NCBI GenBank assembly: GCA_012523705.1
Contig: JAAYTU010000011.1
Coordinates: 1 to 43,540 of the forward strand
Source: Clostridiaceae bacterium
Lineage (GTDB): Bacteria; Bacillota; Clostridia; DSM-8532
Direction of reading: 5' to 3'
Length of the DNA: 43,540 nucleotides
The position numbers and the translations under genes were made by a program. This document shows positions 1-43,540 of the stretch, in pieces. Every line of letters begins with the position of its first letter. Position 1 is the first letter of the stretch. Below the pieces are notes generated by a model that saw only the letters and a program-made list of their open reading frames with translations, was not told the DNA's origin and did not search any database.

Positions 1-1
1 A

Positions 2-748
2 GAAAAAAGCCTTCTTGCCCCGCTTAGAAAAAAAGCCGGGAGAAACTCCTACGGCAGGATCACCGTTCGCCATCGTGGCGGAGGAGCAAAACAGAAGTAT
101 AGAATCATCGATTTTAAACGAGATAAGGACGGAATCCCAGCAAAGGTTTCTGCAATAGAGTACGATCCAAATAGATCAGCTCTTATAGCTCTTCTCGCTT
201 ATGCAGATGGTGAAAAAAGATACATTCTGGCACCAAATGGTCTTAAAGTAGGTGATACGGTTTTCTCAGGAGAAGGTTCCGATATTAAACCTGGAAACGC
301 ACTCCCATTGGAGAATATACCGTTGGGTACTGTAATCCATAACATTGAATTGAAGCCTGGTAAGGGTGGACAGTTAGTAAGATCTGCAGGTAATGAAGCT
401 CAGCTTATGGCAAAAGAAGGTTCTTATGCACAGGTAAGGCTTCCTTCAGGAGAAGTAAGAAAAATTCAAATGCGTTGCAGAGCTACGATCGGCCAGGTCA
501 GCAATTTAGAACATGAGAATATATCCATTGGTAAGGCAGGAAGAAAACGCTGGATGGGCATAAGACCTACAGTTCGTGGTGTTGTAATGAATCCGAGCGA
601 TCACCCTCACGGTGGTGGTGAAGGTAAGTCCCCGATTGGTATGCCGAGTCCGTTGACACCATGGGGCAAACCTACTCTTGGATATAAGACACGCAAGAAG
701 AATAAGCCTAGCGATAAGTTAATCGTTAAGAGACGTAACGAGAAGTAA
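2..748 (+). CDS. rplB: 50S ribosomal protein L2, 5' end missing
   Basis: Large-subunit protein L2, an RNA-binding protein at the subunit interface near the peptidyl transferase centre. The frame is open from base 2, so only the last 248 residues are present; the start codon lies upstream of the window. The C-terminal signature [13 protein letters not shown] (about nt 601-640), with the conserved histidine of the L2 family, is intact and is followed by the usual basic tail. The next gene, rpsS, begins 23 nt downstream, which is the S10-operon order rplB-rpsS-rplV-rpsC. The operon promoter is outside the window. Identification is secure. Confidence 0.98.
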
Positions 749-771
749 GATGGAATAAGGAGGTTAATACT

Positions 772-1056
772 GTGAGCAGATCAGTAAAAAAGGGACCCTT
801 TGTAGAGCCAAAACTCTTAAAAAGGGTTGTCGAAATGAATGAGAAGAACGAGAAAAAAGTATTAAAGACTTGGTCACGCGCCTCTACCATCTTTCCTGAG
901 ATGGTCGGACATACCATTGCAGTTCATGATGGACGCAAGCATGTTCCGGTCTTTATATCAGAAGATATGGTTGGTCATAAGCTTGGTGAGTTTTCCCCTA
1001 CACGCACCTACAGAGGGCACAGCAAGGGCGAAAAAACGACCAGGCTCAAGAAGTAA
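772..1056 (+). CDS. rpsS: 30S ribosomal protein S19
   Basis: Small-subunit head protein S19, 94 residues, normal length. It begins [19 protein letters not shown] and carries the family core [16 protein letters not shown] near the C-terminus. The start is a GTG preceded by a strong AAGGAGG Shine-Dalgarno about 7 nt upstream. It lies between rplB and rplV in the S10 operon and is co-transcribed with them. Confidence 0.98.
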
Positions 1057-1085
1057 TATACTCTTGATCGGAAGGAGGAAATGAC

Positions 1086-1565
1086 TTGGGCAAGAAGATA
1101 ATGACACATGAAGAGCTCCTGGAAAAAAAGGAGGAGCTTCTTGAACAATATGGTAAGACCCGCAGAAAAGCGGATAAGTTGCACATTCTTGCGAAGAAGG
1201 AGAGAAAAGCTCTAGGAATCGGTAAGGATGAAGGAAGAGCAACTGTAATGCATGCACGAGTTTCAACAAGAAAAGCACAATTAGTAATAGATTTAGTAAG
1301 AAATAAAGACCTTGATGAGGCATACGGCATATTGAAATATGTACAAAGTAATGCATCAGAGATCCTTTATAAATTGCTGAAATCTGCTGAAGCAAATGCT
1401 GTTAACAACAACCAGCTCAATAGAGACAATCTCTATGTGTCTGAGATATATGCCAACCAGGGCCCCACTCTAAAAAGAATTAGACCAAGGGCGCAAGGCA
1501 GAGCATTCCGTATACGGAAGAGGACCAGTCACATTACATTGATACTCAAGGAAAGGGCTAAATAG
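1086..1565 (+). CDS. rplV: 50S ribosomal protein L22 with long N-terminal extension
   Basis: L22 binds 23S rRNA and lines the exit tunnel through its beta-hairpin. The canonical protein (about 110 residues) corresponds to residues 52-159, from [19 protein letters not shown] to the C-terminus. It is preceded by about 50 very charged residues (rich in K and E, helix-like) that ordinary L22 lacks. The TTG start at 1086 is chosen because AAGGAGG (1072-1078) lies 7 nt upstream. An in-frame ATG at 1101 would still leave a long extension, and one at 1248 would give a near-canonical L22 but has only a weak GGAAGA upstream. An out-of-frame ATG at 1081 opens a 6-codon frame and sits too close to the Shine-Dalgarno to matter. 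L22 identity is certain; the exact start is likely. Confidence 0.95.
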
Positions 1566-1576
1566 GAGGTTGTAAA

Positions 1577-2242
1577 ATGGGCCAAAAAGTTAATCCGCAT
1601 GGACTAAGAATAGGAATTATAAAGGATTGGGATACAAAGTGGTACGCGAATTCTAAAGATTTCAGCAACTTCCTAGTTGAAGATGTTAAGATTCGTAAAT
1701 ATCTTAAGAAAAAGCTTTATATAGCTGGAATCGCCAGAATTGAAATTGAGCGTGCTGCGAACAAGGTTAAGATTAACATTCATACATCAAAGCCCGGTAT
1801 TGTTATAGGCAAGCAGGGCTCTGGCATCGAGGCTCTCAGAAAAGAGTTGGAGAAGATGACAGGTAAAAGTGTAATTCTTAACATTACAGAAATCAAGAAC
1901 TCTGATGTGGTTTCACAACTAGTTGCAGAAAACATTGCAGCTCAGCTTGAGAAGCGTGTATCATTCCGTAGAGCTATGAAGCAGGCGATGTCAAGAACAA
2001 TGAAGGCTGGTGCAAAGGGTATTAAAACTCAGGCATCAGGTAGACTTGGCGGAGCTGAAATAGCCAGAGTAGAACATTATGCAGAAGGTACTATCCCTCT
2101 TCAGACACTTCGTGCTGATATTGACTATGGTTTTGCTGAAGCAAACACCACATATGGAAAGATAGGCATTAAGGTCTGGATTTATAAGGGTGAAGTTCTT
2201 CCCACTAAGAAAAAGGAAAAGAAGGAAGGGGGAGACAGATAA
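1577..2242 (+). CDS. rpsC: 30S ribosomal protein S3
   Basis: S3 lies at the mRNA entry channel of the 30S head. The 221 residues contain the N-terminal [13 protein letters not shown] signature, a KH type II RNA-binding domain with its GxxG loop (IGKQGSG, about residues 76-82), and the C-terminal S3 domain with [10 protein letters not shown] and the [10 protein letters not shown] motif. The tail is lysine/glutamate rich. It starts with ATG after GGAGG, 11 nt behind rplV, and is followed 2 nt later by rplP. Confidence 0.98.
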
Positions 2243-2244
2243 TT

Positions 2245-2682
2245 ATGTTGATGCCTAAGAGAGTAAAATATAGAAGAGTTCACAGAGGTCGTATGACAGG
2301 TAAGGCATTGCGTGGTAACGTCGTATCAGACGGCGAGTTTGGTTTGCAGGCGGTTGATCCGGCTTGGATTACCAGTAATCAGATTGAAGCAGCTCGTATT
2401 GCTATGACCCGATTTACCAGAAGAGGCGGAAGTGTTTGGATTAAGATTTTCCCCGACAAACCTGTAACCAAGAAGCCAGCTGAGACCAGAATGGGTTCCG
2501 GTAAGGGTTCTCCAGAGTATTGGGTTGCGGTTGTCAAGCCGGGACGTGTTCTTTTTGAAATTGCTGGTGTTCCCGAAGAACAAGCAAGAGAAGCGTTAAG
2601 GCTTGCATCCCACAAATTGCCCGTTAAGTGTAAAATAGTAGCACGAGGGGAAGAGGTAGGTGTAGATAATGAAGGCGTCTGA
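2245..2682 (+). CDS. rplP: 50S ribosomal protein L16
   Basis: L16 helps shape the A-site tRNA cradle of the 50S subunit. The protein is 145 residues and starts with the family hallmark [35 protein letters not shown] and the arginine-rich TRFTRRGG stretch are present. The ATG lies 2 nt after the rpsC stop, with GGGGGAGA as ribosome binding site inside the rpsC end. The 3' end overlaps rpmC by 14 nt in another frame, which suggests translational coupling. Confidence 0.98.
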
Positions 2683-2881
2683 ACTGAAGGAACTTAGAGA
2701 GAAGACACGTGAGGAGCTTAATCTTGAGCTCGCAGAACTGAAATCGGAGTTGTTTAAGCTTAGATTCCAGCATGCTACAAGCCAGCTTGAGAATCCGATG
2801 AAGCTTAAGGATTGTAAGAAGAACATAGCACGGGTACAAACAATAATCCGTGAAATGGAACTCGGAATAAAGAGAAATTAA
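2669..2881 (+). CDS. rpmC: 50S ribosomal protein L29
   Basis: L29 is a small two-helix protein near the exit tunnel that helps form the docking site for SRP and trigger factor. The 70-residue protein shows the typical pattern: [17 protein letters not shown], a long amphipathic helix with [17 protein letters not shown], then [15 protein letters not shown]. It begins inside the end of rplP (14 nt overlap), with GAGGGGAAGAGG upstream as Shine-Dalgarno. Confidence 0.97.
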
Positions 2882-2915
2882 TAAAGCTTAAAACCTGGAA
2901 GGAGGTTTGTTCCGC

Positions 2916-3173
2916 GTGGCTAATAGAGGTTTAAGAAAAACCATGACTGGTAAGGTCATAAGCAATAAAATGGATAAAACAATCGTTGTTGCTGTTGAGG
3001 ATAGTGTAAAGCATCCTTTAGTTAAGAAATATATCAAGAGGACTTACAAGCTCAAAGCACATGATGAAAATAACGTATGTAGTATTGGAGATCGCGTGGA
3101 AGTAATGGAAACCAGGCCCCTCAGCAAAGATAAAAGATGGAGACTGGTTGAGATTATTGAGAAGGCGAAGTAA
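2916..3173 (+). CDS. rpsQ: 30S ribosomal protein S17
   Basis: S17 is an OB-fold primary 16S rRNA-binding protein. It has 85 residues from the GTG at 2916, reading [14 protein letters not shown] and including [16 protein letters not shown] and the C-terminal [17 protein letters not shown] signature. An in-frame TTG at 2907 is only one base from the GGAGG (2901-2905), too close for initiation, whereas the GTG is 10 nt away and gives the usual N-terminus. It follows rpmC and precedes rplN in the spc-type order. Confidence 0.96.
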
Positions 3174-3188
3174 AGGAGGCGTTGGGAC

Positions 3189-3557
3189 ATGATTCAAGCA
3201 GAAAGTCGTTTAAAGTCTGCTGATAACACTGGCGCCAAGGAGTTATACTGTATTAAAGTCCTCGGTGGCAGTAAGAGAAAATATGCAAATATCGGCGATG
3301 TAATAGTTTGCTCAGTTAAAAATGCAACACCCGGCGGTGTTGTTAAAAAGGGCGAAGTTGTTAAAGCTGTTATAGTGCGTACTGTAAAAGGATTAAAAAG
3401 AGCAGATGGTTCCTCTATCCGATTTGATGAAAACGCTGCTGTTATTCTGAAGGATGATGGCAACCCAAGAGGAACACGTATATTTGGTCCGGTAGCTAGG
3501 GAATTGAGAGACAAAGATTATATGAAGATCATTTCTCTTGCACCGGAAGTACTGTAG
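3189..3557 (+). CDS. rplN: 50S ribosomal protein L14
   Basis: L14 is an interface protein that contacts 16S helix 14 and is the docking point for silencing factor RsfS. The 122 residues match the standard length. The family pattern [36 protein letters not shown] and [17 protein letters not shown] is complete. It starts with ATG after AAAGGAGGCG, 15 nt behind rpsQ. Confidence 0.98.
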
Positions 3558-3574
3558 AAAGGAGGCTTGACATA

Positions 3575-3955
3575 ATGGCAAAACCACACGTTAAAACATA
3601 TATCCGAAAGGGAGATTTAGTATATATCCTTAATGGTAAGGATGGTCCCAGACCAGGTGGCAGAGAAGGCAAAAAAGGCAAAGTTCTTAGCGTTGATCAC
3701 CGTCATGGAAAGGTTGTTGTTGAGGGAATTAATCTTATCTCCAAGCATGTTAAGCCTAACCCAAGCAAGGGACTTAATGAAGGCGGCATAATCCGCCAGG
3801 AAGCCCCGATTAATGTTAGTAAGGTAATGTATATCTGCAAGAAGTGCGGTAAACCAACAAAAATCGGCCGCAAGCTGATGGATGATGGCAAGAAGGCAAG
3901 AATTTGCAAGAAGTGCGACGCAGTAATAGACATTATCGGTGAGAATAAGGAGTAA
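3575..3955 (+). CDS. rplX: 50S ribosomal protein L24 with C-terminal zinc ribbon
   Basis: L24 is an early 50S assembly protein with an N-terminal KOW/SH3-like fold. At 126 residues it is longer than minimal L24. A short glycine/proline-rich insertion (GPRPGGREG, residues 24-32) lies in the KOW loop before KKGKV. The C-terminus carries two CxxC pairs, C88-x2-C91 and C111-x2-C114, that can form a zinc ribbon, a form I know from many other bacterial L24 proteins. It is 17 nt behind rplN and has an AAAGGAGG ribosome binding site. Confidence 0.97.
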   Translation: MAKPHVKTYIRKGDLVYILNGKDGPRPGGREGKKGKVLSVDHRHGKVVVEGINLISKHVKPNPSKGLNEGGIIRQEAPINVSKVMYICKKCGKPTKIGRKLMDDGKKARICKKCDAVIDIIGENKE

Positions 3956-3978
3956 ATCCTTAAGGAGGTTGACGAAAC

Positions 3979-4521
3979 ATGCCAAGATTGCTTGACAAGT
4001 ATAAAAATGAAGTTGCTCCGGCACTGCAGAATAAGTTTAATTACAGTTCTCCAATGCAGGTTCCTAAGCTTGTTAAGGTAGTACTGAATATGGGCGTAGG
4101 GGAAGTTAAGGATAACCCTAAGGCCATGGAAGCTGCAGCTAACGATATGGCAGTTATTTCCGGACAAAAAAGTGTTATTTTAAAGGCTAAGAAGTCTGTT
4201 GCAGCATTTAAGCTTCGTGAAGGAATGAATATTGGTTGTAAAACAACACTCAGAGGCGAAAAAATGTACGAGTTTGTTGATAAACTCTTTAACGTAGCTC
4301 TTCCAAGAGTTAGAGACTTCAGAGGAATCAGTCCTGACTCCTTTGATGGTCGCGGTAATTTCACAATGGGCATTAAAGAACAATTGATATTCCCGGAAAT
4401 CGAATATGATAAAATCGATAAAATCCGTGGTATGGATATCACATTTGTTACAACTGCAAAGACCGATGAGGAAGCAAGGGAATTATTACTGCTTCTCGGA
4501 ATGCCGTTTAAGATGAGCTAA
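3979..4521 (+). CDS. rplE: 50S ribosomal protein L5
   Basis: L5 binds 5S rRNA and forms part of the central protuberance, contacting P-site tRNA. It has 180 residues, normal length. It contains [15 protein letters not shown] near the N-terminus, [18 protein letters not shown], and the C-terminal [20 protein letters not shown]. The ATG start follows AAGGAGG at 9 nt spacing. Confidence 0.98.
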
Positions 4522-4535
4522 AGGAGGTAAAACAA

Positions 4536-4721
4536 ATGGCAAAAAAATCCATGAGACTCAAGCAGCAAAGAACGCCAAAGTATTCCACAAGGTATTATAA
4601 CCGTTGCAAGCTCTGCGGCAGACCTCATGCATATATGAGGAAGTTCGGTATTTGCCGTCTTTGCTTTAGGGAATTAGCATATAAGGGCCAGATACCAGGT
4701 GTGAAGAAGGCTAGCTGGTAA
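4536..4721 (+). CDS. rpsZ: 30S ribosomal protein S14 type Z (zinc form)
   Basis: Short, zinc-binding (C+) form of S14, 61 residues, the essential version in Gram-positive bacteria. Four cysteines, C24-x2-C27 and C40-x2-C43 (CKLCGRP...CRLCFRELA), form the zinc site, and the C-terminus ends in the family's KKASW. It starts with ATG after AAAGGAGG, 14 nt behind rplE. The symbol is also written rpsN1 or rpsNA. Confidence 0.98.
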
Positions 4722-4746
4722 GAGGAGCGAAAGGAGGTCTGTAACA

Positions 4747-5145
4747 ATGCATGCGACTGACGTAATTGCAGATATGCTTACAAGGATAAGGAATGCCGCA
4801 GGGGCAAATCATCAGACTGTGGATATTCCAGCATCAAATCTCAAAAAGCAAATAGCACAGATTTTGCTTGATGAGGGTTATGTAAAGAGCTTCATTGAAA
4901 TTGATGATAAAAAGCAGGGAATTATTAGAATTACCCTGAAGTATGTAGATAATAAGAAAAACGTTATTACCGGAATTAAGAGAATCAGCAAACCTGGCTT
5001 ACGTGTATTTGCTAAGAAGGATGAGATTCCTAAGGTATTAGGTGGTCTAGGTGTTGCTATTGTTTCCACATCACAAGGCGTTATCACTGATAAAGAGGCA
5101 AGAAAACGCGGTGTTGGCGGAGAAATTCTGGCATTTGTCTGGTAA
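4747..5145 (+). CDS. rpsH: 30S ribosomal protein S8
   Basis: S8 is a primary 16S rRNA-binding protein of the 30S platform. The 132 residues show [13 protein letters not shown] at the N-terminus and the C-terminal signature [18 protein letters not shown], ending GGEILAFVW. It starts with ATG after AAAGGAGG at 8 nt spacing. It is followed by a 121-nt gap before rplF, the longest in the spc block; that gap holds inverted repeats (listed separately). Confidence 0.98.
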
Positions 5146-5184
5146 TTTAATGTAAATTAATTTAACATTATTATGATCCTGAAA

Positions 5185-5239
5185 AGAGCAATCAGATATC
5201 AAATCAACATTTTTTGAGAATTCTGAATAATATTGCTCT
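5185..5239 (+). other. Inverted-repeat structure in rpsH-rplF gap
   Basis: An 8-bp perfect stem pairs 5185-5192 (AGAGCAAT) with 5232-5239 (ATTGCTCT). Just inside it TCAGA (5192-5196) can pair with TCTGA (5222-5226), sharing base 5192. A second near-palindrome, AATGT-AAATTAATTT-AACATT, covers 5149-5168. No T-run follows the large hairpin, so a plain terminator is unlikely. A processing site or an r-protein-binding leader is possible. This is inference from pairing only. Confidence 0.45.
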
Positions 5240-5266
5240 CAATATAAGGAGTGGAGGGTAGAACAC

Positions 5267-5815
5267 ATGTCACGTATAGGTAAAATGCCGATTGAGATAC
5301 CGGCAGGGGTAGATGTAAAGCTTGATGGTAACAACATTAGCGTTAAGGGTCCATTAGGAAACCTGATCTCAAGCTTTCACCCAAATATGATAGTTGAAAA
5401 AGAAGGCAATATTATTTCTGTTAAGCGTCCTAACGATGAAAAGCAGAACAGATCCCTTCACGGGTTAACCCGCTCACTTATCAGTAACATGGTAACAGGT
5501 GTTTCAAAGGGATTTGAGAAACAGCTTGAAATTGTTGGTGTTGGCTTTAGAGCACAGAAACAAGGTAAGAAACTCATCCTTACTATTGGATATTCTCACC
5601 CTGTTGAGTTTGAGGAACCAAAGGGTATTACCATTGAGGCTCCATCAGCTAATACTATTATAGTAAAGGGTGCTGATAAGCAACTTGTTGGTGAGGTTGC
5701 TGCGCAGATTCGCAAGACGCGTCCACCCGAACCATACAAGGGCAAAGGCATTAAGTATTCCGACGAAGTTATTATTCGTAAGGAAGGTAAGGCCGGAGCC
5801 AAGGGTAAGGCTTAA
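5267..5815 (+). CDS. rplF: 50S ribosomal protein L6
   Basis: L6 supports the GTPase-associated centre near the sarcin-ricin loop. It has 182 residues, two repeats of the L6 fold, beginning [17 protein letters not shown] and ending with the signature [16 protein letters not shown] followed by a lysine-rich tail. It starts with ATG; the spacer holds GGAGTGGAGG upstream. It leads the second half of the spc block after the structured gap. Confidence 0.98.
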
Positions 5816-5835
5816 TAGAAAGGAGTGAGTGTTAG

Positions 5836-6204
5836 ATGATAAAGAAAATCGAAAAAAACAAGATTAGACTTCGCAAGCATGCGCGTGTGCGCAGAAAGAT
5901 ATCGGGCACTGCCGAGATTCCTCGCTTAAATGTTTTCAGGAGCGCAAGGCATATTTATGCTCAGATTATCGATGATGTAAGCGGCACCACTCTGGTTGCA
6001 GCATCCTCATTAGACGGTGCTCTCAAAGAAAAGCTTGACTACACAGGCAACAAGCAAGCAGCAAAAGAGGTTGGCAAGCTGATTGGAACAAAAGCAATTG
6101 ACAAGGGAATTAAACAGGTAGTTTTCGACAGAGGTGGCTACCTTTATCATGGAAGGATCAAGGAACTCGCTGACGGCGCAAGAGAAGCCGGCCTCGAATT
6201 CTGA
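5836..6204 (+). CDS. rplR: 50S ribosomal protein L18
   Basis: L18 binds 5S rRNA together with L5. It is 122 residues, with [19 protein letters not shown] and [13 protein letters not shown] near the N-terminus and the C-terminal [20 protein letters not shown] that marks the family. The start is ATG after AAAGGAG, 20 nt behind rplF. Confidence 0.98.
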
Positions 6205-6235
6205 TTAGATTCTTTAATAGAAGGAGGGGAACAAA

Positions 6236-6736
6236 TTGCAGAAAATTGATCCAAGTACTTTAGACCTGAAGGAAAAGGTTGTGCATATTGGACGTGTTAC
6301 CAAGGTTGTTAAGGGTGGTAGAAATTTCAGATTTAGCACACTAGTTGTTGTTGGTGATGAAAACGGATATGTAGGAGTTGGTAGTGGAAAAGCTGCAGAA
6401 ATTCCTGATGCCATCCGTAAAGGTATTGAAGATGCTAAAAAGAACCTCATTTTCATACCCACTGTAGGAACTACTATTCCCCATGATTCCATGGGAGTAT
6501 ACGGTGCAGGCAAGGTTTTATTAAAGCCGGCTAAAGAGGGTACTGGTGTTATCGCCGGTGGACCTGTCAGAGCGGTTTTAGAGTTAGCAGGAATAAAAGA
6601 TATTTACACAAAGTCTCTAGGCTCAAATAATCCTACGAATATGGTACATGCTACCATAGAGGGCCTTTCTCAATTAAGAACTGTAGAAATGGTTGCAAAG
6701 CTTAGAGGTAAAGAAGTCGAGGATATTTTAGGATAG
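6236..6736 (+). CDS. rpsE: 30S ribosomal protein S5
   Basis: S5 contributes to decoding accuracy and mRNA helicase activity at the entry channel. It has 166 residues with the N-terminal dsRBD-like domain ([35 protein letters not shown]) and the C-terminal domain ([34 protein letters not shown]). The TTG start is supported by AAGGAGGG 7 nt upstream. It is 31 nt behind rplR and 12 nt before rpmD. Confidence 0.97.
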
Positions 6737-6748
6737 GAGGTAGCCTTC

Positions 6749-6928
6749 ATGGGCAAGTTGAAGATTACTTTAAAAAAGAGTACAATAGCATCCAAAGAAG
6801 ATCAGAAGGCTACTGTAGCTGCCCTGGGTCTTCGTAAAATCGGGCATAGTGTTGTTCAAAAAGACAATGCTCAGATTCGTGGAATGATAAACAAAGTATC
6901 ACATTTAGTTGAAGTAGAAGAAATATAA
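6749..6928 (+). CDS. rpmD: 50S ribosomal protein L30
   Basis: Small 50S protein of 59 residues. It starts [18 protein letters not shown] and continues through [19 protein letters not shown] and [16 protein letters not shown], the standard bacterial L30 pattern. The ATG lies 6 nt after the AGGAGG that follows the rpsE stop. It sits in the invariant rpsE-rpmD-rplO order, and the frame closes with TAA at 6926-6928. Confidence 0.97.
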
Positions 6929-6942
6929 AGGAGGTGCAACCA

Positions 6943-7383
6943 GTGGAATTATTTGAACTAAGACCTGGAGCACCTAATAAGGCTCCAAAACGCAAAGGTA
7001 GAGGCCACGGTACAGGAAATGGAAAAACCGCAGGCAAAGGTCATAAGGGCCAGAAGGCCAGATCAGGCGGCGGTGTCAGAGTTGGCTTCGAAGGCGGACA
7101 AATGCCTCTTTTCAGAAGAGTACCAAAGAGAGGCTTCACTAACGCAATGTTCAAAAAGGTTTATACCGAAGTTAAGCTTTCAGATCTTGAATGCTTTGAA
7201 AACGGAACAGAGGTTTCAGCTGAGTTATTGAAAGAAAAAGGTATCATAAGCAAAATTAATGAAGGAATTGTCGTTCTCGGAAATGGTAATCTTACAAAAA
7301 AGCTTACTGTCAAGGCAGCAAGATTTACAAAGTCTGCCTCCGAAAAGATAGAAGCTTTAGGAGGAAAGGCCGAGGTGATATAG
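6943..7383 (+). CDS. rplO: 50S ribosomal protein L15
   Basis: L15 is a late-assembly protein that threads a glycine-rich N-terminal arm into the 50S core. It has 146 residues from the GTG at 6943: [20 protein letters not shown], then [20 protein letters not shown] and [17 protein letters not shown]. An in-frame GTG at 6934 lies inside the AGGAGGTG ribosome binding site, so the second GTG, 8 nt away, is preferred. secY begins 1 nt after the stop, implying coupling. Confidence 0.96.
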
Positions 7384-7384
7384 C

Positions 7385-8677
7385 ATGGATAGTGTATTCA
7401 CTCCACTAAAAAGCGCTTGGCGTGTAGTAGATGTCAGAAAGAAGATAATTGCAACACTTTTGTTATTGTTGGTATACCGAATTGGCGTTGCAATTCCCGT
7501 TCCGGGAATTGACAAAGCAGTGCTTGCCTCCATGGTTCAGACACAAGGAGGCATGCTCGGTATTATGAATATTATGGGTGGCGGTGCGATTGAGAGAGCA
7601 AGTATATTTGCTATGGGAATACAACCGTACATTAATGCCTCCATTATAATTCAACTTCTAACCATAGCTATCCCTGCACTTGAAAGAATGCAGAAGGAAG
7701 GCGAAGAAGGTAGAAAGAAGCTTGCTGAGTGGATCAGATACGGAACCATTATTTTAGGTTTCTTACAAGCAACCTTTATGTACATTGGTTTCGGCAACGC
7801 TATTTCAGGCCGTAATATCTGGTCATACCTCACAATAGTTCTTTCACTTACTGCTGGTACAGCCTTTATAATGTGGCTTGGTGAACAAATTACTGAACAT
7901 GGAATAGGAAATGGTATTTCACTTATAATTTTTGTTAATATCATATCCAGAGCTCCGACAGCAGTTACTTCAATTTATCTGATTGTTCGTGGCTATGCCG
8001 AGCAGGATCAGCTTGCAGTGGGTCTGCTGATTGCCTTGGCTCTTGTAGTAGTATTTGCTGCGGTAATAATGTTTGTTATATATGTTACTCAAGCAGAGAG
8101 AAGAATTCCGGTACAGTATGCTAAAAGGGTTGTAGGTCGTAAAATGTACGGTGGGCAAAGCACTCATATACCCATGAAGGTTAACTCAGCTGGTGTTATG
8201 CCTATAATTTTTGCTTCATCAATAATGATGTTTGTTCCTACAATAATTGCCCTAGTTGCTCCGAATACTACAAGCAATTTTCTATTATCATTAAAAGATT
8301 TCAGCAGTAATCCATTATATGCTGTTTTCATGGCATTGCTAGTGTTGTTCTTTACATTCTTCTACACTATGGTTTCGTTTAATCCAGTAGAAGTTGCCAA
8401 TAATATTCGTAAGAACGGTGGCTTTATTCCGGGAATCCGCCCAGGAAAGCCGACCAGCGATTACATTGGAAGTGTACTTAGAAGGGTTACATGGTTTGGA
8501 GCGGCCTTCCTGGCAATCATTACATTACTGCCTAGCATATTGGAATTAATTACAGGCATTAAAAACATATGGGTTGGCTCAACATCCATAATTATTATGG
8601 TCGGTGTTGCTCTTGAAACTGCTAAACAGATTGAATCACAGCTTATGATGAGACACTATAAAGGCTTTCTTGAGTAG
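7385..8677 (+). CDS. secY: Preprotein translocase channel subunit SecY
   Basis: Integral membrane pore of the Sec translocon, working with SecE/SecG and SecA. It has 430 residues, typical for Firmicutes, with about ten hydrophobic segments. The N-terminal VYRIGVAIPVPGID, the signature GIQPYINASIIIQLLTIA, GIGNGISLIIFVNI and the cytosolic SecA/ribosome-contact loop around RRIPVQYAKRVVGRKM are all present. The start ATG is 1 nt beyond rplO. Unlike many Firmicutes clusters, a strong terminator separates it from adk. Confidence 0.98.
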   Translation: MDSVFTPLKSAWRVVDVRKKIIATLLLLLVYRIGVAIPVPGIDKAVLASMVQTQGGMLGIMNIMGGGAIERASIFAMGIQPYINASIIIQLLTIAIPALERMQKEGEEGRKKLAEWIRYGTIILGFLQATFMYIGFGNAISGRNIWSYLTIVLSLTAGTAFIMWLGEQITEHGIGNGISLIIFVNIISRAPTAVTSIYLIVRGYAEQDQLAVGLLIALALVVVFAAVIMFVIYVTQAERRIPVQYAKRVVGRKMYGGQSTHIPMKVNSAGVMPIIFASSIMMFVPTIIALVAPNTTSNFLLSLKDFSSNPLYAVFMALLVLFFTFFYTMVSFNPVEVANNIRKNGGFIPGIRPGKPTSDYIGSVLRRVTWFGAAFLAIITLLPSILELITGIKNIWVGSTSIIIMVGVALETAKQIESQLMMRHYKGFLE

Positions 8678-8694
8678 TATTTATTAATGGTACT

Positions 8695-8720
8695 AAGCGG
8701 ATGAATACCATCCGCTTTTT
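8695..8720 (+). terminator. Rho-independent terminator after secY
   Basis: The 8-bp GC-rich stem AGCGGATG (8696-8703) pairs with CATCCGCT (8709-8716), with a 5-nt loop, and runs directly into a T-stretch ending at 8720. It closes the S10-spc transcript, at least partly, before adk. Confidence 0.88.
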
Positions 8721-8810
8721 AGCCATTGATTACTACAAAGTATTGAATGCAAGGTGTTCTTAATAGCTAGTAGAATTACATCGATGTTAAGCTAAACGAG
8801 GGATGATATT

Positions 8811-9458
8811 ATGAGAATAGTACTATTAGGGCCTCCAGGGGCTGGGAAAGGAACACAGGCTAAGATTTTATCTAAAGATTTTAATATACCCCACATATCT
8901 ACGGGCGATATATTTAGAACCAATATTAAAATGCAGACTCCGTTAGGTGAGCTTGCAAAGAGATATATAGATGCAGGAAAGCTCGTGCCCGATAATGTTA
9001 CTCTGGATATTGTCCATGACAGGTTGCGCCAAGAGGATTGCGCCGTCGGGTTTATTATGGATGGCTTTCCAAGGACTATTATTCAGGCAAAAATGTTTGA
9101 TGAAATGCTTAAAGAGCTAAATGCCAAAGTGGATATAGTAATTAATATAACTGCAAGTGATAATCTCTTAGTCAAAAGACTTTCAGGGAGAAGAATGTGT
9201 CAATGTGGGAAAACCTATCACTTGATAAATAATCCCCCTAAAAGGGAAGGGATTTGCGATGTTTGCAACAGTCCGCTTTACATAAGGGATGATGACAAAG
9301 AGGAAACTGTTAAGGAAAGACTTGTTACATACCATAAACAAACCTGTCCTCTTATTGATTATTATACAGAGGGAAAATTGATTCAAAATTTTGATGGGGA
9401 AAAGACTATTGAGGAAACTACCCGTGAGATTTTAGATGTGTTGAAAAGTAGAGCTTAA
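8811..9458 (+). CDS. adk: Adenylate kinase with zinc-type LID
   Basis: Interconverts ATP + AMP and 2 ADP in the cytosol. It has 215 residues with the P-loop GPPGAGKGTQA (residues 8-18), the AMP-binding HISTGDIFR, and MDGFPRT. The LID is the long zinc-carrying form found in Gram-positive bacteria. The first cysteine pair is C130-x-C132, one residue tighter than the C-x2-C of Bacillus enzymes, and the second is C149-x2-C152. It starts with ATG after a GAGGG motif. The gap back to secY is 133 nt and contains the secY terminator; I found no convincing promoter there, so read-through may contribute. Confidence 0.97.
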   Translation: MRIVLLGPPGAGKGTQAKILSKDFNIPHISTGDIFRTNIKMQTPLGELAKRYIDAGKLVPDNVTLDIVHDRLRQEDCAVGFIMDGFPRTIIQAKMFDEMLKELNAKVDIVINITASDNLLVKRLSGRRMCQCGKTYHLINNPPKREGICDVCNSPLYIRDDDKEETVKERLVTYHKQTCPLIDYYTEGKLIQNFDGEKTIEETTREILDVLKSRA

Positions 9459-9497
9459 TTGAGATAATAAGCTTTGTACAATAGATTGAGGCAATGA

Positions 9498-10265
9498 ATG
9501 ATTAATATTAAGTCACAAAGAGAACTGGATAAAATGAGACGAGCCGGCGAGGTAGTTGCCCGGGTGCTTCACAGAATGGGTGAAATAGTTGCTCCCGGTA
9601 TTACTACTGCCCAGCTTGACAAGGTAGCAGAAGAAATAATTGTTAAGTCTGGAGCCATACCATCCTTTAAGGGTTTTCCCTGCGCCTATGGCGGAATTGA
9701 TTTCCCCGGTTCCATATGCGCATCAGTAAACCATGTGATTATACATGGAATTCCTGATGGTACTACCCTCAATAAGGGCGATATTATCAGTATTGATGTA
9801 GGCGCAATACTTGAAGGGTATCACGCCGATGCAGCCAGAACATTTGCCGTTGGCGAGATTTCCGAAGCAGCACAAAAGCTTATTTATCATACAGAGGAAG
9901 CTTTTAACAGAGGGGCCGCCCAGGCAATTGAAGGAAACAGAGTGAGAGATATTTCATTTGCTGTTCAGGAATATGCCGAGAAAAATGGTTATTCGGTTGT
10001 CAGGGATTACGTGGGGCACGGAGTTGGAAGAGAAATGCATGAGGATCCTTCAATTCCGAATTTTGTAGGGCATGAAAAGGGCGTCAGACTCAGCAACGGT
10101 ATGACTATAGCCATAGAGCCCATGATAAACATTGGAACATGGAAGGTAAAGACACTCAAGGATAAATGGTCAGTAGTTACGGCTGATGGTGAATTATCAG
10201 CTCACCATGAGAATACATTGGCTATTACACCAAATGGGCCGGAAATATTGACCAGATTATATTAA
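9498..10265 (+). CDS. map: Methionine aminopeptidase, type I
   Basis: Removes the initiator Met from nascent proteins; cytosolic dimetal hydrolase. The 255 residues hold the five expected metal ligands: D100, D111, H174, E207 and E238, in the motifs SIDVGAILEGYHADAARTF, GHGVGREMHEDP, IEPM and HHENTLAIT. There is no N-terminal zinc-finger extension. It starts with ATG; the ribosome binding site is weak (TTGAGGC). It sits downstream of adk by 39 nt, a classical adk-map pair. Confidence 0.97.
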   Translation: MINIKSQRELDKMRRAGEVVARVLHRMGEIVAPGITTAQLDKVAEEIIVKSGAIPSFKGFPCAYGGIDFPGSICASVNHVIIHGIPDGTTLNKGDIISIDVGAILEGYHADAARTFAVGEISEAAQKLIYHTEEAFNRGAAQAIEGNRVRDISFAVQEYAEKNGYSVVRDYVGHGVGREMHEDPSIPNFVGHEKGVRLSNGMTIAIEPMINIGTWKVKTLKDKWSVVTADGELSAHHENTLAITPNGPEILTRLY

Positions 10266-10289
10266 ATTTAATGAATTCTGTTTAAAATC

Positions 10290-10318
10290 TTGAAAAAGGG
10301 CCGAGTTTGTTATAAAAT
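10290..10318 (+). promoter_or_regulatory. Candidate sigma-A promoter upstream of KOW gene-infA
   Basis: TTGAAA (10290-10295), a 17-nt spacer and TAAAAT (10313-10318) fit a vegetative promoter. It lies just after map and would start a transcript with a leader of roughly 110 nt before the KOW gene. In the leader TCTCCATAA (about 10367-10375) can pair with TTATGGGAGA (about 10394-10403) with one bulged base. Inferred from consensus match only. Confidence 0.5.
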
Positions 10319-10438
10319 ATATAATCGGCGCGGTTGCGGCCCAAAATGAAAAATACGGGCTTATGTTCTCCATAAAGCTCGGAAATATGAGATTATGGGA
10401 GACCGTAATAAAGTATTTTAAGGATAGGGGAATAGTAG

Positions 10439-10705
10439 TTGGACACCATAATTGGACGTTATGTATGGTCAAAGGCTGGAAGAGATAAAGCACATTTATT
10501 TATTATTATCGATATCGTCGATGACCAGCATGTCATGGTGGCTGATGGCAGATTAAGGACAGTTAGCAACCCTAAAAAAAAGAAGCTAAAACACCTTAAT
10601 ATAACTAATAAAGCAGCTGAGGGTATTCAAAGGACAATATCTATAAAGAAAAAACTCCTTGATGCCGATCTTCAGAGGGCTATAGAAGAATATAAAGAGG
10701 ATTAG
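10439..10705 (+). CDS. KOW-domain / L14e-like RNA-binding protein
   Basis: Small basic protein of 88 residues. The N-terminal half reads [20 protein letters not shown], with [20 protein letters not shown] following, and matches the KOW-type fold shared with archaeal/eukaryotic ribosomal protein L14e. The C-terminal half is a lysine-rich helix. Genes of this type occur between map and infA in many Clostridia, where the function is uncharacterised; a ribosome-associated or RNA-binding role is inferred. The TTG start at 10439 follows AGGATAGGGG. It is 29 nt upstream of infA, so probably co-transcribed with it. Confidence 0.85.
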
Positions 10706-10734
10706 TATCTTGTTTAGAGCGAGGAGGTATAGGA

Positions 10735-10956
10735 TTGCCAAAAGAAGATGTAATTGAGCTGGAAGGTATCGTAGAGGAAGCCCTTCCGAATGCAAATTTT
10801 AGGGTTCGCCTTGAGAATGACCATGTAATTCTTGCTCATATATCAGGTAAACTCAGAATGCATTATATTCGTATTCTGCCGGGAGATAAGGTTACTGTTG
10901 AAATGTCAACATATGATTTATCGCGCGGTCGTATTACATGGAGAGGTAAAAAGTAG
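10735..10956 (+). CDS. infA: Translation initiation factor IF-1
   Basis: OB-fold protein of 73 residues that occupies the 30S A site during initiation. The family sequence is complete: [38 protein letters not shown], and [11 protein letters not shown] at the end. The start is TTG, supported by GAGGAGG upstream. It lies between the KOW gene and rpmJ in the standard infA-rpmJ-rpsM-rpsK order. Confidence 0.98.
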
Positions 10957-10983
10957 TAAGCCACAAAGACAGGAGGGTCAACC

Positions 10984-11097
10984 ATGAAGGTAAAACCATC
11001 AGTAAAAACAATTTGCGAAAAGTGCAAGATTATCCGTAGAAAAGGACGGGTTATGGTTATTTGTACTAATCCAAAGCACAAGCAAAGACAAGGATAA
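10984..11097 (+). CDS. rpmJ: 50S ribosomal protein L36 (zinc form)
   Basis: 37-residue protein [19 protein letters not shown], continuing [18 protein letters not shown]. The zinc ligands C11, C14, C27 and H32 are all present, making this the C+ form. The ATG is preceded by GGAGGG at 7 nt. It is 27 nt behind infA. Confidence 0.97.
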
Positions 11098-11108
11098 TAG
11101 ATTTTATA

Positions 11109-11139
11109 GCAGCCGGCAATTTAATGCGTTGCCGGTTGC
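11109..11139 (+). other. Stem-loop in rpmJ-rpsM gap
   Basis: GCAGCCGGCAA (11109-11119) pairs with TTGCCGGTTGC (11129-11139) over 11 bp including one G-U, with a 9-nt loop. There is no T-run afterwards, so it is unlikely to be a strong intrinsic terminator. It starts 11 nt after the rpmJ stop. A transcript-end stabiliser or r-protein target is possible. Confidence 0.6.
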
Positions 11140-11177
11140 TAAAGAGTACGGCTATTAAATTCTCTAGAAAGCGGCTG

Positions 11178-11197
11178 ATTCGGTTGTGTTACCGAAT
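11178..11197 (+). other. Second stem-loop in rpsM leader
   Basis: ATTCGGT (11178-11184) and ACCGAAT (11191-11197) form a perfect 7-bp stem with a 6-nt loop. Together with the stem-loop at 11109-11139 it fills most of the 174-nt gap before rpsM, which would otherwise be unusually long inside the infA-rpmJ-rpsM cluster. Confidence 0.5.
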
Positions 11198-11271
11198 ATA
11201 TACGGAGAGTTTTATTATAGATTAAAAGAATATTAAAAAGAAAGAAATCATACCATCGGAGGTGTAGAAAT

Positions 11272-11640
11272 TTGGCTCGTATTGCAGGTGTTGACTTGCC
11301 GAGAGATAAAAGAGTAGAAATCGGCCTTACTTATATCTTCGGGATAGGAAGAACCCGTTCAAATGAAATTTTAGGAAAAACGGGAATTAGTCCCGACACA
11401 CGAGTTCGTGATCTCACAGATGATGAGATTGCAAAGCTCCGAGATACAATTGAAAAGGGATACATCGTTGAAGGTGACCTTAGAAGAGAGGTAGCTCTTA
11501 ACATTAAGCGTCTTACTGAAATCAGATGTTATCGTGGTATCAGGCATAGACAAGGATTACCGGTTCGTGGTCAGAGAACTAAGACCAATGCAAGAACCCG
11601 TAAGGGACCAAGAAAAACTATTGCCAATAAGAAGAAGTAA
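11272..11640 (+). CDS. rpsM: 30S ribosomal protein S13
   Basis: S13 sits in the 30S head and makes intersubunit bridges. It is 122 residues, [20 protein letters not shown], with the helix-hairpin [13 protein letters not shown] and the C-terminal [20 protein letters not shown] signature. The TTG start has GGAGGTG upstream. First gene of the alpha-type group rpsM-rpsK-rpsD-rpoA-rplQ. Confidence 0.98.
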
Positions 11641-11660
11641 TCGGGAGGTCGATATAAAAA

Positions 11661-12059
11661 ATGGCAGCAGCAAAAGTTGTTAGAAGATCAAGAAAAAGAA
11701 AAGAGAAGAAAAATATCGAACGTGGCGCAGCCCATATTCGTTCTTCCTTTAATAATACTATAGTGACCTTGACCGATGTTCAGGGCAATGCTCTTTCATG
11801 GGCAAGTGCAGGTGGACTTGGATTCAGGGGTTCAAAGAAAAGCACTCCCTTTGCAGCCCAGCAGGCAGCTGAAACAGCAGCTAAGGCAGCAATGGAGCAC
11901 GGCTTAAAGACTGTAGCGGTTTATGTTAAAGGACCGGGTTCAGGTCGTGAGGCGGCAATCCGTGCCCTTCAGGCGGCAGGATTAGAAGTTAGTTCTATTA
12001 AGGATGTAACTCCTATTCCTCATAACGGTTGCAGACCGCCGAAAAGAAGAAGGGTTTAA
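11661..12059 (+). CDS. rpsK: 30S ribosomal protein S11
   Basis: S11 is a platform protein near the mRNA exit. It has 132 residues with a very basic N-terminus, [20 protein letters not shown], and the C-terminal signature [21 protein letters not shown] start, 20 nt after rpsM, with GGGAGG upstream. Confidence 0.98.
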
Positions 12060-12076
12060 TGGAGGTGTTAGGATAG

Positions 12077-12703
12077 ATGGCAAGATATACGGACGCATCA
12101 TGTAAACTCTGCCGCAGAGAAGGGCAAAAACTCTTCTTAAAGGGAGAGAGATGCTATTCGAATAAATGTTCGATAGGTAGAAGATCTTATGCTCCAGGAC
12201 AACATGGCGCTTCAAGAAAGAAGATGTCAGAGTATGGAGTTCAGCTTCGCGAAAAACAAAAAGCTAAGAGATTTTATGGTTTGTTGGAAAGTCAGTTTAG
12301 AAAATACTTTGATATAGCAAACCGTAAAAAGGGTGTTACAGGTGAGAATTTGCTCCAAATGCTCGAAAGCAGACTCGATAATGTAGTTTACAGAATGGGC
12401 TTTGGAACAACCAGGGCAGAAGCTCGTCAGCTTGTTACACATGCTCACTTTACAGTGAATGGTAAAAAGGTTAATATTCCTTCCTATATAGTTAAGGTAG
12501 GAGACGTTATAAGTGTTAGCGAAAGAGGCAGAAAATCAGTTCGTTTCAAGGAAATTCTTGATGTTACCGGTGCAAAGATTGTACCTAAGTGGATTGAGGT
12601 AGATCAGGAAAACTTAAACGGTAAGGTTATTGCATTACCTGAGAGAGAGGATATAGACCTTGATATTCAGGAGCAACTCATTGTTGAGTTCTACTCTAAG
12701 TAA
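12077..12703 (+). CDS. rpsD: 30S ribosomal protein S4 (zinc form)
   Basis: S4 nucleates 30S assembly on the 16S 5' domain. It has 208 residues. The N-terminal domain carries C9-x2-C12, C26 and C31, the zinc-binding C+ type. The S4 RNA-binding domain follows, with [20 protein letters not shown] and [22 protein letters not shown] start after GGAGG. It is 17 nt behind rpsK and 48 nt before rpoA. Whether it autoregulates here cannot be read from the sequence. Confidence 0.98.
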
Positions 12704-12751
12704 TCGTTATGAGATTGCCCTCATAATAAAATAACCCAAGGAGGGTTGATG

Positions 12752-13702
12752 ATGATCGAAATTGAAAAACCGAGGATTGAATGTACTGAGTGTGCAGAAG
12801 ATAATAGTTATGGGAAATTTGTGATTGAGCCTTTGGAAAGAGGCTATGGGACCACATTGGGAAACTCCTTGAGAAGAATCCTTGTATCTTCTTTGCCGGG
12901 AGCAGCAGTTACATCCATCAAAATAGATGGTGTACTTCATGAGTTTACAACCATACCCGGTGTTGTAGAAGATATGACAGAGATTATCCTCAATATTAAA
13001 GGACTTCGTTTGAAGCTTCATGGTGAACAGCTTACCAAAACCCTATATATTGACTACGAGGGTGATGGCGAAATAACGGCTGCAGATATTAAGGCTGATT
13101 CTGATGTGGAGATTCTGAATCCAGATTTGCACATTGCGACAATGAGCGGAACAAACAGATTCTTTATGGAGCTGAATGTCAGCAATGGTCGTGGCTATGT
13201 TCCGGCTGAGAGGAATAAGCTACCAAATCAGCCTATAGGTGTAATACCAATTGACTCTATTTATACACCTGTAACTAAAGTGAATTATTCTGTAGAAGAT
13301 ACTCGTGTAGGTCAGGTTACTGACTACGACAAGCTAACCATTGAGGTTTGGACAGATGGTTCCATCGCTCCTGATGAGGCCATTAGTCTTGGTGCCAAAA
13401 TATTGAGCGATCATCTCAATCTGTTTATTGACTTAACTGATAGAGCTAAAAATGCTGAGATACTTGTTGAAAAGGATCAGCCTGCTAAGGACAAGGTTCT
13501 GGAAATGACCATAGAAGAGCTTGATTTGTCTGTTCGTTCCTATAACTGTCTGAAGAGAGCCGGTATCAATACTGTTGATGAGCTCATAAGCAAGACTGAG
13601 GAAGAAATGATGAAGGTTAGAAATCTTGGTCGCAAATCTCTTGAAGAGGTAGTACAGAAGCTTGCTAGTTTAGAATTAAAGCTTGCTGAAACTGAAGAAT
13701 AA
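12752..13702 (+). CDS. rpoA: RNA polymerase alpha subunit
   Basis: Alpha dimer nucleates polymerase assembly and its C-terminal domain contacts UP elements and activators. It has 316 residues from the ATG at 12752 ([10 protein letters not shown]). N-terminal domain: [36 protein letters not shown]-terminal domain: [32 protein letters not shown]. Upstream in-frame codons TTG 12746 and ATG 12749 lie too near the AAGGAGGG (12738-12745); 12752 gives 6-nt spacing and the usual N-terminus. Confidence 0.97.
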
Positions 13703-13709
13703 AAATTCA

Positions 13710-13732
13710 CTCTCCACATAAGACATGGAGAG
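13710..13732 (+). other. Hairpin between rpoA and rplQ
   Basis: CTCTCCA (13710-13716) pairs with TGGAGAG (13726-13732), loop of 9 nt, starting 7 nt after the rpoA stop. There is no T-run. It may stabilise or process the rpoA-rplQ mRNA. Seen in sequence; function inferred. Confidence 0.4.
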
Positions 13733-13773
13733 GATGTAGGATAATTAATAAACTCGTATAGGGAGGAAAGAAA

Positions 13774-14301
13774 ATGCCTGCACATAAAAAATTAGGAAGA
13801 CCAACTGATCAGCGTAAGGCAATTTTAAAGAATCTGGTAACCTCTCTGATTCAGTATGGGCGTATAGAGACAACCGAGACCAGAGCAAAGGAAGTTAAGA
13901 ATATAGTTGAAAAGCTTATTACACTCGCTGTTAAGGAATGTGATAACTTTAAGGCTTCCGAGAATGTAACAATTAGTGCTCCGGTGTTAGATAGCAAAGG
14001 CCAGAAGGTACTTAAGACCGTGACATCTAAAAACGGTAATAAGTATGAGGTTGTTGAAAGAGAGACAAAAACTGTTCTTAAGACAGTTGACTCCCCTTCC
14101 AGATTGGCCGCAAGACGCCAAGTAATGAACTGGGTCTACAAGGTTAAGGATGAAGATGGTAATACCATCAGCCTTACAAATAAGTTGTTTGACGAAATTG
14201 CTCCTAAGTACAAGGATAGAAAAGGCGGATACACCCGCATCTATAAGCTTGGGAAAAGAAGAGGCGATGGTGCTGACGTTGCCGTACTTGAGTTGGTATA
14301 A
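13774..14301 (+). CDS. rplQ: 50S ribosomal protein L17 with internal insertion
   Basis: L17 lies near the exit tunnel on the solvent side. The usual protein is about 115-125 residues; this one has 175. The N-terminal part ([35 protein letters not shown]) and the C-terminal part ([36 protein letters not shown]) are canonical. Between the KLITLA helix and [11 protein letters not shown] about 50 extra, beta-prone and lysine-rich residues (roughly 57-107) are inserted in frame. I recall comparable insertions in Lachnospiraceae L17 proteins, so it looks like a lineage trait, not an error. ATG start after GGGAGG. Confidence 0.96.
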
Positions 14302-14320
14302 TTAAGTATGTATTACTTTT

Positions 14321-14363
14321 AATAATGGAGAGCGGGCAAACCCGTTCTCCATTATTAGCTTTT
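14321..14363 (+). terminator. Terminator after rplQ
   Basis: A 16-bp stem with one G-U pairs AATAATGGAGAGCGGG (14321-14336) with CCCGTTCTCCATTATT (14341-14356), CAAA loop, then AGCTTTT. The T-run is short but the stem is very stable; it ends the ribosomal protein transcript before the ECF genes. Confidence 0.8.
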
Positions 14364-14406
14364 AGCGTCTTAATAAACTGCTGAAACCTAAAATTTGGTG
14401 AAATAA

Positions 14407-16218
14407 ATGAACACGATGATAAAAACAGATAATGTTTATTATGAATATAGATTTCAAAATAGTGATGAGCCTGGAGTACAGGCTGTTAATGATGTTTCCA
14501 TGACAATTGAGAAGGGGCAATTTGTTGCTGTTTTAGGCCGTAATGGATCAGGAAAGTCGACCATGTCAAGGCTTTTAAATGGACTCTTGCTTCCTCAAGA
14601 AGGTACAGTAATTGTTAATGGTATAAGCACCAATAATGAAGAGCTAATCTGGGAAGTGAGAAAGACCTTGGGCCTTGTTCTACAGAATCCCGATAATCAG
14701 ATAGTTGCAACTACTGTGGAGGAGGATGTAGCCTTTGGCCCGGAAAACCTTGGCGTTAATCCAAAGGATATTCGAAGAAAAGTCGATGAAGCTTTGACTG
14801 TTGTTGGCATGCATGAATATAGCAAACACTCTCCCCATCAGCTTTCGGGTGGACAGAAACAGAGAATTGCTATAGCGGGCATTCTGGCCATGGAGCCTGA
14901 ATGCATAGTTCTTGATGAAGCTACATCAATGCTTGATCCGAAAGGCAGGACTGAGGTTGTTGAGGTATTAAAAAGACTGAATCAGGACAAGGGTATTACT
15001 ATAGTATTGATAACACATCATATGGAAGAAGCGGTGGAGGCTGATAAGGTTTACATTATGGAAAAGGGTAGTATTATCCTTCATGGCTCCCCTGAACAGA
15101 TATTTGAAGAGGTTGATCTGTTAAGACAAGCAGGGCTTGATGTGCCCCAGGTCACAGCATTGGCATACGAGCTGAAACAGGACGGGTATCCGATTAATAA
15201 GCTTCCGCTTACAGTTAAAGAAGCCGTTGATACAATGCAGAACCTTATAAAAGGAAAAGCTCCTCACGGGTCAAGGGGCGGGCTTAATAAGGTGCCTGAG
15301 GTTTTATACTCGGAAGGCCTGGTAGAGGAGTCTGAGGCGAAGACAGATCCTTCCGAGGCCATTATTACAATCAAAGGGCTTAATCATATCTATATGCAGG
15401 GTTCCACATTCGAGCATAAGGCTTTAAAGGATATAGATCTCACCATAAATAAGGGAGAAGTTTTAGGGATAATTGGTCAGACAGGATCGGGCAAATCTAC
15501 CTTAGTACAACATTTTAACGGGATTTTAAAACCCACATCGGGAACTTTGGAGGTGGCCGGTCTTAAGACGGAAGGCAAACATCTTAAGGAGCTGAGGCAA
15601 AAGGTAGGATTGATTTTTCAATATCCTGAGCACCAGCTCTTTGAGGAGACGGTCTATAAGGATATAATATTCGGTTTGAATAAACTGCAGTTAAATGAAG
15701 ATGAGATAAAGGAAAGGGTATTCCATGTAATTGATCTTTTGGGTATATCGCCAAAGCTGTTGGAAAAATCACCCTTCGAACTTTCAGGAGGACAAAAAAG
15801 AAGGGTAGCTATTGCAGGAGTACTGGTCATGAAGCCCGAGGTGCTTGTTTTAGACGAGCCTACCGCAGGGCTTGACCCACAGGGAAGTCTGGACGTATTC
15901 AGAATACTCTCTAATTTGAACAAGACAGAGGGTACAACTATAATTATTATATCTCATAACATGGAAGAGATTGCCTCATATTGCGACAGAGTGGCGGTAA
16001 TGAATAAGGGCAGATTGGTTGCCTGTGACCGGACAAAAAAGATATTTTCGAAGCATGAAGAGTTAAAGGAATATAGTCTTGATGTTCCTAAAATTACCAA
16101 GCTATTTATTGAACTTGAAAGTCTGGGACATAATCTGCCAGCGGGAGTGTTAACAGTTAATGAGGCAAAAAGCCAAGTGTATAGACTGATGAATGGGTAT
16201 TCCGGAGGTGGTTACTAA
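14407..16218 (+). CDS. Fused ECF transporter ATPases EcfA1-EcfA2
   Basis: Both nucleotide-binding subunits of the energy-coupling-factor (ECF) vitamin/micronutrient importer in one 603-residue chain. Half 1 (about 1-270): Walker A GRNGSGKST (44-52), Q-loop QNPDNQ, signature LSGGQKQR, Walker B IVLDEATSMLDP, switch His in ITHHMEE. Half 2 (about 320-603): Walker A GQTGSGKST (357-365), QYPEHQLFEET, LSGGQKRR, VLVLDEPTAGLDP, IISHNMEE. The Q-loop variants match EcfA1-like and EcfA2-like subunits. A polar linker of about 50 residues joins them. In most Firmicutes the same locus, between rplQ and ecfT, has two separate genes. No internal stop or frameshift is visible. The ATG has only a weak GGTG ribosome binding site. 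S components would be encoded elsewhere. Confidence 0.95.
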   Translation: MNTMIKTDNVYYEYRFQNSDEPGVQAVNDVSMTIEKGQFVAVLGRNGSGKSTMSRLLNGLLLPQEGTVIVNGISTNNEELIWEVRKTLGLVLQNPDNQIVATTVEEDVAFGPENLGVNPKDIRRKVDEALTVVGMHEYSKHSPHQLSGGQKQRIAIAGILAMEPECIVLDEATSMLDPKGRTEVVEVLKRLNQDKGITIVLITHHMEEAVEADKVYIMEKGSIILHGSPEQIFEEVDLLRQAGLDVPQVTALAYELKQDGYPINKLPLTVKEAVDTMQNLIKGKAPHGSRGGLNKVPEVLYSEGLVEESEAKTDPSEAIITIKGLNHIYMQGSTFEHKALKDIDLTINKGEVLGIIGQTGSGKSTLVQHFNGILKPTSGTLEVAGLKTEGKHLKELRQKVGLIFQYPEHQLFEETVYKDIIFGLNKLQLNEDEIKERVFHVIDLLGISPKLLEKSPFELSGGQKRRVAIAGVLVMKPEVLVLDEPTAGLDPQGSLDVFRILSNLNKTEGTTIIIISHNMEEIASYCDRVAVMNKGRLVACDRTKKIFSKHEELKEYSLDVPKITKLFIELESLGHNLPAGVLTVNEAKSQVYRLMNGYSGGGY

Positions 16219-17018
16219 TGGTAGGCAATATTTCATTAGGTCAGTATATTCCGGGAGATTCTGTACTACACCGTCTAGATCCCAGAACTAAAATAATTTG
16301 GACTATATTATTAATGGTTGCCATATTTATGATTGATTCGTGGCCAGAGTATGTGATGATGGCCGCCTATACGGTTATGCTTATTTTGATTAGTGGGGTT
16401 CCCTTAAAGCAGTCAATAAAGGGAGTAAAACCCCTGCTATTTATTCTGGCTTTTACAGCTATACTAAATATGTTTTTTACTACAGGTACCCCAATATATG
16501 AGTTTGGACCGCTGAAGATTACCTACGAAGGCATATATCTGGCAATAAAACTCTTTTTTAGATTGGTTATGCTGGTAATGACTGCATCCTTGATGACGCA
16601 CACCACAACCCCGATGCGTTTGACCGATGGAATAGAAAAGCTATTAAAGCCTTTTGAAAAGATTGGAGCACCAGCTCACGAGATTGCCATGATGATGTCA
16701 ATAGCCTTGAGGTTTATTCCCACATTATTGGATGAAACAGATCGTATCATGAAAGCCCAGGCATCAAGGGGTGCAGATCTTGATACAGGCAATATATTTG
16801 AGCGTATAAGGAGCTTTATACCGGTATTGGTACCTCTTTTTGTAAGTGCATTCAAGAGAGCAGACGATCTTGCAGAGGCAATGGAGTCTAGATGCTACAG
16901 AGGGGGGAAGGGCAGGACCCGATTAAAAGAGATTCACTTTACAAGGTTAGATTTGACCACAACATTGATTGGGTTAGCTCTTCTGGTGGTTGTATTTAGC
17001 GGCAGATTCATCATATAG
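16218..17018 (+). CDS. ecfT: ECF transporter transmembrane subunit EcfT
   Basis: Membrane coupling subunit linking the ATPases to substrate-binding S components. It has 266 residues: DPRTKIIWTILLMVAIFMI opens a set of hydrophobic helices, and the cytosolic coupling helices carry the family Arg motifs in KAQASRGAD and AMESRCYRGG, which contact the ATPases. The final hydrophobic helix ends the protein. The ATG overlaps the fused ATPase stop by 1 nt (TAATG), so translation is likely coupled and stoichiometry controlled. Confidence 0.96.
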   Translation: MVGNISLGQYIPGDSVLHRLDPRTKIIWTILLMVAIFMIDSWPEYVMMAAYTVMLILISGVPLKQSIKGVKPLLFILAFTAILNMFFTTGTPIYEFGPLKITYEGIYLAIKLFFRLVMLVMTASLMTHTTTPMRLTDGIEKLLKPFEKIGAPAHEIAMMMSIALRFIPTLLDETDRIMKAQASRGADLDTGNIFERIRSFIPVLVPLFVSAFKRADDLAEAMESRCYRGGKGRTRLKEIHFTRLDLTTTLIGLALLVVVFSGRFII

Positions 17019-17034
17019 TGAGACAGGGCCCGAG

Positions 17035-17087
17035 AAGGGGGAAGGTTCTGTGTCTTACCTCTAATCTAGGTATTCCCCCTTTTTTTG
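17035..17087 (+). terminator. Terminator after ecfT, overlapping convergent gene end
   Basis: AAGGGGGAA (17035-17043) pairs with TTCCCCCTT (17073-17081); an inner stem TACCT/AGGTA (17056-17060 with 17068-17072) extends it; a T-run follows to 17086. It stops ecfT transcription and covers the last codons of the minus-strand gene at 17061. Confidence 0.78.
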
Positions 17088-17747
17088 CACAAATAAATTC
17101 ATATTATCATCCACCGAGGCATAAAAGACCTGATTATAATCATTTACTCCATATTCCTTCAAGGAATTATCTATCCATTCCCGCTTAATCTTAAGGGTTT
17201 TCAGCGTTCTTCCTATGAGCTTTCCATCAATAATAATATCATGCTCAAAGCACTCCTGAGGAGTGTTTATATTTAGGTCCTCGGGGGTTACGGGGCGCTT
17301 CTGACTCTTCAACAATACGCTCAGCTGTCCATTGGTTTCTAAAATACCATATTCCACATCTTTGATACCCTGAACTCCGCAAAATCTAAGCTGCTCCAAC
17401 AGGTCATTAACAGTATACATTTCTTTACGCATATTCTTCTCCAGAATCTGCCCGTTACGAATGAGCAATGTAGGTTTGCCACATACGACTTCTCGTATTC
17501 TGACTCCTCTGATTGATAAAAATGATATGGAAAGTTGGCAGATTGTCAGCACTCCAATAGGAATCAAGGCATGATGAATTTGTTTTGTATCATCAGCTAG
17601 AGGAATTGCAGCAAGGTCAGAAATCATGACAGCTATAGCAAATTCAAAGGGCTGAAGCTGACCTATCTGTCTCTTCCCCATGATTCGCATAGTAACGATA
17701 ACAACTACATATAGAAAAAATGTTCTAAGAATAAGCTGAAGAATCAT
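17061..17747 (-). CDS. DUF421 (YetF/YrbG-like) membrane protein
   Basis: 228-residue protein with three N-terminal hydrophobic helices (about residues 2-24, 35-52, 58-80) followed by a soluble alpha/beta domain containing GKPTLLIRNGQI and LLEQLRFCGVQGIKDVEYG, the hallmarks of the DUF421/YetF family. MRIMGKRQIGQLQPFEFAIA after the first helix is also typical. Some spore-forming Bacilli and Clostridia have several members; the biochemical role is unknown to me. It is transcribed opposite to its neighbours, downstream of the GNAT gene, from which it is separated by 209 nt holding a direct repeat. Family call firm, function open. Confidence 0.88.
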   Translation of the reverse strand: MILQLILRTFFLYVVVIVTMRIMGKRQIGQLQPFEFAIAVMISDLAAIPLADDTKQIHHALIPIGVLTICQLSISFLSIRGVRIREVVCGKPTLLIRNGQILEKNMRKEMYTVNDLLEQLRFCGVQGIKDVEYGILETNGQLSVLLKSQKRPVTPEDLNINTPQECFEHDIIIDGKLIGRTLKTLKIKREWIDNSLKEYGVNDYNQVFYASVDDNMNLFVQKKGEYLD

Positions 17748-17844
17748 AAATGATTTGAATCCTTTCAGGTTATATAAGTATGGAACATTCCTACAGTAGT
17801 TTTGACCTCTTATATTTAATTAATACATAATTTGAACTACTGAC

Positions 17845-17878
17845 CTCTAGTCTCAGATAACTAATATATGCAAGTCGG
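17845..17878. repeat. Direct repeat, copy 1
   Basis: 34-nt unit whose core is GTCTCAGATA-x-CTAA, matching 17920-17953 at about 28 of 34 positions. The two units are 75 nt apart start to start, in the gap between two minus-strand genes. Origin unknown. Confidence 0.65.
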
Positions 17879-17919
17879 ATACTCCCTGAGCCTAAAGACA
17901 GGGTAATAATGTGCGAGTG

Positions 17920-17953
17920 CTCTGGTCTCAGATATCTAACATCTGCAGGCCGG
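17920..17953. repeat. Direct repeat, copy 2
   Basis: Second unit of the pair described at 17845; it ends 3 nt before the stop codon of the GNAT gene. The stretch between the units contains a CCCTG/CAGGG hairpin around 17884-17903. Only two copies were seen in this window, so this is not a CRISPR array. Confidence 0.65.
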
Positions 17954-17956
17954 CGG

Positions 17957-18499
17957 CTATTTAATAAGTGTTTTTAATTCTGGACATTCTTCTCGCAGAA
18001 GTGAGTAAAGCCTCAGATTGTGGTATTCACCCCGGTTAAAGGTTGCCCTTCTCATGGTGCCCTCATAGGTAAAGCCGCATTTTTCGGCCACCCGTGCACT
18101 TGCTATGTTTCCCTCCATTGTATTTACCTGAATTCTGTTGATGGGTCTAATAGAAAACATATAGGCGCAGAACAGGAGTAGGGCCTCACTCATATAGCCC
18201 TTACCTGAGAAACGGGGATTAAAAAGCTCGTATCCAACCTCGTAGCCTGATTGATAATCCAGGCCCTTAAAGTAAAGAATTTCGCCTACATATTCGTGCT
18301 GAGTGGTTGTAATAAGCATACGCCCCTCCTCAACACTCCAGAAGCCTGTCCTGTTATACTCATTGTGGAATTCCTTTGCTGAAGGAATATTCAGATGCCA
18401 GAAGCGTCCCTTTTTATTGATATGGACAATAAGCTCATAGATAAGATCAATTTCGTCCGGGTTTATTGTTCTAAGTATTATATTCTTGCCATGTATCAT
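17957..18499 (-). CDS. GNAT-family N-acetyltransferase (RimJ/RimL type)
   Basis: 180 residues. The acetyl-CoA-binding signature is near NPRFSGKGYMSEALLLFCAYM, followed by INRIQVNTMEGNIASARVAE and KCGFTYEGTMRRATFNRGEY, the arrangement of the RimJ/RimL branch that acetylates protein N-termini, antibiotics or small amines. The substrate cannot be read from sequence. ATG start with AGGAAGGA 8 nt upstream on the minus strand. It lies head to head with the glucokinase gene, with 221 nt between them. Confidence 0.92.
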   Translation of the reverse strand: MIHGKNIILRTINPDEIDLIYELIVHINKKGRFWHLNIPSAKEFHNEYNRTGFWSVEEGRMLITTTQHEYVGEILYFKGLDYQSGYEVGYELFNPRFSGKGYMSEALLLFCAYMFSIRPINRIQVNTMEGNIASARVAEKCGFTYEGTMRRATFNRGEYHNLRLYSLLREECPELKTLIK

Positions 18500-18625
18500 G
18501 TGCTTAATCCTTCCTGAGTATACTCATTTCATAATGATGAATAGTTCTGCAATAATTATACATCTTAAAATTTGAACATAGATAATTGTATTATCCCAAA
18601 ATATAGTATATCATATTATTTAATT

Positions 18626-18645
18626 GTTACAGAACATCCTGTAAC
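18626..18645. promoter_or_regulatory. Dyad in glucokinase/GNAT divergent gap
   Basis: GTTACAG (18626-18632) and CTGTAAC (18639-18645) form a perfect 7-bp inverted repeat around a 6-nt centre. It lies in the divergent intergenic region, just downstream of a possible promoter for the glucokinase gene (TTGTAT, 17 nt, TATCAT, about 18590-18616). The position suits an operator. The rest of the 221-nt gap shows no coding signal. Confidence 0.4.
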
Positions 18646-18720
18646 CTGATATTTAAAGACTATGGAGTCGTCACATCCGGGCCTTTGGCCATATCATTTT
18701 TTTAGATTGCGGAGGGAGTT

Positions 18721-19674
18721 ATGTATTATATAGGAGTAGACCTAGGAGGTACAAATATTGCTGCAGGAATTGTGGATGACAATGGTAAGATCCTTCATAA
18801 GGACAGTCTTCCAACAGGAAGAAACAGAGGGAGTCAGGCAATAGTTAATGATATATGTCTGATTATCGAAAAGATTCTTGCTGATGCTAATATTTCTAAG
18901 GACCAAATACATAGTGTTGGTGTTGGTAGTCCGGGATCTCTTGACAGAGATCAGGGCGTAATTATTGCCAACTTTAATCTTGGATTCAGGTATGTCAAAA
19001 TAAGAGAAGCTATTCAAAAGGTGATTAATGTACCGGTGTTCGTAGAAAATGATGCAAACTGTGCTGCAATCGCCGAAAGTGTTGCTGGATCAGCTAAGGG
19101 AGCTGAACACGCTATAATTGTAACAATAGGCACCGGAATAGGTGGAGGTATCATTATTAACAATAAGCTTTATACTGGTGTGAACGGTGCAGCTGGAGAA
19201 TTGGGTCATGTGGTTATTCAAATAAATGGAGAGGCCTGCACCTGTGGAAGAAAAGGCTGCTGGGAAGCTTATTCTGCAGCCCCCGCCCTTATCAGACAAA
19301 CCAAAGCTATTATTGAAAGATATCCTTCTTCAAAGGTTTGGGAAATGATTGACGGAGATATCAATAAGGTAGATGGCAAGGTGGCCTTTGATGCCGCGAA
19401 GCTTGGAGACGAAGCAGGCTTGAAGATCGTTGATAATTATATCGATTTATTTGCTGAGGCCCTTTCTAATATGGTTAATATCTTCCAACCCGAGGTTATT
19501 GCCATTGGTGGCGGCGTCTCTAAGGAAGGAGAGTACCTTTTAGCTCCTTTAAGAGAAAAGATGAAGGACAGGACCTTCTTTATCGGAGATCTTCAAAGCA
19601 CGCGCATTGTTGAGGCTCAAATGGGCAATGATGCCGGTATTGTTGGAGCGGCACTCATATCAAAGAGGGTATAA
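18721..19674 (+). CDS. ROK-family glucokinase
   Basis: Likely phosphorylates glucose with ATP. It has 317 residues: N-terminal phosphate motif VDLGGTNIAAGIVDDNG, ENDANCAAIAE with the catalytic Asp, GTGIGGGIIINNKL, the ROK signature ending GAAGELGHVVI, and the zinc motif CTCGRKGCWEAYSA. A DNA-binding N-terminal domain is absent, so it is a kinase and not a NagC-type repressor. ATG start after CGGAGGGAG. It lies 49 nt upstream of truA and may be co-transcribed with it. Glucose specificity is inferred from overall resemblance to GlcK; a fructo- or allokinase is less likely. Confidence 0.93.
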   Translation: MYYIGVDLGGTNIAAGIVDDNGKILHKDSLPTGRNRGSQAIVNDICLIIEKILADANISKDQIHSVGVGSPGSLDRDQGVIIANFNLGFRYVKIREAIQKVINVPVFVENDANCAAIAESVAGSAKGAEHAIIVTIGTGIGGGIIINNKLYTGVNGAAGELGHVVIQINGEACTCGRKGCWEAYSAAPALIRQTKAIIERYPSSKVWEMIDGDINKVDGKVAFDAAKLGDEAGLKIVDNYIDLFAEALSNMVNIFQPEVIAIGGGVSKEGEYLLAPLREKMKDRTFFIGDLQSTRIVEAQMGNDAGIVGAALISKRV

Positions 19675-19723
19675 GACATAATAGCAACAAGGATTTTTAC
19701 TTATTAGATTTTGGTATCAAGTG

Positions 19724-20461
19724 ATGTCGAGAAGAATTAAGCTGACAATTGAATATGACGGTTCGGCATATCATGGATGGCAGTATCAGGACAATGCTAT
19801 TTCAGTACAGGAAGAATTAAGGGATGCAATTTATAAACTAACTGGCGAAGATATCATTCCTGAAGGGGCCGGAAGAACTGATGCTGGTGTACATGCTTAC
19901 GGGCAGGTAGCCTGCTTTAATACAATGTCAAGTATACCGGCAGAGAAATTTGCAATAGCCTTAAACACCCATCTGCCCGATGATATTTCAATCTTGTTAT
20001 CTTGTGAAGTCCATCAGGATTTCCATCCAAGATTTTCTGCAAAGAAAAAGCATTACAGATATGTAATTATTAACAGACCTCATAAATCGGCTATATGGGC
20101 CAAAAAAGCCTGGCATGTGCGTGGCGAACTAGACTTTGTCGCCATGGAGAGGGCAGCCTCATATGTAGAAGGATTCCATAACTTCAAAGCATTCTGTGCA
20201 TCCGGTCATAATGTGAAAACCTTTGAAAGAACTGTCTATAGCGCCAAATGGAATAAAAACGGGGAGTTTTTATTTTTTGATATAATAGGTGACGGTTTTC
20301 TATATAATATGGTCAGAATTATTGTAGGAACTTTAGTGGACATAGGTAAAGGCCGATTCAATCCGGATGTTATAAAAAATGGATTAGAGCAAGGTGAGCG
20401 TAATCTGATAGGGGTTACTGCCCCGCCTGAGGGTTTATATCTGATGGAAGTATTTTATTAA
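19724..20461 (+). CDS. truA: tRNA pseudouridine(38-40) synthase
   Basis: Converts U38-U40 in the tRNA anticodon stem-loop to pseudouridine. It has 245 residues from the ATG at 19724; an in-frame GTG at 19721 is also possible, and neither has a clear ribosome binding site. The catalytic Asp is D53 in GAGRTDAGVHAYGQV, and KKKHYRYVI, FHNFKAFCASG and DGFLYNMVRIIVGTLVDIG follow in order. truA often follows ecfT, but here DUF421, GNAT and glucokinase genes intervene, and the usual rplM-rpsI are not behind it. Confidence 0.96.
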   Translation: MSRRIKLTIEYDGSAYHGWQYQDNAISVQEELRDAIYKLTGEDIIPEGAGRTDAGVHAYGQVACFNTMSSIPAEKFAIALNTHLPDDISILLSCEVHQDFHPRFSAKKKHYRYVIINRPHKSAIWAKKAWHVRGELDFVAMERAASYVEGFHNFKAFCASGHNVKTFERTVYSAKWNKNGEFLFFDIIGDGFLYNMVRIIVGTLVDIGKGRFNPDVIKNGLEQGERNLIGVTAPPEGLYLMEVFY

Positions 20462-20493
20462 ATAATCTGCCGTGAACCGGGAGGGTAACCTAT

Positions 20494-20751
20494 ATGCGTA
20501 TAGTGGGAAAATTGATTAAAGGCACAACACTGCTGAAGGAAGATTCATATGCCATAGAAGATACAGAGGGTTCATACCAGGAGAGGCTAGAAAAATGTCT
20601 CGTCGAAATATGCAGCCAGCTGAAAATCGAGGTTCCATTATGGTTTTCAAAAAACACCCGGGAATTTGTAAGATTCAGAAGAACATCCTTTAACGAAGAT
20701 CAATTCTTTAATCCTGTATTCTTTGACAGATTTGAAATAAAGGTAGAATAG
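20494..20751 (+). CDS. Small protein of unknown function
   Basis: 85 residues starting MRIVGKLIKGTTLLKEDSYA, rich in charged and aromatic residues, with a short helical middle (YQERLEKCLVEICSQLKIEV) and a C-terminal part WFSKNTREFVRFRRTSF. No signal peptide, membrane segment or known motif. The ATG follows GGGAGGG at 7-8 nt, a strong ribosome binding site, and codon use resembles its neighbours, so the gene looks real. It is 32 nt behind truA and probably on the same transcript. I do not recognise the family. Confidence 0.8.
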   Translation: MRIVGKLIKGTTLLKEDSYAIEDTEGSYQERLEKCLVEICSQLKIEVPLWFSKNTREFVRFRRTSFNEDQFFNPVFFDRFEIKVE

Positions 20752-20823
20752 TTACCAGTTAGCAAAAGAAATGTAATAAATTAATTAAAACGCTAGGCTA
20801 GTCTAATTTTACATCTGAAACAG

Positions 20824-20852
20824 TTGACAATGGAATTTTAATATGATAATAT
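20824..20852 (+). promoter_or_regulatory. Strong sigma-A promoter for rpoBC
   Basis: Perfect -35 TTGACA (20824-20829), 17-nt spacer, -10 TAATAT (20847-20852). It sits about 280 nt upstream of rpoB and would give a long leader. The 382-nt gap between the small unknown gene and rpoB holds this promoter, a dyad and a candidate leader ORF. Confidence 0.85.
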
Positions 20853-20941
20853 TGTTAATTGCATTATTATGCTTGCACGTATTGTATTCTTCTTTAATTT
20901 TGTACATAAAATGACCTTATTTTTGATGTTATTATAGCACA

Positions 20942-20960
20942 ATTGTATGAACGATACAAT
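20942..20960 (+). other. Dyad in the rpoB leader
   Basis: ATTGTAT (20942-20948) pairs perfectly with ATACAAT (20954-20960) around GAACG. The 3' arm, extended to ATACAATAC (20954-20962), can alternatively pair with GTATTGTAT (20879-20887) farther upstream. Two mutually exclusive pairings are therefore possible in the leader RNA. An operator for a DNA-binding protein is the other reading. Confidence 0.45.
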
Positions 20961-21012
20961 ACATGTCAATAATCTTTAAAGATGAAAAAATATAGACTGG
21001 GAGAATGATATC

Positions 21013-21063
21013 TTGAAACTATTACTTAAATTTAAGTCTGACTGGATAATTAAACCAGGGTAG
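21013..21063 (+). CDS. Candidate 16-codon leader peptide of rpoB
   Basis: TTG-initiated short frame encoding MKLLLKFKSDWIIKPG, stop TAG at 21061-21063. GGGAG (20999-21003) lies 9 nt upstream, a credible Shine-Dalgarno. The frame ends 70 nt before rpoB, downstream of the promoter and dyad. Translation of such a leader could influence rpoB expression, but nothing in the sequence proves that it is translated. Confidence 0.3.
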   Translation: MKLLLKFKSDWIIKPG

Positions 21064-21133
21064 ATTTGCTTTCCCCCTCTATATTTTTATGTCTTTTACA
21101 CCAAAATATGCAATCATACGAGGTGATTTTTAG

Positions 21134-24100
21134 ATGGTTCATGAAGTTCAACTGGGCAGAACAAAAAGGATGAGCTTTGCCCGCATCAACGAAGTCCTAG
21201 ACATGCCTAATCTTATTGAGATTCAGAAGAATTCCTATGAGAAATTCCTCAAAGAAGGATTAAAGGAAGTCTTAAGGGACATAACTCCCATCACAGATTA
21301 TACCGGTAATCTAATAATGGAGTTTATTGATTACAATATCGAGACCGAACACATAAAGTATTCAGTCGAAGAGTGTAAGGAAAGAGACACCACCTACTCG
21401 GCACCGCTGAAGGTAAAGGTTCGTCTCATTAATAAGGAGACCGGTGAAGTAAAGGAGCAGGAAATCTTTATGGGAGATTTCCCACTTATGACTGACACAG
21501 GAACTTTTGTAATAAATGGGGCTGAACGTGTAATAGTCAGTCAGCTAGTTCGTTCCCCAGGTGTTTACTATGCCGTGACCAGAGATAAAAACGGGAACAA
21601 CCTCTATTCCAATACTATCATCCCATACAGAGGGGCATGGCTGGAGTATGAAACCGATTCTAATGAAATAATATATGTTCGAATCGACAGAACAAGGAAG
21701 CTGCCTATAACCCAATTGTTGCGTGCATTAGGCTATGGTACTGATGCAGAACTCTTGGATTTGTTAGGAGAAGAGCCAAAACTTCTTGCTTCTATAAATA
21801 AGGACGCAACAAAGAGCCGCGAAGAAGGTCTGTTTGAGGTATATAAACGCTTACGCCCAGGTGAACCACCTACCGAGGAAAGTGCAACTACTTTAATCAA
21901 CAACCTGTTTTTCGATCCAAGAAGATATGATTTATCTAATGTGGGGCGCTACAAGTTTAACAAGAAGTTGTCACTTGCAAACCGTATACGCAATCATTTT
22001 GCTGCTGAAGATATAAAGGATGGAAACACAAAGAAGGTCCTTGTAAAAGCTGGTTCCGAAATAAGTGAGGAAATGGCATGGAAAATCCAGAACTCAGGAG
22101 TAAATGTTGTATACCTTGATGTTGAGGGGAAAAATGTAAAGGTTATAGGAAATTCTACAGTTGACATAAAGAATTATGTTAAGTTTGATCCTGCCTTGGC
22201 AGAAATCAATGAGATGGTTAACTATGGTGTGCTTATGCAAATTCTTGCTGACAACAAGGATGAGGAAGAAGCCAGGCTCATTGAAATACTAAAAGAAAAC
22301 AAAGATGCTTTAATGCCTAAAAATATTACCAAAGAGGATATAGTAGCATCTATCAACTACATTTTAAATCTTGATCACGGAGTTGGTCGTGTTGACGATA
22401 TTGACCACCTTGGCAACCGTCGTCTGCGCTCTGTTGGAGAGCTTCTCCAGAATCAGTTCCGCATTGGACTAGCCAGAATGGAAAGGGTGGTCAGAGAGAG
22501 AATGACCATTCAGGACATTGATGCTGTTACACCACAGGCTCTTATCAATATACGCCCTGTTTCAGCGGCTATTAAAGAGTTCTTTGGATCCAGCCAGCTG
22601 TCCCAGTTTATGGACCAGACCAACCCACTTGCAGAGCTTACTCACAAACGTCGCTTAAGTGCATTGGGGCCTGGCGGACTTTCCCGTGACAGAGCTAGCT
22701 TTGAGGTGCGTGACGTTCACCACTCTCACTATGGACGTATGTGTCCTATCGAGACTCCTGAAGGTCCTAATATCGGTCTGATAGGTTCTCTGAGTACCTA
22801 TGCCCGTATCAATGATTATGGCTTTATTGAGTCTCCATATCGAAAGGTTGATAAAAAGTCTGGTATTGTTACCAATGAAACAGAATATATGACGGCAGAT
22901 GTAGAGGATATCTACATGATTGCAGAGGCTAATGAACCCCTTGATGAAGAGGGCCATTTTATCAGCAAGCGTATTGGTTGTAGATTCCAGGATCAGATAC
23001 TGGAGGTTCCCAAGGAAAAGATTGACTACATGGATGTTTCACCAAAACAGTTGGTTTCAGTGGCAACAGCTATGATTCCATTCCTTGAAAATGACGATGC
23101 CAACCGTGCATTAATGGGCTCAAACATGCAACGTCAGGCCGTTCCTCTAATTAAGCCTGAGTCTCCTATTGTTGGAACCGGCATAGAGTACAGGGCTGCA
23201 AAAGACTCCGGAGTCTGTGTAGTTGCAAAGAGTTCAGGTGTTGTGGAGAAGGTTACAGCTAATGAAATAGTTGTTAAGACATCAAAGGGACAGAAAGAAA
23301 CATACAACCTGTTAAAGTATAAACGATCAAACCAGGGTACATGTATTAACCAAAGGCCTATTGTTAAGAAAGGTGAGAAGGTTAAAGAAGGCGATATCCT
23401 TGCCGATGGACCATCTACTGATAATGGCGAAATAGCACTAGGCAAAAATGTATTGGTTGGTTTCATGACCTGGGAGGGCTATAACTACGAGGATGCTATC
23501 CTGATTTCGGAAGAGCTTGTTCGCGATGATGTTTATACTTCAATTCATATTGAAGAGTATGAGTCAGAAGCAAGAGATACCAAGCTTGGTCCTGAGGAAA
23601 TTACCCGTGATATTCCTAACGTAGGTGAGGATTCCCTCAAGGATCTGGATGAAAGAGGAATAATCCGTATTGGCGCAGAGGTTCGTTCAGGAGATATCCT
23701 GGTGGGTAAGGTTACTCCTAAAGGAGAGACTGAGCTTACAGCTGAAGAACGACTGCTTCGTGCTATTTTCGGAGAAAAGGCCCGAGAGGTTCGTGATACT
23801 TCATTAAGAGTTCCCCACGGTGAATCGGGAATAATTGTGGATGTAAAAGAATTCAACAGGGAGAATGGCGACGAGCTGCCTCCTGGAGTAAACCAGTTGG
23901 TGCGTGTGTATATAGCTCAAAAGAGAAAAATATCAGTGGGAGACAAAATGGCAGGACGCCATGGTAATAAAGGCGTTATTTCAAGAATTCTGCCAATGGA
24001 GGACATGCCCTTCCTACCTGACGGCACACCTTTACAGATTGTTCTTAATCCTCTGGGTGTACCTTCCCGTATGAATATCGGTCAGGTACTTGAAGTGCAT

Positions 24101-24889
24101 TTAGGCTATGCTGCGAAGGTTCTTGGCTGGAAGATTGCCACCCCGGTTTTCGATGGAGCTAATGAGAATGATATATTTGAAACATTGGAAAAGGCTGGCC
24201 TTCCTAAAGACGGCAAAACTGTCCTTTATGATGGACGCACCGGTGAGCCCTTTGATAGCCGCGTTACTGTCGGATATATGTATTATCTGAAGCTGGCTCA
24301 CTTGGTTGATGACAAGATCCACGCCCGTTCAACAGGACCTTATTCCCTTGTTACTCAGCAGCCTCTGGGCGGTAAAGCTCAGTTCGGCGGACAACGCTTT
24401 GGAGAGATGGAGGTTTGGGCTCTGGCAGCTTACGGGGCAGCTTATTCTCTGCAAGAGGTTCTGACAGTTAAGTCCGACGATGTGGTAGGTCGTGTTAAAA
24501 CCTATGAGGCTATAGTAAAAGGTGAGAATGTACCTGAACCGGGAATTCCGGAATCCTTTAAGGTTCTTATCAAAGAACTTCAGAGTCTGGGCCTGGATGT
24601 TAAAGTCTATAGTGATCAAAGTGAAGAAATCTTGATTAAGGAATCTGACGATGATGATCCCGAGAGTCTTGATGTCAACATTGAAGGCCGTGAGGATGAA
24701 AAAATGTCTTACCTCGAATTTGAAGATGATATAGACAATCAAAATCTTATAGATGATGATTTCGAATTGGACAAAATTGTTGATATTGATGACATCCCGG
24801 AAGGCGATGAGCTTAACGAAGATACTGTCGGCGAAATACTCGGGCTAGAAGATATTGACCAAGATGACGCTGACGAGGATGAAATATAG
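21134..24889 (+). CDS. rpoB: RNA polymerase beta subunit
   Basis: Catalytic-core subunit, 1251 residues. The rifampicin pocket [18 protein letters not shown] (from residue 485) followed by [14 protein letters not shown] carries the drug-sensitive residues at the main resistance positions. The C-terminal [26 protein letters not shown] and [19 protein letters not shown] are intact. The last 88 residues or so form an acidic tail, with about 40 Asp/Glu, beyond the usual end of the protein. ATG start; CGAGGTG is the ribosome binding site. It has its own promoter and leader, and rpoC follows after 13 nt. rplK-A-J-L, normally directly upstream, are absent here. Confidence 0.98.
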
Positions 24890-24902
24890 GAGGTGACAGG
24901 CA

Positions 24903-27900
24903 ATGTTTGAATTAAACAATTTCGAAGCTATAAAAATAGGTCTTGCCTCCCCTGAGAGAATCCGTGAATGGTCAAGGGGAGAGGTTAAAAAGCCTGAAAC
25001 CATCAACTACAGAACATTAAAGCCTGAGCGCGACGGCTTGTTTTGCGAAAGGATTTTTGGTCCCACCAGAGATTGGGAGTGCCATTGCGGCAAGTATAAG
25101 CGTGTTAGATATAAGGGCATAATCTGTGACAGATGCGGCGTTGAGGTAACACGCTCAAAGGTTCGCAGAGAACGCATGGGCCACATTGAACTGGCTGCAC
25201 CTGTATCTCATATATGGTATTTTAAGGGCATTCCTAGCCGTATGGGCTTACTGTTGGATATGTCTCCGAGACAACTGGAGAAGGTGCTCTATTTTGCTTC
25301 ATATGTGGTTATTGATCCTGGCACCACCCCATTGTCTCAAAAACAGGTGCTTAACGAGAAGGAGTACCGTGAGAGCATAGAGAAATTTGGTGATAACTTT
25401 ACTGCAGGCATGGGCGCCGAGGCAGTTAAAGAATTATTGGCTTCAATTGATCTTGAAGCATTGTCCAAGGAACTGCGTGAAGAGGTTGAAAATTCAGGCG
25501 GACAAAAGAAGGTACGTGGGATAAAACGCTTAGAGGTAGTTGAGGCATTCCGTAGATCAGGCAATAACCCTGAATGGATGATACTTGATGTAATTCCTGT
25601 CCTCCCGCCAGAGCTACGCCCTATGGTGCAGCTTGATGGTGGAAGATTTGCGACCTCTGATCTGAATGATCTGTACAGAAGAGTTATAAATCGTAACAAT
25701 CGTTTAAAGAGATTATTGGACTTAGGTGCTCCGGAGATAATTGTAAGAAATGAAAAGAGAATGCTGCAGGAAGCAGTGGACGCATTAATAGATAATGGTC
25801 GTCGTGGCCGACCTGTTACAGGCCCGGGAAATCGTCCGTTAAAATCCTTGTCTGATATGCTTAAGGGTAAGCAGGGACGCTTCCGTCAGAACCTTTTAGG
25901 AAAGCGTGTTGACTATTCAGGGCGTTCAGTTATAGTTGTGGGACCTGAGCTCAAGATATACCAGTGCGGACTACCGAAGGAAATGGCTTTAGAACTCTTC
26001 AAACCATTTGTAATGAAGAAGCTCGTTGAAGATGACCTTGCTCACAATATCAAGAGCGCCAAGCGTAAGGTAGAACGCGTCAGTCCTGAAGTATGGGATG
26101 TGTTGGAAGAAGTAATCAAGGGCCACCCTGTTCTTCTTAACCGTGCTCCTACACTACACAGACTCGGCATACAGGCCTTTGAGCCTGTATTGGTTGAGGG
26201 CCGTGCCATTAAACTCCATCCATTGGTTTGTACCGCGTACAACGCTGACTTTGATGGTGACCAGATGGCTGTGCACGTGCCTTTGTCAGCAGAGGCCCAG
26301 GCAGAGGCAAGAATCTTAATGCTTTCTGCAAATAACCTGTTGAAACCTCAGGATGGAAAGCCGGTAACTGTACCTACGCAGGACATGGTTCTGGGCTGCT
26401 ACTACCTGACAGTTGAAAAGAAAGCCGAATACGATAAAGACGGAAATGTTATAAATGGTATAATCGGTGAAGGGAAATTCTTTAGCAATCTGGATGAGGC
26501 CGTGATGGCGTACCAGAGTGGCGCTATCAGTCTTCATGCCCGCATAAAGGTACGGGTTACCAGAGAGGTTGAAGGTGAAATAAAGAGTAAGATTATTGAA
26601 ACAACAGCAGGTAGAATCATATTCAACTCTGCTATACCTCAAAATCTTGGATTTACAGATAGAACGGATCCTGAAACAATGTTCAACCTTGAAATTGATT
26701 ATCTTGTTGCCAAAAAGCAGCTGGGTAAAATTATTGAGCGTTGCATTCTTGTTAATGGATCAAATAAGACGGCTGAAGTCCTTGATGCTATTAAGACACT
26801 CGGATTCAGATATTCTACAAAGGGTGCCGTTACAATTGGTGTTACTGATATGACTATACCCGATGTTAAGCAGAAGTATCTGGCGGATACCGATAAAAAG
26901 ATAGAAGATATAGAAAGACATTATAAAAATGGCCTTTATAATAAGGATGAGAGAAAGAGAGCTATCATTGACGCATGGAACAAGACCACAGAGGACGTTA
27001 AGAATGCACTTATTGAATCCCTGGATCGTTTTAATCCTTTATATATGATGTCCCAGTCCGGAGCCCGTGGTAATATCAACCAGATCAGACAGCTTGGTGG
27101 TATGCGTGGACTTATGGCTGATACATCAGGTGAGACTCTTGAAATTCCTATTCGCTCAAACTTCCGTGAAGGTCTTAATGTTCTGGAGTACTTTATTTCC
27201 ACACACGGTGCCAGAAAGGGTCTGGCAGATACAGCTCTCAGAACAGCTGACTCAGGTTACCTGACAAGGCGACTGGTTGACGTTGCTCAGGAGGTAATTA
27301 TTCAAGAGGATGACTGTGGAACAGATGAAGGCATTGATATTACTCCAATTGTAATTAGTGGTAAGACCATAGAAGGGTTACCGGAGCGCCTAATTGGCCG
27401 CTATACTGCTCAGGACATTGTACATCCTGAAACCGGAGAGGTTATAGCCGAAGCGAGTGTCCGCATAACGGAAGCGATAGCTGAAAAGATTGCAGAGGCA
27501 GGATTTAAGAAAGTCAAGATACGCTCTGTTCTGACATGTCGCTCCAAAACAGGAGTTTGCGGCAAGTGTTATGGCATTAACCTTGCAACTGGTGAGGAGT
27601 GCAACATAGGTGAGGCTGTTGGATTTATCGCCGCTCAATCAATTGGTGAACCTGGTACACAGCTTACAATGCGTACCTTCCACACCGGTGGTGTTGCAGG
27701 TGATGATATTACTCAGGGTTTACCTCGTGTTGAGGAGCTATTTGAAGCACGTAAACCTAAAGGACTGGCCATTGTTTCAGAAATCGCAGGTACTGTTCGC
27801 TTTAAGGAAAGCAAGAAAAAGCGCGAGATTGAAGTAGTTAATGACGAAACAGGCGATGCAAAAACATACACGATACCTTATGGTTCATTTATAAAGGTTT

Positions 27901-28487
27901 CTGAAGGAGAAGTGATTGAAGCTGGTGATGAGCTAACAGAAGGTTCGGTTAACCCTCATGACATCCTGAAGATAAAAGGTATCCAGGCTGTTCAAAGATA
28001 CCTATTACAAGAGGTTCAAAAGGTTTACCGCTTACAGGGTGTTGATATTAACGATAAGCATATTGAGGTTATTGTTCGGCAAATGCTTCGCAAGGTTAAA
28101 ATTGATGATTCGGGCGCGACTGATATGCTACCTGGCAGCCTAGTAGATATGTTCGAATTCGAAGAGAAAAACAAAGCTGCTGAAAAGCAAGGTTTGGCTG
28201 AGGCTACAGGACAGCGCTCACTGTTAGGTATTACCAAAGCTTCTCTTGCAACAGAATCCTTCTTATCTGCAGCATCCTTCCAGGAAACCACAAGAGTACT
28301 GACCGATGCGGCTATTAAGGGTAAGGTAGATCCGCTGATAGGCTTAAAGGAAAATATCATTATAGGAAAGCTGATTCCTGCAGGAACAGGCTTGAACAAA
28401 TACAGAGATATTGCTCTGGACATCGAAACCGAGCAGCAATATGCTTCATATGAAGCCATTGATGCCGAAGAGATAAATATGGTTTGA
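24903..28487 (+). CDS. rpoC: RNA polymerase beta' subunit
   Basis: Catalytic subunit, 1194 residues. The N-terminal zinc site uses C60-x-C62 and C75-x2-C78. The lid/rudder region and [18 protein letters not shown] are present. The active-site motif NADFDGDQ is at 447-454 with three Asp for Mg2+. The second zinc cluster is in [13 protein letters not shown], and the trigger-loop region follows in [22 protein letters not shown] start after AGGAGGTG. It ends in a strong terminator; the usual rpsL-rpsG do not follow. Confidence 0.98.
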
Positions 28488-28523
28488 TGGTAAGTTCAAA
28501 AATACAGAATAATCGTTTCCTTG

Positions 28524-28557
28524 AAAGACTGCTTTGCTTATGCAAAGCAGTCTTTTT
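28524..28557 (+). terminator. Terminator after rpoC
   Basis: AAGACTGCTTTGC (28525-28537) pairs perfectly over 13 bp with GCAAAGCAGTCTT (28542-28554), loop TTAT, ending in a T-run. It lies between rpoC and the convergent aldo/keto reductase gene. Confidence 0.93.
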
Positions 28558-28600
28558 GGTATGTAAAATTTGCAGGCTGGTCCTATATAAACAGACAGAA

Positions 28601-29596
28601 TTAATAGTTTATTGCATCATCGATAGCCTTTAATTCATCATCTGAAAAATCAAGACTCTCAATGCACTTTACATTTTCCTCAAGCTGAGATGTCTTGCTT
28701 GCCCCAACAAGTACAGAGGATACCCTATCCTTGCGTAAGACCCAGGAAAGTGCCATTTGAGCCAGGCTCTGTCCTCTGTTTAAAGCAATTCGATTCAATT
28801 TATTAATCGCATCAAGTTGCTCTGAAGTGATTTTATCCTTTGTAAGAAAGGGTGAAACGCCACGACCTGCTCTTGAATCAGCAGGTATTCCGTTAATGTA
28901 TCTATTGGTAAGTAATCCCTGAGCCAAGGGACTAAAGGCAATTATTCCAATACCGATTTTTTCGGCATAGTCTATTAATCCATCCTCTTCAATCCAGCGA
29001 TTTAGCAGGGAATAGCTGGGCTGATGTATAATAAAAGGTGTTTTAAGCTCTTTTAACACTTTATATGCCCCTTTCGTCTGCTCAGTATTGTAGTTGGAAA
29101 TACCCACGTAGAGAGCTTTTCCCTGCCTGACGGCACTATCAAGCGCCATCATGGTTTCCTCTATAGGGGTATCGGGATCGGGGCGATGATGATAAAAAAT
29201 ATCAACATAATCTATGCCCATACGTTTGAGACTTTGATCCAGGCTTGCCAACAGATATTTTCTTGACCCCCAGTTGCCATAAGGCCCCTCCCACATGTCA
29301 TATCCAGCCTTTGTTGAAATAATAATTTCATCCCGGTAATGGAAAAGTTCCTCCTTAATGATGCGGCCAAAGTTTTTTTCAGCAGAGCCAGGAGGTGGGC
29401 CATAGTTGTTCGCAAGATCATAGTGGGTAATTCCCATATCAAAGGCTTTCGTCACCAAATTCTTCATATTAGCCATGCTTTCCGTATCACCGAAATTATG
29501 CCACAGCCCTAATGATATGGCCGAAAGCTTCAATCCACTTTTGCCAAGAGAATTATACTTCATAGTTTTATAGCGGGACATATTTGCTACATACAT
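28601..29596 (-). CDS. Aldo/keto reductase, YghZ (L-glyceraldehyde-3-phosphate reductase) type
   Basis: NADPH-dependent (beta/alpha)8 reductase, 331 residues. The tetrad is visible as D60, Y65, K96 and H136. THYDLANNYGPPPGSAEKNF, STKAGYDMWEGPYG, SRKYLLASLDQSLKRMG and FSPLAQGLLTNRYINGIP match the YghZ/Gpr subgroup closely; this group detoxifies methylglyoxal and reduces L-glyceraldehyde 3-phosphate in E. coli. The C-terminal SVLVGASKTSQLEENV binds cofactor. The frame is open further upstream (to 29698), but the ATG at 29596 has GGGGGTG 5 nt before it and gives the family N-terminus. It is downstream of the Cys-rich gene in the same direction. Physiological substrate here is inferred. Confidence 0.93.
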   Translation of the reverse strand: MYVANMSRYKTMKYNSLGKSGLKLSAISLGLWHNFGDTESMANMKNLVTKAFDMGITHYDLANNYGPPPGSAEKNFGRIIKEELFHYRDEIIISTKAGYDMWEGPYGNWGSRKYLLASLDQSLKRMGIDYVDIFYHHRPDPDTPIEETMMALDSAVRQGKALYVGISNYNTEQTKGAYKVLKELKTPFIIHQPSYSLLNRWIEEDGLIDYAEKIGIGIIAFSPLAQGLLTNRYINGIPADSRAGRGVSPFLTKDKITSEQLDAINKLNRIALNRGQSLAQMALSWVLRKDRVSSVLVGASKTSQLEENVKCIESLDFSDDELKAIDDAINY

Positions 29597-29700
29597 ACTT
29601 ACACCCCCATATTTTAGTTGATAAATCAAATATACCACAAACAGGTGATGTACAAAAATAAACTTGTGTGGATGGCAGGGTGACAATTCACCGGACAATT

Positions 29701-30063
29701 CTAAGCAGAACTCACACTGCGCTTTACAAATTTTGAACAGGCTTTTTTAATGCTCCCGTCACATTTTCTAACTGAAAACAAATCACAGACACCATAGGTG
29801 TTTATGTAATCATTAGGATGAAGAATAAAGAATTCACAGTCACTGCAACGATAAGAACTATGCTTTCTGATTTCGTCCTTAATAAAAAACCGATGAGATG
29901 AGCAGCGATAATCCTCAGATACTATACCCTTTTCCCAGCAAAGGATTTCCCTTGTTAAGCCTGTAGGTCTTCCCTTAACACAGTTTTTGCAGGATTTCCT
30001 TTTCTTTTTAACAGGCTTAGCGGGTTTACCCTTTTCCTGTATGCATTGGCTCATGTTCTTCAT
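29701..30063 (-). CDS. Cys-rich small protein with two CxxC modules, unknown function
   Basis: 120 residues with ten cysteines (7, 25, 28, 42, 54, 73, 76, 93, 101, 109). Two similar modules can be drawn: C25-x2-C28-x13-C42-x11-C54 followed by SSHRF, and C73-x2-C76-x16-C93 with C101/C109 followed by SKF. They resemble tandem zinc ribbons, or less likely iron-sulfur sites. The N-terminus is strongly basic (KPAKPVKKKRK). No signal peptide or membrane segment. The ATG at 30063 has GAAGGGCGG rather far upstream; ATG at codon 4 is an alternative. It is 104 nt upstream of the aldo/keto reductase and possibly in one operon. I do not recognise a named family. Confidence 0.72.
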   Translation of the reverse strand: MKNMSQCIQEKGKPAKPVKKKRKSCKNCVKGRPTGLTREILCWEKGIVSEDYRCSSHRFFIKDEIRKHSSYRCSDCEFFILHPNDYINTYGVCDLFSVRKCDGSIKKACSKFVKRSVSSA

Positions 30064-30185
30064 TGAATAAATAACCGCCCTTCAATAAATATCCATCTTG
30101 ATTATACTATATTGCCCAACAACAGAGGGTTTTTGCTATATTTTCATATGTATCTAACGAATACATTTCAAAAGGGTGGAATATA

Positions 30186-30213
30186 TTGTATTTGATTATT
30201 GATGGGGTATAAT
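30186..30213 (+). promoter_or_regulatory. Promoter upstream of DUF402 gene
   Basis: TTGTAT (30186-30191), 16-nt spacer and perfect TATAAT (30208-30213), 35 nt before the start codon. It probably drives the DUF402 gene and the following gene, 3 nt behind it. The 184-nt divergent gap shows nothing else. Confidence 0.65.
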
Positions 30214-30247
30214 AAAATTAAAGACTTATACTGATGAGGTGTAATAT

Positions 30248-30733
30248 ATGGTAAGAATATTCCGAAATAGATTTATTCCTTTGGAAACTATTGACTTAAC
30301 CTCAGATGAGTTGCTCTATCGCGATGAATACTATCTCATTACAAGATGGACTCCTATAAAACCAAGGAAAGATATTGCAAGTGGTATTTCTTGTGTCTTC
30401 TTGAAAAATGGCTGGAAGATAAGTGCATTTAAAGATCTGAATAACTTAATTGCATATTGGTATTGCGACATTATTGATATAGAGCATGATAACGATACCG
30501 ATACATATTTACTGAATGATTTACTTATAGATATTAGGATAATGCAGGACGGGAAAGTGGAAGTAATCGATCTGGATGAACTGGGGACAGCCTTTGAACA
30601 AGGGCTTATTACCAAAAATCAGCTTTTATCTTCTTTAAAAAAGAGTAATGAATTATTAAGCATAGTCTATAAGAATGATATAACAGCTATGGTGAAGGAC
30701 ATAATACTGAAGCATACTGGTATTGGAGTGTGA
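30248..30733 (+). CDS. DUF402-domain protein (putative nucleotide phosphatase)
   Basis: 161 residues. The middle matches the DUF402 fold: WYCDIIDIE (71-79), then YLLNDLLIDIRIMQDGKVEV, then IDLDELGTAFEQGLI with clustered acidic residues (D91, D95, D108, D110, E111). Characterised DUF402 proteins, such as Ntdp of staphylococci and FomD, are metal-dependent hydrolases of nucleoside di/triphosphates or of a nucleotide adduct; activity here is inferred from the family. Cytosolic, no signal. ATG start with GATGAGGTG upstream. The ParB-like/BMP gene follows 3 nt later, which implies a joint role. Confidence 0.8.
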   Translation: MVRIFRNRFIPLETIDLTSDELLYRDEYYLITRWTPIKPRKDIASGISCVFLKNGWKISAFKDLNNLIAYWYCDIIDIEHDNDTDTYLLNDLLIDIRIMQDGKVEVIDLDELGTAFEQGLITKNQLLSSLKKSNELLSIVYKNDITAMVKDIILKHTGIGV

Positions 30734-30736
30734 ACT

Positions 30737-32692
30737 ATGGCTATTGATATGATTGAATATCTAAACGCCAGAAAGATGGGTATCAAGGAGTATTCTCATT
30801 ATGTATCACAGGGTCGCAATGGATACCTGCCCTTTTTAGACGGAGTTTTAGAGAATATTGATATTGTTTCCGAAGTGGATTTAGGGATTGTAGATATTCC
30901 TCTGAGGAAGGTTAAAGGCACCTATGCATATCTAAGGAGCATATCATTTGCTCGCAATTATATGCCTATTATGGATGTCAACTCTGAATTTGCTGTAAAG
31001 TGGCAGCAGGTTTACTCCATTCAATGCAAAGCGGGGCTGGCAGACCCCATAAAGGTCTACGAATACTTGAACTGGTACTATGTAATTGAAGGAAATAAAA
31101 GAGTAAGCGTTTTAAAGTATGTGGATGTTTATTCTTATCCAGCTAAGGTAACCCGATTAATCCCCAAATACGACGAGAACAACAAGGATATCCGAATCTA
31201 TTATGAGTTTATGGATTTTTACAAGAAAACTGGTATTAATGATATCTGGATGTCCAATGAGAAAAGCTTCTCTGAACTCTGGGAGATCATTAAAGACTAT
31301 AAGCCCAAGAGCCGTTTTGTGGAGGAAGCTGAAAGGTTTAAATATTTTTCAAGTGCATTCTACTATAATTTTAGAAAAGCCTTTTATGATTTGGGTGGAG
31401 ATGAATTACCCATTACTACGGGAGATGCCTTCCTGGACTTTTTAAAGATTCATGGAATAGAGGAGGAGTTTTCCGAAGATGAGTTTAAGGATAGAATATG
31501 GAGACTTCTTTCTGAGCTCAGATACTATTCAGGTCAGGAGGCCGTAGATATCCAGCAGGTTCCCAAACTAAAGACTCAGAAAAGCTTCATCGGAAAAATA
31601 ACCAATTGGGGACATGCTGAAAAGCTGAAGATAGGATTTGCACACTCGTCAAACAGTAAGACCTCAAGCTGGGTATACTCCCATGAGCTGGGACGAAAGC
31701 ATTTAGAGCATACCCTGTCCGATGGTGTGGAGACTGTAACTGTATCTGATCTGCCCGAAAGCAGCGATGCTGTTCCCATACTACAGAAAATGGTTGATGA
31801 TGGATGCAATATAATATTTACTACCTCACCTGCACTTTTGAAGCCAACCCTTAAGGTGGCAATGGATAACCCCGGATGTAACTTTCTCAACTGCTCATTC
31901 CTTCATTCCTTTAAGCATGTTAATACCTATTTCGGGAGGATTCACGAGCCAAGGTTTTTAAGTGGAATCATTGCAGGAGCCATGAGCAGAACCAGCAAGC
32001 TGGGATATATTGCACCAATCCCCGAAGTAGATATATTAAGCGGGATTAATGCCTTTACCCTTGGAGCAAGAATGGTAAATCCGGGTGCGGAGCTTAATAT
32101 AAAGTGGCTTGAATTGATTGGTGAAGAAATTGACACGGCCCAGGCCACAAGAGAGCTGGCTGAGCTAGGGATTGATATTATTTGTCATCATAATACCCTG
32201 GTTGATCGTTCTTTTTCAAAGGAATACGGGGTGTATACCATAAAAGAAAATGCTGACGGGAATTACGAGCCCGAGAATTATCTTGCGGTACCAATATGGA
32301 ACTGGGGTATTTTCTACGAAAAATATATAAGAAGTATTCAGGCTGGTGGAACGCGTCTGGGCGTCGGGAATCTGGATGTAGGAAGAGTTCGTAACTATTG
32401 GTGGGGCTTAGATTCAGGTCTGTTAGACTTTTTCTACGCAAAAAGCAAGGTGCCCCCCGAAACTAGCAGATTGATAGAGTTAATAAAGACAGCATTTATT
32501 TCACGCAGCTTTAATGTTTTTGAGGGACCAATATATGACAATAAAGGAGAATTAATTGTGGGAGAGGGAGATGAGCTTCTTAGAGAAGCGATTCTGTCAA
32601 TGGATTGGCTGGTAAATGGAATAACAGGCGAGATACCTGACAAGTCCAAGTATGGGACAATTAGTGACTTAAGCACAGGAAAGATTGTCTGA
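30737..32692 (+). CDS. Cytosolic BMP-domain protein with ParB-like N-terminal segment
   Basis: 651 residues. The C-terminal part (about 296-600) resembles the BMP/PnrA family of purine-nucleoside-binding proteins: LKIGFAHSSNSKTSSWVYSH, CNIIFTTSPALLKPTLKVA, RFLSGIIAGAMSRTSKLGYI, INAFTLGARMVNPGAE. Classical BMP proteins are lipoproteins of ABC importers; this one has no signal peptide or lipobox, and no permease lies nearby, so it should be cytosolic. The first 145 residues resemble ParB/Srx-type domains: DIPLRKVKGT, then WYYVIEGNKRVSVLKYVDVY with the G-x2-R motif. Residues 150-290 are helical linker. It is coupled to the DUF402 gene (3-nt gap). Related 650-residue proteins annotated as BMP occur, as I recall, in Lachnospiraceae. 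Nucleoside sensing is inference. Confidence 0.8.
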   Translation: MAIDMIEYLNARKMGIKEYSHYVSQGRNGYLPFLDGVLENIDIVSEVDLGIVDIPLRKVKGTYAYLRSISFARNYMPIMDVNSEFAVKWQQVYSIQCKAGLADPIKVYEYLNWYYVIEGNKRVSVLKYVDVYSYPAKVTRLIPKYDENNKDIRIYYEFMDFYKKTGINDIWMSNEKSFSELWEIIKDYKPKSRFVEEAERFKYFSSAFYYNFRKAFYDLGGDELPITTGDAFLDFLKIHGIEEEFSEDEFKDRIWRLLSELRYYSGQEAVDIQQVPKLKTQKSFIGKITNWGHAEKLKIGFAHSSNSKTSSWVYSHELGRKHLEHTLSDGVETVTVSDLPESSDAVPILQKMVDDGCNIIFTTSPALLKPTLKVAMDNPGCNFLNCSFLHSFKHVNTYFGRIHEPRFLSGIIAGAMSRTSKLGYIAPIPEVDILSGINAFTLGARMVNPGAELNIKWLELIGEEIDTAQATRELAELGIDIICHHNTLVDRSFSKEYGVYTIKENADGNYEPENYLAVPIWNWGIFYEKYIRSIQAGGTRLGVGNLDVGRVRNYWWGLDSGLLDFFYAKSKVPPETSRLIELIKTAFISRSFNVFEGPIYDNKGELIVGEGDELLREAILSMDWLVNGITGEIPDKSKYGTISDLSTGKIV

Positions 32693-32697
32693 AAGGG

Positions 32698-32706
32698 TGG
32701 TATAAT
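32698..32706 (+). promoter_or_regulatory. Extended -10 promoter for thioredoxin-reductase-like gene
   Basis: TGGTATAAT is a perfect TATAAT with the TGn extension, just after the stop codon of the BMP gene and 30 nt before the next start. No good -35 is present at 16-18 nt, as is common for extended -10 promoters. Confidence 0.45.
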
Positions 32707-32736
32707 AATTAAAAAGCAGGATGGGGGTACAGGATT

Positions 32737-33612
32737 ATGGTATATGATGTAATTGTTATAGGAAAAGGTCCGGCAGGGATATCAGGTGCTATTTATTCTA
32801 CCAGAGCAAATTTGAAGACTTTGGTGTTAGGTAAGTTAGACAGTATGCTGCTTAAGGCCGACAAAATAGAAAACTATTATGGATTCGAAAATCCTATAGG
32901 GGGAAGGGAACTTCTTGAAACTGGGCTCAAACAAGCTGAAAGGCTTGGGGCAGAGATAGTTGAGGAAGAAGTAGTCAATATAGAAAAAACAGAAAACTTT
33001 AATATAATAACTGTGGATGGCCAATATGAAGCAAAAACCGTCCTTTTAGCAACGGGAGCGCCCGTTGTACGGGTACCCATTAAAAACCTTGATAAATATG
33101 AAGGAGCAGGTGTCAGCTATTGCACCACCTGCGACGGTTTTTTCTATAGGAATAAGAAGGTTGGGGTGCTTGGATATAATGACTTTGCAATTCATGAGGC
33201 AGCCGATTTGTTGAATTTCACACAGGATATTACTCTTTTCACCAATGAAATGGAGTTAAATGTTTCTGACAACGCAAAGCCTGTAATAGAGAAGCTCAAG
33301 GTAAACAACAAGAAAATCAAGGAGTTAGGCAAAGGGGATATCCTTGAGGAAATTGTTTTTGATGACGGAACCGCCGAGGACATCGAAGGCCTGTTTATTG
33401 CATTCGGCAGCGCTTCTTCTACAAGCTTTGCCCTAAAGATGGGTATTGTTACAGACGGAAAATCTATTATTGTAAACGAAAAGATGGAAACAAATATTCC
33501 TGGCCTCTATGCTGCCGGGGACTGTACAGGTGTTTTTAAACAGGTAGCAGTGGCTGTGGGACAAGGTGCAATAGCAGCGCGGGAGATGGCCGCCTATATC
33601 CGAAAGAAGTAA
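32737..33612 (+). CDS. Thioredoxin-reductase-like flavoprotein lacking NADPH motifs (FFTR-like)
   Basis: 291 residues. FAD motif GKGPAGISGAIYSTRA (9-24), redox-active C129-T-T-C132 in SYCTTCDGFFY, and the C-terminal FAD motif GLYAAGDCTG are all present, so it reduces a disulfide, probably thioredoxin. The NAD(P)H domain is degenerate: where TrxB has GGGDSA this has GYNDFA (146-151), and the HRRxxxR motif is replaced by FTNEMEL. This is the pattern of the ferredoxin-dependent flavin thioredoxin reductases described from Clostridium. The electron donor is therefore predicted to be ferredoxin, not NADPH. ATG start with ATGGGGG upstream; own promoter, terminator behind. Confidence 0.88.
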   Translation: MVYDVIVIGKGPAGISGAIYSTRANLKTLVLGKLDSMLLKADKIENYYGFENPIGGRELLETGLKQAERLGAEIVEEEVVNIEKTENFNIITVDGQYEAKTVLLATGAPVVRVPIKNLDKYEGAGVSYCTTCDGFFYRNKKVGVLGYNDFAIHEAADLLNFTQDITLFTNEMELNVSDNAKPVIEKLKVNNKKIKELGKGDILEEIVFDDGTAEDIEGLFIAFGSASSTSFALKMGIVTDGKSIIVNEKMETNIPGLYAAGDCTGVFKQVAVAVGQGAIAAREMAAYIRKK

Positions 33613-33652
33613 GAAGTTTTTTCTTACCGCTGACATCCAATTTCTAATAAGC

Positions 33653-33680
33653 AAAAAGACGAGTGAGAACTCGTCTTTTT
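33653..33680 (+). terminator. Terminator after thioredoxin-reductase-like gene
   Basis: Perfect 12-bp stem AAAAAGACGAGT (33653-33664) / ACTCGTCTTTTT (33669-33680) with a GAGA tetraloop; the T-run is part of the stem. It can work in both directions. Confidence 0.9.
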
Positions 33681-34083
33681 ACAATTAAAGAAGGAATCTA
33701 TATAAAATTTAATAATTTACTCGCTCCAAAAGGAGCGCAAAAAGGGGGTTTCGAAAGGGTCGTGTACTATATATGTTGCTACATTTAATGCTGCGATTGT
33801 TTCAATATCAATTAGTACATCCTATTCTACTGTTACTCTAATATCTAATGCGACATCTTAGTACATGTATATTATAAAACAAGTGAGCTATCAATTATAA
33901 GCATCAAAACAACAAAATATATAATAATTATGGTTCCGGTTTAGTGCAAGATGTTATAGTTAATTTGCCTTAATAGTTCAATATTTGTTTTCAGTTTTTT
34001 GTTTAATAGCGAAATTTAATATAGAATAAAAGGATTGCCTGCCTCATAAACATAGAAATGGATTGAGACATGAGGTGTAGAGA
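33681..34083. other. 403-nt AT-rich non-coding gap
   Basis: No gene supported. Near the start is a small hairpin CGCTCC/GGAGCG (33722-33727 with 33732-33737). A start-less open frame spans about 33703-33861 and is not called. The right end carries a promoter candidate for the GerMN lipoprotein gene. Confidence 0.6.
33999..34027 (+). promoter_or_regulatory. Candidate promoter for GerMN lipoprotein gene
   Basis: TTGTTT (33999-34004), 17-nt spacer, TAGAAT (34022-34027), 56 nt before the start codon. A sporulation sigma factor cannot be excluded given the gene downstream. Confidence 0.45.
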
Positions 34084-34776
34084 ATGAAGAAGCTTAAATT
34101 TTTAGTATTAATATTGATTTCAATACTTATGTTGTGTTCCTGTGGGATTGATAGGCACAATGAAGATGATATGGGTTACGAAGATAACCCGGTCAGCAGC
34201 ATCAATATTGATGAAGAAGAAGCCGCAGCACTAAATGAGAAACTTCCGGTAGTTCTGTACTTTGGGGATGCAGAAAAGAGTAAGCTGGTAAAAGAGATAC
34301 GCTATATTGATATTAAGGAAGCAAAAAAAGGTGCCGAAACCCTTGCCTCAGCCATCATTAAGGAACTGCTTAAGGGCCCAAAATCTGAAGGCCTTACAGC
34401 AATAATTGCAGAGGGAACATCCTTGAGATCTGCTATTATAATAAATGAAAGGGTGGCTACTGTCGATTTTACCAAAGAATTTATTGATAATCACCCTGGC
34501 GGGAAAGAGCTGGCGGAGCTGACCTTGTATTCAGTAGTAAATACTCTTACTGAGATGAAGGAGATTGAGCGTGTTAAGTTTACCATTAATGGCAAGGAAA
34601 CGAAGACCTTTAAGGATGGTGTAGCTTTAAACAGTGATTTTCCAAGGAACGAAGCAGTTGTTAATAAAGAGGTGGGGTTAGCCAGACCTGAAGATGCCGG
34701 ATTAGCTCCAGTGGGAGATTTAGACGGAGAGGATAGCGTGGAAAGCTCCGGGGAAGATTTAGATCCACTTGAATAA
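34084..34776 (+). CDS. GerMN-domain lipoprotein
   Basis: 230 residues. The N-terminus is a lipoprotein signal: KK, hydrophobic stretch LKFLVLILISILML, and a lipobox ending in C20 (LCSC), so it should be anchored outside the membrane. Residues about 55-170 match the GerMN (germane) domain: VVLYFGDAEKSKLV, LASAIIKELLKGPKSEGL, ERVATVDFTKEFIDNHPGG, ERVKFTINGKE. The C-terminal tail is acidic. GerM of Bacillus is a sporulation/germination protein; GerMN proteins in general bind cell-wall or coat components. ATG start after GAGGTG. No terminator is seen before ddl, but ddl has its own promoter. Confidence 0.9.
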   Translation: MKKLKFLVLILISILMLCSCGIDRHNEDDMGYEDNPVSSINIDEEEAAALNEKLPVVLYFGDAEKSKLVKEIRYIDIKEAKKGAETLASAIIKELLKGPKSEGLTAIIAEGTSLRSAIIINERVATVDFTKEFIDNHPGGKELAELTLYSVVNTLTEMKEIERVKFTINGKETKTFKDGVALNSDFPRNEAVVNKEVGLARPEDAGLAPVGDLDGEDSVESSGEDLDPLE

Positions 34777-34807
34777 TTGATCCTGTTAAGAGAAGAAGGA
34801 AATCAAC

Positions 34808-34836
34808 TTGAATAATATAAGTGTGTAAAGTATAAT
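34808..34836 (+). promoter_or_regulatory. Sigma-A promoter for ddl-DUF1934-argS
   Basis: TTGAAT (34808-34813), exactly 17 nt, TATAAT (34831-34836). Predicted 5' leader of about 80 nt containing the hairpin at 34878-34899. Confidence 0.8.
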
Positions 34837-34877
34837 TTATTGGAAGATAGTAGAGTGAGACTATTAAACCTTTTTGT

Positions 34878-34899
34878 AGGGGAGCATAAATGCTCCCCT
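34878..34899 (+). other. Stable hairpin in ddl 5' leader
   Basis: AGGGGAGCA (34878-34886) pairs perfectly with TGCTCCCCT (34891-34899), TAAA loop, 21 nt before the ddl start codon and just upstream of its ribosome binding site. A T-run lies upstream and not downstream of the stem, so it is not a terminator for ddl. Confidence 0.55.
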
Positions 34900-34920
34900 T
34901 GTAACCGTTCAGGAGGTTAT

Positions 34921-35994
34921 ATGGTGAATAAAATAAAGGTTGCTGTCCTCTTTGGAGGACAATCCTCAGAGCATGAGGTGTCAAGAATATCTGCCCAATC
35001 AGTACTTGAGAATATAGATAGAGACCGTTTTGCCATTAAGGCGATCGGGATAACAAAAAGTGGCGAATGGTTAACATATGATGGAGATATTAGTTTATTA
35101 GGTACCGGCCAATGGGAAGAAGTAGCCAGGAAGAAGTGTCAGGGTGATGCTTACACCAAACTAAGAGAAAAGAACAGTGTTGATGTTGTATTCCCGGTAC
35201 TTCATGGCCCGAATGGTGAGGATGGATCAATTCAGGGGCTGCTGCAGCTAGTCGACATTCCCTATGTGGGGTGCAATATTTTATCATCTGCTGTGGGCAT
35301 GGATAAAGAGTTTGCCAAACTAGTTTTTAACAATGCAGGCATTCCTCAGGCAGATTACATAAAGGTCATGAGATCTGAACTTGAGGAGCTAAAGGGAGAA
35401 ATGGACGAATTATTAGAAAGAGTGTCTGATAAGCTTGGATGGCCATGCTTTGTAAAGCCTGCTAACGCCGGGTCCTCAGTGGGAGTAAGTAAGGTGAAAG
35501 ATCCAAAGGAGCTATTTGAAGCACTAAAGTTTGCAGCAAAATATGATTCGAAAATATTGATTGAGGAGTTTATAAAGGGCAGAGAACTCGAATGTGCAGT
35601 ATTAGGAAACGATAGCCCAACAGCATCTACAGTAGGCGAAATAATACCGAGTAATGATTTTTATGACTATAATGCAAAATACATAGACGGCAAATCCGGC
35701 ACAGTAATTCCTGCAGATATTGATGAGAGGGCAATGGAACAAATCAGGGATTATTCCGTAAGAGCTTTTAAAGCTTTGGGATGCTCCGGACTGTCCAGAG
35801 TGGATTTTTTCCTTGAAGAATCGGGGAGGGTTATACTGAATGAGATTAATACAATGCCCGGGTTTACAAGCATAAGCATGTATGCAAAGCTTTGGGAAGC
35901 CAGCGGCATTCCTTATAAAGAACTGATAACGAGACTTATAGATTTGGCATTCGAAAGCTACCAGCAAAGGACACGCTCATATGAAAGGAAATAA
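34921..35994 (+). CDS. ddl: D-alanine--D-alanine ligase
   Basis: ATP-grasp enzyme that makes the D-Ala-D-Ala end of peptidoglycan precursors. It has 357 residues from the ATG at 34921, which sits 6 nt after AGGAGG; the frame is open further upstream but those codons fall in the leader hairpin. Motifs: FGGQSSEHEVSRISA with the N-terminal Glu, VLHGPNGEDGSIQGLL, PANAGSSVGVSKV, and NEINTMPGFTSISMY at the Mg-binding end. The selectivity loop reads FYDYNAKY; Tyr there indicates D-Ala, not D-lactate, so intrinsic vancomycin resistance of the D-Lac type is not expected from this gene. DUF1934 follows 2 nt later. Confidence 0.96.
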   Translation: MVNKIKVAVLFGGQSSEHEVSRISAQSVLENIDRDRFAIKAIGITKSGEWLTYDGDISLLGTGQWEEVARKKCQGDAYTKLREKNSVDVVFPVLHGPNGEDGSIQGLLQLVDIPYVGCNILSSAVGMDKEFAKLVFNNAGIPQADYIKVMRSELEELKGEMDELLERVSDKLGWPCFVKPANAGSSVGVSKVKDPKELFEALKFAAKYDSKILIEEFIKGRELECAVLGNDSPTASTVGEIIPSNDFYDYNAKYIDGKSGTVIPADIDERAMEQIRDYSVRAFKALGCSGLSRVDFFLEESGRVILNEINTMPGFTSISMYAKLWEASGIPYKELITRLIDLAFESYQQRTRSYERK

Positions 35995-35996
35995 AT

Positions 35997-36425
35997 ATGC
36001 AGAAACAGGTATTAATAACAGTTAACAGCACTATTGATGATCCTTCAGGGGAAAGGGACAAAATGAGCTTTGTAACTGAGGGGATTCTCATAAAGGAAGA
36101 TAATGAATATATTGTAAGCTATGAGGAAAGTGAAATAACAGGACTAAAGGGTACTACCACAACCTTAAGAGTAGGAAAGAATTCAGTAATTCTTGCAAGG
36201 CATGGTAGTGTGGACTCATTGATGTTGTTTGAGGTGGGGAAAACCCATGAAACTGGCTATGATACAAGCCATGGAAGTATAACCTTAGGAATTACTGCCA
36301 AGAATGTTGATGTTGATTTTAATGAATCGGGCGGCAACATTAAGGTAGATTATATATTGGAATATAATCGCACCTATGGCGGGAAGAACAGCATTGATGT
36401 GCATGTACGGGAACGCATCAACTGA
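35997..36425 (+). CDS. DUF1934 (YwiB-like) beta-barrel protein
   Basis: 142 residues of alternating beta strands, fitting the calycin-like DUF1934 fold: QVLITVNSTIDD, EGILIKEDNEYIVSYEES, TTTTLRVGKNSVILARHG, and NIKVDYILEYN near the end. The Bacillus homologue ywiB is next to argS, and the same order is kept here (argS 30 nt downstream). The function is unknown; the link to argS suggests something connected to translation or merely co-expression. Starts with ATG 2 nt after the ddl stop, the ribosome binding site lying in the ddl end (AAAGGAAA). Confidence 0.9.
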   Translation: MQKQVLITVNSTIDDPSGERDKMSFVTEGILIKEDNEYIVSYEESEITGLKGTTTTLRVGKNSVILARHGSVDSLMLFEVGKTHETGYDTSHGSITLGITAKNVDVDFNESGGNIKVDYILEYNRTYGGKNSIDVHVRERIN

Positions 36426-36455
36426 TGAGCAATAAGTAAGGATGGGATACAGAAC

Positions 36456-38150
36456 ATGAACAGTATATTTGAAAAAATACAGGAGCAAATTGATAGGGTT
36501 ATTAAGCAGGCCTTTAAGGTATGCGGTGAAAAAGGGGTTCTTCCCGATATTGAGCCTGGAGAAATAGTGGTTGAGGTTCCTAAGGAAAGAGATTTCGGTG
36601 ACTTTTCCACAAATATTGCCATGCAGGTTTCAAAACAGGCCAGGATGGCACCTAGGAAAACTGCAGAATTTTTACTTCAAGAGCTGAACTTAGAAGGAAC
36701 ATATATTGAAAAGGTTGATGTAGCCGGGCCGGGATTTATTAATTTCTTTTTGCAGAAGGACTGGCTCTATGATTCTGTCAGATTGATTCAAGAAAAACAG
36801 GAGAATTATGGCCAGATAGACTTGGGAAAAGGCATCAAGGTGAATGTTGAGTTTGTTAGCGCTAATCCTACCGGTCCTCTTCACATGGGCAACGCCAGAG
36901 GTGGTGCTTTAGGAGATTGTCTTGCTAATGTGCTAAAAAAAGCAGGCTATGATGTAACCAAGGAGTTTTATATAAATGATGCAGGAAATCAGATTGAAAG
37001 ATTTGGTGCGTCACTGGAGGCCAGGTATCTCCAGATTATTTTAGGAGCCGACAAGGTGTCCTTCCCCGAGGATGGTTATCAGGGCAATGATATTGTTGAG
37101 CATGCCCAAAACTTCTATAACGAAAACGGGGAAAGTCTAATGGAGAAAACTCCTGAGGAAAGGCAGCAGATTCTTGTGGAATATGCTCTTCCTAAGAATA
37201 TTCAAAAGATTCGCAATGCCCTTGAGTCTTACGGAATTGTTTATGATGTATGGTTTTCAGAGAAAACACTGCATGAATCCGGAGAGGTTAAGAAGGCTGT
37301 GGATTTTCTGACCGAAAAGGGGTTTACCGTAACTAAAGAGGGAGCAATCTGGCTCAATGGAGAAAAGCTAGGTCTTGAAAAGGACGAGGTCTTAATCAGG
37401 AATAATGGTGTACCTACCTATATGGCAGCTGACATTGCTTATCATTACAATAAATTTGTAACCCGCGGATTTGATTGGGCCATAGATCTTTGGGGCGCAG
37501 ACCATCACGGACATGTGGCACGAATGAAAGCGGCTATGGAACCCTTTGGAATTAAGGGCGACAACCTGAAGGTAGTTCTGTTCCAGCTGGTAAGGCTCTA
37601 CAGAAACGGAGAGCTTGCCAGAATGTCTAAAAGAACAGGAAAGGCCATCTCCCTGGAGGATCTTCTTGAAGAGGTCGGAAAGGATGCTGCCCGCTTCTTC
37701 TTTAATCTGAAGACCTCAGGAAGTCATCTTGATTTTGATTTGGATCTGGCTGTTACTCAATCAAACGATAACCCTGTTTTCTATGTACAATATGCCCATG
37801 CGAGGATTTGTAGCCTTATAAGAAAACTAAAAGAGGAAAACATTTCACCCAGACCTGTGAACGAGGTGGATTTAACATTATTGCAGCAAAAGGAAGAAAT
37901 CGAGCTTATACGCAAGCTCTCAGAGTATCCTGAGGAAATTGCCCTTTCAGCAAAATCCCTTGAACCAAGCCGGTTGACTCGCTATGTCATGGAGGTAGCA
38001 GCTTGCTTCCATAGTTTCTACAATGCTTGTCGTGTAAAGGGCGAGAATGAAGAGCTTATGATGGCAAGGGTTATTCTGGTGGATTGCACTAGGATAGTTA
38101 TTAAAAACATATTAGAACTGATAAGCATACAGGCGCCTGAAAGAATGTGA
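36456..38150 (+). CDS. argS: Arginyl-tRNA synthetase
   Basis: Class I synthetase that charges tRNA-Arg. It has 564 residues: N-terminal Add-1-like domain with EVPKERDFGDFSTNIAMQ, the HIGH-type motif N137-PTGPLHMGNARGG (HMGN at 143-146), the KMSKS-type motif ARMSKRTGK (from residue 388), and the C-terminal DALR anticodon-binding domain with YAHARICSLIRKL and a terminal helix bundle. ATG start; its ribosome binding site (AAGGATGGG) is upstream. Its cognate tRNA-Arg(CCU) also lies in this window, 3 kb downstream, on the other strand. Confidence 0.97.
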   Translation: MNSIFEKIQEQIDRVIKQAFKVCGEKGVLPDIEPGEIVVEVPKERDFGDFSTNIAMQVSKQARMAPRKTAEFLLQELNLEGTYIEKVDVAGPGFINFFLQKDWLYDSVRLIQEKQENYGQIDLGKGIKVNVEFVSANPTGPLHMGNARGGALGDCLANVLKKAGYDVTKEFYINDAGNQIERFGASLEARYLQIILGADKVSFPEDGYQGNDIVEHAQNFYNENGESLMEKTPEERQQILVEYALPKNIQKIRNALESYGIVYDVWFSEKTLHESGEVKKAVDFLTEKGFTVTKEGAIWLNGEKLGLEKDEVLIRNNGVPTYMAADIAYHYNKFVTRGFDWAIDLWGADHHGHVARMKAAMEPFGIKGDNLKVVLFQLVRLYRNGELARMSKRTGKAISLEDLLEEVGKDAARFFFNLKTSGSHLDFDLDLAVTQSNDNPVFYVQYAHARICSLIRKLKEENISPRPVNEVDLTLLQQKEEIELIRKLSEYPEEIALSAKSLEPSRLTRYVMEVAACFHSFYNACRVKGENEELMMARVILVDCTRIVIKNILELISIQAPERM

Positions 38151-38177
38151 TGATATTAATTAACGGAGGATAATAGT

Positions 38178-38669
38178 ATGAGTTTATATGGACAATGGCG
38201 AGAAATGCTTGAAAACCAAGGTACAAGCGTTGAAAACCAAAAGTTTTTTGAGAATTACTTGGAGAAGGAAACACAGGCCTATAAAGATATCCTGGCAACA
38301 GGCACAGCGAGCCTTGCAGGAAAAGTAGAAGAAATAGCGCAAAAATATGATATGGATAATGTCACCTTTATGGGCTTTTTAGATGGAATCAACTCCAGCT
38401 TTGAAAGTGAGCTTGATTTAGAAAGCCTTAAAGAGGACAGTGAAATAAACAAAACCATATTACTTCATAAGCTCTACTATAATATGCTTAAAGCCAAGGC
38501 CAACTGGTTATACGGGTTAGAAGAATGGGACCCATTACTGTCTGTTGAGGAGCGTAGCCAAATTAGAAAGAAGTATAATGAAGATCACAGAGCTGTTAGC
38601 AATAAGGTAGGAAGAAATGAACCATGCCCATGTGGCAGCGGCAAAAAATACAAGAACTGCTGCGGCTAA
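38178..38669 (+). CDS. SEC-C metal-binding motif protein
   Basis: 163 residues. The first 130 residues are helical and charged, without recognised motif. The C-terminus is a textbook SEC-C motif, C150-P-C152[10 protein letters not shown]162, which binds zinc and is found at the end of SecA and in many stand-alone proteins. ATG start with GGAGG upstream, 27 nt behind argS. The N-terminal part is the likely functional domain and is unknown; a role in protein quality control or ribosome/SecB-like contact would be speculation. Confidence 0.85.
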
Positions 38670-38706
38670 GTAGCACATAAGAATCTCAAAGGATATGGAG
38701 GCTGAC

Positions 38707-39429
38707 ATGCTAAAAGTTAACAAATTAACAAAGAACTATGGAAAGGTAATAGCAGTCAACAAGGCGACATTTGAGATAGACAACGGTGAAATTGGTGTTT
38801 TAATAGGACCTAACGGAGCGGGGAAAAGTACTACAATCAAATCAATTGCAGGGCTATTACGTTTTGAGGGGGAAATTACTATTGGGGGAAAGCCTAATAA
38901 GAGCAAAGAGGCCAAGCGTATATTCGGATATGTTCCTGAATCCCCTGCAGTATATGAATACTTAAGCGTATGGGATCATTTAGAGTTTATCGCAAGGGCG
39001 TATAATCTTACAGATTGGGAGAGTGCTGCAGAGAACCTTCTTGCCCGTTTTGACATGAGCGATAAAAAGGATAAGCTAGGCAAGGATCTTTCGAAGGGGA
39101 TGCAACAGAAGGTAAGTCTTTGTTGTGCTCTTTTGATTAAGCCATCTATGATCATGCTTGATGAACCTATGATCGGACTTGACCCAAAAGCTATCAAAGA
39201 GCTTAAGGATATATTTCTTGAACTGAAAAGATCGGGCTGTGCAATTCTGATAAGTACGCATATACTCGATTCTATAGCCGATATCTGGGATAAAGCCCTC
39301 ATAATGAACGAGAGTGAAATAGTGTACAATAATACACGGGAGAAGCTTGAGGCCGACGGAGAATCCTTGGAGCATATTTTCTTCTCTATTACTGAGCCTG
39401 AAAAGGCTGAGGGGGGACAAACCGCATGA
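38707..39429 (+). CDS. ABC transporter ATP-binding protein
   Basis: 240-residue ATPase from the ATG at 38707, which has GGAGG 5 nt upstream; an in-frame ATG at 38695 lacks a properly spaced site. Walker A GPNGAGKST (34-42), Q-loop region FGYVPESPAVYEYL, signature LSKGMQQKVSL, Walker B SMIMLDEPMIGLDP and switch His in ISTHILDS are all intact. The LSKGMQQ signature is common in drug/natural product exporter ATPases. The permease gene overlaps by 4 nt (ATGA), so the two form one complex. Confidence 0.95.
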   Translation: MLKVNKLTKNYGKVIAVNKATFEIDNGEIGVLIGPNGAGKSTTIKSIAGLLRFEGEITIGGKPNKSKEAKRIFGYVPESPAVYEYLSVWDHLEFIARAYNLTDWESAAENLLARFDMSDKKDKLGKDLSKGMQQKVSLCCALLIKPSMIMLDEPMIGLDPKAIKELKDIFLELKRSGCAILISTHILDSIADIWDKALIMNESEIVYNNTREKLEADGESLEHIFFSITEPEKAEGGQTA

Positions 39430-40997
39430 AGCCTCTATTTTTTATAATTCGCAAGTCCTTGAAAAACCTTATAAAAGGGATTTTAAAAAAGCCTCTGGTA
39501 TTAATAGGTTATATATTTGCACTCTTGTTTGTTGTCCTTATGGTATTTATGGCTTTTTTCATGCCATCGGAGCTTATACAGAGTGCCCCTCCCGAATTAT
39601 TCAGAGGGATTGTAACACTTGTTTTTACATTCATGTATTTCACCTATCTTAAGGTGGGGCTTGATAAGGGTAGTACCTATTTTCGTATGGCTGATGTGAA
39701 TCTGGCTTTTACATCACCGATAAAGCCTAATAAGATTATGCTTTACGCATTTATTAAACAGATAGGTGCAACTATACTTTTTCTGTTCATCGCCATATGT
39801 CAGATTCCAAACCTTAAGAATAATTTTGCAATGCATTCTTACGGTGCAGCAGTTATATTACTTGCCGCTGTACTATTTGCTCTAGCATATCCGCTTATCA
39901 ATATGGCCATATATTCCTGGGTTACAAAGAAGGAACAGCGGAAAAAACGGGTTAAATGGGTATTTAATGTCCTGGCTATTTTTGTAGTTGTTTTTGCCCT
40001 AATAAACCTAGGTAGCACCGGGGATATCGGTAAGACTATCTCTGCCGTCTTCGATAATCCGATAGCACATTATTTTCCGGTTATAGGTTGGACAGCTTCT
40101 ATTGCCAATGCAGCTGTTACCGGGTTTACCATGGAATTCTGGGTTGGGGCGGTCCTCATGACTATTCTTATAGCAGGTGGCTCTGTGGCTATTTACAGAA
40201 TGAATCTGGACTATTATGAGGATGTTTTAAAGGGAACCGAATATGTGGAAGCGGCTGTAAAAGCCAAGCGTGAAGGAAATAACCTGAGATTTAATCTTAA
40301 GGTAAAAGATAATGTTAAGCAGAAAATCACCGGTAAAGGCGCTGCGGCTCTTTTCTACAAGAACCTTGCAGAATTACGCAAAACAGCAATTTTTTTATTC
40401 TTTGACAGATCATCCATTACTGTTATTGTCTCATCAATTATTTTCAAGTTTGTAATGTCTGAAACTATTGATGAAGCAAGCACTATGCTTACGATTCTGG
40501 TGTTTTCGTTGTATATACAATTAATAATGCAGGTACAGGTTAAGCTCAATAGTGAGCTTGATAAACATTATGTTTTTCTGATTCCTGAAAGCTCACAAAA
40601 GAAGCTCTTATATGGCACTTTAGCTGTTCATGTAAAAAATCTTATCGATGGATTTATATTATTTGTTATTTCAGGAATCCTGTTCAAGGCTTCAGTCCCG
40701 GTAATTATTGCCTGTGCGCTAACATATACTCTTTTCGGAGCTGTATATGTATACACTGATGTATTAAGCCTGAGACTTTTTGGTGGAGTACACAGTAAGG
40801 GATTATTATTGTTTATAAAAATAATAGTTCATATTCTAATTTTTATTCCGGGCATTATTGCTGCAGTATTAACAGGAGCTTTTACAGAGAGTACATTATT
40901 CGCTATATGTGCATTGGGAGGATGGAGCCTGGTTCTTGCCATCACATTTTTCATGCTTTCTTCAGGAATTTTTAACAATCTTGAATCAGCAGGCTGA
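39426..40997 (+). CDS. ABC exporter permease (putative ABC exporter family)
   Basis: 523 residues with about ten to twelve hydrophobic helices, for example PLVLIGYIFALLFVVLMVFM near the N-terminus and paired helices at 170-195, 230-260, 405-440 and 455-515. A soluble cytosolic stretch lies around residues 270-310. The layout fits the putative ABC exporter permeases of Firmicutes encoded next to a single ATPase. Substrate unknown. Start ATG overlaps the ATPase stop. Confidence 0.87.
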   Translation: MKPLFFIIRKSLKNLIKGILKKPLVLIGYIFALLFVVLMVFMAFFMPSELIQSAPPELFRGIVTLVFTFMYFTYLKVGLDKGSTYFRMADVNLAFTSPIKPNKIMLYAFIKQIGATILFLFIAICQIPNLKNNFAMHSYGAAVILLAAVLFALAYPLINMAIYSWVTKKEQRKKRVKWVFNVLAIFVVVFALINLGSTGDIGKTISAVFDNPIAHYFPVIGWTASIANAAVTGFTMEFWVGAVLMTILIAGGSVAIYRMNLDYYEDVLKGTEYVEAAVKAKREGNNLRFNLKVKDNVKQKITGKGAAALFYKNLAELRKTAIFLFFDRSSITVIVSSIIFKFVMSETIDEASTMLTILVFSLYIQLIMQVQVKLNSELDKHYVFLIPESSQKKLLYGTLAVHVKNLIDGFILFVISGILFKASVPVIIACALTYTLFGAVYVYTDVLSLRLFGGVHSKGLLLFIKIIVHILIFIPGIIAAVLTGAFTESTLFAICALGGWSLVLAITFFMLSSGIFNNLESAG

Positions 40998-41042
40998 TAT
41001 TGTTACGCAGTATTGTAAATCATTTTTATTAAAAAAATCATA

Positions 41043-41063
41043 GGCCTCCGATAACCGGAGGCC
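41043..41063 (-). terminator. GC-rich hairpin between exporter operon and tRNA
   Basis: GGCCTCCG (41043-41050) pairs perfectly with CGGAGGCC (41056-41063). On the minus strand a seven-base T-run follows after TATGA, so it can back up termination of the tRNA transcript; on the plus strand CTATTTC follows, weak for the exporter operon. It likely serves both sides. Confidence 0.6.
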
Positions 41064-41126
41064 CTATTTCGTTGGGTTCTATTTGTTACATGAGTGGTTT
41101 ATAGTTTCTCAAGCATGAGAATAATA

Positions 41127-41155
41127 AAGAAAAAAGGCTTCAAAGCTCTGAAGCC
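41127..41155 (-). terminator. Terminator of tRNA-Arg
   Basis: On the minus strand GGCTTCA (41155-41149) pairs with TGAAGCC (41142-41136), loop GAGCTT, followed directly by a T-run ending at about 41127. It begins 2 nt after the encoded CCA of the tRNA. Confidence 0.85.
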
Positions 41156-41156
41156 A

Positions 41157-41233
41157 TGGTACGCCCGACACGATTCGAACGTGCGACACCAAGTTTAGGA
41201 AACTTGTGCTCTATCCTGCTGAGCTACGGGCGC
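41157..41233 (-). tRNA. tRNA-Arg (anticodon CCU)
   Basis: Cloverleaf read on the minus strand: acceptor GCGCCCG pairing with CGGGCGT (G1-U72 wobble), D stem GCTC/GAGC, anticodon stem CAAGT/ACTTG with loop TTCCTAA, so the anticodon is CCT; T arm GCACG-TTCGAAT-CGTGT. The discriminator base is A and CCA is encoded in the genome (41157-41159). It decodes AGG codons. A consensus promoter (41297-41326) and a terminator (41127-41155) flank it, so it is an independent transcription unit. Confidence 0.96.
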
Positions 41234-41247
41234 GTATCAAAAAGTAA

Positions 41248-41283
41248 AAGCTATTCAGCATAGTTATGTATGACTAATAGCTT
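41248..41283 (-). other. Inverted repeat in tRNA 5' leader
   Basis: AAGCTATT (41248-41255) and AATAGCTT (41276-41283) form an 8-bp stem in the predicted precursor between promoter and mature tRNA 5' end. It may guide processing by RNase P or other nucleases. Confidence 0.45.
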
Positions 41284-41296
41284 AAGTGCAATTGAT

Positions 41297-41326
41297 ATTA
41301 TACTTCACGGGAATAAAACATGTCAA
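41297..41326 (-). promoter_or_regulatory. Consensus promoter of tRNA-Arg
   Basis: On the minus strand TTGACA (41326-41321), 18-nt spacer, TATAAT (41302-41297). Both hexamers are perfect. It is immediately flanked, on its upstream side, by the repeat cluster at 41330-41392. Confidence 0.88.
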
Positions 41327-41329
41327 GGA

Positions 41330-41392
41330 GAAACACAGTGGGACGGTTCTTCTGTGTTAGAAACACAAGGGGACGTGAAACACAAGGGGGAG
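41330..41392. repeat. Short repeat cluster, GAAACACA-type (REP-like)
   Basis: Three near-identical 16-mers, GAAACACAGTGGGACG (41330), GAAACACAAGGGGACG (41360) and GAAACACAAGGGGGAG (41377). The first forms a hairpin, AACACAG (41332-41338) with CTGTGTT (41352-41358). Sequences of this style, with GGGGACGGTTCT cores, are familiar to me from dispersed repeats in Firmicutes genomes, some near REP-associated transposases; none is present here. Confidence 0.7.
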
Positions 41393-41480
41393 ATTCATCC
41401 GTGGAAGACATTGGAATATAATTTTTGTGACAGTAAGACCAATTGAAGAATAGCATAATAATATGATAATGATAGAATAG

Positions 41481-41747
41481 GTGCGTACTGTGGATTGTAT
41501 CGCTCTTTTTGATTCAGGCAATTATGCTAATAGGGTCAGTAGATTATTTGAAATGAGAGGTTTGAATTTTCCTGTAATATCAACACCTTGCAGAGTCAGT
41601 AAATCTGGATGTGGTTACTGTCTTTTGTTTCCTGAGAAGTATTTAAGCCAAGTCATAGAAGCTGGCAAGGCATGCAATTGTCCCGTTAGGGAGATATACC
41701 GTATAATAGAGGAGAAAGAACGGAAGAAATATATAAAGATATTCTAA
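41481..41747 (+). CDS. DUF3343 (putative Se/S carrier-like) protein
   Basis: 88 residues, start GTG at 41481 (a second GTG at 41490 is possible). ALFDSGNYANRVSRLFEMRG and the cysteines C37, C44-x2-C47, C65-x-C67 match the small DUF3343 proteins annotated as putative Se/S carriers; in that family a Gly-Cys pair near C44 (SGCGYCL) is characteristic. It may deliver sulfur or selenium to partner enzymes. No selenium gene lies nearby. Upstream is the repeat cluster; cysQ follows 31 nt downstream, and a sulfur connection between the two is possible but unproven. Confidence 0.82.
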   Translation: MRTVDCIALFDSGNYANRVSRLFEMRGLNFPVISTPCRVSKSGCGYCLLFPEKYLSQVIEAGKACNCPVREIYRIIEEKERKKYIKIF

Positions 41748-41778
41748 ATATAAAGAGGAATGAAACGGAGGATGCAGA

Positions 41779-42573
41779 TTGATAAATCCCGAAGCTGTAC
41801 TTTCTGATATGCAGGCTCTTTCAATAGCAGCAGGCAAAGAAATACTAAAGATGTACAAAAAAAGTGTGCCCATAGAGTACAAGAATGATGACACACCTGT
41901 TACTGCAGCAGATAAGGCTGCAAACGAAATTATAGTAAATGGCCTTAAGGAGCGCTATCCCACCATTCCCATATTGGCCGAAGAATCAACAGATAATCTT
42001 TTAAGATTAAGAGAACGCTTTTGTTTTTTAGTTGATCCTCTTGATGGGACGAAGGAGTTTATCAAAGAAAATGATGAATTTACGGTCAACATAGCTCTTA
42101 CAGAGTTGGGGCGTCCTATAGGCGGGGTAATAAATGTTCCTGTTTACGAAGAACTATACTTTGGGTGGAAGGGTATGGGGTCATATTCCCTGATAAATAA
42201 TAAACGTGAAAAATTGAAGGTCTCAAATAGAATACAGAATATCAGACTGGCAAAAAGCCGGTCTTATCAAGACGAAAGACTTGATAAGCTCATCAGGATA
42301 AATAGGGATGTGATAGGTGAGATTATCATAGCTGGAAGTGCGTATAAAGGATGTCTCTTAGCAAAGGGAGAGGTAGAGGCCTATTATCGGTATGGCAGAA
42401 CTATGGAGTGGGACACTGCGGCTATGGAGATCATAGTGTCAGAAGCAGGGGGAGTGTTATCAGGTATAGATGGCAAATTGTTAGTGTATAACAAAAAAAA
42501 CCCGGAGAATCCCACGGGTTTTTATCTGTTAAATGATAAAGAAAATGCTCTTTTGCTTCCTAAGGAACTATAA
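41779..42573 (+). CDS. cysQ: 3'(2'),5'-bisphosphate nucleotidase, CysQ-like
   Basis: Inositol-monophosphatase-superfamily enzyme that hydrolyses 3'-phosphoadenosine 5'-phosphate to AMP. It has 264 residues: DDTPVTAADKAAN, the metal-binding EES (68-70), DPLDGTKEFI (86-95) and the C-terminal EWDTAAMEIIVSEAGG. The DPLDGTKEF form is typical of CysQ and not of plain inositol monophosphatases. TTG start, supported by ACGGAGGA upstream. The 3' end overlaps the convergent diacylglycerol-kinase gene by 14 nt, and a minus-strand terminator lies within codons near 42500. Confidence 0.92.
   Translation: MINPEAVLSDMQALSIAAGKEILKMYKKSVPIEYKNDDTPVTAADKAANEIIVNGLKERYPTIPILAEESTDNLLRLRERFCFLVDPLDGTKEFIKENDEFTVNIALTELGRPIGGVINVPVYEELYFGWKGMGSYSLINNKREKLKVSNRIQNIRLAKSRSYQDERLDKLIRINRDVIGEIIIAGSAYKGCLLAKGEVEAYYRYGRTMEWDTAAMEIIVSEAGGVLSGIDGKLLVYNKKNPENPTGFYLLNDKENALLLPKEL
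42496..42523 (-). terminator. Terminator of the convergent DagK-like gene, inside cysQ
   Basis: AAAAACCCG (42496-42504) pairs with CGGGTTTTT (42515-42523). Read on the minus strand the hairpin is followed by eight T residues in total including stem bases. It is 37 nt beyond the stop of the minus-strand gene and within the cysQ coding region (the KKNPENPTGF stretch). Confidence 0.75.
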
Positions 42574-43450
42574 TCTTTATAGATTTTGAGCTGAGCTCGA
42601 ATGAAATAGATTTCGCAGAACTTATCTCACCGTCAATATTCACAGGGAAGGGTTCATCGCTTTCAATCAATGCTTTTTTCCCTCTGATAAACTTCACAGC
42701 ATCCAGAGTGGTATGGTTTCCCTTTCTAAACATTGGCATAAATCTGAGTATTTTAGGGATAGAAAGGTGATCCACCAGATAATAATCTAAGAGCCCATCA
42801 TTCATATCAGCATCAGGAGCAGCTTTAAAGCCACCTCCATAATAGGATCCGTTAGCAGATATACACAATAAGAAATCCTTTTCAATGCTTGGCTTATCAT
42901 CGATTGTGATTCTGAATCTGTATTTTTTTTGCTTTAGAAGGGCAGACAGAGCACCAATAAGATAGGCCATTGAGCCTGACATAAGGGATTTATAACGGCG
43001 GCTTTGCATTACCACATCAGCATCAAATCCTACTGAGGCTATGTTTAGAAAATATCTGTCATTAGCCTTCCCTATATCAAAGTCAGATGAAGAGGAGATA
43101 GGCAATACTGAAAGAAGCTTATAAGGGTCAGTTACCGGGTAAAGAGTGCGAGAAGAATCATTGCCAGTGCCGCAGGGGATAATACCCAACTCCACATCAG
43201 TTCCAATGGCGGCATTTATGATTTCGTTTAAGGTACCGTCACCGCCAACAGGATATACCCTTAAGGATTCTTTTTTTTCTTTAGCTTGGGCGATCGCCTG
43301 CAAAGCTAATTCTTTAGCATGCTGAGGGGCCTTGGTTGTCAGTATTTCATAGGTTTGCGAAAAACGATTAAAGCGCGCCTTAATGGCATCGACCATATGC
43401 AATGCTCGACCTTTGCCCGCAACAGGATTTACAATGAATACATGATGCAA
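42560..43450 (-). CDS. Diacylglycerol/lipid kinase family protein
   Basis: Soluble DagK/YegS-type lipid kinase, 296 residues. VFIVNPVAGKGRA at the N-terminus, the nucleotide motif VGGDGTLNEIINAA, and GIIPCGTGNDSSRTL are diagnostic; FLNIASVGFDADVVMQSRR and the C-terminal NIDGEI also fit. It would phosphorylate diacylglycerol or a related lipid at the membrane surface. An ATG at 43465 exists, but the TTG at 43450 has AGGGTGG 5 nt upstream and gives the usual HVFIVNP start, so it is preferred. The cysQ overlap is at the 3' ends. Confidence 0.92.
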   Translation of the reverse strand: MHHVFIVNPVAGKGRALHMVDAIKARFNRFSQTYEILTTKAPQHAKELALQAIAQAKEKKESLRVYPVGGDGTLNEIINAAIGTDVELGIIPCGTGNDSSRTLYPVTDPYKLLSVLPISSSSDFDIGKANDRYFLNIASVGFDADVVMQSRRYKSLMSGSMAYLIGALSALLKQKKYRFRITIDDKPSIEKDFLLCISANGSYYGGGFKAAPDADMNDGLLDYYLVDHLSIPKILRFMPMFRKGNHTTLDAVKFIRGKKALIESDEPFPVNIDGEISSAKSISFELSSKSIKIIVP

Positions 43451-43496
43451 AACAACCACCCTCATAATTATTACTATTTTTATATTTTACCACACA

Positions 43497-43505
43497 ATTC
43501 TATCA
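43497..43505 (-). promoter_or_regulatory. Candidate extended -10 promoter for the lipid kinase gene
   Basis: On the minus strand TGATAGAAT (43505-43497), an extended -10, lies about 45 nt before the TTG start. The -35 is weak (TTCATT at 18 nt). The remaining sequence to the window end is AT-rich with no other signal. Confidence 0.35.
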
Positions 43506-43540
43506 TAAACGAATGTTATAAATGAATTAAATAATTATAT

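Follow-up and report, generated by a model that had tools for sequence, protein, structure and literature searches.

Immediately downstream of a gene for a DUF402 protein, a Clostridiaceae genome (assembly GCA_012523705.1, contig JAAYTU010000011.1) encodes a protein in which an N-terminal part with a ParB-like motif is fused to a BMP domain. An earlier note on this DNA took the two genes for a cytosolic pair that senses a nucleoside or nucleotide and acts on nucleotides or DNA. The locus thus raises two questions: what the parts of the fusion protein are, and with which gene, if any, it is consistently associated. The whole stretch of DNA analysed, 43,540 nucleotides, is referred to here as the window. 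Its relevant features are the following:

30248..30733, + strand: DUF402 protein, 161 aa (P0002; Pfam DUF402, E=1.5e-12), a lineage-specific neighbour
30737..32692, + strand: ParB/Srx-like, helical and BMP fusion protein, 651 aa, on which the analysis centres
30863..31171, + strand: predicted ParB/Srx-fold domain, approximately residues 43-145 (structural alignment), the most conserved part of the fusion
31088..31102, + strand: EGNKR, residues 118-122, corresponding to GERR, the P-motif of ParB, and to DGNHR of the SerK type
31172..31531, + strand: helical domain, residues 146-265 (structure model; alignable with the helices of the stand-alone family A4)
31619..32641, + strand: BMP/PnrA-like domain of the AtzT type, residues 295-635 (PDB profile and structure match), with no export signal

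Both open reading frames are real and lie 3 nt apart, as had been read from the sequence, and the fusion protein is present in a single copy in this genome. The "good promoter" claimed upstream of them does not rise above chance: a perfect TATAAT occupies 30208-30213, but the best -35 element, TTGTAT with a 16 nt spacer, matches at only 3 of 6 positions, and a promoter scan listed no promoter-like site on the + strand in this region (4 sites in total vs 9.6 expected by chance). The search for structured RNA in the window returned nothing besides the tRNA.

Domains of the fusion protein

The N-terminal part (residues 1-280) was modelled from 70 homologues with a pLDDT of 88.7; the model of the whole fusion has a pLDDT of 80. 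Structural alignment (VIA) of residues 46-144 recovered sulfiredoxin (Srx, 6ky4; Z 8.5, 81 aligned residues, 2.6 A), Noc (7ol9; Z 8.4), ParB with CDP (7bnk; Z 8.2), SerK (Z 7.0) and SbnI (Z 6.4); Z values of about 8 are middling, and no other fold gave clear matches to these residues. A Foldseek search with the N-terminal model also retrieved Noc (E=1e-4). The ParB-like G-x2-R motif singled out in the earlier note is E118-G119-N120-K121-R122, at least 95% conserved in 101 homologues. In profile comparisons (hhalign), the alignment of the fusion N-domain (A2) matched a family of stand-alone proteins (A4) with E=6e-18, placing GNKR on GNHR, and A4 in turn matched canonical ParB with E=4e-7; the direct comparison of A2 with canonical ParB was weak (probability 12.5, E=0.0023), with GNKR aligned on GERR. 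Because all these comparisons agree, the motif is in the right place and a profile link runs through the stand-alone relatives, residues 46-144 can be firmly assigned, at the level of models and sequence profiles, to a divergent ParB/Srx (ParB-CTPase) fold, as had been supposed from the motif. Pfam searches of residues 1-290 gave no match, with ParB_N absent up to E=1; the same genome carries two separate ParB_N proteins (C22 and C136). Two further matches were discarded as chance: the PDB profile search with A2 listed A chains of Shiga toxin (E=1.3), and the class-level search aligned a glycosidase-like protein (G136) to residues 62-241.

With ParB, Noc, SerK and Srx, the fusion shares the fold and the GxxR phosphate motif at the same place. 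It differs from canonical ParB and Noc in that N120 replaces the catalytic Glu of GERR, the C-motif QPRK is absent from the fusion alignments (A1 and A2) and the domain falls below the detection limit of PF02195 (ParB_N). Compared to sulfiredoxin, the catalytic Cys of GCHR is absent, its position being taken by Asn120, which is conserved in the fusion family; compared to SerK and SbnI, the fusions carry EGNKR, the DGNHR version being confined to the stand-alone relatives. Given that the ParB Glu is replaced by Asn and the Srx Cys is absent, hydrolysis or other catalysis by the N-domain appears doubtful. The helical domain (residues 146-265) produced only weak structural matches to a mixture of proteins (Z ~5); it aligns to the helical part of A4, which in turn resembles DUF4032 in its C-terminal half. 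Along the fusion, conservation is highest in the ParB/Srx part, and the linker and helical parts are the most variable.

The identity of the C-terminal half is straightforward. Pfam Bmp covers residues 298-545 (E=1.9e-22), PDB profile searches matched AtzT (6pi5, E=4.9e-76) and the Brucella protein 3s99 (E=1.9e-72) end to end, and residues 291-634 of the fusion model superpose on both with Z 34. AtzT binds guanine with a KD of 110 nM between Tyr45 and Trp194, with contributions of Ser97, Glu165, Asn218 and Asn220 (PMC6834077). The corresponding pocket of the window protein includes W312, S364, D432, H484 and N486, so that several guanine contacts have equivalents (W312, S364, D432 and N486). 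The position of Tyr45 is occupied by Trp in all 108 fusions, and the clade of the window protein has mostly Ser at position 97, an acidic residue at 165 and Asn at 220, along with His at 218, as in 3s99. The second stacking Trp of AtzT, Trp194, is missing in the window copy, where I461 takes its place, and the Lachnospiraceae-type fusions commonly have Gly at position 165, Lys at 194 and Asp at 220. Judging from these residues, purine binding by the BMP domain is plausible for the window clade, and the ligand likely differs between clades.

Unlike the AtzT and 3s99 lipoproteins, the fusion is attached to a ParB-fold domain and lacks a signal peptide, a lipobox and a nearby ABC permease. Its maximum hydropathy over 19 residues is 1.06, and no transmembrane segment was found; across the 108 fusion homologues, the maximum is 1.78, that is, none contains a strongly hydrophobic segment, compared to 2.4-2.8 in stand-alone BMP lipoproteins that bear a lipobox. 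No ABC permease was found among the neighbour genes read in the window, and none recurs around the 80 best of 584 matching loci in named genomes (see below), where a single ABC ATPase cluster appears in 5 loci. The observations of the earlier note on export and transport accordingly hold, and, because of the missing export signal, the missing permease and the ParB-fold domain, the label "BMP family ABC transporter substrate-binding protein" that public annotation gives to such fusions, including the one in Collinsella aerofaciens, is very likely wrong.

The metallophosphoesterase partner and the DUF402 neighbour

Full-length homologues of the fusion, down to 30% identity, were found in 27 of 291 evenly sampled genomes of the class, some of them incomplete; many other genomes in this sample match the BMP half alone, with ordinary substrate-binding proteins. 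A degenerate scan of named genomes yielded 584 stretches encoding relatives, including matches to the BMP half, from which the best 80, all full-length (L035-L114), were kept; these are the best matches rather than a random sample, and a few of them belong to genomes that are also in the class sample. They come from Clostridiaceae, Lachnospiraceae, Thermoclostridium, Caloramator, Lacrimispora and others. The fusions are common in gut and thermophilic Clostridia, and one full-length copy was found outside Bacillota, in Collinsella aerofaciens (Actinomycetota), with an annotation as a substrate-binding protein of ABC transport.

Directly 3' of the fusion gene, 74 of these 80 best-matching loci encode a metallophosphoesterase (MPE) of about 200 residues; five others have no adjacent MPE despite sufficient flanking sequence, and one ends 416 nt after the gene. 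Among the 27 sampled genomes with a fusion, the MPE adjoins it in 25, the exceptions being the window and a contig that breaks off within the fusion gene; a second fusion copy in one genome (L032, in G260) also has no adjacent MPE. The two genes are convergent in the Clostridiaceae-type loci and co-directional in the Lachnospiraceae-type loci, with a separate flip in L017 and L052, and in Collinsella they overlap by 4 nt. Because the adjacency is kept through these inversions, a functional link between the fusion and the MPE is indicated. In the 291 genomes, the fusion is present in 27, the MPE in 29 and both in 26 (Fisher 1e-32, before allowing for kinship); the inversions, together with two families (f26 and f42) in which the presence and absence of the two genes match exactly, are better evidence than such kinship-blind P values. 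In the genome that contains the window, the MPE is located on another contig (C107, 1748-2350), unlinked to the fusion and flanked by hisI and hisE. Because this is the neighbourhood seen in the sister genomes, the split is most simply explained by a local rearrangement, and it is the reason why the partner was invisible to the author of the earlier note. The search matches for the MPE in the 291 class genomes and 398 genomes of the phylum included no frame long enough for a fusion of MPE with a ParB-like protein.

The partner MPEs retain the motifs GD, GNHD, H and GHxH of the calcineurin-like phosphoesterases (YfcE family, MPPED2), each conserved at 95-100% in 100 copies, and Pfam Metallophos matches a close homologue of the MPE from the window's genome with E=9e-10; no curated model scored above its cut-off. 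They differ from YfcE and MPPED2 in the first motif, where D-x-H is changed to D-x-E in 94 of 100 clostridial copies (D-S-E in the window's genome).

In contrast to the MPE, the DUF402 gene is not conserved beside the fusion. It flanks the fusion on the 5' side in 8 of the 80 best-matching named loci, all of them in the window's clade; four sampled genomes have the fusion and no DUF402 gene anywhere (G073, G125, G149 and G172), and two have DUF402 and no fusion (G193 and G272). In G193, the order of genes is rpoC, a Cys-rich gene, DUF402, MPE, hisI and hisE; the fusion is absent from its place between the DUF402 and MPE genes. The coupling of DUF402 to the fusion, which the earlier note had assumed, therefore stands within the window's clade, where the arrangement recurs, with a gap of 3 nt in the window and a 4 nt overlap in L002, and fails elsewhere; this distribution rules DUF402 out as the conserved partner and makes it an add-on of one clade. 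P0002 is nevertheless a true member of the family that includes the nucleotidases Ntdp, FomD and RNase W. Nucleoside di- and triphosphates are the substrates hydrolysed by the DUF402 enzymes characterised so far, as stated in PMC11602121 with reference to studies of Ntdp and FomD. The reading of DUF402 and the fusion as a functional unit, with the fusion sensing a nucleoside and DUF402 hydrolysing nucleotides, draws upon this activity. P0002 keeps two of the three Mg-binding residues, D91 and D95 (D420 and D424 of PfRNase W), and the universal Asn ligand (N404) is replaced by C73/D74 in a low-score alignment; as one of the three metal ligands appears replaced, activity cannot be assumed. With DUF402 present in one clade only and each gene occurring without the other, we consider such a unit quite unlikely; it could survive as a clade-specific add-on. 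Of the nucleotide-sensing pair proposed in the earlier note, then, the cytosolic-looking BMP and ParB/Srx fusion and the plausibility of purine-like sensing remain, and DUF402 as the functional partner does not.

The same comparisons bear on an explanation that makes the fusion a DNA-binding regulator, ParB-like and gated by an NTP, with a purine sensor. It would in effect be a PurR-like repressor assembled from different components, with the MPE as an ordinary target or a neighbour. The N-domain has the ParB fold, the BMP domain is of the AtzT type, and PurR and other cytosolic repressors make use of the periplasmic-binding fold, with the LacI family among the structural matches of the BMP domain. 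However, Pfam detects no helix-turn-helix domain in the fusion, the matches of the helical part are the weak and mixed ones described above, QPRK is absent, and the MPE remains adjacent even where the genes are convergent, which argues against a simple operon target. We regard this explanation as very unlikely, and the suggestion that the protein acts on DNA found no support.

Stand-alone relatives and the conserved unit

When 398 genomes of the phylum were searched, the N-domain profile retrieved, in other classes, stand-alone relatives of about 315-340 residues (family A4) that consist of the ParB/Srx and helical parts, mostly with DGNHR, and end in a Cys-rich domain, in most loci clearly a ferredoxin-like 4Fe-4S domain (Fer4, E=2.5e-13 in L133). 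The helical part of these proteins matches the C-terminal half of DUF4032 (PF13224) above the cut-off (E=1.6e-6 and 2e-6 in L130 and L133); the window protein itself is not matched, so that its homology to DUF4032 proteins runs through the stand-alone family. The same MPE family, with 42-56% identity where compared, is encoded directly beside the gene in all 13 loci of these relatives, and the MPEs beside the ferredoxin-type proteins also lack the His of D-x-H. In two loci with a shorter ParB-like protein (L141 and L190), the MPE is directly adjacent as well. Of the 398 genomes, 25 contain the N-domain and 25 contain the MPE, with 23 having both; in five genomes (G291, G306, G583, G604 and G669), the MPE has no ParB-like gene beside it in the stretch examined. 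These neighbourhood comparisons show that the conserved unit, as defined from sequence, comprises an MPE and a predicted ParB/Srx-fold protein with an exchangeable C-terminal domain (BMP, ferredoxin-like or a short tail).

Short proteins of about 125-169 aa that contain the ParB/Srx part only (L136, L137, L139, L140 and L142) have no adjacent MPE and were treated as a separate group. Gp57 of Bacillus phage G, which contains a DDGNHR domain, was considered as a phage version of the pair and rejected: its neighbours, gp56 and gp58, are not MPEs.

The DGNHR motif of the stand-alone relatives brings up the main rival to a switch function, a metabolite kinase/phosphatase pair in which the ParB/Srx domain phosphorylates a small molecule like SerK or SbnI, the MPE dephosphorylates it, and the BMP or ferredoxin-like domain regulates the balance. 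SerK and SbnI require a catalytic Glu early in the domain. An informal look at the A2 and A4 alignments found no conserved early Glu; moreover, the BMP fusions carry EGNKR rather than DGNHR, and the scores against the SerK model (E=6.5e-4 and 1.4e-4 for the stand-alone relatives) are all far below the cut-off of that model. In favour of such a pair are SerK and SbnI among the fold matches (Z 6.4-7.0), the DGNHR motif and sub-threshold SerK matches of the stand-alone relatives, and a phosphoesterase as the constant partner. On balance, we consider it unlikely.

Putative mechanism and relation to known ParB-fold proteins

The reading that we prefer, with chances that we judge to be about even, is a two-gene module composed of the MPE and a ParB/Srx-fold protein with a C-terminal sensor, the latter being a nucleotide switch that reports a purine and controls the phosphoesterase. 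Under this scheme, the ParB/Srx domain would bind a nucleotide through the GNKR phosphate motif and act as a switch rather than as a DNA clamp. The BMP domain, as an intracellular relative of purine-binding lipoproteins, would report a purine base or some small molecule akin to it, and the C-terminal domain of the ferredoxin-type relatives would sense the redox state. The fusion might control the MPE, supply substrate to it or receive substrate from it, and the MPE would hydrolyse a phosphoester, most likely that of a nucleotide. DUF402 would have joined the operon in the window's clade alone. Several observations run against this module. The ParB Glu is replaced by Asn, the Srx Cys is absent, and, according to the main text of a 2025 survey of the ParB-CTPase fold, 17 of 28 ParB-fold proteins tested bound no NTP (PMC12704722). 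The BMP pocket is only partly AtzT-like, with I461 for Trp194 and the contacts changed in the Lachnospiraceae-type fusions. Finally, the MPE and DUF402 persist in G193 in the absence of the fusion, the MPE is unlinked in the window's genome, and 5 of the 80 best-matching named loci as well as the second fusion copy in G260 have no adjacent MPE. A broader version of the module, namely, a widespread signalling pair in which a ParB/Srx nucleotide switch with an exchangeable sensor controls a dedicated D-x-E MPE acting on a nucleotide or nucleotide messenger, the level of which is set by the purine or redox state, is possible, and we advance it tentatively.

All the parts are known folds, and the MPE partner has not been noted previously in the open literature searched. 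In the open-access literature (subscription papers being outside the scope), no paper combined ParB with BMP-domain or phosphoesterase terms, or with DUF4032; by title and abstract, none of the remaining matches concerns such a protein. The main text of the 2025 survey describes many domain fusions, lineage-specific ones being a known trend, and reports that several of these bind CTP, ATP or GTP; the window protein differs from the proteins described there in being fused to a BMP domain and paired with an MPE. The survey was performed with PF02195, and BMP and phosphoesterase both go unmentioned in its main text (PMC12704722); because PF02195 does not detect the N-domain of the fusions, the search would probably miss them. 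Nucleotide switches with the ParB-CTPase fold have been recognised as a class only recently, and the fusions appear to be a branch of this fold that the Pfam model used in the survey overlooks. Taken with the gene neighbourhoods, this points to the fusion and the MPE as an undescribed nucleotide-sensing pair. A constant phosphoesterase partner combined with a swappable sensor provides a handle on the function of a non-chromosomal ParB-type switch, and the pair is small, soluble-looking and experimentally tractable.

Relatives of the ParB/Srx-fold domain with and without the metallophosphoesterase

ParB/Srx-fold proteins related to the N-terminal domain of the fusion (the 651-residue ParB/Srx-like, helical and BMP protein) are found in classes outside Clostridia at loci L123-L135, L141 and L190, each adjoined by a metallophosphoesterase (MPE) of the same family; a C-terminal Cys-rich domain, mostly ferredoxin-like, is present in 13 of these (L123-L135), and a short tail in L141 and L190. 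Both the fusion and MPE genes, overlapping by 4 nt, are present in Collinsella aerofaciens (Actinomycetota; L192, 3989-6612), where the NCBI name of the fusion, BMP family ABC transporter substrate-binding protein, is probably a misannotation.

Five short proteins (about 125-169 aa; L136, L137, L139, L140 and L142) consist almost entirely of the ParB/Srx domain and contain DGHHR; no MPE adjoins them, and a glycerol-kinase-like gene adjoins two. The ParB/Srx domain of Bacillus phage G gp57 (L191, 19024-19632), with the motif DDGNHRLSVAK, is structurally related to that of the fusion (Foldseek E=6e-8); neither of its neighbors, gp56 and gp58, is an MPE.

Loci with the fusion or the MPE but not both

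In G193, a genome of the same genus as the window, the DUF402 and MPE genes are intact and the fusion gene is absent between them (L115, 4088-4178), providing a natural comparison that is ready to use. Genome G260, which already holds an MPE-linked fusion, carries a second copy with no adjoining MPE (contig C30; L032, 3661-5553).

Flanking genes in the window and the displaced MPE

Two genes flank the DUF402/fusion pair:

29701-30063, minus strand, Cys-rich protein of 120 residues, divergent and upstream
32737-33612, plus strand, flavoprotein resembling thioredoxin reductase (TRX_reduct score of 230 bits, short of the cut-off of 343)

The Cys-rich protein has no convincing match in Pfam or NCBIfam, and its gene is kept around the same position across the window's family (L002-L011, L035-L044, L112). 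The flavoprotein gene occupies the position held by the MPE in sister genomes. On contig C107 of the window's genome (G000; L034, stretch 1-2350), the displaced MPE has neighbors that, on inspection of the sequence alone, look like a GntR-type regulator and the ATPase of an ABC transporter.
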